64,000 nucleotides of DNA from Onthophagus taurus (lineage: Eukaryota > Arthropoda > Insecta > Coleoptera > Scarabaeidae), in the NCBI RefSeq assembly GCF_036711975.1, contig NC_091967.1, positions 21,514,001 to 21,578,000 on the forward strand. Direction: 5' to 3'. The position numbers and the translations under genes were made by a program. The notes under the pieces were generated by a model that was not told the DNA's origin, ran no database searches, and saw nothing but the letters and a program-made list of their open reading frames with translations. How positions within the stretch are numbered: the first letter of the stretch is position 1; each line of letters starts with the position of its first letter. Positions 1 through 64,000 of the stretch are shown here, one piece after another.

Positions 1-159
1 TGCCTAATTAATTTTACCACTAGTACAAATATTTCCTTTCCCTTGCACCGAAATATCCTTAAGGCTACATGTATATCATCGGATAGAGGCACGGCGAATC
101 AATTAATTCATGTCCTTATAGATAAAAGAGCAACTAGTAGTATATTGAACGTTAAATCA

Positions 160-1520
160 AGAAACAATAAAAAGCGAGAAAAAAAAAATTAGACATTGAA
201 AAACATCAAAGGAACCAGAAGTTAAAGAAAGGTTTGAACGAGAAACGCAAAAGTTAATAGGGTAACCACATCAACAAGTAGACGACCACTGGAAAGCAAT
301 TAAAACAACAATTGAGAAATCAGCACCAGCGACATTAGGCAAAGAACAAAGAATCACACAGTCGGCGGCTAGCGAAAGTGCAGATAAATAGGCAGAAGCA
401 AAAAAAGGAAGTATGAGAATGACCTTATTGCAAAAATTGAAATGGCCTTCGTTCCTGAAGGCCATTTTCATTTTGAATGGTCCAATAAGTTCATATAGTT
501 ACATGAAAATCATGAGAAAAGGATACAAACCCTAAAAACGATGGACGTAAGTTCTAGAAGAGATCGAACAAGAAATCAAGGCCCAAAAGAATAACTAGGT
601 GCCAAGAATAGAAGAAACCTATAAACTAGTTGATGGACACCCCACAAATCTATCTATGTACTGATAATGAAAGTATGGGAGGACTGGAAAAAAAGCATTA
701 TAGTATGCCTTATCTTTTAATGAAAGATAAACTAAAATGTGCTAATTATCGCGGAATATTTCGCGGAATATTTGCTTACATCATTAACCAACGCCTCCAA
801 TCTCTGGCAGAAAATAAAAATGGTGTATATCAAGTGACATTCAGACGTGGCAGGTCATCATTGGATCAACTTTTTGTAGTAACCCTAAGTAACTAGCAAT
901 ACCCTAGTAAAGTATTGCTCGAACTGGAGATACCACATAAATTAGTCAAAGTCAAAATGATAAAAGCGACAATGGAAGACACAGTAACAGCGATGCGAAT
1001 CCAAAACCAACTAACAAATATGTCTAATATCTCGAAAAGCTTTAAACAAGGTGACGGGCTGGCCTACTCTACTCAATCTGGTTTTGGAGTATATAGTAAG
1101 ACAGATAGACATCGGAAAGGAATACGTGCTAATCAATAAGACTTTACAAGGAAGGAAACTCAGTAACACGGCAAGACTAGCATAGTCAGAATTAAAACTG
1201 CATGCTAAACGTATCCGTCTGGAGATAAACTGGTGTAAAACGAAAATACTAATAGAAAAACGCGGTAACGTTGGCAGTGTATCACTTCATATACCTGGGA
1301 GGGAAGCTTACTTGAGATGGTATGGAAGAGGGCGAAATTCACAGAAGAATAAACACCGCAAACAAACCCTATTTTAATAGGGTTACAATAGGCATTGCTT
1401 GGACAGCCGAATATACGAGAAAAGACCAGTGGGGAGGCCCCGAAAATGATAAGAAGATGAAATACATGAGAATGTACGTGCTCTTCTAGGAATTCTAGTG
1501 TGGAAGAAAATATATTCACT
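160..1520 (+). mobile_element. Decayed RTE-like LINE (reverse transcriptase relic)
   Basis: Broken frames on the plus strand match successive pieces of a non-LTR retrotransposon. An endonuclease/RT linker-like stretch lies near 280-400. The RT fingers region at 630-896 reads KLKCANYRGI and then RRGRSSLDQLF. The palm-side helix at 930-1060 reads RIQNQLT and then KQGDGLA, which is characteristic of RTE-type RTs. Stops and frameshifts separate the pieces and the YADD box is not intact. The exact clade and both ends are uncertain. Confidence 0.62.
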
Positions 1521-1990
1521 TTGTATGGTAACCCTTAAATATCTACGTTGTTAGTAATGACCAGATTTATGCTGTAATAAACTCTAATAATATTACTTTG
1601 TATTTAAACGCTACTAGTAGCGTAGTAAGAAAGCCTATTTCAGCCATCAACCGCTTTTTGCACAATGTACAATGCAGTCTGCCTCCAAACAGCAGTTTAT
1701 GCTTCCCTTGTTGAATGCGAATTATCCCGACATGATCAGCAATAGCATCCCGGCTCTTAATTTTGCCCAATTTGGGAATAAAACTACTTCCCACATAGAG
1801 AACAACACAAATATACTTTAACAATAGTAGAGGTCAGCGATCAACGATAGAGTACTCACACATCCACCATAATCTGCATGTAATCTGTTGTGCATGAGAT
1901 TTGTGTGTTTCTAATGGTACTATTTCCACTAAAGAGGATACGCTGGAATTGTTTTCAGATTTACTGAAGTCAGAAGATGAGTCTTCTTCT

Positions 1991-2020
1991 CTTGGAGTAG
2001 CACGTGTGTGCTACTCCAAG
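1991..2020. repeat. Perfect short inverted repeat
   Basis: Two 13-nt arms (cttggagtagcac and its reverse complement) flank the 4-nt loop gtgt. No element around it is recognised. It could be a hairpin or a mobile-element end. Confidence 0.6.
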
Positions 2021-2559
2021 TTGTTCAGTGTTGAAGACTATGTTTAATATGTTGTATGGGAAGGAGTAAAAAACTACCGTTATCAGGAATAACGGTCGGA
2101 AGGATAGATCCCAGTATCCCTGAAGGCATTACATACAAAGCTATAGTCCTCACCTTATGGAAAACTTCTCTAAAATCACTTTTCCTCAATTGCTAGTTTT
2201 TCTTGTTGGCTTTGTTCCTATTGTAAAACACCAGAATTTCTTCAACTCAAAAGGTTTTAAATGATTAGAAGACTGATTTATTATAGACTGCAACTCATGA
2301 GTTTATTACTTGGAAGGCAGTATAACGTGATGCCATGTTTATTAGCAGCTCTTGCAATTTTTGGTTCCACACTCTCTCTGTAGCCGGATCTCAATCACAA
2401 GAATTAAGAAACATACCAAGAGTTTATAACAATTTATAAGTTGGATATAGGGTCCCAATGCTATATATTTTAGTACATGAACGAAGTTAATCTTTCACTT
2501 CGAGGACCAAATACTACAATTTGTAAGGTCGATAGCAAAGTAAACTCGATAAAATTTAA

Positions 2560-3020
2560 ACTTACGCTTTGAGAGGAATGCATCACCAAAAATAGTACAG
2601 AATGTTTTGCTAATTTAAACGATTTCTTAGCAGCCAATAATATCGTATTCGACCAGAATATTTTCCCCCTACTTGCAATAATTTAAGTTGGGTTGAAAAT
2701 CCTTTTAATCAGTGCAGTGGTGTTGATACCTTCCCAATTAAGAAAAGAGAACAACTTATAGATGATATACGTACCGACACCACATTAAAATCTACATTTG
2801 CATATGATGACATTGGTCCATTTTGGATAAAATTATTGGATGAATATCCGGAAATTTCGAAACGCGCCGTAAAGGAATCGTAACAACCTTCTACATACGT
2901 CACTACAAAAACGAAGTACAGAAATCGACTTGATGCTGAAAATGATATGCCAATTAACATCGATTCGTCCAGATATTCATAAATTGTGCAGTAATAAACA
3001 AGCACAACAAAGTCTTTATC
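2560..3020 (+). mobile_element. hAT transposase relic, C-terminal (dimerisation) part
   Basis: Plus-strand frames, shifted by small indels, give the C-terminal signature of ZBED/FAM200-like hAT transposases: a segment ending WVENPFNQC near 2700, then FWIKLLDEYPEISKRAV near 2820-2870, then YRNRLDAENDM near 2918-2950. The LCEVGF-like block between them is damaged. The N-terminal catalytic region was not found upstream, so this is a fragment. Confidence 0.7.
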
Positions 3021-3479
3021 TATTTATAAGTATTTATCTATTACTATGCTTATGACATATTTATATTTTATAAGGAATATTTATCTTTTTGTTTGAATAA
3101 ACACAAGTTAGTTACTTTTGTATAGAGTTTTTACAACGAAGGCAGAGACGCATCTTGTTCACAACATATAATATGTAATTATAATACGACACATCAATCC
3201 CCTTGGTGATGAAGCTCGAATGGAACGCAAAACAAAGAAATTCTCAGAAGGATCACCCTTGCGAACTTAGTTTACTTTGCACTATCTCACAGACTATAAT
3301 CAAAAAAACCCATCGTAATCGTAGCAATAAACTTAAAGTATATAAAACAATTATAAGAGCTGCTATGTGACAGAGAGCACAAAAATATACTAAGCATATT
3401 GGAAAGGAAAATCAATCAAATCATTCAAATATATTATAACAACGAATTGTATGAACTCCTCGGAGAAGCACTCTCGAAC

Positions 3480-3800
3480 AGTTCATGAAACTTCAAAAGC
3501 TAACGTATTAGTGTGTACGGGGAAACGTTGCATAGCTGCATATCAAAACATGATACAAAGATACGCAACGAGTCCGATCTCCTATTTGTCGGGTTTTCAC
3601 CGTAACATGAAAGAAATGATACGATACGGAGTTGAATCGTATTTGGACGTGTTGCGTTACACGAGATACTGAACACTCTTGATTCGTACCACATACCCAG
3701 TGACGATACGGAATACATTGATAATACGTTGCATCGTTGCGTATCATTTTATGATACGACGGTGATATGATACGCTGATGTAAATGGGAAAAGACTCCGA
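3480..3800. repeat. Cluster of ATACGAT/ATCGTAT palindromic motifs
   Basis: The string gatacg/cgtatc recurs many times in both orientations. The clearest case is the hairpin at 3740-3758 (cgtatcat, ttt, atgatacg), with a further gcgtatcat/atgatacgc pair around it. It resembles the sub-terminal repeats of a foldback or non-autonomous DNA element. No boundaries or target duplication were identified, and overlapping ORFs on both strands are by-products of the palindromes. Confidence 0.35.
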
Positions 3801-4329
3801 AAACACTGGGAAGATGAAATGTCCTATGATCCATACGAGCTATTGAAGATGAGAATGTAACGAAGAGTAGCAGCAGACAATGGAGCCAGAAGATAAAGAA
3901 CGCCGAGGCTCATCTTAGGTTGTAATGCCATAGGAAACAGGATTTAATGCGCAGCAAAAACTTATTGGTAAATTTGTTTTTGCAGAAAGAAATGATTTTA
4001 AAATTGCGTAATATATTTTTGTTATGCCCCAATAGAGAGAACAGAAAATTTACAACATGATTGATGTTACTCGTTTTTTAATAGACGCCGATTTATATTG
4101 ACCGAACACAACTCGTCTTGGAGATTGATCCAAAGATAACGAAGATATTGGCAAGTAAAGTGGGTGAAAAAAGAATGTTTTTGTATTTTTAATTTCTGAA
4201 TAATTCCTACATTAGTTCCCTTCTAAAACAATTAAAAAAGGTAAGATGAAATTGAAATTTGGTATTCGTATCGAGTGGCTTTCTGACTTCAATTAATTTG
4301 TTCTTGACTGCAACCTCCAGGTCATTATT

Positions 4330-6060
4330 TACTGTTGTCTAGCAGAGTCGGTGCCGTCTGGGGAACAGGCAGGTGTACAGGCCGTTTGTCTGGCCTTTCC
4401 CGAAAAAATCCCTGACGGCCTCGGAACCGAAGCCGCCCCATAAAGTACAATTAGCGTCCCGGTACTACCCTGTACGGGTCGGGGGTGGCTTGACGAATGC
4501 CCCCGTCGACTAATATAACATCCGCACGCGACGCCACTGATACCTTATCGCATGGATATGGTTACACAACTTCGCAAACTTCCGTCTGTCGTTCCGTTGT
4601 CTGTTTATTTATTTTTAACAGTTTTTTCTTCCAACCACCCTAAAATCACAAATTGTTTCTGTTAGCTTATATTAATTAATGTATGAGTTAATTTGGACTT
4701 AATCAAAATTAATTGCCGTTTATTGTTGGTAAGCGTTTGCACTAAGCATCATAGGCAGTCTGCATCTTTAACGGTCGTCTCCCCTCAACAGACGATAACA
4801 ATGCACAGCGTCGAGACGCGCGTCTCTGCGAGGACACTCTGTCAAACGGAACGTTTCGCAGAGTCAAGAGCACCTCTTGTTTTCCCGTAGTGTCTCGATT
4901 GTTTGTCCTCGGCAAATACGCCACTTGATTCCTGAAGGGAAACGACAACGTAGTCGTTCCTCTCTATCGTTTAACCCGTCGTATTTAATTTCCTTTTTGG
5001 GATGGTGCGCACTGTGCATCTAGAGTTTAGATAGATGAAAGCCATAAAAGGGGACTTGTAATGTTTAGGAAAAGCACGGGTTTTCAGGGAAGTGGGGCAA
5101 TCCAGAGACACTTGTAAGTATATATAAAATTTAAATTGTGTTAAGAAACTTTTAAAACACAAGAATGCATATTAATTGTAAAGTTTTGATTGCTTTTTTA
5201 ATCGTCTAGATCGCGAAATAATAAAAGATGGTCCGATTTCCTCCGTGAAGATTTCCAATTCATTCGTTTCCGTCTCGGACGGACTGTTAGGTCTCGGAAG
5301 AGTCCTAATGGCGTATCCATTACGTAGTCTCCTCCTTGTTTCGCAACTACCAACTTTTGCTCGCTTATTTGCATCGGGTGCAAATAGCCGGAGGGACTTT
5401 TATTCGAGTTCGAGTTTATTTTGTTTGCGACGACGGGGTAGAAAAGTTTTTTGAGAGGCCCGCATTTATAACTGTCATAACTAGTTGTTCCTATTTTCTT
5501 TTTTTCCTTTCCCATCATCTAAATTAAGAACCAGAAAATTTTTTAACTCTTCAATTTAAAAACTAAAGATAAAACGGTTTTAAAAGAGAAAATGCGACGG
5601 ACATAAATTAACCGACCTCTGCAATTGTTAAACGGAAGCATTCGAAACCCCCAGTTTCATCCCCGAAGGGGTAAAGCAACACGCACGCCCACGTGTGTAC
5701 ACACACCTCGACACACCGCACTAAAACTGATTAACTCACGGGCCATTCATCACGAATTTCCATGCCTTATCGTGCGACTAAATCGCCTAGGAGTTGTGTT
5801 GTTACGCAGTGCGTTTGTCTGGGGACTCCCTTTTGTACTGAACCTTTCTACGTATAAAGGGGGCATCTATCACACAAACGAGCCCCCGCTTATGTCGCAA
5901 AGTCGGAAATGTTGGGCCCCACGTCGTGCGGCTCCCGTTCTTTGTTCCAAGTAATGTTGCAAATATTTCAGTTTGAACCCCCGGTTGCCGACGGCAGAAA
6001 ATGTTTCAACGGTTGTTTTATATGTTCCCGTTTGGTATGGTGCAAACCAGTTGATGGAAA
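4330..6060. other. GC-richer intergenic block without a recognisable gene
   Basis: This stretch is markedly richer in G+C than its surroundings (for example 4340-4530 and 5630-5950). Its frames are short and none shows a protein motif I know. It could be unique regulatory DNA or an old element. No tRNA, rRNA or TE signature was seen. Confidence 0.4.
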
Positions 6061-6699
6061 TTAATTCGAACCGTTACACACCTACTATAAAGCCTAGCGC
6101 GCACCATTTTGTTACGGCAATTTAAAAATAACTGAAATAAAATATACTAAGTTATATGAAGTGCGGTAATTAAAAATTAGACTTTAATTTCATTTCGATT
6201 AATTTAATAACATTCCGGTAATAACTTAAAAAAATTAACTAGAGTAGAGATACTAAGATTTGTAAAAACGTTCATCGATAGATGATGCGATTTTAAATTT
6301 TAAATAAGAGCAATAATTTTAATACTGTTAAATTTTAAGATAAATATACGGCCAATAAAGTCTACGTACACATTCAATTTTATACCTTTTCAAAAATATA
6401 CAAATGTAAAGAATTTGATGGAGAAAAACCATGTAGCATTTATTTCTGCATTAAACTTTTTTGAAATTTATAAATAAATTAATACCCCACGCACAATAAG
6501 TCTCCATACACCGGCGACCTCCGAGTGTAAAGGTTGTCGCCCATTGTAGGTTGGTAGTTCCGGTACAGTTCGTTCATTTTATAGCTGATTATCGTCAACA
6601 GTTTCAGTCTAATGGGATGTATCATTTCGAAGAAAGTTATACAAACAATGTAACAATTACAAATTTATCCAGGTGCTCAAGTCTACTTTTTTGAAATCT

Positions 6700-9142
6700 T
6701 TTTATCAAAATTCAGAAAGCATTTTGTAAAACTCGTCTAGGTGTCTTCGACATTCAACTATGCTATCCCCATCTGTCAGATCATCATGCTATATTAGCAA
6801 CTCTTGAGGATGATAATTCTGCTGTAATGTCAGTGTATAAGCGATGCTACAATACTTCTTCTAAAATGAAGTTTTCCCAAAAAATAGAGAAAACTGATTG
6901 GAATAATTTAAGTACAATACAGTCCGCACAAGAAGCTTTTACTGGTTTTTTTAATATCTACAGATATGATTTTAATGAATGCTTTCCTTTAAAACAACAG
7001 GCGAATCCATCTAGGTCACTTTCGTGCTTTCATAATAGGCTATATTCTATGAAGGAAAAACTGGATATACTTGATACAGTTGCTAAAACAACAAAAACAA
7101 CTGAATCATATGATATCTATAAAAAGTATAGAACGGAATACAGACATGAATTAATGAAAACTAAACAAAAGTATAATGCAAACTACATTATGAATGCGAG
7201 AAATAAATCTAAAGCAGCCTGGCAGTTAATCAAGGGAAACATAAACTTATGTTCAAAACAAAAAATAAAATCTGATGTAAACGCAGAATAATTGAGCATC
7301 TTTTTCACGCGTACACCGTTGGAAATTGCATCATCATTGATGAGTGATGGTCCAAATAGCCCCAGTGATTACATGAACTGTGTAAAATCGAATGTTAACT
7401 CGTTTGTACTGTTTTCTACGAATGAATTAGAGATATTTAATACTATGATGCAACTCAATAATAGTCACTCAGAAGATTATTATGATATGTCAACGAGCAT
7501 TTTAAAATTTATTGCTTACATCATTATTGAATCATTAAATATTGTTATTAACAAATGTTTTGAACAGTTCATTTTCCCTTATGAGCTAAAAATTGCGAGA
7601 ATATCTCCCATATACAAAAAAGGTGACGTAAATGATCCTAACAATTTTCGGCCAATAGCTATCTTACCAATAATGTCAAAACTTTTTGAGCATCTGTTGA
7701 AATCGCGTCTTCTTGACTATTTGTACAAGGAAGATGGTTTCAGTAAACATCAATATGGCTATGTAAGGAAATCCTCCACAACTAAAGCTGTAATTGATCT
7801 ACATGAGCAAATCATTGATGGTTTTAATGAGTCAAAAAAATTTCGGCACTAATGTTGGACCTTACAAAGGCATTTAATTGTATCAATCATAAGATATTGT
7901 TAGAGAAACTGGAATATTACCCCACGATAACAGTATTTCAATCGTACCTAGAAAATCGAAGACAGGTGGTCCAAGTTGGTAATAATAGATCGACCATAAG
8001 AAGGGTCGAAATCGGTGTACCGCAGGGATTCATCTTGGGTCCAATTTTATTATTTTATTTGAACGATCTTCCGGATACTCTGAACATGTGTAAGACGATA
8101 ATGTATGCAGATGACACAACATTGATAAATATATCTAGTACAGTTGAAGAGCTACATGAAAAGGAAGGTCTCAGTCAAAAGGTTGCATCAGATTGGTTTA
8201 CAAGGAACAAACTTAAGCTGAATGAAAATAAGACACAAAACATTGATTTTAGTACTAACAAAAATAATAACGTCTCGGCAGTTAAGTTACTGGGGCTGCA
8301 GTTTAAAAACTCTTTGAAATGGAATCTATAAGTGGACGTAATAGGAAAGAAACTTAGCTCAGTAGTTTACCAACTTAGAACACTTATAAGCCTAACAGAT
8401 TTGCAAACAGTGATGGTGGTACATTACTCGAATTTCCAGAGTGTGATGTCATATAGCAGTGGTGTCCATAACGTCGATCGACCGGTCGACCGCGAAGCCG
8501 TTTTAAGTCGATTGCGAACAAAATCATAAAATCATGAATCTGAAATATCTATACCTCAGAGCAAAAAAAAAGGAAGGTTTTAAACCCTTCGGTCGATCTT
8601 CGCAAGACATTTATATAAAAAGTGGAACTTGATCAAAAATTAGTGGACACCACTGTCATATAACATTCTGTTTTGGGGAAGTTCACCAGGAGCGGAGCGT
8701 ATACTCTTAATTCAGAAAAAAACAGTAAGTACGCTATTCAAAGCTAATCAACTGAAAAGTTGTAGGCCACTTTTTATAAAATCAAAAATAATGTCCGTTT
8801 ACTCGTTGTACCTTTATAAATGTTGCATATTTGTAAAAGAAAATCTCAATGGTCTATTATGCCGAGGGGAGTTACATAACTACAGTAGGAGAAATCAAAA
8901 ATTGGAATCAAAAAGGAATAAGATTTTATAATAAATTGCGGGACGACACAAAATTCCTTTCACGAGAACAATTTAAACATGTCCTAAAATTACATTTCAG
9001 CAGCAACCCGTACTATTCCATACATAAATTCACGTATACGCCGTACATTTTGTAATTGTCATTTATTGAAATTGTAAACATACTCTTGACGACCTGTAAC
9101 TTTATGTTTATTTTTTTGAATACATTATTATTATTATTATCC
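6700..9142 (+). mobile_element. Jockey/CR1-type LINE, nearly complete RT with few breaks
   Basis: Consecutive frames read endonuclease/RT linker (6827-7291), RT fingers and palm with NNFRPIAILP and FSKHQYGYVRKS (7620-7790), motif A LDLTKAFNCINHKI (7855-7895), GVPQGFILGP (8010-8040), catalytic YADDT (8104-8118), thumb KLLGLQFKNSLKWNL, and a C-terminal region continuing after 8656 (FWGSSPGAERILL, SLYLYKC) to about 9057. Breaks are an in-frame stop near 7289, a 1-nt overlap frameshift near 7852, a stop near 8330, and an inserted MITE at 8457-8655. A (TTA)n run at 9124-9140 is a plausible 3' tail. The 5' end is truncated; it starts in the end of the endonuclease domain near 6700. Confidence 0.85.
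8457..8655. mobile_element. hAT-type MITE inserted in the LINE RT frame
   Basis: A 199-bp insertion has terminal inverted repeats cagtggtgtcca (12/12) and is flanked by 8-bp direct repeats tcatatag/tcatataa (7/8). Both the CAG...CTG termini and the 8-bp duplication fit hAT elements. LINE coding similarity stops at the left flank and resumes at the right flank (VMSY, then NILFWG), so the insertion boundaries are fixed independently. The interior includes tcgatcgaccggtcgaccg and has no transposase. Confidence 0.8.
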
Positions 9143-9859
9143 AGACAAAGATGCCTTGAATGTTTAAATAATGGAAAATCCTCATCTCCGACAAAGACGT
9201 GGGACAGAAGTATGTTAATGCCAAGTAAAGACTTATATTGAAGTAAATCCAGTATATTTTTAAGCAATTTCTTTGCGAATTTTGAATTTGTAAATATTGC
9301 CCCAACGCTATTTCTTTCATTGGCGCCTACATCAACGGCAGTAAATTTACAGTGAGAGGCCACAAATGCAAGTAAAATACTTATTGTTTTCTTGTACTTA
9401 AAATGTAAGGAACCAGTGATGTGGGTTTTTAACTACACGCTTTCCATTAATGGAATTTTTTTTTTAATTTGGAAAAAGCATAAAATCTAAAGGTATAGCG
9501 ATTATGGAATGGTAACATCTTCCGTTTTCAGACTCATTCAATCATAGCCAAAGCAGGGCTATTGTATAACTTTTAGAGTTTCTTCTAAAACTCAAAACCT
9601 ACGTATTCGGTTAATTTATTTTATTGAAACGTATCAGAATATTTTTCGTAATTATAAAAATACAGATACAGATCTGTATTCAAAGTGGAACATTATATGA
9701 AATAGGTTCGATATGCATTTAGGTTAAGTACCAATTCCGATTAACGGTTTTAGTTCAAAAGTTGATACCGATCTACAATTTTAATGTAATAGAAATTTTT
9801 TTAATGTAAAGAAAAACAAAATTTTTCCAAATTCAATATTTTGACTAAAATTCAACCTC

Positions 9860-10560
9860 AATTTAGAGTAAATTTTGTCAATTCGCGACTTTTCATTTTT
9901 GACAAGCAAAATAACCTAAATTTTTTAATTGATACTGGACTTTTCTGCCGCTAATAGTACTATAATTAGAACGTACGGTAAAAAAATACTTACAGTTTCA
10001 TTAAATCTAAGAAGGAAGTTCCCATTCGTATTTACCATAGCCTATGTTAGTAAACCAATCATAGGTGCGGATTTCCTTCATGCATTTGGTATCTTGGTGG
10101 ATATAAAGAAGTAGCGATTGGTAGATTCGATAGACCAATTTGTTTTCAATCGGTTCCATTGTCAAAAACACTATTCCAACTCCCAAAAATTTTTCCTTTG
10201 AAACCAAATACACAACACTTTTGAAAAATTTTCCAAAATTAATGTCTACACCGCACTTTACAAAACTAGTTGGACATAACACTAAACACAGAATCGTTAC
10301 TAACTCACAGTTACCGTTTGTCGTCCCCGACGTGTAAACATGTACAAACACAATATCGCAAAAAAGAAATTCGAACAGATGGTGGCATTAGGAATCTGCC
10401 GACCCTCTTCTTATTCTACAACGTCGCCTCTTCATATGGTTCCTAAGGAATGATTCCAACGATTGGAGACCATGTAGACTCGACAACATCACTGTACGAG
10501 ATCGTTATCCTCTCCCGCACATACAGGATTTTAATCTATATTTTCAATTTTTAAGTATGA
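9860..10560 (+). mobile_element. Ty3/Gypsy pol relic (protease to RT start)
   Basis: The protease active-site segment FLIDTG (about 9922-9940) is followed, after a frameshift, by the flap-like region and KPIIGADFLHAFGILVDIK (10054-10111). Further on come RT entry motifs LGICRPSS, SPLHMVPKE and, in another frame, DRYPLPHIQDF (10498-10533). The order is that of a Gypsy pol. At least three frameshifts and several stops mark it as dead. The text describes only short motifs of this ancient copy. Confidence 0.8.
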
Positions 10561-10603
10561 ATTCTTTTTGACCACCATATTCCTTTTTTATTCATCTTTA
10601 TAG

Positions 10604-10760
10604 AAGGGGAAGTGGCTGTAGCATGCTGTGCACACGACATGTAATAACAAGATCGTGTTGCTATACAAAATTATTATTATTATCAATCAGTCATTCAAAT
10701 TATTATATCTCATTCAAATTCAATCAACGTCCCTGTAAGGTTCGTACAATAATAGTTATT
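10604..10760 (+). mobile_element. Probable polypurine tract and start of a Gypsy 3' LTR
   Basis: A purine run gaaggggaagtgg at 10604-10616 abuts tgtagcatgctgtgc, the TG start expected of an LTR, 50 bp beyond the last RT similarity. This suggests an internal deletion of RT-RNaseH-integrase that left protease/RT plus LTR. An (att)n run lies at 10671-10684. No second LTR was found in the window, so this is an inference from position and motif. Confidence 0.45.
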
Positions 10761-12187
10761 TACGTAGCCAGTTAAAAAAGACACCACAAAGACATGTAAA
10801 ATTTAATTTTCACAATGGAATTAGGTAAACATATAACCTTTATTAAAAAGTAACATTATTTTATTATATAGTGGATAAGATATCACAATCATATATCAAA
10901 TTTCGTCACCGTAATTAATTCCGTTTTTTTAAGTTATGGTATTTACATACATTTATCTACGGAGTTAATATGAAGACATGTGTGATAAGTTGTAATAACA
11001 ATACTTATGAAATTAGCGGAACAAAAGACAAACACATCACGTGCTGAAGATAGCGTATGCGTGTTGAAAAACGTTTTAAAATTTAAAAACTATATATAGG
11101 GAAAGGAAGATATAACTTATGGATGAGGATAGGAGGGGTAACAACGGATCTGTTTTCATTGCGTCATCAACCTTTACCCTTGAGTTAATACCCTCGTTGA
11201 ATGCAGAATGATGAAGGGGTTGGGTATTTTATAGTGTATCAAGCCAGATGATGAACTTGTTGGAGAAATAGGCTATGTAATAGCCTTTATTATAGTTCGA
11301 TTTGATCATGACATATATAATATTTTTAATTTTATGTTTTACCTTTCGTTCTTTTAGTTTTACCAATATAAGTGGAAATATACATATAACCCATTATTGT
11401 CCAATTTGCCAATTATATTTCGAATTTTATATTTAACGTTAGTAGTGCCGTTGGCGATGTCTCCTAGAAAATTGATTGACATGCTTGATGAGATGTTGTT
11501 TCCTTTGATAGAAAATATTTTATTAAGATCATCTCTGCTATGTTTTCTGGTACAGAAGTTGATAAAACTGTGGATTGTATGGGGAAGAGATTTAAACATT
11601 GTTATTGAATCTTCTCCCCATCTGCCCATGTATACAAAACAATATGTAGCTTGGCTTTTTCATTTAGCTTTGTAATTAATGCGCACCTTTTTATGTTGCC
11701 ACATAATACAGCACAGAATACAGAATTTTGGAGGAGAAACAAAGGGCCAATCACCATATCTAAAACATAGTCGGGAGTTGAAACGTATTACGTTAACACA
11801 GCAAAATGTCTAGCGAAAGAAAGAATTCTACACCAATATCTGATACGATATAGTCTCATTTGGAAACATCGTTCTGCTAAAACTGTGGAACAATTTCTCC
11901 AGGTAGACACCAATCCGGACATCTAGGCACAAAGGAAGTCACGTTCAAGTACAGACCAATTTCAGATTGCGCCACTGAGACCGCGAGATAGTACCTGATG
12001 GCAGTCGGTTTGATTAATTCGAAGAGCCACAATCAATTTGTCCTCATCATCACCGAGCTGTTGCGTCGATAGGATGAAATCTTCGTTATGTTCAATAGTG
12101 AACCAACTCGTGTGGTATTGTAATTAAATTCCGCCTTCTCTTATTACGGGGTGAATTGCGACACCCTAGAGAGGGGTACCAAAATCG
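10761..12187. other. Intergenic, no supported feature
   Basis: AT-rich with only short overlapping ORFs on both strands (for example around 11360-11675), none with a motif I recognise. A somewhat GC-richer stretch at 11760-12110 may be a decayed element. Confidence 0.35.
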
Positions 12188-12490
12188 GGATACCATGATT
12201 CCAACAAACTCGAACAGAAAGATGAGCGAAATTGGCGGACCTATTTAAATGAGCATCAATATCGAGAGTGATATGCAGCAAAAAAATCATTTTATACCCG
12301 AACAACGTGTTCTAACACGATCATATAGATCACCCCGTTTGTAATGGATGGACCAAATTTACTACATTGGATCACAGTCCGGAAGATGAAGATTCCAACA
12401 ACCCGAAGACAGAGATGTGCGAAATTGACGAACCTTCTCAAATGAGCATCGATATCGATATTGATTGCGATATGGAGTGCAAAAAGCAGC
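12188..12490. repeat. Diverged direct repeat of about 100 bp
   Basis: The segments at about 12194-12290 and 12384-12482 share gattccaacaa, agatg-gcgaaatt, caaatgagcatc-atatcga and gatatg-agtgcaaaaa in the same order, offset by about 190 bp. This looks like an old tandem or segmental duplication, possibly inside a retroelement relic. Confidence 0.5.
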
Positions 12491-13031
12491 TCCAGAATTT
12501 TTTAATAATCGATGTCCAAATTCCATAGTCAGATAAGCTAACTTATATACCAAATAATATAAGAACCAATAAATATAAGAACAACAATAAATTATATTAA
12601 AGGTAGAAATACTAAAACACAAATACATTTTAAATCAGTCTATCACTTTGTTCGTTTGTTTACATACTTTATTATGATCTTTATTATGACAATCTTTTTT
12701 TAATTTTTGGATTTGGTATTTCCACCTTTAATAAAATTTATTGTTGTTCTTACTACTTTTCTAGTCTTTTTTTTTCAAATTTTATAATTATTATAATATC
12801 CCCTTAAGGGTACGGAGCGGTTGTATTATAACAACGATCGCGATGTTTATAGAAAATAAGAAATTATACATAAAATGTCCTGGCGGTATTACTATTTTAA
12901 TTGCCCAAATATCCAACGCAACTAACAACTTTAAATTGTTTATCCTGAAATTGTATATATTTAGGAATTTTATTAAGGGTAAATCCAGGTGATGTTGAGG
13001 CTGTCTCGAGTGCCAGAATTGGACCTAAAAT

Positions 13032-14590
13032 TTAGAACCAGCAAGAACATTTAAAAAAATCATTACTAACCTTGGAAAATGTGAGTAAATGTAATCGTAA
13101 GTGAATAAATGTAATTGTAAATCTGACATCCATAAAATGTTTACTTATGTGTGATACTTTCCATTTAACATGTTTCCAATTTTTGTTTATATCGGTCCAT
13201 ACCACAAATATGCATCCTTTTCTGTTGGTAATTTTCAACTGTCCTTGTACTTGATAGTACACAGGAAAAAATATAGAGTAAAAATCAACTCTAAAACATG
13301 GTTCAGATCGGTCCAATTTATTTAGAGTTATTTTTCTGCACTATATAGTGTAGGTGAATAGATTAAAAATTTACACTAAATAGTGAGAAGATGGTGTTTA
13401 TTAAATAGTGTAAAATCGTTACTCTATAACAGTGTATTATATGTAATCTAACTAGATGTTGTCGTGACTCTAATTAGATACATTTCTAATCTAATCAGTG
13501 TAACTTATTAAAAATTCGCTCTCATTTTACTCTATTAATTGACAAAATATCACTAAATAGTGTGTATCTTCCACTTATTAGTGTTAATTTTTAATAGGAA
13601 GTGGAGTATTTTTAGGGAAGTTTTACGTTTGTAATAAAAATCAAAATTATAAAATATTTGTTTTTATTTTTACTTGTAATATATTGAATATACTTAAATT
13701 TAAAAAAATTAAATTCTGTTTATATACATATATAATACTTAATTAATTTTAAAGTTTCCACGGAGTCACCATCAAAACTGCATCTAATGAGTCTTCTATA
13801 AATTTCCTATATGTATAGTTGCACCAAGTTGCACATACTTACCAATCTTCACAAGGAACTTGTATGTAAAATCTTCCGGAAGTTCCACTAATTTCACATC
13901 ATGAATGTTTTATTTTGGCAAACATAATTAAAATAAAAATAATCGTTCTTTCTTTCTATATCGCGTAAATCTGGTCTCGAGACACTATCGAGTTCCGACT
14001 CGTTCCGACCGTTAAATTTTAGCTGTATCACACCACATGTTGATCACGTGGTACCGACGAGTAATCCCGAGCAAAATAGTGCGGTGCCTACGAAGTACCC
14101 GAAGGAAAAGTACACGTCTAGTGCAAAATTTAATGTTTTATATATTACATAACTTCACTAACATAAGTAAAAAAGAACTCTGCTTTAGATTGCTTTAGAT
14201 CTGCTTTAATTCTTTTTACCAACTACTCTAACATTTTTACACGACACGATTTTTTCCTGTGTACCATGTATCTTTTTTATTTATTTTAAAACAATCTCTT
14301 TCTTAATTCCATTTTCAAAAAGTAGCTTTTTTTGTTTAATCCTTAGGATGCATATGGTATGCGAAGAAGGGGCACTTTATTTCCACAACTCCTTGTCCCA
14401 CTAAACCGTCTGGACTTGCCCCTAGAAAGCTGTACTCAGTGTCTATGAACATTCTGCACGTTTCTACCTTTATATTATCCTGTTCTTCTAACTGATGTAT
14501 AGCAAGTTTTTCATTCATTTTACCATGCTGAACAGCCTTAAATCTACTTACTGCATTACGCGATTGACGCGACAAATTTGTAAACTTGAC
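13032..14590 (-). pseudogene. YqaJ/lambda-exonuclease-like nuclease relic, interrupted by a TIR element
   Basis: On the minus strand the N-proximal piece (14575 to 14336) contains GASPDGLVGQG and VEIKCPF, the D...ExK core of YqaJ-type recombinase nucleases. The C-terminal piece (from about 13260 down to 13032) begins YYQVQGQLKIT, a hallmark of the same family. Between them sits a 1,000-bp TIR element (13261-14260) with GTAC duplications. If the element and one duplication are ignored, codons run in phase across the junction. A frameshift/stop near 14335 and missing N-terminal sequence show independent decay. Such genes in insects are usually carried by mobile elements or of viral origin. The host role is unknown. 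Confidence 0.7.
13261..14260. mobile_element. 1,000-bp non-autonomous TIR DNA transposon with GTAC duplication
   Basis: The termini acaggaaaaaat (13261-13272) and attttttcctgt (14249-14260) are perfect 12-nt inverted repeats, each flanked outside by gtac (13257-13260 and 14261-14264). The interrupted YqaJ reading frame independently supports these borders. The interior carries many aatagtgt/acactatt motifs (13343-13590) and a GC-richer segment near 13970-14110, and no transposase ORF. A 4-bp duplication would fit Sola1- or Chapaev-like superfamilies, but I cannot assign it. Confidence 0.75.
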
Positions 14591-14819
14591 GACAAATTAC
14601 GACAATTAATGCAATAATTTTTTTTATTCAAATCGCAAGATGTAGTGCCAACTTGACAGAGATCGGGCATTTCCACATTCATTTCTTCGAATGAGACATA
14701 GATTATCGAAATCGGTTGTGGTTCTCTTGTTATAATCAAAATACTATACATGTAAAATCCTATCTAATTGGGGGCTACAAATATGGGGCCTATCTTCGCA
14801 TAACGTAAAAAACTCTAGA

Positions 14820-14965
14820 AGTCCACAACGAGTAAAATTTATTTAATTTTTCAATTAGCACGACATATGTTTCGCTTATTAAGCGTCTTCAGGTGCGACG
14901 TCAATTAATCGAACAATGTTGTTATAATCATAGAAATCCTAGTCAATGTTGTTATAACTTCGCAT
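14820..14965 (-). other. Penelope-type end fragment with hammerhead-like fold
   Basis: Read on the minus strand, 14897-14861 gives cctgaaga, a cgctt/aagcg stem (14873-14885) and then aaacatatgtcg. The order CUGANGA, stem II, AAAC resembles minimal hammerhead ribozymes carried by Penelope-like elements, but the position-12 G is not cleanly present, so activity is doubtful. Adjacent, caatgttgttataa is repeated at 14915 and 14944. No Penelope RT is nearby; the only one is at 31-32 kb. Confidence 0.3.
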
Positions 14966-15229
14966 AGGTGTGAAAGGTTGCACGAAATGTTACCATGTTG
15001 AGTTGACATGAAAATATATAACAATTTTTGAATTATTTGTAGCAATTTATAATATATGATAGAACTTCCTAAAACTGTTAACGACAGATTAAATATTAAA
15101 ATTAAACTTCAAACGAAATTATTAATTAAATTTCGATTAATACAAATGAAATGAAAAAAGATAGAGTGAATTTCAGTTAAATCTCATTAAAATAGTATTT
15201 AATTATCTGTCGAATTCACAAAAGTCCTC

Positions 15230-17520
15230 TGTCAGTTTTCGTTCACACGGAATCGTGTACGGAGTAGAATGGTCCCGCTATGAACCTCTCCCCTCGCCAC
15301 TCTTTTTGAACCCAACAAACTCATTAACATTCTTTTTGCGGGCGCAACAGGGGTCTAACGGGCAAAAAAATAATTACTCGAGAAGTATTCCAATTTAGAG
15401 CGTCGTCCCGGAAGCTACGGAGCTAATTCCCGCATAAAGGCTAGCGTGTTTCCAGTCGATAGGGCGCGCGCTCCGGTCGCTCCGGTCGCCCCGGAGCCGC
15501 CGATGACGTGACCAGACTAATTGTTGCTTAATTATAATTGCGTTTGCAGTTTTGCAGCTCGAGGTAATTAAGTTCCGGGGAGGCCGTTTGTTTTTTTGTT
15601 TGCACCACACAAAAAGTGTACAATTATTTTAATTAAACAGAATCTCCTCTCTAATCTGAAACGCAGATATCGAATTTCGATGGATTGATCAAGGCAACAA
15701 TTATAACCAGTTTTCGTTTCAATCATACATATATAAAAATACTGAACTGTATCTGCCTGTATAAAACGTAACATGAGATGATTTATCGAATTTCTTGAAA
15801 GAAATAAGATTCATTTCAGTAGTGTATCGAGATACCAAGTAATCTGTATGCTATGTTCGCCTTCCTAAAACTACCCTTGAATAAATGAAATCCGAGTTTC
15901 CCATTTCCCAATTACGGACTACGTGTCAGAGAGTCGATTTAAAAATGCAGGAAGGCTTGAATTTTTAACTTTGTCCTCTATCAACACGGTTACGCACTCG
16001 CGGCGTCCATAATCCGTTCATAGAAAGGACATACCCATACAATTTCTTTCATTTGCAAATCTCTTGGAAACGAGTAACGCGAGTTGTATGGGAGTTTCGT
16101 TGATGTTTTTTCGAGCAATTAAAAGCTGTGCGCAACTTCCGGTTAATTATGAGCGATTACCGCTCCTCTTATTAGAATTAATGCGCGCATTAGTCCTAAT
16201 TTTCGTGGATATAACTCTGTGACAGAGTGGGAACGTGGGGAACATTTTTATTGCGAGAACACGCGTGACCTCGCGCAATATAAAACGGTTAATTTTTCCG
16301 GGTGGCAATGCCGACAGACGGCGCAGCGTGACGAAAAATTTTGTTGCATGCGCGAAAAGTTTTGATCGAATTTTCGATTGGACCTCCCACACACCGCGCC
16401 GCGCCGTTAGTAGATTGAATTAGATTAGCGAATTTGTTTGAATGGAAATTTAACTTTCAAAGCACGCGTGAAACGACTAACGAGGGTCCAGCGGTTCCAG
16501 TTAGCAGCCGATAAAGGCTAATAAATCTTTGTTAACACGACTGTTTTATCAAAGAACAACAAGCATCAATCATCTTCACCGTTATGCCGTCAGAAGCACG
16601 CGCGTTCGGCAGTTTATCAGACCGTAGCGTCGTCGGCGATTTGAAAAATAATTAGCCCCCTCTTTTGAATAAGTAATCGTATTAATATTAATTATCTGGG
16701 GTTTTTCCACCCCCTGTACAGGGACTTTCTTAAATTTAGATTAATTGGCGATCCTCGTTAACCCTGCGGGAACGGCCGAGGAAAATATTAATGGCAAGCC
16801 ATTTTGTCCTCAGTCCTAATTAATTAATTCCTTCGTCCCGTTCGATAGGGTTCGGGGCTTTTTGACGTTTTATGAGGTTGTTACGAGCGCGGCGATGGGC
16901 TAGCGGCTATATTTCCGACCAGTCTTGACACGAAAGTTGTAAATCCGCCTCTGGCTGGGAACTTTGATGAATTTGACATTTAATATACCTAAAAGGAACG
17001 GTAATTGACTTTCGTGTTGGCAGCGACGTATGACCGCATTTAAAATTTCATGCTTTTTATCAAGAAAATTTTCTCCTTGTAAAAAATAAATCCGTCCCAC
17101 ATCTGAATGTCTCTCGAGACTTGCAACCCCACGACACCAGGGTAATTAGGCGTAGTTCCACTAGTAATCCAAACCTGCTCTCGATCGCGTATCAATTTTC
17201 GATTAGTGCTAGAGGTCTTCGGACGTCAGGAGGGCTATTTCCGGCCAAAGGGATCGGCGGAGGGCGCGAGATCGATGGACACGCTTGTTAAAAGTGTCAT
17301 ACGGCCGGCGCGGACGTAACTTATTAAAAGTTAAAGTGGAGTGACTGGCGTAATTTAGGATGAGCCCGCTCATCAATCATACTCGTGCCATCGCCACGCA
17401 ACGCCTCGTACCCTCCATCTACGAACTAATCAAGATCCGATACCGAGCGAGACCTCCAAGACTCTAAAGCAACCTTACCTAATTGCCAGTCTGTCGAAGA
17501 AGATACTGAAAGACACCTGT
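15230..17520. other. GC-richer non-coding block
   Basis: About 2.3 kb with balanced composition, no TE motif and no convincing coding frame. Homeodomain-type taattaatt and attaattaatt strings recur (for example 16680-16700, 16815-16830). It resembles single-copy regulatory DNA more than the repeat-rich flanks do. Short ORFs at 16147-16423 lie on both strands of the same segment and lack motifs. Confidence 0.35.
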
Positions 17521-17648
17521 CGTTAAGGAAGTTAATTATGTAATAACTATAGAAAAATTATTATATCCCAAAGTATGTACGCTACAACCATGATACGACA
17601 ATAAATAAGATAAGAAAGCAAGCAACTATTAAATAGAAACACTTTTAA

Positions 17649-17731
17649 CCCGTATTTGCTACTATCGGGTCCTATGGACCCAGTCCGTAGTCCAGGGTCT
17701 AGGACAAGTTTTAGATAATAGTAGTTACGGG
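17649..17731. mobile_element. 83-bp TTAA-flanked MITE (piggyBac-type)
   Basis: The element begins cccgtatttgctactat and ends ataatagtagttacggg, giving imperfect terminal inverted repeats, and is flanked by ttaa at 17645-17648 and 17732-17735. TTAA duplication with CCC/GGG termini is the piggyBac hallmark. The centre holds the small palindrome gggtcctatggaccc. Confidence 0.7.
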
Positions 17732-17870
17732 TTAAAGAGCATTAATGTAATAATAAGTACAACGAGTGTAAAAATCGCCATGTAAGTTTAAAATCTGCTC
17801 TTGTTAACACGTTAATTGCCACGTCAGCCATATGTGTCTAAACACTAATTTACTTGTGCCATGTTAGACA

Positions 17871-18133
17871 TACAGTGTGTTAATTAATTAACGTACGCGA
17901 CGTCATCATCGACATCATCGGTAAATCGCTTATTGCAATACCAATACTGTGATATTGGTTGCATACTTGCAATTATGACGTCAGGTACGATAATTAATCA
18001 AAAAGAAAAAATACAATATGAGGATTTTCACAGAAAATACCAAAATATTAGTGACTTCTAGAAAGCCTCGAATATGATTTGACGTACATTATTCAGCTCT
18101 GTCTACAAGTCTATCCGATATTAACACACTGTA
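17871..18133. mobile_element. Possible TA-flanked MITE with CAGTGTG ends
   Basis: The sequence tacagtgtgttaat at 17871-17884 recurs inverted as attaacacactgta at 18120-18133, and the 15-nt match extends to 17870/18134. The cagtgtg ends match those of the mariner-type MITE at 38104. Inside is a second foldback: ttaattaacgtacgcgacgtcat (about 17881-17904) against 17976-17999. This interpretation explains the loop of the adjacent hairpin. Confidence 0.5.
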
Positions 18134-18259
18134 TATATCGGATAGACTTGTAGACAGAGCTGAATAATGTACGTCAAATCATATTCGAGGCTTTCTAGAA
18201 GTCACTAATGTTTTGGTATTTTCTGTGAAAATCCTCATATTGTATTTTTTCTTTTTGAT
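17997..18259. repeat. Near-perfect 125-bp inverted repeat (long hairpin)
   Basis: The left arm 17997-18121 and the right arm 18135-18259 are reverse complements with one mismatch that I can see (in the aatattagtgac/gtcactaatgtt segment), separated by a 13-nt loop, taacacactgtat. Such high arm identity implies a young inverted duplication. A transcript would form a long dsRNA stem. No promoter or ORF is evident. Confidence 0.9.
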
Positions 18260-18301
18260 GTTTCTCAACATTTATGGAGAAAGTTTTGGAACCTTCTAGA
18301 A

Positions 18302-18660
18302 TTAATCTTCTCCATTATTGGGGAAGGGGAATGGGTTCAATGACTCGCCGTAACTAAATCCTTGTGAACACGGGATTTTATCAATAGCATCATTGTATAC
18401 TTTAATCTTTGTTGTATTGTCTGTGTTTGTCCCAACTAGCCGAATATTATTATGTACTGTTCTGGAATTTGTATGTCGAGAACGTCCTTGCATTTTCAAA
18501 TAAATTGTTACTCCAAGAAAACTTTTGACTTGAAAGTTTGTCCAAACATCGCTGGTAAGTGAGAAATAAATTAAATCAGCATCGTTTTCAAGAAATGTAG
18601 CAGTATTTCTAGTACGTATTTTGTACACTGGACTTCACTTCTTTAATATATTTTGAAAAT
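18302..18660 (-). mobile_element. hAT transposase fragment (ZBED-like)
   Basis: A 108-codon minus-strand frame contains SLTSDVWTNFQVKSFLGVT, the start of the hAT catalytic fold (first acidic residue in TSDVW). Both ends are truncated. It abuts the right arm of the long hairpin. Confidence 0.7.
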
Positions 18661-18929
18661 CTTTTCATTAACCACCACAATTGATAAATTATTCTTATTG
18701 ATGAAAGTTATAGATCGAAGTTTCAGACACATAGTTGAATGTTTATAAAGAGGTTACTGGCATATATGATTGACACGTTTTAATTATCGATTGAACGGCT
18801 TTAAATGTTTCAGAAAGAACCTCTACGTGCAATGTTTCTGATTTTAAACACGTTGAAGCTCCGTTATTAAGGAGCTAGTAAAATAGTATAAGGTTGAAAC
18901 GAATTTTTATTTAATATCATGTTTATTAA

Positions 18930-19012
18930 CCCTACAGAGAATACGTGATTAAAGTGTTACAGCAAAACACATAAGGCATAGGCCTGTCAGGCTCAACGTA
19001 TTCACTCTAGGG
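18930..19012. mobile_element. Second 83-bp TTAA-flanked MITE (piggyBac-type)
   Basis: It begins ccctacagagaatacgtga and ends caacgtattcactctaggg, with ttaa at 18926-18929 and 19013-19016. The terminal repeats match at about 15 of 19 positions. It has the same length as the element at 17649 although the interior sequences differ. Confidence 0.72.
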
Positions 19013-19089
19013 TTAATGTATACTAATCTTTTTATATTTACCACTGCTCTAACGACATGATGTATCGCATATGATTCAAAGGGTACAGA

Positions 19090-19383
19090 TTGCTTAAGGG
19101 AAAAAGCCATTATGGCTAACCAGATCTGCAGGAGGCGCCTTGGAAGGAACGAGGGTCTTAAACCACGAATGGCTCATTGGGCCTACCTGAGCTATAATCA
19201 GATCCATGGTCGTCTATGCCTCACTGGTTTGGTGGCCAAAAAACAAAGACAGCACAACAATAGCTGGCATAAATCCAGCAGAGAGCATGACTTATATAAC
19301 GGGTGCAATGAGATCTTGTCCGACGACTGCTATTAAAGCGTTACGCGGTTAGCTCAGCCCGGTAGCAATAATAATAATAATAA
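19090..19383 (+). mobile_element. LINE 3' end with (AAT)n tail
   Basis: A GC-richer segment with a 74-codon frame (19112-19336) ends in ggtagcaataataataataataa at 19362-19383, the tail type of I/LOA-like LINEs. The frame itself shows no recognisable domain. The string gttagctcagcccggtagc just before the tail resembles a tRNA A box, but no B box follows. Confidence 0.4.
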
Positions 19384-20639
19384 CACGTTACGCTACGATA
19401 ATTTCAACACAATTTCTGTCTGGTCTAGGGTAATTTTATTAAATAATTAGACCTGAAAGAAATGTAATGCAATATTGCAAACAATTTTGTGATCTCCTCA
19501 ATTTTGCGAAACAGAACACTATTTTTTGGTTCCAATCCGTGACAATCACATACGTGATACACGTCGGTTTCGACGAGTGTCAAAATACAGTGTTGAATCC
19601 GTTATGCCTAATAAACAAATCATTAACGTCTATTGAAAAGCTCATGATTACTGTAACTATATCTTTTATAATGAAACGCACAGATACGGAGTAAAATTTT
19701 TAAACTGTGTAGTTCAGAAGCGTAAACGTAACGACGCAACGTTTATTTAGATACATTTTTGATAAAAATTATGGTTTAGTTGCAAAAGTCTGCGAGAATC
19801 TATCACAAGGGCTCCTCAATGAATACAGCACTACACCTAGACAACTTGTACACCAACGATCCGTCAGCATTAGCATTTGCTCGCCAGAACACACATATTC
19901 TTGGTAGTACATGGTAGCATGTTTTTGTATAAGAGGAAACAAGAAGTTTATTCCAAAGAACGTTATGAACGGAAAATTTAAGAAAGGAGAAATGGTGCCG
20001 AAAGAAGGCAAAAGGTAGTGTAATACTTAACTGGATTGGCACTCGAGATGTTGGACAAGTGATTACGAAACATGTCCCAGAAATGGTAGATATATACCAA
20101 ATAAATCAAATGGGTCACTATGCAATAACTTATATTATATACAAAATCTCTTCGAAAAGCAATGTTTCGAAAATTTTGGTCACTGATCTACTTAGGTTAA
20201 GCTCGGACATATGTAACAACCCAATAAATTTTGCTCATACACTAAGAATGATGTACGATTCTGAAAGCAAAAAGAAAATATGCGATGCATGATACGCCCA
20301 GATAAAAGAAACAGAAGGGCGAGACGAAATGGGAAAAAAGTTACAAGTTATTGTTTGGGATATCTTTCTTATGATTAGATTTTCTTTGACGATAACCAAG
20401 TCTATATGTTATTTATCTTTTCTTTAGCCAGCCAAGTAATGTTTACTTTCTCAAATGTAAGAAGTGTATAAAAGAGAAAGTATTATAATCTTGCAAAAAT
20501 TCGATCTCAAGATTTCGATGGATCTATACGTTTTGACGATTCCTTAATACTAAACTAGAGCTGGAAGACAAAGACACAAGCGGATGACCTTCAACTATCT
20601 GGTTCAAAAAATGTCGATTGAAACTACCGCAACCTATCA

Positions 20640-21060
20640 TTAGCATTAGAGGGTGCGGCAGGAGAGCATTTTGAAAAGCTCAAATACATGACCTGCATCA
20701 TCAAAATATCAATCAAACTACATAGGAAATAGAATACGTTAATTTGGCCTGTGCTAATCTACAAAACAGAAACCAATGCAGAAACTAAGAACGGTACACA
20801 TGAAGTCGCTCAGATGAATTCTAGGACTTTTTTTGCAAGGCCAATTATCAAACAAGACGGTAAGAGAGAAAGAGATGGGAAACACAAGATATTGGCAGAG
20901 GTATCAAGGAAAGAAAGCACCAATGGAGTCAACATGTCGACAGAATGACGAAAGACCGAATAGCCAAAATATGCAAACTCAATGTCCAGCGTTATCATCC
21001 GTTGAACAACAGGAGTAATCCTAATCTAAGGAAATGAAGATGAAAAAGAAAATTTCAGAA
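20640..21060 (+). mobile_element. RTE-type LINE, C-terminal relic
   Basis: The frame at 20930-20983 reads QHVDRMTKDRIAKICKLN, a conserved segment after the RT domain of insect RTE-like LINEs (the HVxRMxxDRLAK region). Upstream frames at 20750-20850 are compatible but shifted. The RT itself is missing. Confidence 0.65.
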
Positions 21061-21079
21061 GAAGAAATGCCAACGTAGT

Positions 21080-21570
21080 TATCACATTGCTAGAAAAGAT
21101 TCGTAATGTGGTCAAATGGTTTAAGAGAAGCGTTGACTCAAACAATCATCTTTGAAAACAGCAAATGGAACCAGGGATTCCAGAAGGAACAGGATGCACG
21201 TCAAACTCAAATGAATTGGCTCCAATGATAAGCAACATCGTATTTGACAACGTCACTGCTTAAGAGATGATCACTTCAATCGAGCTCTAATCCATAAAAG
21301 ATGCAATTAACATTCTGCAACCTCTAGAGTAACTAACAAACATGCAATTTAACGAAAAAGTTGTTAGTGTTATAAAATAATTCCAATAGTAAGCTTGGGA
21401 CTGGACAACAAATAAAAGAAGCTGTGTGGAAGGAGCTCACAAAAAAATTGAAAAAATTTTCTTTTAGCAGTTGTCAAAATTCTGGGTTCCAGGTTTAAAG
21501 CTATTGAAATTAAAGATACATTGGCAATTCGTTCCACATTAAAATATTTGGGTGAGCAAACACAGATTTA
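21080..21570 (+). mobile_element. hAT transposase relic (middle region)
   Basis: In shifted frames the plus strand gives RNVVKWFKRSVD (21102-21137), DAINILQPLE (about 21305-21335) and QIKEAVWKELTKKLKKF (21410-21460). This is the order seen in ZBED-like hAT transposases. Stops and indels abound. Confidence 0.6.
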
Positions 21571-22079
21571 TTCCAGGAATGAAGAGTTAACATCCGATTA
21601 ACGCTGAAACGTTAGCTTACGCATAAAGAGAAAAGTATAAAAATGAGCAAGGTTTGTGGTTTTCACGAAAGAGGAGCTAAGAAGTCACTATAATCAGTAC
21701 ATTATAATATTAATTATACAGTCATCCTTCTATAAATTAATTTACACCACTTGGTACTCGTTTTATATTATTAACCCTCCCCAGCATCTCTTATTTCAAA
21801 TCTCTATTCTCATTCTAACACAGCGCCAATTCGAAATCTAGACCAATTTGAACCCGAAAATCCTATAAATTCGCATTTCTGGCTCCATTGTCGCCGAAGA
21901 CAATCCACTTAGTGTTGGAGAATTCGCGATCCACCCTATATTTTGACGCGGGTATTTCGTGTCGCAACATTGTTCGGAAAACGCAAAGAAAGAGGAAAGA
22001 TAGAAAGAGAGTAGAGGGAGTTTGGTTTTTGCGACGAGAAAGCAATAACAACTAAAAGTCACGTCGTTCCCAAGTCACG

Positions 22080-22740
22080 TGGATGTCAGCGAGGCCCGAG
22101 TCGTCGTAAAACCGGGCTCAGACAGACACAGGATGTGTTTCGACGTAAATCTGGGCACGAGATCCCCCTTAAAGGCGATAACTAATGGAAGAGAAAAGTA
22201 GAAGCCTCGGAAAAACTGCCTAAAATATATAGGAAATCGGGATCGAAACTTACACTTTTGGTTATATTATTAATAGGTAAATTTTTTGCTTTGTATGTTT
22301 TGTACGATTAACTCCCGATTGTATGACTAAAAAACCGCTACGCAAACAGGTACCGTTTTTGGAAAGCCACAGAGAGTGGCCCCTCTGTTGACAAATAGAG
22401 GGCGACCGAATTGGTTTTTTTGCTTAGGCTTTTTAGAGGCGAAATTGCGGCGACAAACTCTAAACTCCCAAATCCGTCATTCAATTCAGCCTCGAGCGGA
22501 CTGCGCATTTAACGGCGCCAAGCGAGATGCAATTCACCATGACGTGGACAACACAAAACCGGCCGAATTATACTCATCCGATTATCCTTTGCCGGCGCCG
22601 GAAACTGCGCTATCAAATTTCCTTATAATCCTACAGGCCCCAGTAAGTCCTCTTTGGTTGAGGTCCTGCTTGCTTTGCTTCCACTGGGACCCAGTGATAA
22701 ATGTATCCCAAACCAGATAGATTTGCAATATTAATTAAAC
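22080..22740. other. GC-richer non-coding block
   Basis: Balanced composition, one 114-codon frame (22376-22720) without any motif, no TE signature. It ends 30 bp before the Tigger-type terminus at 22771. I cannot say what it does. Confidence 0.3.
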
Positions 22741-22770
22741 AGCGATAAACATTTTTCCTTAATTAAACTA

Positions 22771-25596
22771 CAGTAAAACCTCGTTTGAGCGGATTTCGGA
22801 TAAAATATTTTTAAGCCATACTATTAATATAATCTATTTAATACATCAGTATATTTAAATAAAAATCTTAGCGCTCATAGATCGAATCCAACTTGGGTTA
22901 TTTGAGTTATTTCCCAAGTTATTCTATTCTATGTTCATAGATAAAGTATTCCCCGAATAGTCTATACAATGTATAAATCAAGGACGGTAGTTCTAATTAA
23001 TAATAATAAATGTCTTTATTGCACAAACCATTGAATACAACAAAAGAAAAAAATATATAATAATAACAAAAATTGTATATAATATGTAGATATACTCTAA
23101 ACTAGAATGTTTAAACAACAATAAATCAAAAAAATCAGTATCTTACAACACAAAAAAAACGAAAAGGAAAAAATGGAATTGTGCAATAGGCGGGCTTCAG
23201 ATAAAATCTGTTCAACTCTCTTGCTCTGAACGTTAAAAAAAAACATGCATTCATATGATTAACTATGACAAGGCTGGACATTACTCCAGAAATTTATCTT
23301 TATGTAGTGTTTTTTGAAATTATTGATATTTAGTTTTTTGATCATAGGCGGTAACGTTCCATATGACTTATATATGTGATATGTAAAAGATCTGTGAAAC
23401 AAAGAGGTTCTGTATTTTGGTGGATATATACCATATTTTAATCTCATCTGTAGAGCATTGTTCGCGCTTTTAATAGTATTTTTCTCATACAAGTATGTCG
23501 GTATATGTGTTGTGACGATTTTATGAAACAAACTATGCTACTCTCGGCGGGTATCCATTCTGTGCCACCCAACTTCTTTAAGTTTATGTGAGATTCTGTC
23601 ATACTTCCGGATTCCAAAAATAAACCTAAGGCAACTATTTTGGACTTTTTGTATGCGATTCGATGTAAGCACATCTATAGCTGATACACAGGTGCCATAA
23701 AGTTGAAGTGAGACAGCACAAGAGAATCACATAACTGTTTCTTTAAGGATTAACTTTTCTTAAACATGAATACGACCTTCTCATGTAAATATTAATTTGA
23801 GTTTTAAATCTGAAGGTGTTATCTATTGTTAAACCAAGGCATTTTGCTTCCTTAACAACATTGATTCTTGAACCATTTATATTAATATCAAGATCCAAGT
23901 TCAGCCCTGTGAGCCCTCTTCCGAAACATACGCACGCAGACTTATCAGGATTAATCTTTAATTTATGAAACGTTGCAATATTAAATATAATAGACAGGTC
24001 CTCATTAATACGCATCTGTACTAGATTCTTATCATTTTCATGAATGGACAAATAACACTATATATCATCAGCATACATATTGACTTTACAATATTGCACC
24101 CGTCTACTAAACTGCGAAGTGTACTAAGAGAACAAGAGAGGCCCCAAAACCGAACCCTGTAGTACACCATTCAAAACTCTAACTGTGTGAGACAAATCAT
24201 CACCGATCCTTACCCTTTGAGACCTATCACAGAGGTAGTCAGCCAACAAAGATACCGCATCTGAACTCAGCCCCAAATCATACAGAATCTTTTAGAAAGA
24301 AACACTTTAGAAAAATCCAGGAAGACCACAGCAGTGTACAATCCAGTGTCCGTGTTCGTAAAAATATCATCAGTTAGGCGCAACATTGCAGTTGTACAAC
24401 TACAGCCACTTTGAAAGCCAGACTGCTTCAGAGGCAACAAGCTATTACTCACTGACTGCTGCTTCATAATTTTTTCAAGCACCTTAGATAACGTTGGAAA
24501 AATACTTATTGGTCTAAGATCTTTCAATTGCTTGGGATCATCAACCTTTGCCAAAGGAATAACTATCCCTTGCTTCCAAAGCGTAGGAAATTTACTGTCC
24601 GAAAGACAACAATTGAGAAAATGAATCAGATACGGCAAAATCAACGGACAGCAGAGACGTATCTTTCCTATGGAAATACTTTGCCTCACTTACATTTTTA
24701 AATACAAATTGATATTGACATGCATTATGCTTATAAAAATCCAAATTAACAGACAGCAAACTATCCACAAGGTCGTTTACACTATCTACAAAATAACTGT
24801 TAATACGGTCAGGGTCCTGAAAATGCAACGGTAAGGACAACGCCCTGCCATCCGTCATAACCCTAAGTCCTCTAACTTCATTCCATATCTGTTTAGAACT
24901 TCTTTGTTCTGTCAAATAAGCAAAATAAGCACATTTTTCGTTCCTCACAGCTGCAGTGGTGTACTTACGAAGAGATTTGTAGTAATCCTAACCACCCCGA
25001 CTGCGAGTCCTCTTGAATTTCATTTTTGCGTCATCCCTCAAATTCATCAAGAGCTTTATATTATCTGTCAACCAAGGACTGCGTGGTTTAGTAAATCTGT
25101 AATTCCTCAGTGGAGCATGAGCATCAAACAAGGCAATTATGTTACTATTTAAAAACTCAAGTTTCCGATCAATATCATCCATATAAAACATAAAATTGAA
25201 TGGTATGGACTGCAGGTCAAGCAAAAATTATTCGTGACTAATGCGACTCAACAAGCGCATATTTCTATAAAGTGGAACATTTTCAAGAACATTCACACTC
25301 ATCACACAGTACACCATGTCATGATCGGAAAGACTCCCGATCTAAAGACTCCCGGCTAAACACACATCTTTTTAGTTCTAGGTCTAGTGTTAATTCTAGT
25401 TTTAGTTGTTATTTAGTGCTAGATTGTTGTATATTTTTATTGAACTAACTAATTTAGAACGCAACCGTGTGGATAGCTGTCTGAATTTGTGTGCATTAAA
25501 ATTATTCATTCAAACAGTTTAAAGTGAAAATAACATTTTTTTTATATAACGGACACTCCCTTCCCCGTATTAATCCGTTATATCGAGGTGTTACTG
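22771..25596. mobile_element. Tigger/pogo-type element ends enclosing a LINE
   Basis: cagtaaaacctcg at 22771-22783 and its inverted counterpart cgaggtgttactg at 25584-25596 (one mismatch) are pogo/Tigger termini, each flanked by ta. The remaining non-LINE interior is about 200 bp on each side without transposase. A minus-strand LINE (about 22990-25345) fills the rest, so a short Tigger MITE was split by a later LINE insertion. Confidence 0.65.
22990..25345 (-). mobile_element. 5'-truncated Jockey/CR1-type LINE
   Basis: Read on the minus strand: end of the endonuclease with SDHDMVY (about 25330), linker (25224-24592), RT with LRPISIFPTLSKVLEKI, KQSGFQSGCSCTTAMLRL, motif A FLDFSKVF (24689-24267), MYADDI (about 24070), thumb VKEAKCLGLTIDNTF (about 23850), and a C-terminal region with RTSLFHRSFTYHIYKSY (about 23390). 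Stops and frameshifts are many. The 3' end carries aataaa and a (TTA)n run near 22997-23010. The same C-terminal motif recurs at 63.9 kb. Confidence 0.85.
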
Positions 25597-26124
25597 TATT
25601 TGCTATATGTTCTATTTTTCAAATATAATAATTATATTTTTTTCTTGGTAAACAACTTCGTCAATAATAGATTACATAGGGTAAAACTGAAGTGGATCGT
25701 AATGAACCAACATAAAGCAAAGCTCTATTTTCCGAAGTGCCTCCGGACAGTTGGGGGTAAATTTACTACTGGTTTGACTGGCGGGGAGCAAAGCGACCAC
25801 TCTTGTACTGGACAAACGTCCAGTTGACCGCAATTCTACTATTCTTTAATATTTCTCCGAAAGCCATTACAAACAACAATATCGACATTCTCCAAACGTT
25901 TCAATAAAAGTCATTCACATATTTATTTAAAAACATATCAATCATTTTATTTATTTATATATATATATATGTAGGGTTTTATTTAAATAAACTACAAAAA
26001 CCCCACTTGTCCTTAATTATTTTCTAATTAAAATTAACAATTTCATGTCAACTAATTAATTTGACCACCTTCAACACAACACGTCTTCACTCTTTGCTTG
26101 TCGTCTTCTTTGTGTGTCGTCTTC

Positions 26125-27001
26125 TAACTCCATCTTCTTCTCACTTTCTTCTCGGCTTCTATCGATCGACTCGAACCTTCGAGCCCAAAGTGTCTTGAGT
26201 CTTCCAGAATCTTTCCTACATCTCGGATATCCGGCTGCGAATTCGCCTCGAATGACTCTTCATATTCTTCATCCTCTTGTAACCAAAGCTTATATAAGTA
26301 ACTAAATTAACATAGTAATATAACTTCTTTTCATAATATATTTGAAGCATTTACTGCCTTTTTCGTCATCAACTATTCCTTCTATTACATATTCGATTAT
26401 AACGTCTAAGTATGCGAGCAGCGATCTCTCGCATTTTCAGTAAGTATTAAGTAACAGTTTCGTCTCTTCGTTTTCTTCTTGAGGTGAACATTTTATGAAG
26501 TGCAGCACCACTTAGATTTCGCTTAAACTCGTCCTTTAATTTGTTTTTAAACGCATTCCATGTTGAAACCTTTCTTTCTGATTTCGTAAACTAACGTGCA
26601 TCTCCTATCTACAATCTATTTCCATATATTTACTTTCCCAACGTCATTCCATCCCATCAACATAGCAGTATCTTCAAATTCCATCACATCTATCCAATGT
26701 ACTAACCGTGTCTTCAACGTCTTTAAAGGTTAATACAAATTTTAGATTTATCTTTGAATGTTGATTGAACCATATTTAATTTCATTGTTTGTTGAGTTTA
26801 ACATTTTTCGTGTTGTGGTAACATTCGAGGTTTATCGTCTTCTTCGTCATTTTCATCTGCTTCATAATGTTTACATTGATCTTTACGTCTAGCCACTTAA
26901 CTCCATTTTCTTCTCACTTTCTTCTCGGCTTCTATCGATCGACTAGAACCCTTGACGAGTACACTCGAAGGGTCTCGATTCTTCCCGAATCTTTTCTACA
27001 T
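26125..27001. repeat. Direct repeat of about 100 bp, 773 bp apart
   Basis: Copies at 26125-26220 and 26898-27001 share taactccat-ttcttctcactttcttctcggcttctatcgatcgact and a weaker continuation to tctacat. The second ends about 110 bp upstream of carboxypeptidase A. The block between is C/T-rich on the plus strand and has no gene. It may be an LTR pair or a small segmental duplication. Confidence 0.6.
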
Positions 27002-27113
27002 ATACATTGATTTTTTTGTATAAACAATTTTTGCATATCAACACCTAAATTTCAATTATTTGAAGGTTGCGATAAAATTGTTATCGCACCTCAAACATAA
27101 TCAGTACTTAAAA

Positions 27114-28513
27114 ATGCGTCTTACGGTGCTGTTGCTATGTATTTTAAGTGGCTGTTTTGCCCAATTTATTAATTATGACGGGTAAGCTAATAGAAACTTA
27201 ATTATTTTCTCATTTAAAACCTAAATGGTTTTAGTTCTAAGCTGTATCAACTGATTCCTGAAAATGAAGAACATTTGGAATTTTTGGATTTTATTCAAAA
27301 TAGTGAAAGATATGATTTTTGGTCGGAGACTCGTTCCTTAAATATTCCTGCTGTTGTTATGGTAAAAGGTGCCGCCTTGGAAAATTTCTGGGAAGCCTTA
27401 ACTAGCAGAGGAATCAAGTTCAAACTGTTAATGAATAATGTACAAAGATCCATTGATAATGAAAAAATTAGACAAAAATCTTCCAAACCAGTTGGAGAAG
27501 GTCAAATCAGTTTTACACAATATCATCGTTATGATGAAGTAGATCTTATCTGCTTTATAAAACATTTTTAACATCGAATGTTTTAGATTGTCAGCTACTT
27601 ACAAAGATTAGCAGTAGATTATCCAGAAAAGGTTGTGCTTGAAGAATTTGGTACCTCTTACGAGGGTAGACCCTTGTACGTTATTAAAATTGGAAGTGGG
27701 CCATCTTCAAATCCCGCCGTGTTAATTGATGGAGGCATTCATGCTCGTGAATGGATTTCCCCAGCTGTTACTTTATACACCATTAAACAATTAGTTGAAA
27801 ATGAAAGTAATGCTGACATGATTGCTAATGTTAATTGGGTTATTGTTGTTGTTTTAAATCCAGATGGTTATGAATATACTCATACAACTGTAAAAATTTA
27901 CTCTTAAATATTATTACAAGTTATTTTATTTTTAATTACGTTTTAGAATCGATTGTGGAGAAAAACAAGACGTCCCGGTGTTCAATGTATTGGCGTTGAT
28001 ATGAACAGAAACTTTGATTTCCATTGGATGGGCCCAGGTACAAGTGCTAACGAATGTTCTGAAACCTTCGCCGGACCTTACGCCTTTTCGGAACCTGAAG
28101 CACAATCGTTCGCAAAGTTAGCTCAAAGCATGGATAACATCTTCTTATATTTAGGGGTTCATAGTTATGGTCAATGGTTATTGTATCCATGGGGATTCAC
28201 TACAGATCTTCCTGAAAACGCCGATGAACTTCAAGAAGTAGGTGAAAGAGTTGCTGCTGCTATAAAATCTATAAATGGAACTGTTTATGTAACTGGAACA
28301 TCTCCCAATTTAACTTATTACGTTTCCGGAACAACTAAAGATTGGGCAATGGGAGTTGCAGGAGCTAGATTAAGTTATACAATTGAGTTACCAGGTGGAG
28401 GAAATGCCGGGTTTGATTTGCCTGCGGAAAAGATTATGTCAGTATGCGAGGAAACTTGGCCTGGTATTATTGAATTTTATAATTATATTGTTGAAAATAC
28501 CAAACGTATGTAA
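27114..28513 (+). CDS. Carboxypeptidase A-like (gene A), Lys at S1' position; predicted acidic-residue specificity
   Basis: This gene encodes a predicted secreted zinc procarboxypeptidase (M14A) of 413 residues that would remove C-terminal residues from peptides in the gut lumen. Exons are 27114-27181, 27235-27538, 27587-27889 and 27947-28513; all introns are GT-AG and 48-57 bp, and phases agree. The signal peptide is residues 1 to about 16, the activation peptide about 17-110, and the catalytic domain the rest. Zn ligands are H176, E179 (IHARE) and H297 (VHSYG). R230, N245-R246, Y350 and catalytic E372 (YTIELPGGG) are all present. Residue 356, equivalent to CPA position 255, is Lys (SGTTKDW). 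Position 255 sets specificity, and Lys there is known from an insect glutamate-specific carboxypeptidase, so acidic substrates are predicted. It lies alone and in opposite orientation to B-E. aataaa follows at 28520. The family is certain; specificity is inferred. Confidence 0.93.
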
Positions 28514-29499
28514 AATACAATAAAATTATAATATTTTCATTCAAATTTTGATTTTTGCTGTCCCGTTTTACATTAAAATGTTAAAATAATTCGCTTTATA
28601 TTGAAGCTTATTCGCTTTACTTCGATATTGAAGACTATAATTCTATACTTTTTTAGAGAATCTCATATACACGGAATGGGAAAGTTTATTTATGCTGCTA
28701 ATACTGATTTACTCTATATGCAGCAGCGGCTTGTGTAATAAATTATAGTCGTAATGATCTATCGTTCTCCAAATGGCGACTTCAATGTTTACCTATAACT
28801 CCCTATTAATTACTTTATTAATTACCCCCAATTAAGTCGATTGAAATTAAATAGAGATAGTGTTGTGACGGGTAATATTAACGATCACTTCCATACTGAC
28901 AGAATTTGTGATGCGCTTTTGCTGAATAATCTATCTATCCGTTAAATATACTTTGATTATATTTTTTTTTCTGGCAAACCAATAAATACATGCAAACAGA
29001 TTTCAGTCCAGAATGTAATCTGTAACAGTGATATTTTATAAAAGGCAAAACTAGTTAGACTGGCCGAGGATGGGATAGATTGTGGGGTGGGACAAAGCTT
29101 TTGTTAAATCGCTATTGGACGACTTTAAACTGTTCCCGTGCGGTTATTATAAACATTTCGAAAAAATGTTATTGGAAATATCGCTTCAGAATAATAAATT
29201 TATCCTACAACCGTATAATGCTCTGATGCGGAAGATACGGAACACCTGTACATACAATCGTAATCGTTTAAGTAGAAATGAGATTCGTCATTATGACTTT
29301 GGATACGAAATCATCGTACCAGGTTTAACAGATTATCGGAGTATCTTAACTTTACTTGACAGTCAGCAGGCTATAATTGGTGAACAGTTTGGACTTTGTG
29401 CGGAAACATCACAGGTTTTTCACCAAAATTGCCTGTTGATTCCGAATTATTATCTGCTATATGCTTGTGGACTCTCTTGCAAGTTCTCGATTTCTTTCT
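28514..29499. other. Intergenic, no supported feature
   Basis: Gene A 3' flank with a polyadenylation signal, then AT-rich DNA. A 168-codon plus-strand frame at 29082-29588 has no recognised motif, and its last part overlaps a minus-strand LINE relic, so I do not call it a gene. Confidence 0.4.
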
Positions 29500-29755
29500 C
29501 TCTCTTCTGTGGCACTATAGCCCTTATTAGGACAAGGTTCTTCTTCATTTCCACCCAATTCCAGTTATTACTTGCATTAGTCGTTTAGCGTCTGCGTCTA
29601 CTGCCTCATCAAACCTTTTCCTTAGCTTTCTTACAGAGCATTTCCTTGCATTCTAATATTTACTGTTCTTCTTAGTAGACGATCTTCACGCAAGCTTATT
29701 AAATGCCCTGCCCACTGCAGTCTATACTTTCACGAATTCCTACACAGGTAGTTTA
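29500..29755 (-). mobile_element. RTE-like LINE C-terminal fragment
   Basis: On the minus strand RLQWAGHLISLREDRLLRRT (about 29735-29676) followed by RKRFDEAVDADAKRL matches the post-RT tail (the RLxWxGHVxRM region) of RTE-like LINEs. It is truncated at both ends. Confidence 0.55.
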
Positions 29756-29779
29756 AGTATTCACCGAAATGCTGGGTTC

Positions 29780-30640
29780 TTGAAAACTAATAATCCAAAA
29801 AGAGCGAACAGGGTGATGGGACAGGTTTGAGGATGGAGAGGAGAGAACTTTTGCGAGGGATAGTGGAAAAAGAAAGGTTATGTTTGAGGGATTTGGCGAG
29901 GAGCGCAATGATGTACGGCGCAGAAGTATGGGGATGGAGAGAACAAGTATTGCTGGAGGATATACAAACAAGGTATTGGAGATGTGTACTAGGATTGGCG
30001 AAGGAGACTCCAAGGTGTGTAATAAGGGAGGAGGTTAAGGTGGATGCAGTAAGGGTGGAGGCTGGTAGAAGAGCAGTGAAGTACGAGGAAAGGATAGAAA
30101 GAAGACTGCATTGGAGGATCCTGGGAGAGTGCTGGAGGGAAATCAAGGAGAAGAGGTTGATATATAGGCAGGCAGATATGGAAGGATATTATAGGGGAGT
30201 GGGATATTCACTAACTGGGATCGACAACAGAAGAGTGGAGATAGGTGAAATGTGGAGAGAACTGAGTGATAGGGACAGAGACATACATAGGCAGGAGTCA
30301 AGGTCACAGATACGGAAAGTGAGATATAACCTAAGGTATAGGGAGATAGTGACAGAGAAACTCTAAAGTATCTGTTGATGGAAGGGGATGAAGAAGGGAA
30401 GCGATTGGTGGCCAGATTCCGCTGTGGCAATAAGGAGAGAGGCAACAGGTACTGGGCGGACGATGTGGAGAGGTGGTGTGGGCTATGTAGAGAGGCTACT
30501 AGATCAGCATGTATCTCCCAAGCCTCTCAAGAGGGTGTAGTGAGCTCAGGGAGGAGGCGATGGCAGGAAGCAGATTTTGGGAGAGGGGGTGAGAGAGGTG
30601 ATTGGGGCAAGGTGCCGAGGGTGCGGTGATGAGGGAGGAG
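29780..30640 (+). mobile_element. LINE RT C-terminal fragment with zinc-knuckle-like end, purine-rich
   Basis: The frame 29827-30366 contains RSAMMYGAEVWGW and long basic/acidic helices. A shift of frame near 30370 continues it as GKRLVARFRCGNKERGNRYW and then CGLCREA (to 30629). This arrangement is the C-terminal third of a LINE family common in hymenopterans and other insects. The coding strand is strikingly G/A-rich compared with the neighbours, which suggests a relatively recent insertion. The upstream RT is missing. Confidence 0.7.
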
Positions 30641-30889
30641 GGCGAATGGTTTGGGTGTATACACGTATTATAAAATATTGTATGTTATACCATACAAGAG
30701 TGTATGGTTGAACAAGAGTGCTTAATATACATGGGGTTGCAAATGCCTCCTTAACGAGATATAGCAGGTCAAAGTTTCTTTAAAATTAAACATTATCTGT
30801 AATAAAAAGCCCTTTTTTTAAATATTTTCAATACCACTGCTAATTTTGTCAAACGGGCAGTATTTTCTTGTAAAATGATCAATTATCTA

Positions 30890-32230
30890 TCAATTGGTCT
30901 CTTACAAAACTTTCATTAAAGCAACAGTTTTTGATTGGATTAACAAATTTTCTACAAACGCGTTTTTCTTAAAAACTATTGCTTTGATCAGGACAGAAAG
31001 AGGTTCTAGGAATTATTGTATCTGTGGAGGTAGGTTTTCTATAAATTTTGTAATTAAGACACTTATTAATAGCATCTCGTGAGATGTTTAGATCGAGGAA
31101 GTTAATTTGGCCATTATTTTTTCTTTCAATTGTAAATTCAATATTTCCTACATTGTTGAATAGGTTTAATAGGGCAATCAAATTGGCTTTTGAACCATCA
31201 AATATAATCAGGATGTCGTTCACGTATCTAGCATAAAATTGTATATGTTTTGTTGAGAAATGATGTTCTTTCTGTTTAAATATAACTTTTTCTAGATGGT
31301 CAACATAAAATTCAGCTAGGAGACCAGATAGTGGTAAACCCATAGGCAAACCGTCCGGCATACAATAAAATTTCTCATCGAATAAAAAGTTTTGTTTGGT
31401 AATAATTTGTAAGGCGTCCATTAGGTTCGTTACATCGAGAAAATTAAAATATGTTAACATATAAGTTCTTTATGTCAAACGAGACGAAAATAGAATTATG
31501 ATTAATTTCAATATTTTTAAGTTTAGTGATCAATTCTGTTGAATTTCTTATCGAATAAGGGGATTGGAAGTGTAAAGCCTTGGTTAAGATGTAGTGGATA
31601 GCTTTAGCCATCTTGTTGCAAGGAGAATGTATTCCGCTAACAATGGGTCTTATGGTTTTTTGTGATTTATGGAGCTTATCTAAACTGTATAATGTAGGGT
31701 GTAAAGGGTTCATGTTGTTTAGTTTATTAATGTAAAAATTGAATTTTTCGAATGTAGATTGAGTCTTTTTTAGTGTGTCTTGAATTGTTTTATGAAATCA
31801 GGTAGAGGATCTTTTTTTATATGTAAGAAATTATTTAGATTATTTAGAATTATTTAGAAATTATTTAGAAGAATTATAGACTTTTTTCCATGAAGACCAG
31901 GCTTGCATTTTTATCACCGAAGGTGCAAATAATATTGTTTTTAGATAGCTTGGATCTTAAGGATTTAATTGTATTGAAAATAGTGTTGTCACTGTAAGAA
32001 ACGGTTTTATATTTTTTAATATGACTCAGTATATCTTTCTGTAGAAGGTGGTCATTAGGATGACAGGGAATTTGAGATTCGAGGTCTATTGACAATTTAG
32101 ATACATCAAATTTACCATTGTTAACGGAAAATTCCTCTTCTATAGTAAATACATAACTAGAAAGATTTGTATATTTAGGAGCGAATGAAAAATTGATTTC
32201 AATTGGTTTCCAAGGCAATTTCCACTGGTG
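30890..32230 (-). mobile_element. Penelope-like element, degenerate RT
   Basis: Read on the minus strand: an N-terminal region (32218-31874), LYSLDKLHK and RPIVSG (about 31690-31640), motif A SFDIKNLYVNI (about 31480), GLPMGLPLSGLLAEFYVDHL (31350-31295), YARYVNDILIIFDG (about 31230-31190), and NFLDLNI. The catalytic YVDD box reads YVND, with the second acidic position changed, and there are frameshifts near 31450 and 31720-31870. No GIY-YIG endonuclease follows. The family is clear from the KLHK and RYVDD context. Confidence 0.82.
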
Positions 32231-33800
32231 AAATCAGCTTCATAATGACTGATAAGTAGGTATTATATCCACTATTGTTGTGTTGAAATTCATTAGCTAG
32301 ATGTTGGGCAAATAATTTTGCTTTTTATCGTTTAAATCTACGAGTTGTTTTGTATAATGAATAGTCTCTACCTGCTTCTGGGCTTAAACCATTACGACAT
32401 TTTAGTAGCAATTTTGATTAAATTTTTTTCTTTGGTTGATTATTCTATGTCTTCTAATCTATGTCTATATTGTTCTTGCCGTTCTTATTTGTTTTATCAT
32501 ATTCCTAATTTTAAAGGGGTAATTAACTTCATAATAGTAAGATTTTGTTTTATTGACATAGACTTACAGCTTTGATTTGACTTGTTGAAATACCCTTTGA
32601 GATGAAGAAGTCCAGCAAGTCCGGCACCTTATTGTTGTTGACGAACCAGATTGTAATATGCATTATTAATAAAAAAATTCTTTAGGGGTTTTTGTTTACA
32701 AAATTAAATTAAAATTTCCGATTTATAAAGACCTAATTGCTTTTGATGACGTCAATTGGATTACTCGGCTTGATATCATTACGTTTCTAACAAAATTTCC
32801 CTAAGTCCACGCTTTATGTTCTTTCGCTCCATCCTCTCCCATTAAATCCTTTGTATTCTTTGGTAACTCTCTCTATTATACAACACCAGTAATTAAATCA
32901 ATAAATGTAGTTACTTTGAACATATGCAGCATCTTTAAATAGACATTGGGGGAAATCTTTGATTATTTTGAATATATAAACAAGTAACTGATTAACGTTT
33001 ACTGTTATGTAAATTCATACAACACTATGCGAAATAATACTGTAAAATTGAATAGTAAAATTTAATAAAGGAAAACCGAGAAACTTACTTTGACAGTTTA
33101 ATGAAAAGCTAATGTGACTGAACGCAAAGGCGCTTCGAGCGATGTTACAGCTGTGGTAGTATAAAGGCTGGAAATTAAATTTTCCTGCATGCTTACATAC
33201 ATACACATGTTAAATTAATATTGTAAATCAAAACTGCGAACAAATCATATGCAATAGTAATTTGAAGTAAAACTTTATAAAGTATCTCTTTATGTTAATA
33301 AATTGTGATTAAAACTTTGAGTGTTTTGTCTGATCATAAAACCCATTTCGAAATATTTACCTTATCTATGAAGGGAGTCCAAAAATAGGATTACAACTAC
33401 TTGAAAAATCGTTGATAAAAAAAACGAAATGCTTAAAACTGTAAATCCCAATACATTTTTTAATTATAGATTTAAAGTTTATTTAAACTCTTCAAGTAAA
33501 TTTTAAATTAGCTAATTTTAACTTTCCTATAATCTTTACTACTTTAAAAAAACAAACGCAAAGTAGTTGAGCGCTACAGCACTCAGCATTAATTAGTTTA
33601 ATTATTAATATTATTATTTCATCCTTCACGTTTAGTTCAAAGAGAGCACCCGGACATAATTACAAAATCTTGGTGTACATAAAGAAATATAAGTGCCGCG
33701 GGATAACTTCTTGGCTTTGTTCTGTTACCTATAAAAGGTTTCTTAAAAGGTAACGAACTAACTCCGGACGTTCAGAATAAAAGTACAAAGCTGGTTTAAA
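32231..33800. other. Intergenic between Penelope relic and gene B
   Basis: AT-rich, without a recognised frame. A TATA-like cctataaaagg at 33728-33738 points rightward (plus) but no plus-strand gene follows. The 3' signal of gene B (tttatt on plus, aataaa on minus) is at 33804-33809. Confidence 0.35.
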
Positions 33801-33823
33801 AGATTTATTAAAGAAAATTCATT

Positions 33824-35168
33824 TTAATTTTTTTGTATTTCAAGGATGTATTCATACGCGGCTATAATTCCTTGCCAAGTTTCAATTACTACATTTTCGA
33901 TTCTTTCCGGTGGAAGATCAAAACCTTGGCTTCCGCCACCAGGTAATTCCAGAGTGTAACTTAAATCAGCTCCGCCCACAGCCTTCATCCAATCATCGGA
34001 TGCTCCAGCTGCTGGGTATAAAAGAAAAGCAGAATTTCCAACAACATAATAAGTACCGAAAAGTTGTGCAATGGCATTAGCTATACGTTCTCCAAGATAA
34101 TGAAGCTCGTCGTTGTTATCGGTAAGAAGAAAATCATAACCCCAAGGATACAACACCCAATTTCCAAAACTATGAAGGGCCATGTAAAAATCTACATTCT
34201 CCAAACTGTAAACTATATCCCTAAAAGCAGCAATTTCCACTTCTGAAAATGCGTACGGACCGCGATAAATTTCAGAACATTCGTTATCACTTGTTCCCAA
34301 TCCTCCCCACATAAAACCAAAATTACGATTTCCATCTACTCCGTAACATTGAACTCCAGCACTACGAGTTTTCCTCCACATTCTATCTACGTCATGAGAG
34401 TACTCGTATCCATCTGGATTCAAAAGCGGAATTATTACCCAGTTTACTTTCTCACTCAAATAAGCATAATCAGGATTTTCGACTAATTGTTGTATAATGT
34501 AAAGCGCGAATGCCGGTGCAATCCATTCACGAGCATGAATTCCGGCGTCCATTAAAATCGTTGGGTTTCCTTCATTGTTCCCAATACGAATATAACTCAT
34601 TATCCTACCTTCATAAGATACACCAAACGGTCTTACTATCACTTTATCAGGATATTCTTCAGCTAATCTTGCTAAATACGCTTCAATCTAGTTTAATATT
34701 ATTTTAATTGATGATTTAAAATTAATAAATAGTACTTACAGCTTCGTATCGATGATATTGAGTAAAATTAATTCTGCCCTTTTCAACTTTAGGGGCACGA
34801 GATTGTTTCTCGCGTTCTTGTTGGAAGACACTAAATAATAATAATTTAAAATAGTGTTAATTAGTAATTATTATTAAAATAACTTACTTTTCGGCGTTTT
34901 CAATAAGTACGGTGTAATCCAAATTATTCAAGTTAAGGATATTGGTAAAATTTGCTTGTAACTCCGGTTTCACCATAATACTAACTTTTTGTCCAAGAAA
35001 CTTTACGTTACTCCAAAAGTCATATTGACCGGATTCTTTAAGTGATTTTAAAATTTCTCCATCTTGTTCAGTTACTGGTGCAACTTGATAGACTTTATAA
35101 CCGTCGTAACTTACTCGCCCAGACAAAACGGCGGTAATTGATAGAGTAAGCAATACTAATATCTTCAT
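33824..35168 (-). CDS. Carboxypeptidase B-like zymogen (gene B)
   Basis: Predicted secreted M14A procarboxypeptidase of 411 residues. Exons in transcript order are 35168-34888, 34830-34740 and 34687-33824; introns are 57 and 52 bp and GT-AG. Signal peptide 1 to about 17, activation peptide to about 110, catalytic domain after KGRINFTQYHRY. Zn ligands H175 and E178 (GIHARE) and the HSFG histidine, plus R127 (WRKTR), N144-R145 (GNRNF), Y248 (LLYP) and E270 (YTLELPGGG), are all conserved in CPA numbering. Position 255 is Asp (GASDDW), as in pancreatic CPB, predicting removal of C-terminal Lys/Arg left by trypsins. It shares GGADLSYTLE with gene E rather than with its neighbour C. A tatataaa box lies at 35212-35205. 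Confidence 0.93.
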
Positions 35169-35204
35169 TTTGGTAACTAATTAATTTTTTTGTGGTGTTA
35201 AAAA

Positions 35205-35212
35205 TTTATATA
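35205..35212 (-). promoter_or_regulatory. TATA-like box of gene B
   Basis: tatataaa on the minus strand, 37-44 bp upstream of the gene B start codon. It lacks the gacg extension seen in C, D and E. Confidence 0.5.
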
Positions 35213-35409
35213 AATCACGTCCACTTGAAAATATTGATTGACACCTTTTTAAGATATAACAACGTAATTTGGAATATTAAGCAATCAATATTCTCGTAAT
35301 TGACAAATCATCAAGATTAAAAATGGAAAAGGAATGTGAAGATAAAAAAAATATATAAAACTTATTTAATGTATATTTTATTTTAAATCATCTCAAAACA
35401 AAATTGTAT

Positions 35410-36740
35410 TTAGTATTTCTTGGAAACGTACGAGTAAGCAGCTAAAATACCCTGCCAAGTTTCTTTAACAACACTAGAAATTTGTGACGCGGGCAAATCA
35501 AATCCTTGGCTTCCACCACCGGGTAATTCTAAAGTAAAACTCAATGGAGCAATAGTTGATTTCATCCAATCATCTGAAGCTCCAGCCGCTGGATACAACA
35601 AATAAGCTGCATTTCCTACAGTATATCTGGTACCACCGACATTATAAATAGCGTTAGCAATGCGATCTCCAACAGCTTGAAGTTCATCGTTGTCATCAGC
35701 GTAAACATAGTCGTATCCCCATGGGAATAGTACCCAACTACCGTAGCTGTGAAGTGCGATGTATAAAGGAACATCATTTAATGTTTTAACCAATTCGCTA
35801 TATGCGGCAGTTTCCGGTTCTGAGAATGCATTTTTTCCACGATAAGTTTCAGAACATTCGTTGCTACTTGTTCCAAGACCTCCAAACTGAAAGCCAAAGT
35901 TCCGATTGCCGTCAACTCCGTAACATGTACTTCCACGGCTACGGGTTTTTCTCCACATACGATCATTAGTGTGGGTATATTCGTAACCATCAGGATTCAA
36001 AACGGGTACAATTAACCAATTGATATTTTCACTTAAATATGCATAATCTTGGTTTTCTACTAGTTGTTCGATAATGTAAAGTGCTGTTGCAGGAGAGATC
36101 CATTCACGAGCATGAATACCAGCATCCATGACAATAGTAGGATTTCCGGGATTATTTCCAATTTTAATGTAACTCATAGAACGTCCTTCGGATGATGTAC
36201 CAAAAGTGCCAACTTCGACATTGTCTGGGTATTGTTCGGCGAGATTTTCCAAGTAAGCTTGAATCTAAACGTTAAATTATTATACAAGAAAATTTGCACC
36301 GCAACAATACTTACGACATCATATCTGTGGTATTCAGTAAAACTAATTCTTCCTTTTTCAACTTTCGGCGCACGTAATTGAGCCTCACGTTCAAATTTGA
36401 AAACGCTATAACATTAAAGTATATTAAGTTTAAAATAAAAGTTTTATTTAAAATTTTACCGTTCAACATCGTCGATGAGAATTGAGTAATGCATATATTT
36501 CAAATTTAATACATTTTCAAAGGAAGCTTGAAGTGCGGGTTTTACCATAATACTAACGGGGTATTCCAACAATCTGGTATGATCCCAAAAATCAAATTCA
36601 CCACTATCTTCAAGACTTTTCAAAAAGTCCGCTTGATCTTGGGACCGTGGTGTGACTTTGTACACCTTATACCCATCATAATTTACTTGTTCAGCCAAAA
36701 CGGCTGTTAACACAACTGCTAACAATGCTAGAACCTTCAT
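35410..36740 (-). CDS. Carboxypeptidase B-like zymogen (gene C)
   Basis: Predicted secreted M14A procarboxypeptidase, 408 residues. Exons in transcript order are 36740-36460, 36405-36315 and 36264-35410; introns are 54 and 50 bp. Signal peptide MKVLALLAVVLTAVLA. All Zn ligands and catalytic residues are intact (GIHARE, WRKTR, GNRNF, LHSYG, LLYP, TLELPGGG), with Asp at position 255 (GASDDW), so basic C-terminal residues are the predicted substrates. The stretch APLSFTLELPGGGSQGFDLP is shared with gene D, and a 98-nt tract here (35495-35592) differs from D by one base, while exon 1 is much more diverged. The gap to gene B is 241 bp, which leaves room for a short promoter only. Confidence 0.94.
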
Positions 36741-36770
36741 TGTAACAACTAAACGATGAGTGGATAGTTT

Positions 36771-36782
36771 TCGTCTTTTATA
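36771..36782 (-). promoter_or_regulatory. TATA box motif tataaaagacga (gene C)
   Basis: The same 12-mer precedes genes D and E at similar distance. Here it lies 31-42 bp upstream of the ATG, and the leader ending tagttgttacaatg is shared with D. Confidence 0.7.
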
Positions 36783-37849
36783 GCTGATGACTAAAAAAAC
36801 TAGAAACTACTTCAGTTTTTTTTTCACATTTGTTATATTTACATAAGATAAAACTGAAGTTGGTTTCGTAAATAAGTTGAGTGATCTATGTGAGAAATAA
36901 TAACTATGTAATCATATTAAATAGAGTGGAGTGGCCTATATTTATCAATCGTACAAAAATTTAAATAAATAACATGTGGATATTTAGGTAAAGTACCCTA
37001 CATACTTAAGTGATTTGATTAAAAAGCTATATTTAAATGCTTATCGTAATTCTAATTATTCATGCAACATGTTTATTTATCTAATCTGTTTTTTAAGAAT
37101 TTTTTTCGTTACCAAAGTACTGTCTAAACGTTAAGTCACATTCCTTCTTTTACTAAAATTACCAAAAATATTTTATACATAATTTTTTTCCGGCTCGTTA
37201 GAGTTCCTACAAATTTTAGGACAGATTACTGACACTATCTACTTGAAAATACCGATTTTGATGACAATTCTGACGACTCACATCATGATGAGTTTCTTTA
37301 TAATAAATTGAAGGAATAATTTAGAAAGCCAAGGTAAAGAAAAAGTACAACTACTACACTAGCAACAACTAGTGGTTTTTAATAGTATTACAATTGTACA
37401 AATATCCGAAGAGAAAAGCAAACCAAGTCAAGAGAATGATGGTGTCTAGAGTCATGCCTCGGCGTTGTTCTATGTTGGACAATTTTGCCATTTGTATCTA
37501 CAGGCGGATACAACCCATCGTTGCTCCCCTCCTCCCCATCACCAACCGCCTAAACCATTCCCCTGCTTTGCTCTAGGATCGCCTTTCAGGGCATTTCTTC
37601 GGGGTAACCTCTTTCTTTGTCATGTTTCTACAGGAAGCTTTATGTTCAACACTCTTACTTTAACTCAACACATACACAAATTATCTCTGGTTTAACTAAC
37701 TTACAGAGATCGGAGGAATCAGATCAGATGTCAGTCAATTCATCAATTCCTCCTTGCCAGACGTTGTTGTTCGGCGATTCCTCCTTTTCTTCTCTCTTAA
37801 TATACTTGGCATAAAAGTAGGTATTTTTAGCATGTTGTTTCGCTGACTA

Positions 37850-39850
37850 TCAAACTGCTAGCAGTGCTCATACAATTTCCTCCCAACGCGCAGAGTTAAA
37901 AGCAAAAGGGACCAAAATAACAATGCATTTAGAGTAGTGATTTATAAGTTGGGTCAGCTCAAAGGAGTTTCCAATTTTGAAGATAGCACCGATTGTTGAT
38001 CTTCCTTGTGGGAATCCATATTGCATAATGACATAACAGCAGCTTTTCAAAGAGTCTCCCTGCTCTATCTACTCAGCACAGGGGTCTAAATGTCACTAGT
38101 ATACAGTGTGCGGCAAAATTATGGTATAAACTCAATAAAACGCTTATAAACATTATTTTGCAAATTCGGCGAAACAAGTCTATTTTGGTTTTTCAAAACA
38201 CACATTTTGAGCCTATATTCACCTCCCGATAGTCATTTGTTTTTAAGTTATGACATCATCAAGAATATTTTTTCTATTACGGAATATAAAAGTATTTTTA
38301 GTAGATGACGTCATAACTTAGGAACAAATGACTATCGGTTAATGAATATGAACTCAAATGTGTGTTTTCAAAAACTAAAATAGACTTTTTTCGCCGTTTT
38401 TGCAAAATAATGTTTGTAAGCGTTTCATTGAATATATTCCATTATTTTGCCTCACACTGTATATAGAGTATAGGGTACCTAGTCCATTTCCTTGAAGCAC
38501 TTCCGCTTTTTTCCCTTTAAGTCCGAGTAATCATCTTCTTATTTAACTAATATCTGCCCGTATGGTCTCAGTTCTCGTTCTACTCTTTTCAGTAGTAGTT
38601 TTTCAAAGAGTTTTGAAATTATTACTAATAGTGAAAAAGTTGCGATGAAAATGTAGGACAGTATGAATACACCTTTTCTAGGCAAGGACTTTGGATTTCT
38701 CCTGTGATAAGATGAAATCCTACAGCTTTCTTTGGATTCAGGTTAGTTCTTATCTCGTCTACTACTTCCTTAGGAGTAACTGGTGCGATATTGTGATTAT
38801 TTATTCTTGATTGTTTTACTCTGGTTTGGGAGTAATGATCTCAGCCATTTGTTTAGGAAACAGTGTTACTTTTTGCTTATTATCTCTGGCCCATAGTCCA
38901 TTGTTGTTTTTGAAAGAAGGAAGAAAGGTTACAGATCTCCTGATTTTCTTAGTTGCCATCTTCTGCGTTTCTGGACTTGGTTGTTAAGTAAGTACAGTTT
39001 TTTCTGAAAAACCCTCAACTGCTGCCATCTTCTGCTAGCTACACATTTTTGTTTGACAAGTTCTCTGATCTCAAGTGAATAATTCACAACCTTAGTTACG
39101 TGTGTTATCTCCTTGGTGTTCTTGTACGCCACTGATTGGGTGAGACAGGTGAAATATTAGCTTGTTTTTCTAGTTATTCACACGTTTTAAGACTAATGTT
39201 TAGGTTGATTTTGTACTGGAACTCAATCTGAAAGGTTTCTAGTCCATAGTTTTGTTAGTGGGATTAGCTCTATATTATCTCCTTTCTATTATCCTTTCAG
39301 TTAACCTTAGTATATGATCGGAATTCATAACAATGGTTTTTTAAACTTCTATGAAGTTGGAAGATATTATCCTAGAGATAGAGAAGTTTAATAAGTTGGT
39401 GATTTTCTCGGTATCAGTAAGTCAGTAGGTATTCCTAATCTTTCCTAAATAAGATACCACAGACTTTATTATATCAGGGACACATTATCGTTCTTGGGCA
39501 GTAGCTTTTTTGGTCTTAGCGCTATCTCTTTTTTTATGCAGCTTTATTGCTATTGTATATCCTCCGTAACTAGCTCCTACTCTTACTGTAAGTGAAGAGT
39601 ATCCAGCTTAACGCACTTGACACACCTCTACAGAATCTCAGTGTAGAGGTTGTTTAGGACTTGTTTCATACCTTTGGCATCTTTTAGATTATGAAATGAT
39701 CTCGATATTCCTTACTGCTTGAAGATTTTGTTATTTTAGTAGATATAGCCTTGATGAAAACAACAAGGCTATCAAGAACTAAATGACAAGCATTCGGGAA
39801 AGGAAGGAGATTACGACAACGAATAATTATTTACCGTAAACCCAACTTGC
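37850..39850 (-). mobile_element. R1/Jockey-like LINE relic interrupted by a MITE
   Basis: Minus-strand pieces in order: end of endonuclease (about 39400-39180), linker with RRWQQLRVFQKKLYLLN (about 39040), NLNPKKAVGFHLITGEI (about 38730), then after the MITE at 38104-38459 TFRPLC and RAGRLFEKLL (about 38090-38045), QYGFPQGRSTIGAI (about 38020) and AFNSARWEEI (about 37880). The last block resembles R1-clade RTs. It contains many stops. The sequence left of 37850 (to about 37430) is pyrimidine-rich and unassigned. Confidence 0.7.
38104..38459. mobile_element. Mariner-type MITE, full-length foldback
   Basis: A 356-bp element runs from cagtgtgcggcaaaattatgg to ccattattttgcctcacactg with ta on both sides. 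Its two halves are inverted copies of about 160 bp each (for example aaatgactatcgg near 38330 against ccgatagtcattt near 38227) with scattered mismatches. It sits inside the R1-like LINE relic, so it inserted later. Confidence 0.85.
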
Positions 39851-39859
39851 AGCCTAGGA

Positions 39860-40600
39860 GGAAATTGTAAGTTTTGGAAAGGGGAGGAGAAGGAGAAGGA
39901 GGAAGAGAATCAAATCTCCTTAGTCTTTTAAAGTCTGCATATAAAATATACTTGTTTGGGAAACAAAGGATCTAGAGAGAAATTCCTGGTCACATAGATT
40001 TGGTATTATATTTAAAAAACTCTTGATTGAATTTGGTATCAGTCTTTGAAAACTTTTGACTTTCTAGAGTGATTTAACATTGTCTTAATTTTCCACAAAT
40101 AATAATTTTTGTTAGCGGAATGAAACAACAGTTTCTTTCCTTAACATTGCTTTAATTTCTGTTTAGCCATGTTGTGTATGAGACGTGAGTAACATATAGG
40201 TTTATTTAGAGATGTACTTAGAGATAGATGACATTTATTAAAAATATTATCTAATAAAATGAAATTAAATGAAAAATAACCCGGTTATTTATTAAAAAAC
40301 TTTTGCAGAATTGTTCTGTGTAGCGTAAAACAACAATGCTGATTCAAATTATAAATCTAAAATAAATTGTATTTATTATTATTATTTTCGAAGTTAAATT
40401 AAATGTACCATTAAAATTCCAATTATTTATTTTAACGTTTTATTTTTAAATTTAATAATGTAGTTCTCTTCCCGTATACCGATTAGAGTGATTAGAGTGT
40501 TTGTTTATCTAAGCAACTCTTATCTTAAGTATTTCCATTTATACAATTTATTTATAAAAATAAAAATCATTTTTGTATTATCAAGTATTTATTTCAGTTT
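39860..40600. other. Intergenic 3' of gene D, no supported feature
   Basis: AT-rich DNA with short runs such as aggaggagaaggagaaggagg near 39880. The minus-strand polyadenylation signal for gene D is at 40588-40593. Confidence 0.35.
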
Positions 40601-40610
40601 TTACTAAAAA

Positions 40611-41945
40611 TTAATTATCTGAAATATATTTGTAAGCAGCTAAAATTCCTTGCCAAGTTTCTGTAACCACTTCTGTTATTCTATAAGGAGGTAAATCAAA
40701 TCCTTGGCTTCCACCACCGGGTAATTCTAAAGTAAAACTCAATGGAGCAATAATTGATTTCATCCAATCATCTGAAGCTCCAGCCGCTGGGTATAACAAA
40801 AATGCGGCATTTCCTACTGTGAATCGAGTACCGGAAACATCATAAATTGCACCTGCAATATTTTCTCCAAGAGAGTGAAGTTCGTCGTTGTTATCGCTAA
40901 GGATGTAATCGTATCCCCATGGATAAAGTACCCAGCTACCATAACTGTGAAGAGCAATGTACAAGGGGACCGAATCCAATTGGAGTACCAAATCTCTAAA
41001 TGCAGCTATTTCCGGTTCTGAGAAAGCATTTGGTCCACGATAAATTTCAGAGCATTCGTTATCACTTGTACCAAGACCACCCCACATAAAACCAAAGTTA
41101 CGATTACCATCAACACCATAACATACGTTTCCACGACTACGAGTTTTCCTCCACATACGTGTGTTGGTGTGAGAATATTCGTAACCATCAGGATTCAAAA
41201 CTGGCACAATTAACCAATTGATATTTTCACTTAAATAAGCATATTCTTCGTTTTCTACCAATTGTTGGATAATGTAAAGGGCCGTTGCAGGTGCTATCCA
41301 TTCACGAGCATGGATACCAGCATCCATAACAATAGTAGGTTTCCCAGGGTCCGTTCCAATTTGAATGCTAGTCAAAGGGCGTCCTTCTGATGATTCACCA
41401 AAAGAACTAACGTGAGCTTTGTCTGGATATTTTTCACCAAGACTTCGCAAATACTCTTGAATCTGAAGATCATCAAAATAAAATCACAAAAAAGATCGTT
41501 ATTACAATACTTACAACTTCATATCTATGGTATTCAGTAAAACTGATTTTACCCTTTTCCACCTTTGGCGCACGAATTTGTTGAGCACGTTCAGCTTGAA
41601 CGGTTCTATAAATAAACATAAATTATGTAATTTCGATATCTATAGTAATCAATAAACTTACAGCTCAACATTCTCAATAAGAACCGAATGATTAATATTT
41701 TTCAACGTTAGCATCTTTGAGAAAACGGTTACAAGTTCTGGTTTGACCATAATGTTAATTGGTTGACCCAATACTTTAGCATTGCTCCAAAAATCGAATT
41801 CTCCGCTTTCTTGGATTCCTTTCAAAAATTCTGCGTGATCACGTGTGGTAGGTATGACAGTGTACACTTGGTACCCTTCATAACTAAAATGATCATCAGC
41901 CAAAACGGCTGCTACTAAAACACCTAACAATGCTAAAACCTTCAT
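40611..41945 (-). CDS. Carboxypeptidase B-like zymogen (gene D)
   Basis: Predicted secreted M14A procarboxypeptidase, 408 residues. Exons in transcript order are 41945-41662, 41605-41515 and 41462-40611; introns are 56 and 52 bp. Signal peptide MKVLALLGVLVAAVLA; activation peptide to about 112. Zn ligands (GIHARE, LHSYG) and catalytic residues (WRKTR, GNRNF, LLYP, TLELPGGG) are complete. Asp at position 255 (GASDDW) predicts CPB specificity. The centre (GFMWGGLGTSDNECSEIYRG) matches gene B, while the region around residue 255-270 matches gene C, so the gene is a mosaic. Only about 220 bp separate it from gene E. Confidence 0.94.
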
Positions 41946-41975
41946 TGTAACAACTAATTTCGAATTTAGTTGTTC

Positions 41976-41987
41976 TCGTCTTTTATA
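41976..41987 (-). promoter_or_regulatory. TATA box motif tataaaagacga (gene D)
   Basis: Identical 12-mer to those of C and E, 31-42 bp upstream of the start codon. Confidence 0.7.
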
Positions 41988-42163
41988 GATGACCTATTTA
42001 GACCACTTAAGATTGGTCCATATTTGTGGTAAACAAAAGATAAGAATAGGTTTCGTAAATAAGGTGATTATCGAGTGTATTGATTAATCAGATTTCTCAA
42101 CGGTTAAGCCCCTTCGGTTGTTGAAATGATAATGCTTTAAAAAATTTAAACGAATTTTATTGT

Positions 42164-43490
42164 TTATTTTTCTACAATATATTCGTAAGCGGCAAGAATA
42201 CCTTGGAAGGTTTCAATTACAACATCATAAATTCTTGAAGCTGGAAGATCAAATCCTTGGCTTCCCCCACCAGGTAATTCTAAAGTGTAACTAAGATCAG
42301 CACCACCAGCACCTTTCATCCAATCATCAGAACAACCCGCAGCTGGATATAATAGAATTGCTGAATTACCAACAGTGTAAGAAGTGCCTTTGACGCTTTT
42401 AATAGCGTCAGCGATTCGTTCGCCCAAATAATGAATATCATCGACGTTATCAGGAAGAATAAAATCATAACCCCATGGATAAATAACCCATTGTCCATAA
42501 CTGTGAAGAGCTATATATAATTCAACATTATTAAGTCCTAGAACGAAATCTGTAAAAGCAGCGACTTCGGGTTCAGAATGAGCATAAGGTCCATGATAAA
42601 TGTCGGAACATTCGTTGCTGCTAGTTCCTAAACCACCCCACACGTAACCAAAGTTACGGTTAGCGTCAACACCGTAACAGGTGTTTCCACGACTACGAGT
42701 TTTTCGCCACATACGATTATTAGTGTGGGTGTATTCGTAACCATCAGGATTTAGAACAGGGATAATTACCCAATTAGCATTTTCGCTTAAATACGCGTAT
42801 TCCTCATTTTCCACCAATTGTTGAATTAAATAAAGTGCCATAGCAGGTGCGATCCATTCGCGAGCATGAATAGCACCATCTAATACGATCGTTGGATTAT
42901 TTGGATTATCTCCAATTTGTATGTAAGATAATTCTCTTCCTTCGTAAGATTTTCCAATGGTTCCCACCTTAACTGGGTAATCGACTTGCAATCGCTCTAA
43001 ATAAGCTTGGATCTAAAAATAATAAACATTTTAAAGATTAAAAAATAAAAAGAGATCTTGTTTTACATCTTCGTATCTGTGGTACTTATCAAAGCTTATT
43101 TTTCCTTTTTCTATTTTTGGTGCTCGAGTCTGACGTAAACGTTCTTCTTGAAATACACTACAAATAAATTAATTATTAAATGAATTATTTATGTAATACA
43201 AAAAATAACCTTTCGGCATCATCAATAAGAATAGAATACTCAATTTTATTGGTTTCAAGAATTTTTACGAAAGAATTTTGAAGTGCTGGTTTAACCATGA
43301 TATTAACTGATTCTCCAAGAATGTTGGTTTTACTCCAAAAATCATATTCCTCATTTTCTCTAAAGACCTTCAATACTTCTGCATGAATTTCGTTTGTCGG
43401 AATAACTTGGTACACTTTGTACCCATCGTATCGGAAAATATCAGCTGATGCAACAGCTAAAAATATTACAAACAATGCTGTACCCTTCAT
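42164..43490 (-). CDS. Carboxypeptidase B-like zymogen (gene E)
   Basis: Predicted secreted M14A procarboxypeptidase, 406 residues. Exons in transcript order are 43490-43210, 43157-43067 and 43012-42164; introns are 52 and 54 bp. Signal peptide MKGTALFVIFLAVASA. The Zn site reads AIHARE instead of GIHARE but both ligands are kept; WRKTR, ANRNF, LHSYG, LLYP and TLELPGGG are intact. Position 255 is Asp (GCSDDW), with a Cys two residues earlier where the other CPB copies have Ala, giving one extra unpaired-looking cysteine. It shares GGADLSYTLE with gene B, so subtypes alternate B-type, C-type, C-type, B-type along the array. Confidence 0.94.
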
Positions 43491-43519
43491 TTTTCTTTAC
43501 TAACCTTTGATATATAAAT

Positions 43520-43531
43520 TCGTCTTTTATA
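43520..43531 (-). promoter_or_regulatory. TATA box motif tataaaagacga (gene E)
   Basis: Same 12-mer as in C and D, 30-41 bp upstream of the start codon. The surrounding leader otherwise differs. Confidence 0.65.
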
Positions 43532-43559
43532 ATTGTGATGCAATCCAATTAGATTAATA

Positions 43560-45870
43560 TCAGGACTAGACATCGATGTATATTACAATATTATCTCAAG
43601 AAGATTCTAATTTAGCTTTATACAGATTATTAATTTTGTCGTATTGAGTACGTTCGTACGTGGGTCTAGATAAGATCATAAACGTCGAAAAGACGGAGAT
43701 ATAAGAGGTACATCAAAGAACGTTTGGCGATACGACCGCAACTAACGACGGTTTTCTGCGAGGTTCGAGGCAGTCCCCAGGGAAAAGGAAAGTCGTCAAT
43801 TTTTACGGGTAGCAGTTCGTAGATCTACAGAGGACATTTAGATACCTGACGGTCGGGAGAAGAGACGTTGCTCGTTTGAGATATGTCTCCTAACGGATCC
43901 TTACATATTGGTATTGCAATAAAGTATTCTCGAGTTCTTTACGAGCACCCTTCAACATTCTACCAAAACCACACTTTACAAAATTTAAAAATCCACTTAA
44001 GTAATACATCTTCAATTCTTACTACTGGTTTAAAGATGTCCTTAAACACTTTTTACTTTACATAATTTTTATGATTATCGTAAAAAGTCAACTCGTACCA
44101 GTAAACAATTTCCAGAAACGTTTTAGTACCTATAGCATAAACCGTTGACGTCGAACGACATTTTAACGTTAATACATCAGCCATGGTGATAATATTCAAA
44201 GTACGGTCTCCGGTATAGGGGCTGTGTAAATTTTGTATGACCTTTCGAACACGGTGACATTTCCACCCTTAAATGTTAGAACATCCGGCTGACGTGTCCC
44301 GTAGAGTCACCCTAACCCTGGTATGGTCATCGGCTGGTTCGCGTCATATGATCCGAAACATGGGGCTTCTATACCTTTACCTCGTCGTGCTTCATTAACG
44401 TTGATTTACGTTTTCAAGACAAAATAAAAAATTATTTCCTATCAGCTAACACATCCCAATTTGTGTATGAAATGAATTAGATAAAATAGATTTTTTATTT
44501 TTTTCTTCAATATGATAAAGTCTTAATAAACGTTAATATCGCTATATTAAGTAAACATTAATAAGTATTATTATAATATTTGATTTCCCCATAACTTGTT
44601 TTTATGACAAAAATAAATGTGAAATTTTAATAGGTCTACTTGAGACAATTTGATTAAGTATAGAAAAAGTGTTGTTACACAAAAATACTTAAAAAATAAC
44701 AACATTTATTAAGACCCTTATTTTTATTCAGACATTACAAAAAATGACGGAACAAATAAAGTTTATATATTGTTTATAAGCTCTATGCGACAAAGTGATA
44801 CAGAAATATATCTGAAAGAGTATTTTTACTACAACAGTGGATGAAATGAAATTATTAGTATGAGCAATGGAAAACTAGATTAACCCACAACTGCTGGAAT
44901 GCTCAATAACGGACATGGGATCAAATTTCATTCAATTATTTAATTTATTGAAACTTACTCCTGAAACCCCGTATTGTTTAGTTGGGAACATAAGTGTTGT
45001 TTATTTCTTTGATACACCTGATTTTTATATGATAAAAACTGTAACCGAAGACATAGATTAGCTTCGAAGTTATGCAATTCCCATGTAGTACCAACTAACT
45101 TCAAAAAAATTAATGTTAAGTACGCATCACAAATCATAAGTTTCCACCACTCATGTGTAAATGAAAGAATGATTGAAGATCTTTGAAGAAGAGGATTTAA
45201 AATACTACATGCTAGTATTAAACTACATGATAAACTTCAACATAACCAATATTTTAGGAAGTGTAAATGTAAGAAGCCACAAAGTGTGTTAACTGCGGTG
45301 GAAATTATCTATCCAGTTATCGTAGATCTATTTTGGCTAAAGAATTGCAGAAAATAAAGTTAAATTACAAAGTAAAGCAGTTTACTGTAAAAACTTGAAC
45401 CAATCAAAAAGTAGGCACCCAAATTAAAAGCATTGAATAGCATTGAATCATCACTAAGACTACAGGTAAACTTACAGTCAAGTAGTTTCTAATAGTTCAA
45501 TCAAAATACGATCGAGGAAAACATAGCTCAAAATATACGAATAAAGCAGATCTTTCAATTAATTTTAACCCAGCTAAATAAACAATAACAAATCTTGTCA
45601 AAAATCTTGATAAGCTAATGAACTCTTGCAACATCGTGAAGGACTGCAATCAGTTCTAAGCATTGATAAGATAACTCACATTACCAATCAATCATATATT
45701 AAATTTAAATATAAAACTGAAGTAGTTCAATCTACATCTGTAAACAATAACAAGAACTTATCAGATCTTCACCGACAGTGTGGATCAAAACATTCAATCA
45801 AGAAACATCAATATTTTCACTTTCTTAGCAAGCAAATAGATTCATAGTAACTTATCAAATGACACATTAA
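43560..45870. other. Intergenic, no supported gene
   Basis: A GC-richer stretch at 43640-44400 is followed by AT-rich DNA. Frames are short and unrecognised. A decayed element is possible at 45150-45850 but no diagnostic motif was seen. Confidence 0.35.
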
Positions 45871-45879
45871 TGTACTTGG

Positions 45880-46400
45880 TGTTTTTGAGAAGGGGCAGAA
45901 GCCCCAATGGCAGTTCAGTCTTACACATGTGAATCCCCACTGGTCAAAAAGTGTATCGATAACCTAAGAAAACGTCTCAGGGATAATAAAGTTACCCTAT
46001 GGTGGGTTTCAGGTCACAAAGATATTGTGGCTAATAAAAAGGTGGACAAGCTGGCTAAAGAGGCAGTGAGGATGCCCTTTATTAGACCCCAACCTGACTG
46101 CGGACCACAGAAAAGCCACTGAAAACAGGTGATTAACACATGGGAGGACTCAAAGGTAGCCTTGCACTGGAAAGAACTTCCAGCGCACAGACAGGCGAAG
46201 ATTGTGATCCGTTACAAAAGAAAAAACTATTCGACTTTGCAACGACCAGTCAGAAACTCCTGAACATATTCTATGACTGCGTCGCCAGAGATCGCCTAAG
46301 ACACAAAATTTGGAAAGATTTGCCTGGCACCTACTGACATAAAGGAACAAGACTTTGAAGCAATACTAAGGTTCATCAAGGACCTAGATGTGCCCTAAAC
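45880..46400 (+). mobile_element. LINE RNase H and C-terminal relic
   Basis: The frame 45907-46122 contains VTLWWVSGHKDIVANKKVD and LAKEAV, the RNase H C-terminal motif (WVxGHxxIxxNxxxDxLA). Next, in another frame, come the post-RNase-H blocks INTWEDSKVALHW (about 46134-46172) and EQDFEAILRFIKDLD (46345-46390). It is a fragment of an I- or Jockey-type LINE with RNase H. It is interrupted by stops. Confidence 0.75.
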
Positions 46401-46499
46401 CTATTAATATTATATAAAACATATACCTACTTCAAATATTTGAAAATTGAAGAAAGTTCAAATATGAATTCTGATTAGTGACTAAAATCTCAAAAAGAA

Positions 46500-48070
46500 A
46501 AAAACAGTACGACGCTAATAAACAAATTGACTGACTGGGAAAGTTTCAAGGTTAGTCTTGAAGAGAACCTTAATATAGTAGTTTCATTAAAGACCAAGAA
46601 GCAGATATATTAGTCAAGGATATTCAAACCGCAAACTAACACTCCTAGACTAAACTCTTAAGTAGTTGGAAATAATAACCCTAAAGAAATTAGACTATTA
46701 ATAATAGAAAAAAGATAACTTAAACCTATGATTGATTGCTTCCCTAATAACCATAACCAATAATGGTATTAATAACTTTCTTTGGAAAGGTACAAAAAGA
46801 CTTAAGAGACCTATAATACAGAACCCTCCAACTAAAAACGATGATGGGAACTTGACTAGAAACAATATTCAAAAAGAAGAAGTTTTGCAAATCATCTAGA
46901 ATAACCATTTAAACGAAATAAAGATCAAGAAGAAGACCCATTATAGGTTCCTACATTGACGTAACCTAAAGAAGTGTACATAAAAGAAAATATTATCTCG
47001 TAAAAAAACGCCTGGTTTTACTTAATTACTGAGAAAGCCTAAACATACCTCGTTATCATATCATTATGTTTGTGATTTAGAAACCAACACTCTATAGAAA
47101 GAGAAATAAAAGAAAAAATGGTGTGTAACATTTTCAGATGTGGCACAAGCATTTGGTAAGATGTGGCTTGATTGGAATGGAACCCAACATTTCAATAGAT
47201 ATTTTAGAATAAATCAAGAAAAAACTTACTCGGCACTAAAACCTATAAAGCTGGTGTACCCCAGGGAAGTGTATTGGGTTCGGATGTGCACCTTTTACAC
47301 ACATGAGATACTCTCCAAACAAAAACAATGCTATTGCCACTTTTGCTAAACCAAATCTGTTCATGTTAACTTTACCGATAATATATATCAACAGTAATAT
47401 CAATAATATTATAGTGCCTAGTGCCAAACACTGCGAAATACCTAGGTATAACGCTTGATGCAAAGCTTCGTATAATAGTTTTTTATATTACAAGTGAGCT
47501 ACAAACATAATTACTGTACGAGTGTGGAGAATTGCACGACGAGGTCATAGACCGAGTCGTGTAATCACACGAGTATTTTGTATTGTTGCTCGTTTCAATA
47601 AATTAAGTCTATTCTGATTGGGCTAAAAATGCGTTACGTAATGAAACCAGTGCGGTAATGATGTTCATTACATAACTCAAATCACCTCAAATGAGTGTTG
47701 TAATGATGACTTAACCAAGCAGTCGTAGATAAAAAATATTATTAAAAAGTAAATACTGGTAAAAAATGGTAGTGAGATATTTGTTGCTGTGTAAGCAAAT
47801 ATTAAAATACGAATGGACATATGGCATCCAGTTATAAGGCTGCATTAGATTTTATCGTAGCTATACTTCAAAGATTTACTACATTCCAAGAAATATCGTT
47901 GATGTATTTTGGACATTAGAATCAGCGACCTCCATAGAAACCTGAAAATAGAAATCGTGGATGACATCGTCGAAACTGAAACTAAAATGATATATTTATG
48001 TAAAATTAGAATAATCAATTCAATGATGCAAACCATTTTTCAATGTTACAATTAGTCCACGAATAAGTCC
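46500..48070 (+). mobile_element. Jockey-like LINE relic
   Basis: Plus-strand pieces in proper order: linker FLWKGTKRLKRPI with PPTKNDDG (46780-46850), RT motif KAGVPQGSVLG (47247-47279), thumb AKYLGITLDAKL (47430-47465), and C-terminal RISDLHRNLKIEIVDDI (about 47920-47975). The gap at 47480-47800 looks like an unrelated insertion (with cgagtcgtg/cacgac motifs). The LINE is dead. Confidence 0.7.
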
Positions 48071-48179
48071 ATATAACTTTTTGTAAATGACCTCATAATA
48101 TTTCTCGATTTGCTTGTACAGTTATGTAAAGTTAGGATAAATCTAATTTGATTCTATCTAATCTAATTCTGAATTCCAC

Positions 48180-48860
48180 AGAAAATTCCTCTTCTTCTTC
48201 CTTCCTCTAAAATAGACTAAAGCCTGTTTCTTCATCGGTTTAGCTTTCATCTATATGCTGTCATTCCATCTTTTTCTTGGGCGTCCAATACTTCTTTTGC
48301 CATCAGATTGTCATCCTGTTAATGTGTTGATTCCATTCTTCTTTCCTATTCATTAATATTTTCTACTTTGCATTCCTTTCTGACACCTTCACTTCAATCT
48401 ATGTCCCATCAGGCTTTCCCTGAAATCCCCCTAAGAATTTTTATGTCAATTATCTCAACAAGTTTTCGTGTTTTTCATGTCTCATTTCCGCTGTATAAGT
48501 TATAATGGGCCTTATCGTTGTTTTGCATATTGTTTTTGTGGTTATATTAATATATTTATTTCTTCAAATCTGTTGGTTGAGACATATCGCTCTTTTATTT
48601 GCTTTTATCACCTGTTGCAGAACTTCTTCTGTCTCACCATAATCTGTTATATTCATACCCAAATACTGAAATTTCATTTGTTGCTCTATTACTTGACCAC
48701 ATTTTGCTTTTTCTGCATATATTATTCGTATTTCTTCATCCCCCATTCTATATCCTCTACCACGTCTTACTTGTTTTTTTATTTTGTCCATGAGTGTATT
48801 AATTAAACAGTAGTGGACTTGAAAAATCACCTTGTCGGATGCCACTGATTATTGGGATGT
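48180..48860 (-). mobile_element. RTE-type LINE 3' relic
   Basis: On the minus strand RGYRMGDEEIRIIYAEKAK (remnant of the YADD region, now YAEK) is followed by MKFQYLGMNITDYGETEEVL and QQVIKANKRAICLNQ, then near 48290 a GRPRKRW-like end. This is the usual order at the end of insect RTE ORFs. Confidence 0.75.
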
Positions 48861-49559
48861 TGTTTGTTGTTTTGCTGTTTAACCGGTATATCTGTATTAT
48901 ATAACAGGTGCGTTACATTTTGAAACGTGATACAGCTAAAATGTATTTAGCAAATTACATAAGATAATCAGTTGTACAATATCTTGATTAGTTTACGAGA
49001 ACTGAAAGAAAAACATTTCATTTTGGTTATACGTTTTTTTTATACCATTTTTTTCCTACATCATGTATAACGATAGTTACACCAACTTTGGTGAGTTTAT
49101 TGAATAACAAACTGAAAATTAAATAACAAATTCTATGGCATAAAACATTTTTTGATACAATAGGGCCTCGACAATCGCGGCTTCAGCATTCGCGTGTTTA
49201 CGTTTATAACATTGCTACTTTTTCAATATCAGCGGTTCGATTAGTAGCGATATGTACAATTTTTTTGTTTATGTAAACAGGATTTCTAGTCAGCAGCAGC
49301 GAACCACCAACCACATTTAACAATCGGTATTGATAAAAACCCAGTTCATTTTACTAATTTATAAAGTTGTTATTAAATTATCTTTAAATAAAACTCGAAA
49401 GAAGTAAACGAAAGTCTATTAGCATTACTGGTGGACACAGTCAGAAAGTTGCTGGCCATGTCAACAAATGAAACATCACTCTTACCTTATCACTCACTTT
49501 TACACTGTACAAAGTGTAAAAAATAGACTCTACAAAGTGTAAAAAATAGAAATAAACGC

Positions 49560-50040
49560 TGAGAAGTAAAATAATGTAGCAACGAGTAAGAAGACATAAA
49601 CATCAGATGTGGAAAGAATAGATTAGAGGTAGTAAATCAGTACGAATACCTGGGTGTAGTGTTGAGCACTGACGAGACAATAGATCAGGAAATAAAAAAC
49701 AGAACGTCCAAAGCAACAATAGTGTATTACCAGATTAACACAACGTTGATAAATAGAAAAGAGGTGAGTACAACAAAACAAAGATACACCAGTACAAAGC
49801 AGCATATGTGCCAACATTGGTATATGGGGCGAAAATCTGGCCAATGCAGGAGAAGCACAAAACCAAAGTAACAGCTGCAGAAATGAGGTACCTAAGGCAA
49901 TAATAGGCAGGACCAGAAGAAATAGAGTCAGAAATAGAACCACAAGAAAGGAACTAGGAACTCCCAAAGGGGATGGCACATTGACGAGATAAAACGGATG
50001 GTGTTGAATAGAAGAAGATACCAAAAGTGAATCGAAGACT
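49560..50040 (+). mobile_element. RTE-type LINE 3' relic (second copy, opposite strand)
   Basis: The plus strand reads YEYLGVVLSTDETIDQEI and RTSKATIVYYQINTTL (49640-49755) and then, after a shift, TAAEMRYLRQ (49869-49900). This is the thumb and C-terminal part of an RTE-like LINE. It is not a recent copy of the 48.2-48.9 kb fragment. Confidence 0.72.
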
Positions 50041-50448
50041 CGATGCCGTAAAGCATAAGAGAAACGGCAAAAAAAAGATTATTATCAGCAGAAAAAAATT
50101 AATAGTAGATAAAAACAACGTAATTAAATAAGCTTATATTTTTAATAGACTCAGTGATTCGATTAAATTTATGGACTAATATGTGATAACATCAATATAT
50201 TGGGAACAGTTAATAATTAATTAATAAGTGTTATGAACTTTTTTAGGTTTTATTTATTTAACCGATTAATCTTTATAAGTATTTAAGTAAATATTTGTGT
50301 CTATAAGAGTTTATCTAAAACATATACTCAATTTATCAAAAAAAATGTATTGCCTCATAAATTCTTGTTAGATTGAAACGAATGATGTAATTGAATGAAA
50401 TGTAAACACTATTATAATTTGTTTATTACCACAATTTAGTACTTACTT

Positions 50449-50456
50449 TATAAAAG
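50449..50456 (+). promoter_or_regulatory. TATA-like box upstream of gene F
   Basis: tataaaag, the same core as the C, D and E promoters, 105-112 bp before the gene F start codon. The longer spacing implies an 80-nt leader if it is used. Confidence 0.4.
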
Positions 50457-50560
50457 AACAATGCAAATCAACCTGAAACAATAGAACTTTTAATTAGAAA
50501 ACCTATAAGAATGCGGGTATAGGTTTTAATTCAACAGTCACCTGAGTGTGTTATTTCAAT

Positions 50561-51645
50561 ATGACTTCTTGTATATTGTATATGTTACATTTAACATTTC
50601 TGACAAGTATCGCAGCGTTAAAAACTGGCATAGATGGATTGTAAGTAATAAATACACACAAGCGATCATTTCCTTAATAATTTCTTATTTTAGTGAATAC
50701 AAGTTTCACAGATACAACCAATTTGATGACTTTATCGATTGGTATGGAGTCTTATTAGCTGAAAAATATCCAGATGTTGTAACAACCGAGTTTCCAATGA
50801 ATACCACCGAAATGCGTGGAATACCACTAATAAAAATAAGCAAAAATCCTGAAATTGAAAATGTAATTATATTCATAGAAGCTGGTATACATGGAAATGA
50901 ATGGTTAACCACTGCAGTTGCAATGTACCTTATCCGAGAATTAGTTGAGAACAAAGAAAATGATAATTTAATATCAGAAATTGATTGGTACATAGCCCCA
51001 GTTGTTAACCCCGACGGATATCAATACAGTTTCAAACAGGTAAAAACAAATTTAATTAAATTAAATATTAAAAAATTAAGTAAAAAAATAATTTAGAATA
51101 GAGCTTGGGAAAAAAATAGAATGAATTACAAAAATTGCACTGGTGTAGACCTCAACAAAAATTTTAACATTCACTGGAAACCAACTGCTAATTGCGAAAC
51201 ATCTTCAGGACCTACACCATTTTCAGAACCGGAAACCACTTTTATTAAAAACGAAATTCTTAAGAGCGAAGATCGAATAAAAGTCTACCTTTCTTTACAT
51301 TGTTGCGGTGCAAAAATTTTGCATCCTTGGGGATATACAAAAGATTTACCGGAAAATATAAACCCACTTTTAGATGTGGCTCAAAAAATGCAAAAAGCCA
51401 TGAATTCTGTTAGAAACACTCAATATGTTATAGGAAGTCCATCTGAATGGGATAATATTTATGGAAGCAGTTTTGATTGGGCAAAAAGCGTTGGAAAAAT
51501 TGATCTAAGCTATATGATAAAATTAGCAGGTCCAATCGATAATTATATTGTACCCGAAGATCAAATAATTCCATCTGCAAAAGAAGTTTTTGAGGGTTTA
51601 AAAGCAATCCATCGTCATCTCGTACACATGTATGTTAATAATTAA
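50561..51645 (+). CDS. Carboxypeptidase-like pseudoenzyme without activation peptide (gene F)
   Basis: A spliced M14A-family gene of 324 residues. Exons are 50561-50640, 50694-51039 and 51097-51645. Exon 1 encodes a signal peptide (MTSCILYMLHLTFLTSIAA) and joins in phase straight to the start of the catalytic domain (EYKFHRY); the activation peptide of about 90 residues is absent, and the 53-bp intron cannot hide it. I chose ATG 50561 because the overlapping frame that starts at 50548 translates the intron. Zn ligands H93, E96 (GIHGNEW) and H210 (LHCCG) remain. Lost are R71 (N95), R127 (E147), R145 (K163) and the general base E270 (K284, YMIKLAGP). Position 255 is Phe, and Y248 is not aligned. 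Zn binding is possible, peptidase activity is not expected. No stop or frameshift, so it looks maintained rather than dead. It converges on gene G. Confidence 0.88.
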
Positions 51646-51656
51646 AAGAATTATTA

Positions 51657-51706
51657 AATAAACCAGATTAACAGATTAAAAATCACTCAATCTATATTGT
51701 TTTATT
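51657..51706. terminator. Facing polyadenylation signals of genes F and G
   Basis: aataaa for F at 51657-51662 (plus) and aataaa for G at 51706-51701 (minus) lie within 50 bp in the 71-bp gap between the two stop codons. The 3' ends therefore abut or overlap. Confidence 0.6.
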
Positions 51707-51716
51707 TTTATATTGA

Positions 51717-53370
51717 TTACAATTCGTCATTAATTTCGTTATTCAAATTCTCAGAAATTAGTTCTGGATCTTTATGAACACTTGCAACATTTTCTTCTTC
51801 TTCATTCTTATCATTTTTGTAATTTTCAACAACGACCGCTAAAATTTCTTCTTCTTCAATTTCTTCCGGGTGATAAAAACTTGTTTTAATGAAATCGTGA
51901 AAAACTTCTAAGGCAGGAATAAATTGTTTAACAACACTTTCGATTTTGGCAATGGGATAATCAAATCCTAAATAACCAGGAGATGGTAATTCGATTGTAT
52001 ATCCTAAAGGAATTCCAACAACACCCACCGCCCAATCAATTGAACTTCCGGAATAAAAAAACTTTTTACCACAAGAAGCACGCGTTCTATATATTACTTC
52101 GGAAGAATCTAATATCGCTTGTGATGCTTTTTCAGCGAGATATTTATGTAATTTTATATTTTCCGGTTGATTGTGGGTAAATCCGTATGGATATAAAATG
52201 GTTGGTCCAAAACTATGGATGCTTAAATAAAGTTGGATTCGGCCAACGTTTTCTTCGATTAATTTCTTTATAGCTTTTGATTCAGGTTCGGAAAAAGGAT
52301 TTTTTCCGTGGTAATTCCAAGATTCTGTATCATCTTTACTTAGTTTATTACCCCAATCCACATCAAAATTTCTGTTAATGTATGTACCGAAAATTTTTTC
52401 GGAATGTTTCGCTCTATTTTTCTTCCATAATCTTTGCTATAAAAAATGTTACACTAAAATTAATCTTAAAGTGGAACGGAAAGATATAAATTACCACAGT
52501 GTGTGAGTATTCGTAACCATCTGGATTAACCAAAGGTAAAATGTACCAATCAACAGTTTCGATTAAGTTTTGATTCGATTTGTCTAAAAGGTAATCAATA
52601 ATATAAAGGGCTTGTGCTGGCCCGATCCATTCTCTTGGACTTAATCCAGCGTCGATAAAAATCGCAGGTTTATCAAAATTTCCACCAGTTGATATTTTTA
52701 CTACTTTTATGTTTCTACCTTCAAAAGTTTTTCCTAAACTTTCTACACTCACATATCCATATTTTTGTGATAAATTATCCAAATAAGACATAATCTGAAA
52801 TTGATTTTATTCAATCCTCTAAGATAAGACGGAATTAACAACGTGGAAAATAAAAAAAAATAAAAGGATTACCGTTTCATATCTATGATAAGTTTTAAAA
52901 TTAATTTCCCCTTTTTTTGGAACGGGTGCATTCCGCATATCATTTATTTCCTTATTAAATGCTCTAAAAATTAATCTTTAAAACAAAATCTTTTTAATTA
53001 GCACAAAATACAAACTTATTAAGATGCTCGATTTGTGTTTGATCAGTAATATTAATCATATAAAACATGTTTTCCATTGCGGGTTGAGCTATTTCAGCTA
53101 TAGCCACTTCAACCGGTTGATTAGCTTCCCGAAGAGTTGTCCAATAATCAAGATTTAAAGTGTTGTCGTATAAAATACCAAAATCTTCGACTACTTGTTC
53201 GGTTGGAACCCATATTCTATAAAGTTTCCAGCTAAAATATTTTAAAATATTATACGGGATAATCGCGGCAATAAAAATTTAAAAAGTTAATATAATTACC
53301 CTTCATAAGTGTGCCTAACCAGAGAAATAGAAGATTGTAAAAATAAAAAAAGAAATAATACAGATTTCAT
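51717..53370 (-). CDS. Divergent carboxypeptidase-like protein lacking a zinc ligand (gene G)
   Basis: A 465-residue secreted M14A-family protein. Exons in transcript order are 53370-53300, 53231-53016, 52963-52873, 52794-52495 and 52436-51717; introns are 68, 52, 78 and 58 bp. Signal peptide MKSVLFLFLFLQSSIS, then an activation-peptide-like region and the catalytic fold. Zn ligand H69 is replaced by Ser (S178, AGLSPREW), while E181 and H300 stay. R127 is Lys (WKKNR). E270 (E375, YTIELPSPG) and N144-R145 are kept. Position 255 is Ile as in CPA. The conserved disulphide Cys pair of the other copies is missing. The last 55 residues are an acidic tail (EEIEEEEI, NEEEENV). Activity is unlikely; a binding or decoy role is conjecture. 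It has the most introns of the family and probably shows the ancestral structure. Confidence 0.87.
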
Positions 53371-53639
53371 TTTGACCACAAGGTACACAATAAAAATGTA
53401 TGATAAGACACTTGAGAATGTATTAGGTTTGTGAAATATTAAAAACTGACGTGTTAAGAAAATAGATAATTTTTTTAAGTGAGGATTTGTTGATTGAAGA
53501 ATATCTAAAATTGATTATTTTTGATAAAAATAATGTTAACGAAAAATTTTTTAAATATTTTGTGTATTAAATCTTTTGGTAATCCTTGAAAAATTAATTA
53601 TAGATTTTTATTTTTTTAATATTCTATTTAAGAGAGAGA

Positions 53640-55180
53640 TATAACTTAGACATTACAGTACTGACGGAAATGAAGAAGAATGGCATCGGAAATGAATATT
53701 TAGATAATTATACATACATAATATATGATTTAGAGTAGCCAAACTTGTTCAGGGATGTCGATATTCAAATTAAGAGAAAAAGATTTATAATAGATTATCA
53801 TTACATCACGGATAGAATAATTCTCCTAAAATTAAAAATGTCCCAATAGATGCAGCGAACAACCCAGGAAAGGATTAGTTTTATAATGCATTATCAGCAC
53901 TACTACTAACATCAACCCGTCTTATGAAATCATAGTGTTATCACAGAGGACTTGCAGGAAAATGTTAAAAATCAAGTTAGTGCTACAGCAGTGGAAAAGT
54001 AGCCGCAGAAGATACAGAAAATGATAATCCAGGAAGTGCGTTATCTGTTCAATCTAGTCAAAACTATAACTAAAAACCAATCTGTGGTACAGTTCACCAT
54101 CTCCTTGTTAATAAAATAGTAGAAACGCCTTTACAGAAAATTCTAAACGGTTGAAACAAGAAACAAGACAGTCATAAAATAAGATGATATAAAATTATTT
54201 TTTTCTAGCAACACAGTATTGGAGAACTCTTTCAGAGAAAACTGGAAAATGAGCTGTATACACTGGATCTAACAGAAAATGTGGAACAGAGTACGAGTAA
54301 ATGAAACAAGCGATGCACATGATAGCAAATAGCAAAAAAAAGTTCTAGGGGAATATAAAATTGAAGATTCAAAAATACGGAAACATTACATAACAAAAAA
54401 TAGATGACACCAAAAAAATTTAACACACAAGTCAGAAACTTCCAGAACAGAATACAATACAAAAAAAGAGAGGTACGTAATAAAGCAAAAACAGAGAAGA
54501 ACCAATACTGGGAACTGAAGTACGCCCAGATTAACACATATATTGGGGCAGCACAGTTCCTGCTCAGGCAGAGGTATGGCAAACCATTAAACAGATGAAA
54601 ACAAAAAATAAAGAACATTATATACCCTGAACTACATAATGTTACTATATACTATTACTGACTAAAAACACACAAGAATTCCTGAATATATAAAACAAAA
54701 GGATAAGGAACACAAAAACGAAAGAATGGAAGAGGGACAAGCATATCTAAAGACTATAAAAAATAGTACAGCGATTGGGCCGGGGGATATGAGATAAATT
54801 AAATCGACTAAAAGAGGAAAAAGAGAAAAGAGCCAAATGACTATAGAGGTATTTGTGTTACAAGCACTATAAGTAGGCTGTACAGCAAGACATCACAAAA
54901 TAGAATAAAAAATGCAATTGAAGGAAAGATATCGGAAGACCAAAACGGTTTTTGCCTAGGCAGGTCACGCACAGGTAATTTATTCACTCTGCAAACAGTT
55001 GATGGAGAAAAAGATTAAAAAAAACGAAGTGATACACCTAAAATTTATAGACCTTAAAATATGCCAAAAGTGTGTTACAGGTGGCTTGAAGAAGATATTA
55101 TAGCAAGAATAAAAGAACACAGGGTAGGCAGTCAAACCGCACTATTTAAAACTATTCAAAAAGTATTATAAAACATAAAT
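53640..55180 (+). mobile_element. RTE-type LINE relic (endonuclease to RT)
   Basis: The plus strand gives endonuclease-like ITVLTEMKKNGIGNEYLDNY (53649-53708) and RIILLKL (53818-53838), linker frames at 54404-54598, then SKTSQNRIKNAIEGKISEDQ (about 54880) with NGFCLGRSRTGNLFTLQTV (54940-54996). Frames shift repeatedly and the YADD part is lost. Confidence 0.65.
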
Positions 55181-55259
55181 TCTTTTTGCAATAACCGTTA
55201 AGGCAAAATATGAAATTTTGTACAGAAGCAGAAAATAGTTTTACTTTTTGAATATTGGG

Positions 55260-55720
55260 TCAGTTAAACCGTACGATTGTACGAAGCTTTTATAATGAGT
55301 TAGTTGGCAGTGATTACCCGAAAATATAGAGACTACGAGTAGCGATTGTAAAAAGTCGTCAAAGATCTGCAGGGTGACATAGCGTTGCTCTGGGACTTCC
55401 AATTAGATCAGTAAGAAGAATTTTATAGAATGATTTAGACCTACATCTGTACAAGATTCAAATAGTCCATGCTTTAACACCATGCTTTGAGATTATCCTC
55501 AGTCTATCTAGAAAAGATCGCTGACAACCAATAAATTGGTCGTGCGGCTATAAATACCTGTAACGAGATCCATCAACTACACAGAAATGCTATTAAAGCT
55601 ATCATTGACTATCTCATGATAGTGTTCACGAAATTCGACACCGAACTAAGCGTAATATTATACGGACGAATATCGTGCGAATATTATACAAACCTTAACC
55701 CGAAAAGGTTGCAGTCTTCA
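55260..55720 (+). mobile_element. Tc1/mariner-superfamily transposase relic
   Basis: The frame at 55378-55480 reads HSVALGLPIRSVRRIL, a stop, then NDLDLHLYKIQIVHALTP, the second helix-turn-helix of a common insect mariner-like transposase. A weaker EIHQLHRNAIKA follows near 55570. The catalytic DDE part is unrecognisable. Confidence 0.6.
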
Positions 55721-55979
55721 AACTACGATTCGTGAAATATAGGGTCCAGCAAATCACAATTTAAGAAAATAATGTTGGTATGAGCTTCTTTATGAGCCTC
55801 TCCATCCGAATATTTGTGTGTCAATAAAGAAAGCGAAAGTATAACTGAAGTTATTTGGCATTTAGCTTCACTTAACATTTAACCATTGGTACAACCGAGC
55901 ATTCAAGAAAGTAACAACATTTTGACTCTCGTAAAATAAGTCATCAGCATCAAAAAAGAATTTTAAGTTAAAACAGACA

Positions 55980-56140
55980 CAATCCTGTCGCAAATAAATG
56001 TTTAGAAGATCGGAAAGTTTCGTTTGTGTAAGGATTACCGGCGCTTGAACAAAATTTTAAGAAATTTTAAGAACCTCAGTCAAGCAAAGATTTTCTTCAA
56101 CTTGCATTTACGGTCGGGAATTTGTAATTTTCTATCGAAG
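55980..56140 (+). mobile_element. Ty3/Gypsy RT fragment
   Basis: FRLCKDYRRLNKILRN and, in phase, LSQAKIFFNLHLRSG (about 56017-56115) match the RT segment around the CVDYRxLN and FSxLDLxSG motifs; the motif A Asp is His here, so it is inactive. Nothing else of the element was identified. Confidence 0.6.
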
Positions 56141-56879
56141 CATAAATTAAAGCGATTAAAAAACGTTCAGCAACATACCAATATCTGATGCCACAGGATA
56201 TTTTATTAAATACTTGCAGAAATTAGTAAAATAAAATAAGACAGATATACACAAGGCTGAAACTGCTCTGCCCGAGACTCTCGTCCGAAAATTGTGAATT
56301 TGAGTCACCACTATCGATTTAGTAGAACACGGAACAACTCCAAAAGGTATTACACTAGAATCACTAGATACTACACAGAAGGCATACATAAAAATGAAAT
56401 TCATTAATTTTTCGTATCACGATCCCGTTGACCATTTGAACCTCAAACGGTTGTTATGTCATTTCAAAGACGAGACGTCATGTAATTTTAAAGAACTGTC
56501 TTGTGTATTTCTAATAGAGCTACCGGAAAATAATAACGGCATGCCGAAAAACCTTTTTGTCATCTGCCTTAACATTCAAGAATAAAATGTTAAAAGCTCT
56601 TCTAAACTCCACACCTATTGTATAATGCATATTTCCCCATGGAAAGACTTATTGGTGGTTTCACGTCACAGAAGAAAGCTTCAAAGATTACTTGTTAATA
56701 ATGACGTTAGACGACGTGGTCCTGCTTGATAGGTTCCACTGTAGCTCAAGTGGTTTTTTATTTCAATATATTTCTAATTGAAGCGGTCAAAGGTTGGTCT
56801 CAAATGAATCTCAGGACCTGTATAGAGTGCCAATACTTAGGCAGTAACAAAACCCTGAGTAACACCTTCTGATACTGAG

Positions 56880-57060
56880 TCAGTCTGAAGTTAAATTTGA
56901 TGTTTTAGTTAACGACAATACAAACATGAAACAAGTTCATGAGTTCAAGTATCTAGTACTAGACGACAATAAAAATGGGATAATTAGAATGGAGATACAG
57001 AATAAAATACAACTCGCTGTTCATTTCGTTACGTCGACGTGATTATGTAAATGAAACTAA
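56880..57060 (+). mobile_element. LINE RT thumb fragment
   Basis: FDVLVNDNTNMKQVHEFKYL followed by GIIRMEIQNKIQLA (about 56898-57015) matches the VxEFKYLG...EIxxRI region of RTE-like LINEs. It is short and isolated. The DNA between 56140 and 56880 shows nothing I can name. Confidence 0.5.
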
Positions 57061-57231
57061 AAACACCTTAGGAACAGAGAAAACTGATAGTCCATATCTC
57101 AATCAGTCAACAAGACCGTAGTACTTAAACAATTTGAGTGTAAGTGCACAACTTATTGAGTTACAACACCTGGAATCTATCTGCAAGTGTTTTGACATTA
57201 CTGCCATGATAGAGATGCGAGAACAGGTATA

Positions 57232-57424
57232 AAAATATGGATGGTACCAAAAAACTATCAAATTATTCTGAAGGATTAATGGAAAATGAAAATATGAAAT
57301 ATATAGATAAAAAGCTAACGACATGACAAAATATGGATGGTACCAAAAAAAACTATCAAGTTATTCTGAAGGATTAATGGAAAATGAAAATATGAAATAA
57401 ATAGATAAAAAGATAACGACATAA
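57232..57424. repeat. Two-unit tandem repeat, about 96 bp
   Basis: Copies start at 57232 and 57328 (aaaatatggatggtacc). They differ by a single-base insertion and a few substitutions. Confidence 0.85.
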
Positions 57425-58020
57425 TATTAAAACGTTGACTACGTCATACCACGTGCCAACTGACTTGAGCGACGCACGTCGTGTGACGTAGATGCGGGCT
57501 CGTCGTTAACTGTAGCTACAAAAAAACAAAGGCTGTAGCAGTCCTGTAGATTCTACCGTCCTTGGAATTTTCTAAATTTGTTTTCCATTCAACAAGGAAA
57601 CCTAAGAAAACTAATTATATGACAGATTTTACTAACATAAAATTTTGAACTATTTATTAACACAATAGGTTAACGATACAATATGTATTTAAAAAATTGT
57701 GTATACAAATTTGTGATAATAGGAAAAAAAATTTAACATCTACAAAAAAAAAAAAAAGAATTAAAATAATTCCAAAATACAAACTGTCTCATGGCAAGAG
57801 ACTATTATAAACGTACTGAAAACTAAACCTATAATTAGTTGGAGACTTTTCATATGAATACAGCTTAAATGGTCTATTATAATTTGAGTGGTACAAGATA
57901 TCCAGCTACAAACTGACAAGATAACACAAATTTATATTTTAAAAAAATGAAAAAATTCTAACAGCTCCATGAGACACTCTGTATGATAAACATCGCGTTA
58001 ACATAATTCTTCAGTTAATC

Positions 58021-60058
58021 CTAACTATATTCCATCTCCTCAAAATCATTTTCAGGTGATTTCGTACCAAATAACTTCTTCAACTTTTCATAATGTTTCA
58101 GATCTTTTTCGCTAAGTGCCGGTTTAACTTTTGCAACGGCCTTTTTAAAATGCTCTGTAGTGACAACAACTTCTTTTTCTACTTCTCCAGCCTGAATAAT
58201 TTCTTTAATAGATTCCATCGTCGCTGCTTCCACCAACTGAACTAAATCTCCACTTGTAAATCCATCACACTCTTCTGATTTTCCAATAATTTCTAGATCA
58301 ACATCTATTCCTAATAAAGGATGAGTACCACCCTAATAACAAAAAATTTATTAATTTTAAAAGAATGGTATGAAATTTTTTTATTTACCTTTGTTATTAC
58401 GCGTAATATATCTGGTCGGTTTGATGACGAAGGCAAGTCTACATATAAAATTTTATTTAAACGTCCAAGTTGCAAAATTTCTGGATCTATATTATCAGGT
58501 TTATTTGAAGCAGCTATAAAATAAATGCCTTCAATGCCGTTTATATTATCAATTTCGGTAATCATTTGATTCAAAATTCTTGTTGATGATTCATTCTATT
58601 ACATTAAAAACAAGTTCAACATATAATTTAAAAACACACACCAAACTTACATTATTTGTATCTGATCTTTTAGCGCATAAAACATCAAATTGATCTAAAA
58701 ATAAAACGCATGGAGCCGAGTATCGTGCTTTTTCAAAACAAGCTTGAATTGCTTGTTCATTGTCTCCTATATACTATTTCAAAAAATATATAAATTAATT
58801 ATGTGTTAAATTCATTTTTTTTATAACTTACCATATTTAACAATTCAGGTCCTTTAATTGAAATGAAATTAATTCCTGCTTCGTTAGCAATTGCTTTAGC
58901 AGCTAATGTTTTTCCACAACCTGGTGGTCCACATAACAAGATCCCTTTTGTTGACGTTTTAAGTGATTTAAATTGTTTTGTATACTGAATAGGTCCAAGT
59001 ATTGATAGTTGTAACTCTTGCCTGATGTCATTCATGGCTCCAATGTCATTCCATGTTATATTTGGGATTGTAACAAATCCCTCCCTTTGTAAAGATGGTC
59101 GAACGATTTTTAAGGCTCTAGCAAAATCATCCATACTAATACAAACATCCCCTAAATGTTTATCATCGAAAGGTATTTCCCTATGTAACCAAGACAATAA
59201 CTCCTCTAATTTAGTTTTTTGTTTGAAATCAATCAATGTTGCGGGATTCACTAAAGGTTCTTCTAATTGATCATCTTTATTCACCTCAACTTGAGCTTTC
59301 TCTTTTACATCATCATCGATAATAACAACAGCATCACCACCTGCACATTCTTCTTTCTCTTCATCATCTTTTTTATCAGTTGTTTCAATATCAACCACTT
59401 CGTCATCGTCGTCATCTTTGGCTTCTTCTTTATCTTTTTCTTCATTTTGTTTAGTAATTAAAGAAGCTTCTGCTTTAGCCTTTTCCTCTTCTAATTTTTG
59501 CAGTGCCATCGCTCTTTTCAAACTTAATTTTTCTTGAACATCAGTATACGCTCGATTAACAGCCATCATAGCTGCTTCTCGAATTAACGTCACCAAATCA
59601 GCTCCAACATAACCCGGCGTATGTTTCGCAATCGATTCAAACGTAAATTCTTCAGCCAATTTTAACTTCGACGATAAAACCTTTAAAATACTCAATCGAC
59701 CGTCATAACTCGGAACTCCTAAATTGATTTCTTTATCAAATCGTCCCGCTCGTTTTAACGAAGAAACTAATCGTTCGGGTTTATTTGTTGCTGCTATTAC
59801 AAGAACTTGATCGGCCCCTTCGTTTTTGCTTAAATCATCTAACGATGATAGCAATTGAGATACGATTCGATGATGCATCGATTTTTGATCTTTTTGATTT
59901 TTACCTTTCATTAATGTATCTAATTCGTCGATAAATAATACGCAAGGAGATGCCACGATTGCTTTTTCGAAAAGTTCACGAATTCTCTCTTCACTTTCTC
60001 CAGCTACTCCATGGATTAATTCCGATGCGGATACTTTTAATAAAGGAACTTCTAATTC
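58021..60058 (-). CDS. NVL: NVL-like AAA+ ATPase, 3' half, with degenerate D2
   Basis: NVL (nuclear VCP-like) is a nucleolar tandem AAA+ ATPase of 60S ribosome biogenesis. Four exons are visible in transcript order: 60058-58832, 58773-58651, 58595-58389 and 58332-58021 (introns 55-58 bp), 622 codons in one frame. The window starts inside D1: SGVSGE-like HGVAGESEERIRELF, Walker B VLFIDELD, sensor 1 AATNKP, arginine fingers KRAGRFDKE. A long acidic/coiled linker follows (59,250-59,500). D2 has REGFVTIPNITWNDIGA, Walker A GPPGCGKT and GPELLNM, but Walker B reads VLFLDQFD (Glu to Gln, codon 58692-58690) and the finger pair reads LQLGRL (first Arg to Gln, codon 58472-58470). The C-terminus (GDLVQLVEAAT, FKKAVAKVKPALSEKD) matches NVL. 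The 5' exons with D1 Walker A are not found up to 64,000. It could be a divergent paralogue rather than the single essential NVL. Confidence 0.9.
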
Positions 60059-60590
60059 CTTTAAAATAGAAAAAAATTAAGTTAAATTTACTTATTTGTT
60101 TATATTCGGGATATATAACGGGGAAAAGCACAATTTAGTATCCACTAAAAACAGTTAGTACAAGAAAAGCAACAACAATAAAACAACAACAAATTAATAA
60201 CAAAATTAAATAACAAATGCTCAATACATAACGCCTGAAAACTCTCTGCAAAACCACAAATAAATCAAAATTATTACAATGATTATTGTAGCATTGGTAA
60301 ATTTCGAGTAGTCTAAGTCGGACAACCAAGACAATAACGAAGTTCAAATAAACACATTACACCAATTGACGTTCGCCAAGCACCTCTAAGACTGACATAA
60401 TCTGCGTGAGCAAACGAAACGCCAGTCAGTTCAGAAGCATCTGCGAAGGTACGGAGTTTGCTTGAAGTAAAAGACAAACTGTTGAAAAAGCTAGTTGGAC
60501 ATCCAGCATGTGTCCAAGCGAACAGTGGTTCATCACGCGAGACTACACATTGTATTATTACATAAAATTGATTTTTAAAATGTTATTGAA

Positions 60591-61435
60591 TTGATAGAGA
60601 TTATAATAGAAGAACGCAAAAAGGAACTGCTTTGGCTGAGCATCAAAGCCCCCAACAGGAATGAGCCCATACCGAGCAGACATGGACCAGAATACGCTTG
60701 GGATATTCAAATCACCTATTTAGATTACTTGGTGACAGATAAACACAGCACAAAATCATCCGCGTATCCAGAGTTAATCTTCAACGTTGATGAGACAGGT
60801 CTTTATTGGAAGAAATTACCAGCACAAACTTTTATTTCTGGTGAAGAGCGATCTGCTCCAGGTTTTAAAGTTGCGAAAAATAGAATAACTGTTTTGCTGG
60901 GAGCGAATGTCTCAGGAACTTTGAAACTTAAACCGATGTTAGCGTACCATTCACTGACACCACGTGCTTTAAAGGGTCTCAATAAAGACATGTTACCAGT
61001 TCCGGGAAATGGAACAAGAAAGCTTGGGTCACATAAGCTATTTTCACAGATTGGTATACAAATTATTTTTGCCCTACTGTACTTCGCTTTTGCGAAAAAA
61101 ATAAATTAACACCTAAAGCAATCTTTAAGAATCTTTAAGATTATTGCAACCTTTAAGGCATACTATATCCTCAATACTTTCTAGGAAATGGTGAGAGTTT
61201 TGAACACTTTAGAGAAAACAGTCAAAGACTATTGGCGGTCTTTCGATATTTCAACATGCATTAATAATGTAAAGTCGGCTTGGGATGAAGTTTCGCCAAT
61301 ATGTTTAAGTGGAGTTTCGCGTAAACTTCTACCAGCATTAATGCACGATTTTGAAGAAGTACCATAACAAGAGAATCTAATTGAAAACGTTATGATGTCA
61401 CAGAAGATTAAAAGTCCAAAATCAACCACTCTCAT
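60591..61435 (+). mobile_element. Tigger/pogo-type DDE transposase relic
   Basis: The frame 60591-61109 contains FNVDETGLYWKKLP, EERSAPGFKVAKNRITVLLG and LKPMLAYHSLTPRALKG, the first-Asp region of Tigger/jerky-like transposases. The second Asp block is deleted at about 61085. Similarity resumes with TFKAYYILNTF and YWRSFDISTCINNVKSAWDE (61155-61288) and MHDFEEVP. It sits 0.5 kb upstream of the visible NVL exons, probably inside an NVL intron. Confidence 0.8.
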
Positions 61436-61610
61436 GTGAAGACTGAATTACTCAAATGAATTATGTCGGGGCTTGTAGGAACGGAACTGCGGCGTAAACC
61501 GAGGGCTACCTGTACTTAAGGTAAATAAGGAGATATATACAGGTAAACAAGAGTAAGAATTAGTAACAGAAGTGGATATTTTATTTAAAAAGCAAAATAC
61601 ATTTTGTATA

Positions 61611-62608
61611 AAAAACTCATATTTTTAATAGTCGAGGGAACGTTGTGGTGCAGAAATATCAGTTTCTCGCCATTTAAGGCTAATAGTCTATTCCTTTTGC
61701 TTTCAAATGGCTTCTGCCTCCGAAAACAACTTTTCTAAATATATAGAACTTCCAGGTGCAGTTGAAAACTTCTTTGACATTGACGCCAAAATGGGGTACA
61801 TTGCACGATTACGTTTTCTTCTAATTCTCTATCTCTGATTCCAGATTAATAGATTTAATGATGAGTTTTGTCTTCATTGAAAGCTGTGAGAAGTGGTTTG
61901 TAGTAGATTTAATGTAGTTTGTGTTATTTCCTTATGGCAATTCCAAATTGTTTTGTATGGATAGTAAGAATTAATTTTGTTTGCAACATGCTTAACCCCT
62001 TAACCAAAAATTGCGAAATTGTGCAACATTCAGTTATATTTACTGTATATTTTTATAACTTTTGCGCAAAAAATGTATGTATGGTTTCAAACAGATTACT
62101 TATCAACAATAAAAACTCATATTTTTAATAGTCGAGGGAACATTGTGGTGCAGAAATATCAGTTTCTCGCCATTTAAGGCTAATAGTCTATTCCTTTTGC
62201 TTTCAAATGGCTTCTGCCTCCGAAAACAACTTTTCTAAATATAGAGAACTTCCAGGTGCAGTTGAAAACTTCTTTGACATTGACGCCAAAATGGGGTACA
62301 TTTCACGATTACGTTTTCTTCTAATTCTCTATCTCTGATTCCAGATTAATAGATTTAATGATGAGTTTTGTCTTCATTGAAAGCTGTGAGAAGTGGTTTG
62401 TAGTAGATTTAATGTAGTTTGTGTTATTTCCTTATGGCAATTCCAAATTGTTTTGTATGGATAGTAAGAATTAATTTTGTTTGCAACATGCTTAACGAAA
62501 AATTGCGAAATTGTGCAACTTTCAGTTATATTTACTCTATATTTTTATAACTTTGGCGCAAAAAATGTATGTATGGTTTCAAAAAGATTACTTATCAACA
62601 ATAAAAAC
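61611..62608. repeat. 500-bp tandem duplication
   Basis: Copies begin at 61611 and 62111 (aaaaactcatatttttaatag) and run to about 62110 and 62608. They are nearly identical, with a handful of substitutions and one 9-11-bp indel (ccccttaacc, only in copy 1 near 61990). The unit has no recognisable gene; two short frames within it differ between copies. Confidence 0.9.
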
Positions 62609-62699
62609 AAATATTTTTTTACCAACGTTTGGCAAAAGAAATGTACATTAAGAGGTTAAGGGTAAGTCATCATCTTCACTCATACAAATTGCTACTGTC

Positions 62700-63570
62700 G
62701 TCTCTTACTTCAAAATGTTCCTATTTTCAGTCGTATCAATAACTTCAACTAGCTCTTGGTGATCTTCTATAAAGCAGTTTCCTATTTGTAACGTTTTAGA
62801 TCTGATTCCTTTTCTTTCATCTTCTTCAAAAAAAATTATTTTATAACTTGGATCAAGAAATGTTATTCAGAGTATTCAGATTTACCAATAATTGTTCCTT
62901 TAAATTAACTAGATACAGATTAGAGAACTTTAATTGTAAATCATCTAAATATTTGTTAAAATAAATAAATATACTTCAGAAATGAGGGATTCATTTGATC
63001 TTACTTTCTTAGTAATTTGTTCAAATGGCGCCAATATTTTTAATGTATCCCACACAGCCATTGTAAAATTTTTAAGTGGAGCATGTTCTATTGCAAAAAT
63101 TGTGATACCTCTTTTTTTGTTCGAGTAGTCGTTTAAGCATATAATAGGATAAGCTCCATCTAGTTGGACCATCTCGAATTAAAAGTTTGGGCGGCATTTG
63201 AAACTGTTCTTCTATGAATTTTAGCTTACAACATGACCATGGTGAATGGCTTTGTGACCTACGATTTTACGACATTTATTAATCAACTCCTTTATCTCTT
63301 CTACAGCGTTTATAGCAATTGCAAGGAATGAAGGAAGCACGATTCGGATTCAATTCCAAAATGCTGTGAAGCTTTCTTCACAATGGCGCTACTATCCCTC
63401 AGTATTAGATCTATTTTTTCTTTTTTATTATTCCACCGATCAAGCATTGTTTGAAACTTGTATTCAATATTTTCACTAGTATGACTTTTAGGAATCTCGC
63501 AAATGTGAAGAACATGTTTATAATCAAATACGTCATTAATAAAATGGATGGTAAAGCTAATATATCTGGT
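62700..63570 (-). mobile_element. hAT transposase relic (ZBED-like)
   Basis: The minus strand reads, from right to left, SSAIVKKASQHFGIES and CFLHSLQLL (about 63400-63310), QLDGAYPII (63170-63144) and PLKNFTMAVWDTLKILAPFE (63085-63026), QITKKV and SLISEVY. This is the usual order of the hAT catalytic insert region. Stops and shifts are frequent. Confidence 0.75.
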
Positions 63571-63658
63571 ATTAAACCTCCTTATTAAACCACCTCGTTA
63601 TCTCCTAACTTTTCATATATTCTTGTTCTAATTATCTTCACACCTCATTTGGTTGTCG

Positions 63659-64000
63659 ATGGGGAACAGAAGAGTGCTTCAGACATTGGTGGTTTATCAT
63701 AAACTAATGTTGAGTAAGACTCCAAGTTATTTATATAGGAAGATTAATTTTAGAAGTAACGTTCATAATCAATTGACTAGGTTTATTTCCTTTATTTCTC
63801 CACCTGTCCATCGCACGAGTTTGTTTGAGAGATCTTTCTCATACCATGTTTACAAATCCTATAACCTTATTTCGATGGCTGATAGGAAGTTAAGTGTATC
63901 GACGTTCAGGTCTCGGTTATTTGAAAGATTATTCAGATGTCAGTGTGCTTCTCTGTTGCAAGGGGTCCCGATATCGAGTTGCGTTGCGCATGTCACGGAA
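63659..64000 (+). mobile_element. LINE C-terminal ORF, open to the window edge
   Basis: A 114-codon frame without stops runs off the right edge. RTSLFERSFSYHVYKSYN is the same C-terminal motif as in the 23-25 kb LINE (RTSLFHRSFTYHIYKSYG), so both belong to one family, with this copy less decayed in the part visible. Confidence 0.7.

Follow-up and report, generated by a model that had tools for sequence, protein, structure and literature searches.

A zinc-ligand-keeping M14A carboxypeptidase homologue of Onthophagus taurus with its catalytic glutamate replaced by lysine, probably a non-peptidase binding protein

Gene F lies in a 64,000-nucleotide stretch of the Onthophagus taurus genome (contig NC_091967.1, positions 21,514,001 to 21,578,000, here called the window), and we think it probable that it encodes an intact, secreted homologue of the M14A carboxypeptidases that keeps the zinc ligands, is no longer a peptidase, and most likely serves as a binding protein. 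Both the domain match and the zinc ligands identify F as an M14A carboxypeptidase homologue (A/B subfamily), and the combination of an M14 fold with replaced catalytic residues is that of an M14 pseudopeptidase, or non-peptidase homologue. Judged from the residues at the active site, zinc binding by F appears likely and peptidase action very unlikely.

The gene has three exons on the forward strand (Table 1), GT..AG borders at both introns, and a single open frame of 324 amino acids, which bears out the exon model proposed in a sequence-only reading of the window. Secretion is likely, as judged by eye from the hydrophobic N-terminus. The second intron sits at a position where two other genes of the cluster, A and G, also have one, and an intron after the motif HRY, found in genes A to E and G, is absent from F and also from genes H and I in the spliced-alignment models. 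The Pfam Peptidase_M14 profile (Pfam ID PF00246) matches residues 48 to 308 at 219.5 bits (cutoff, 21.6), covering positions 8 to 285 of the 286 in the profile. The AstE_AspA profile reaches 17.9 bits, below its cutoff of 25, and this weak match probably reflects the wider fold.

A PDB sequence search with F returned 53 sequences at an E value of 0.001 or lower, with A/B-type carboxypeptidases on top. The best matches are Aedes carboxypeptidase B (PDB ID 7eqx; E value, 8e-56), followed by carboxypeptidase O (CPO; PDB ID 5mrv; 2.5e-48) and PDB ID 2c1c (8.1e-43). The AlphaFold model of F has a mean pLDDT of 63.8, with model residues 108 to 177, including the R127 and R145 positions, below 50. 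By fold, too, insect digestive carboxypeptidases are the closest to F.

Table 1. Coordinates of gene F and of the other features discussed (window positions, unless locus L031, L038, or L039 is named)
Feature	Position	Strand	Description
TATAAA, possible TATA box	50449..50454	+	112 bp upstream of the F start codon; consensus match only
Gene F exon 1	50561..50640	+	N-terminal hydrophobic stretch, by eye a likely signal peptide, and a few residues; no propeptide recognised
Gene F exon 2	50694..51039	+	Zinc ligands H93 and E96; N95 in place of R71; no intron after HRY
Gene F exon 3	51097..51645	+	E147 (R127), N162 (N144), K163 (R145), H210 (zinc ligand), C211-C212 (S197-Y198), F268 (255), K284 (E270), stop
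AATAAA, polyadenylation-like signal	51657..51662	+	Just past the F stop, beginning 14 bases after the first base of the stop codon; consensus match only
Gene G	51717-53370	-	M14A, convergent with F; the two frames end 71 bp apart
Gene A	27114-28513	+	Lys at specificity position 255
Gene M1	L039 2756-3377	-	Diverged M14-like gene, extending further
Gene M2	L039 7849-8574	+	Diverged M14-like gene, extending further
Gene K	L038 3316-4528	+	M14A machinery retained; no propeptide recognised upstream
M14-like scrap	L031 5440-5505	-	50% identity to residues 146-167 of F; flanked by two intact M14A genes

Alignment to the paralogues relates F to the reference numbering as follows: H93=H69, N95=R71, E96=E72, E147=R127, N162=N144, K163=R145, H210=H196, and K284=E270. 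All three zinc ligands (H69, E72, and H196) are thus retained, the general base E270 is replaced by lysine, and among the substrate binders R127 has become glutamate and R145 lysine, N144 alone being kept; the charge is reversed at both 270 and 127. The alignment confirms each of the three retained ligands and the four replacements (at R71, R127, R145, and E270) that the sequence-only reading had named. Further changes are S197C, Y198C, and phenylalanine (F268) at specificity position 255. The Tyr248 column holds Asp261, with a tyrosine three residues further on, and Tyr248 would be either lost or placed in a shorter loop. The disulphide cysteines C156 and C175 seem to be retained, the N174 tabulated at the second column being an effect of gap placement.

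Among the 13 other M14A genes whose models span the full catalytic domain, 12 (A to E, H, I, J1 to J4, and K) have all of R71, R127, R145, and E270, and H69, E72, N144, H196, and Y248 are likewise found in all 12. The 13th is the neighbouring gene G, in which a zinc ligand is lost instead, such that F has the zinc ligands without the base and G the base without a full set of zinc ligands. Among columns invariant in the 12 paralogues, F differs at 11 of 37, with changes at 5 of the 6 machinery columns (R71, R127, R145, Y248, and E270; N144 is unchanged) versus 6 of the 31 others; the Fisher p value of 0.005 is indicative only, the 12 reference genes being those that keep the machinery, with G, M1, and M2 scored apart. 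Two of the 11 changes (C161 and Y248) hinge on gap placement, and the altered structural invariants include two glycines, now M62 and I289. At the same invariant columns G differs at 7/37, M1 at 14/30, and M2 at 17/34. Leaving out each of the 12 paralogues in turn gave 0 to 8 departures each, the highest being those of K (8/45) and I (7/44), and none fell at machinery columns. The alteration of no fewer than four distinct machinery codons (R71, R127, R145, and E270) makes the changes in F more than a sequencing slip.

In the active enzyme, R127 polarises the scissile carbonyl and lies close to E270. E270 is described as the residue responsible for acid-base catalysis, and the carboxyl end of the substrate as bound by R127, N144, and R145 (PMC9925722). 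F would still fold as a carboxypeptidase and hold zinc; with lysine in place of Glu270 it would be left without a general base, and with glutamate for Arg127 and asparagine for Arg71 the scissile carbonyl would not be polarised, nor would the substrate chain be held as in its relatives. Above the zinc, E147 may form a pair with K284 that spans the cleft, a suggestion based on the proximity of R127 to E270 in the enzyme. A carboxylate could still be held by N162 and K163, making a peptide-binding role possible, and the most likely use of F would be as a binder of some peptide or protein, by way of its former cleft or its surface.

The proposal of the sequence-only reading that F is a zinc-binding but non-peptidase protein fits this pattern of kept zinc ligands beside a changed base and changed substrate binders, and is supported by analogy with Ecm14, a fungal M14A pseudopeptidase with K270 and all zinc ligands, for which no activity was detected on the substrates tried (PMC7706225; PMC11266112, Table 2). 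That F remains catalytic, through an exchange of roles between E147 and K284 or through another kind of hydrolysis driven by zinc alone, is barely credible to us. The reciprocal charge reversals R127E and E270K would suit such a change, as would the retained zinc ligands, N144, and positive residue at 145. Against it stand the loss or displacement of Y198 and Tyr248 and the inactivity of Ecm14, which has K270, on those standard substrates that were assayed (PMC7706225), and the open-licence papers, as far as their accessible text goes, offered no precedent.

A propeptide is usual, not universal, in active M14A carboxypeptidases, and none was recognised for F. No propeptide exon was found upstream of F by tblastn or with a propeptide profile built from 12 genes (A to E, G, H, I, and J1 to J4), which recovers all 12, as it must; the best score near F is 4.4 bits (50287-50370), and nothing above 10 bits was obtained near F, K, M1, or M2. 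R71 is present in all 12 propeptide-bearing genes, and F, M1, and M2 have neither R71 nor a recognisable propeptide. However, K has R71 and the rest of the machinery without a recognisable propeptide, and therefore the link between propeptide and R71 is not strict, nor is propeptide loss alone a mark of a dead enzyme. An Asp34A-Arg70 contact is described as locking the propeptide of the Aedes enzyme, Arg70 being by numbering the equivalent of R71 (PMC8605224). With nothing left to keep latent, F would need no propeptide.

The sequence-only reading had also suggested a decoy for plant carboxypeptidase inhibitors, which the contact residues disfavour. As a decoy, F would absorb plant or parasite inhibitors and shield the active-looking paralogues B to E, which are CPB-like with Asp255 and lie in the same window; its zinc ligands are retained, and its cleft, without a propeptide, would be open at once. 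The potato inhibitor, however, contacts R71, R127, R145, and Y248 of the bovine enzyme (PMC10687636), and F replaces three of these residues and has lost or moved Tyr248, which makes the decoy very improbable, inhibitors that bind chiefly outside the cleft being those still compatible with it.

In the whole genome (290.8 Mb in 33 contigs) the M14 profile finds at least 42 pieces, and we modelled 16 M14 genes by spliced alignment, leaving the remaining pieces aside: A to G in the window, H and I on contig C5, J1 to J4 and K on C1, and the partial genes M1 and M2 on C3. Searching the genome with F recovered F itself, in two pieces, and otherwise only pieces at 23 to 45% identity; no close copy of F was found, and therefore none is available for a clean dN/dS estimate. 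Of two telomere-type repeats sought in the genome by exact match, TCAGG x6 gave no hit and TTAGG x6 one, inside a contig; as simple repeats are skipped in such DNA searches, this carries no firm weight. The M14-like scrap in Table 1 lies in a stop-filled stretch and is probably gene debris. In G, the zinc ligand H69 is replaced by Ser, R127 by Lys, and D142 by Tyr, and both disulphide cysteines are lost; E270, R71, and the propeptide are retained, and the protein has a long acidic C-terminal tail.

M1 and M2 are 48% identical to each other over 276 codons, and both have N69, N71, A144, and M145, so their losses are most simply older than their split. An omega of 1 is rejected between them (2dlnL 213.6 over 276 codons, with synonymous sites saturated), and M1/M2 does seem to be a non-peptidase M14 line held under constraint in this genome. 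The change of R71 to Asn is common to F, M1, and M2, and the three are grouped in the best tree at weak support (50/89); the trees neither establish nor reject F and G as sisters (p-AU 0.279), and the same holds for F, G, M1, and M2 together (p-AU 0.356). A reading that joins these features, in which the cleft of the F line, with the loss of the propeptide, became a closed or re-wired zinc site, R127E/E270K, its charges swapped across the zinc, either caps the site with a salt bridge or makes a new catalytic pair, and N71 of F, M1, and M2 marks one old non-peptidase clade, strikes us as improbable.

Codon models were fitted to 14 genes (the 12 paralogues, F, and G; M1 and M2 were left out) over 279 columns with F present and at least 12 of the 14 rows filled. 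An omega of 1 is rejected on the F branch (2dlnL 10.1) and on the G branch (2dlnL 22.5). Left free, omega is 0.126 for F versus 0.060 elsewhere, with a gain in lnL over a single omega of just 0.26, and the value itself is not trustworthy, the F branch being fitted at 9.3 neutral units with synonymous sites saturated. The claim of the sequence-only reading that F is under selection therefore stands in part: neutrality is rejected on its branch, but that branch covers time both before and after the loss of the machinery. Like M1 and M2, F has likely been kept under constraint.

F might instead be in early decay, with a recent loss of catalysis, relaxed selection, and an open frame that is a not-yet-broken remnant, which we consider unlikely but worth weighing. 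Its branch is long (1.17 changes per column) and its structural invariants are also altered, and in vertebrates low dS-dN values among duplicated CPO genes are reported to come mostly from copies judged to be pseudogenes or pseudoenzymes (PMC9925722). However, F combines several separate active-site replacements and propeptide loss within one open frame with intact splice sites, and in simulations of neutral drift 47 of 300 runs still had the 297-codon frame open after 0.05 substitutions per site, but only 2 of 300 after 0.1. The rejection of neutrality on the F branch also argues against early decay, although the branch includes pre-loss time.

Taking F as a non-peptidase binding protein, several known M14 proteins offer comparison. 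CPO lacks the usual propeptide, and the vertebrate pseudopeptidases CPXM1, CPXM2, AEBP1, and CPD domain III belong to the N/E subfamily. CPO, the second-best PDB match by sequence similarity, is an active enzyme with Arg255, whereas F has Phe there and K270 (PMC9925722). The four vertebrate pseudopeptidases resemble F in that R127, R145, or E270 is replaced in varied combinations (PMC11266112, Table 2); unlike F, they have extra domains (discoidin or tandem units), and AEBP1, CPXM2, and CPD domain III lose a zinc ligand too (PMC11266112). With the insect digestive carboxypeptidases (7eqx and 2c1c) and with A to E, F shares the zinc ligands and the disulphide cysteines, whereas A to E have R71, R127, R145, Y248, E270, and a propeptide, as described for the Aedes enzyme (PMC8605224).

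F and Ecm14 have in common an M14A-like fold, H69/E72/H196, Lys at E270, and a replaced position 145 (PMC7706225, PMC11266112). Ecm14 has R127, D144, H145, and a cleavable prodomain, whereas F has E127, N144, K145, and no recognisable prodomain; since this set is absent and K270 alone is shared with it, F falls outside the Ecm14 family, and the two would be of independent origin. F nevertheless belongs to an already known kind, the dead M14A relatives, represented by Ecm14 and by a homologue in the blowfly Lucilia sericata, in which one cluster is filed as "Subfamily M14A nonpeptidase homologues" (PMC4826915). No insect M14A protein with R127E or E270K is named in the titles and abstract openings found in the open-licence literature, and the pair together with propeptide loss was not found in the accessible open-licence text on M14 pseudopeptidases. 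The accessible parts of PMC8956072, PMC12027728, and PMC4398375 contain nothing on inactive M14 proteins. To judge from the reviews consulted, little work seems to have been done on non-peptidase M14A proteins other than those of fungi and vertebrates.

No fewer than four M14A genes of this genome have broken machinery (F, G, M1, and M2), next to 12 in which it is kept, several of them in one cluster. This gene set could reveal how binding proteins arise from a family of digestive enzymes and whether base, zinc ligand, or propeptide goes first. The annotation of an insect protein as "zinc carboxypeptidase" alone need not mean a digestive enzyme.

Elsewhere in the window, the lysine at position 255 of gene A suggests, by analogy with Arg255 of CPO (PMC9925722), a preference for acidic C-terminal residues. 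Open reading frames at 6695-8931, 23259-24987, and 30969-31797 resemble, by eye, pieces of reverse transcriptase, and those at 60579-61109 pieces of a DDE transposase.
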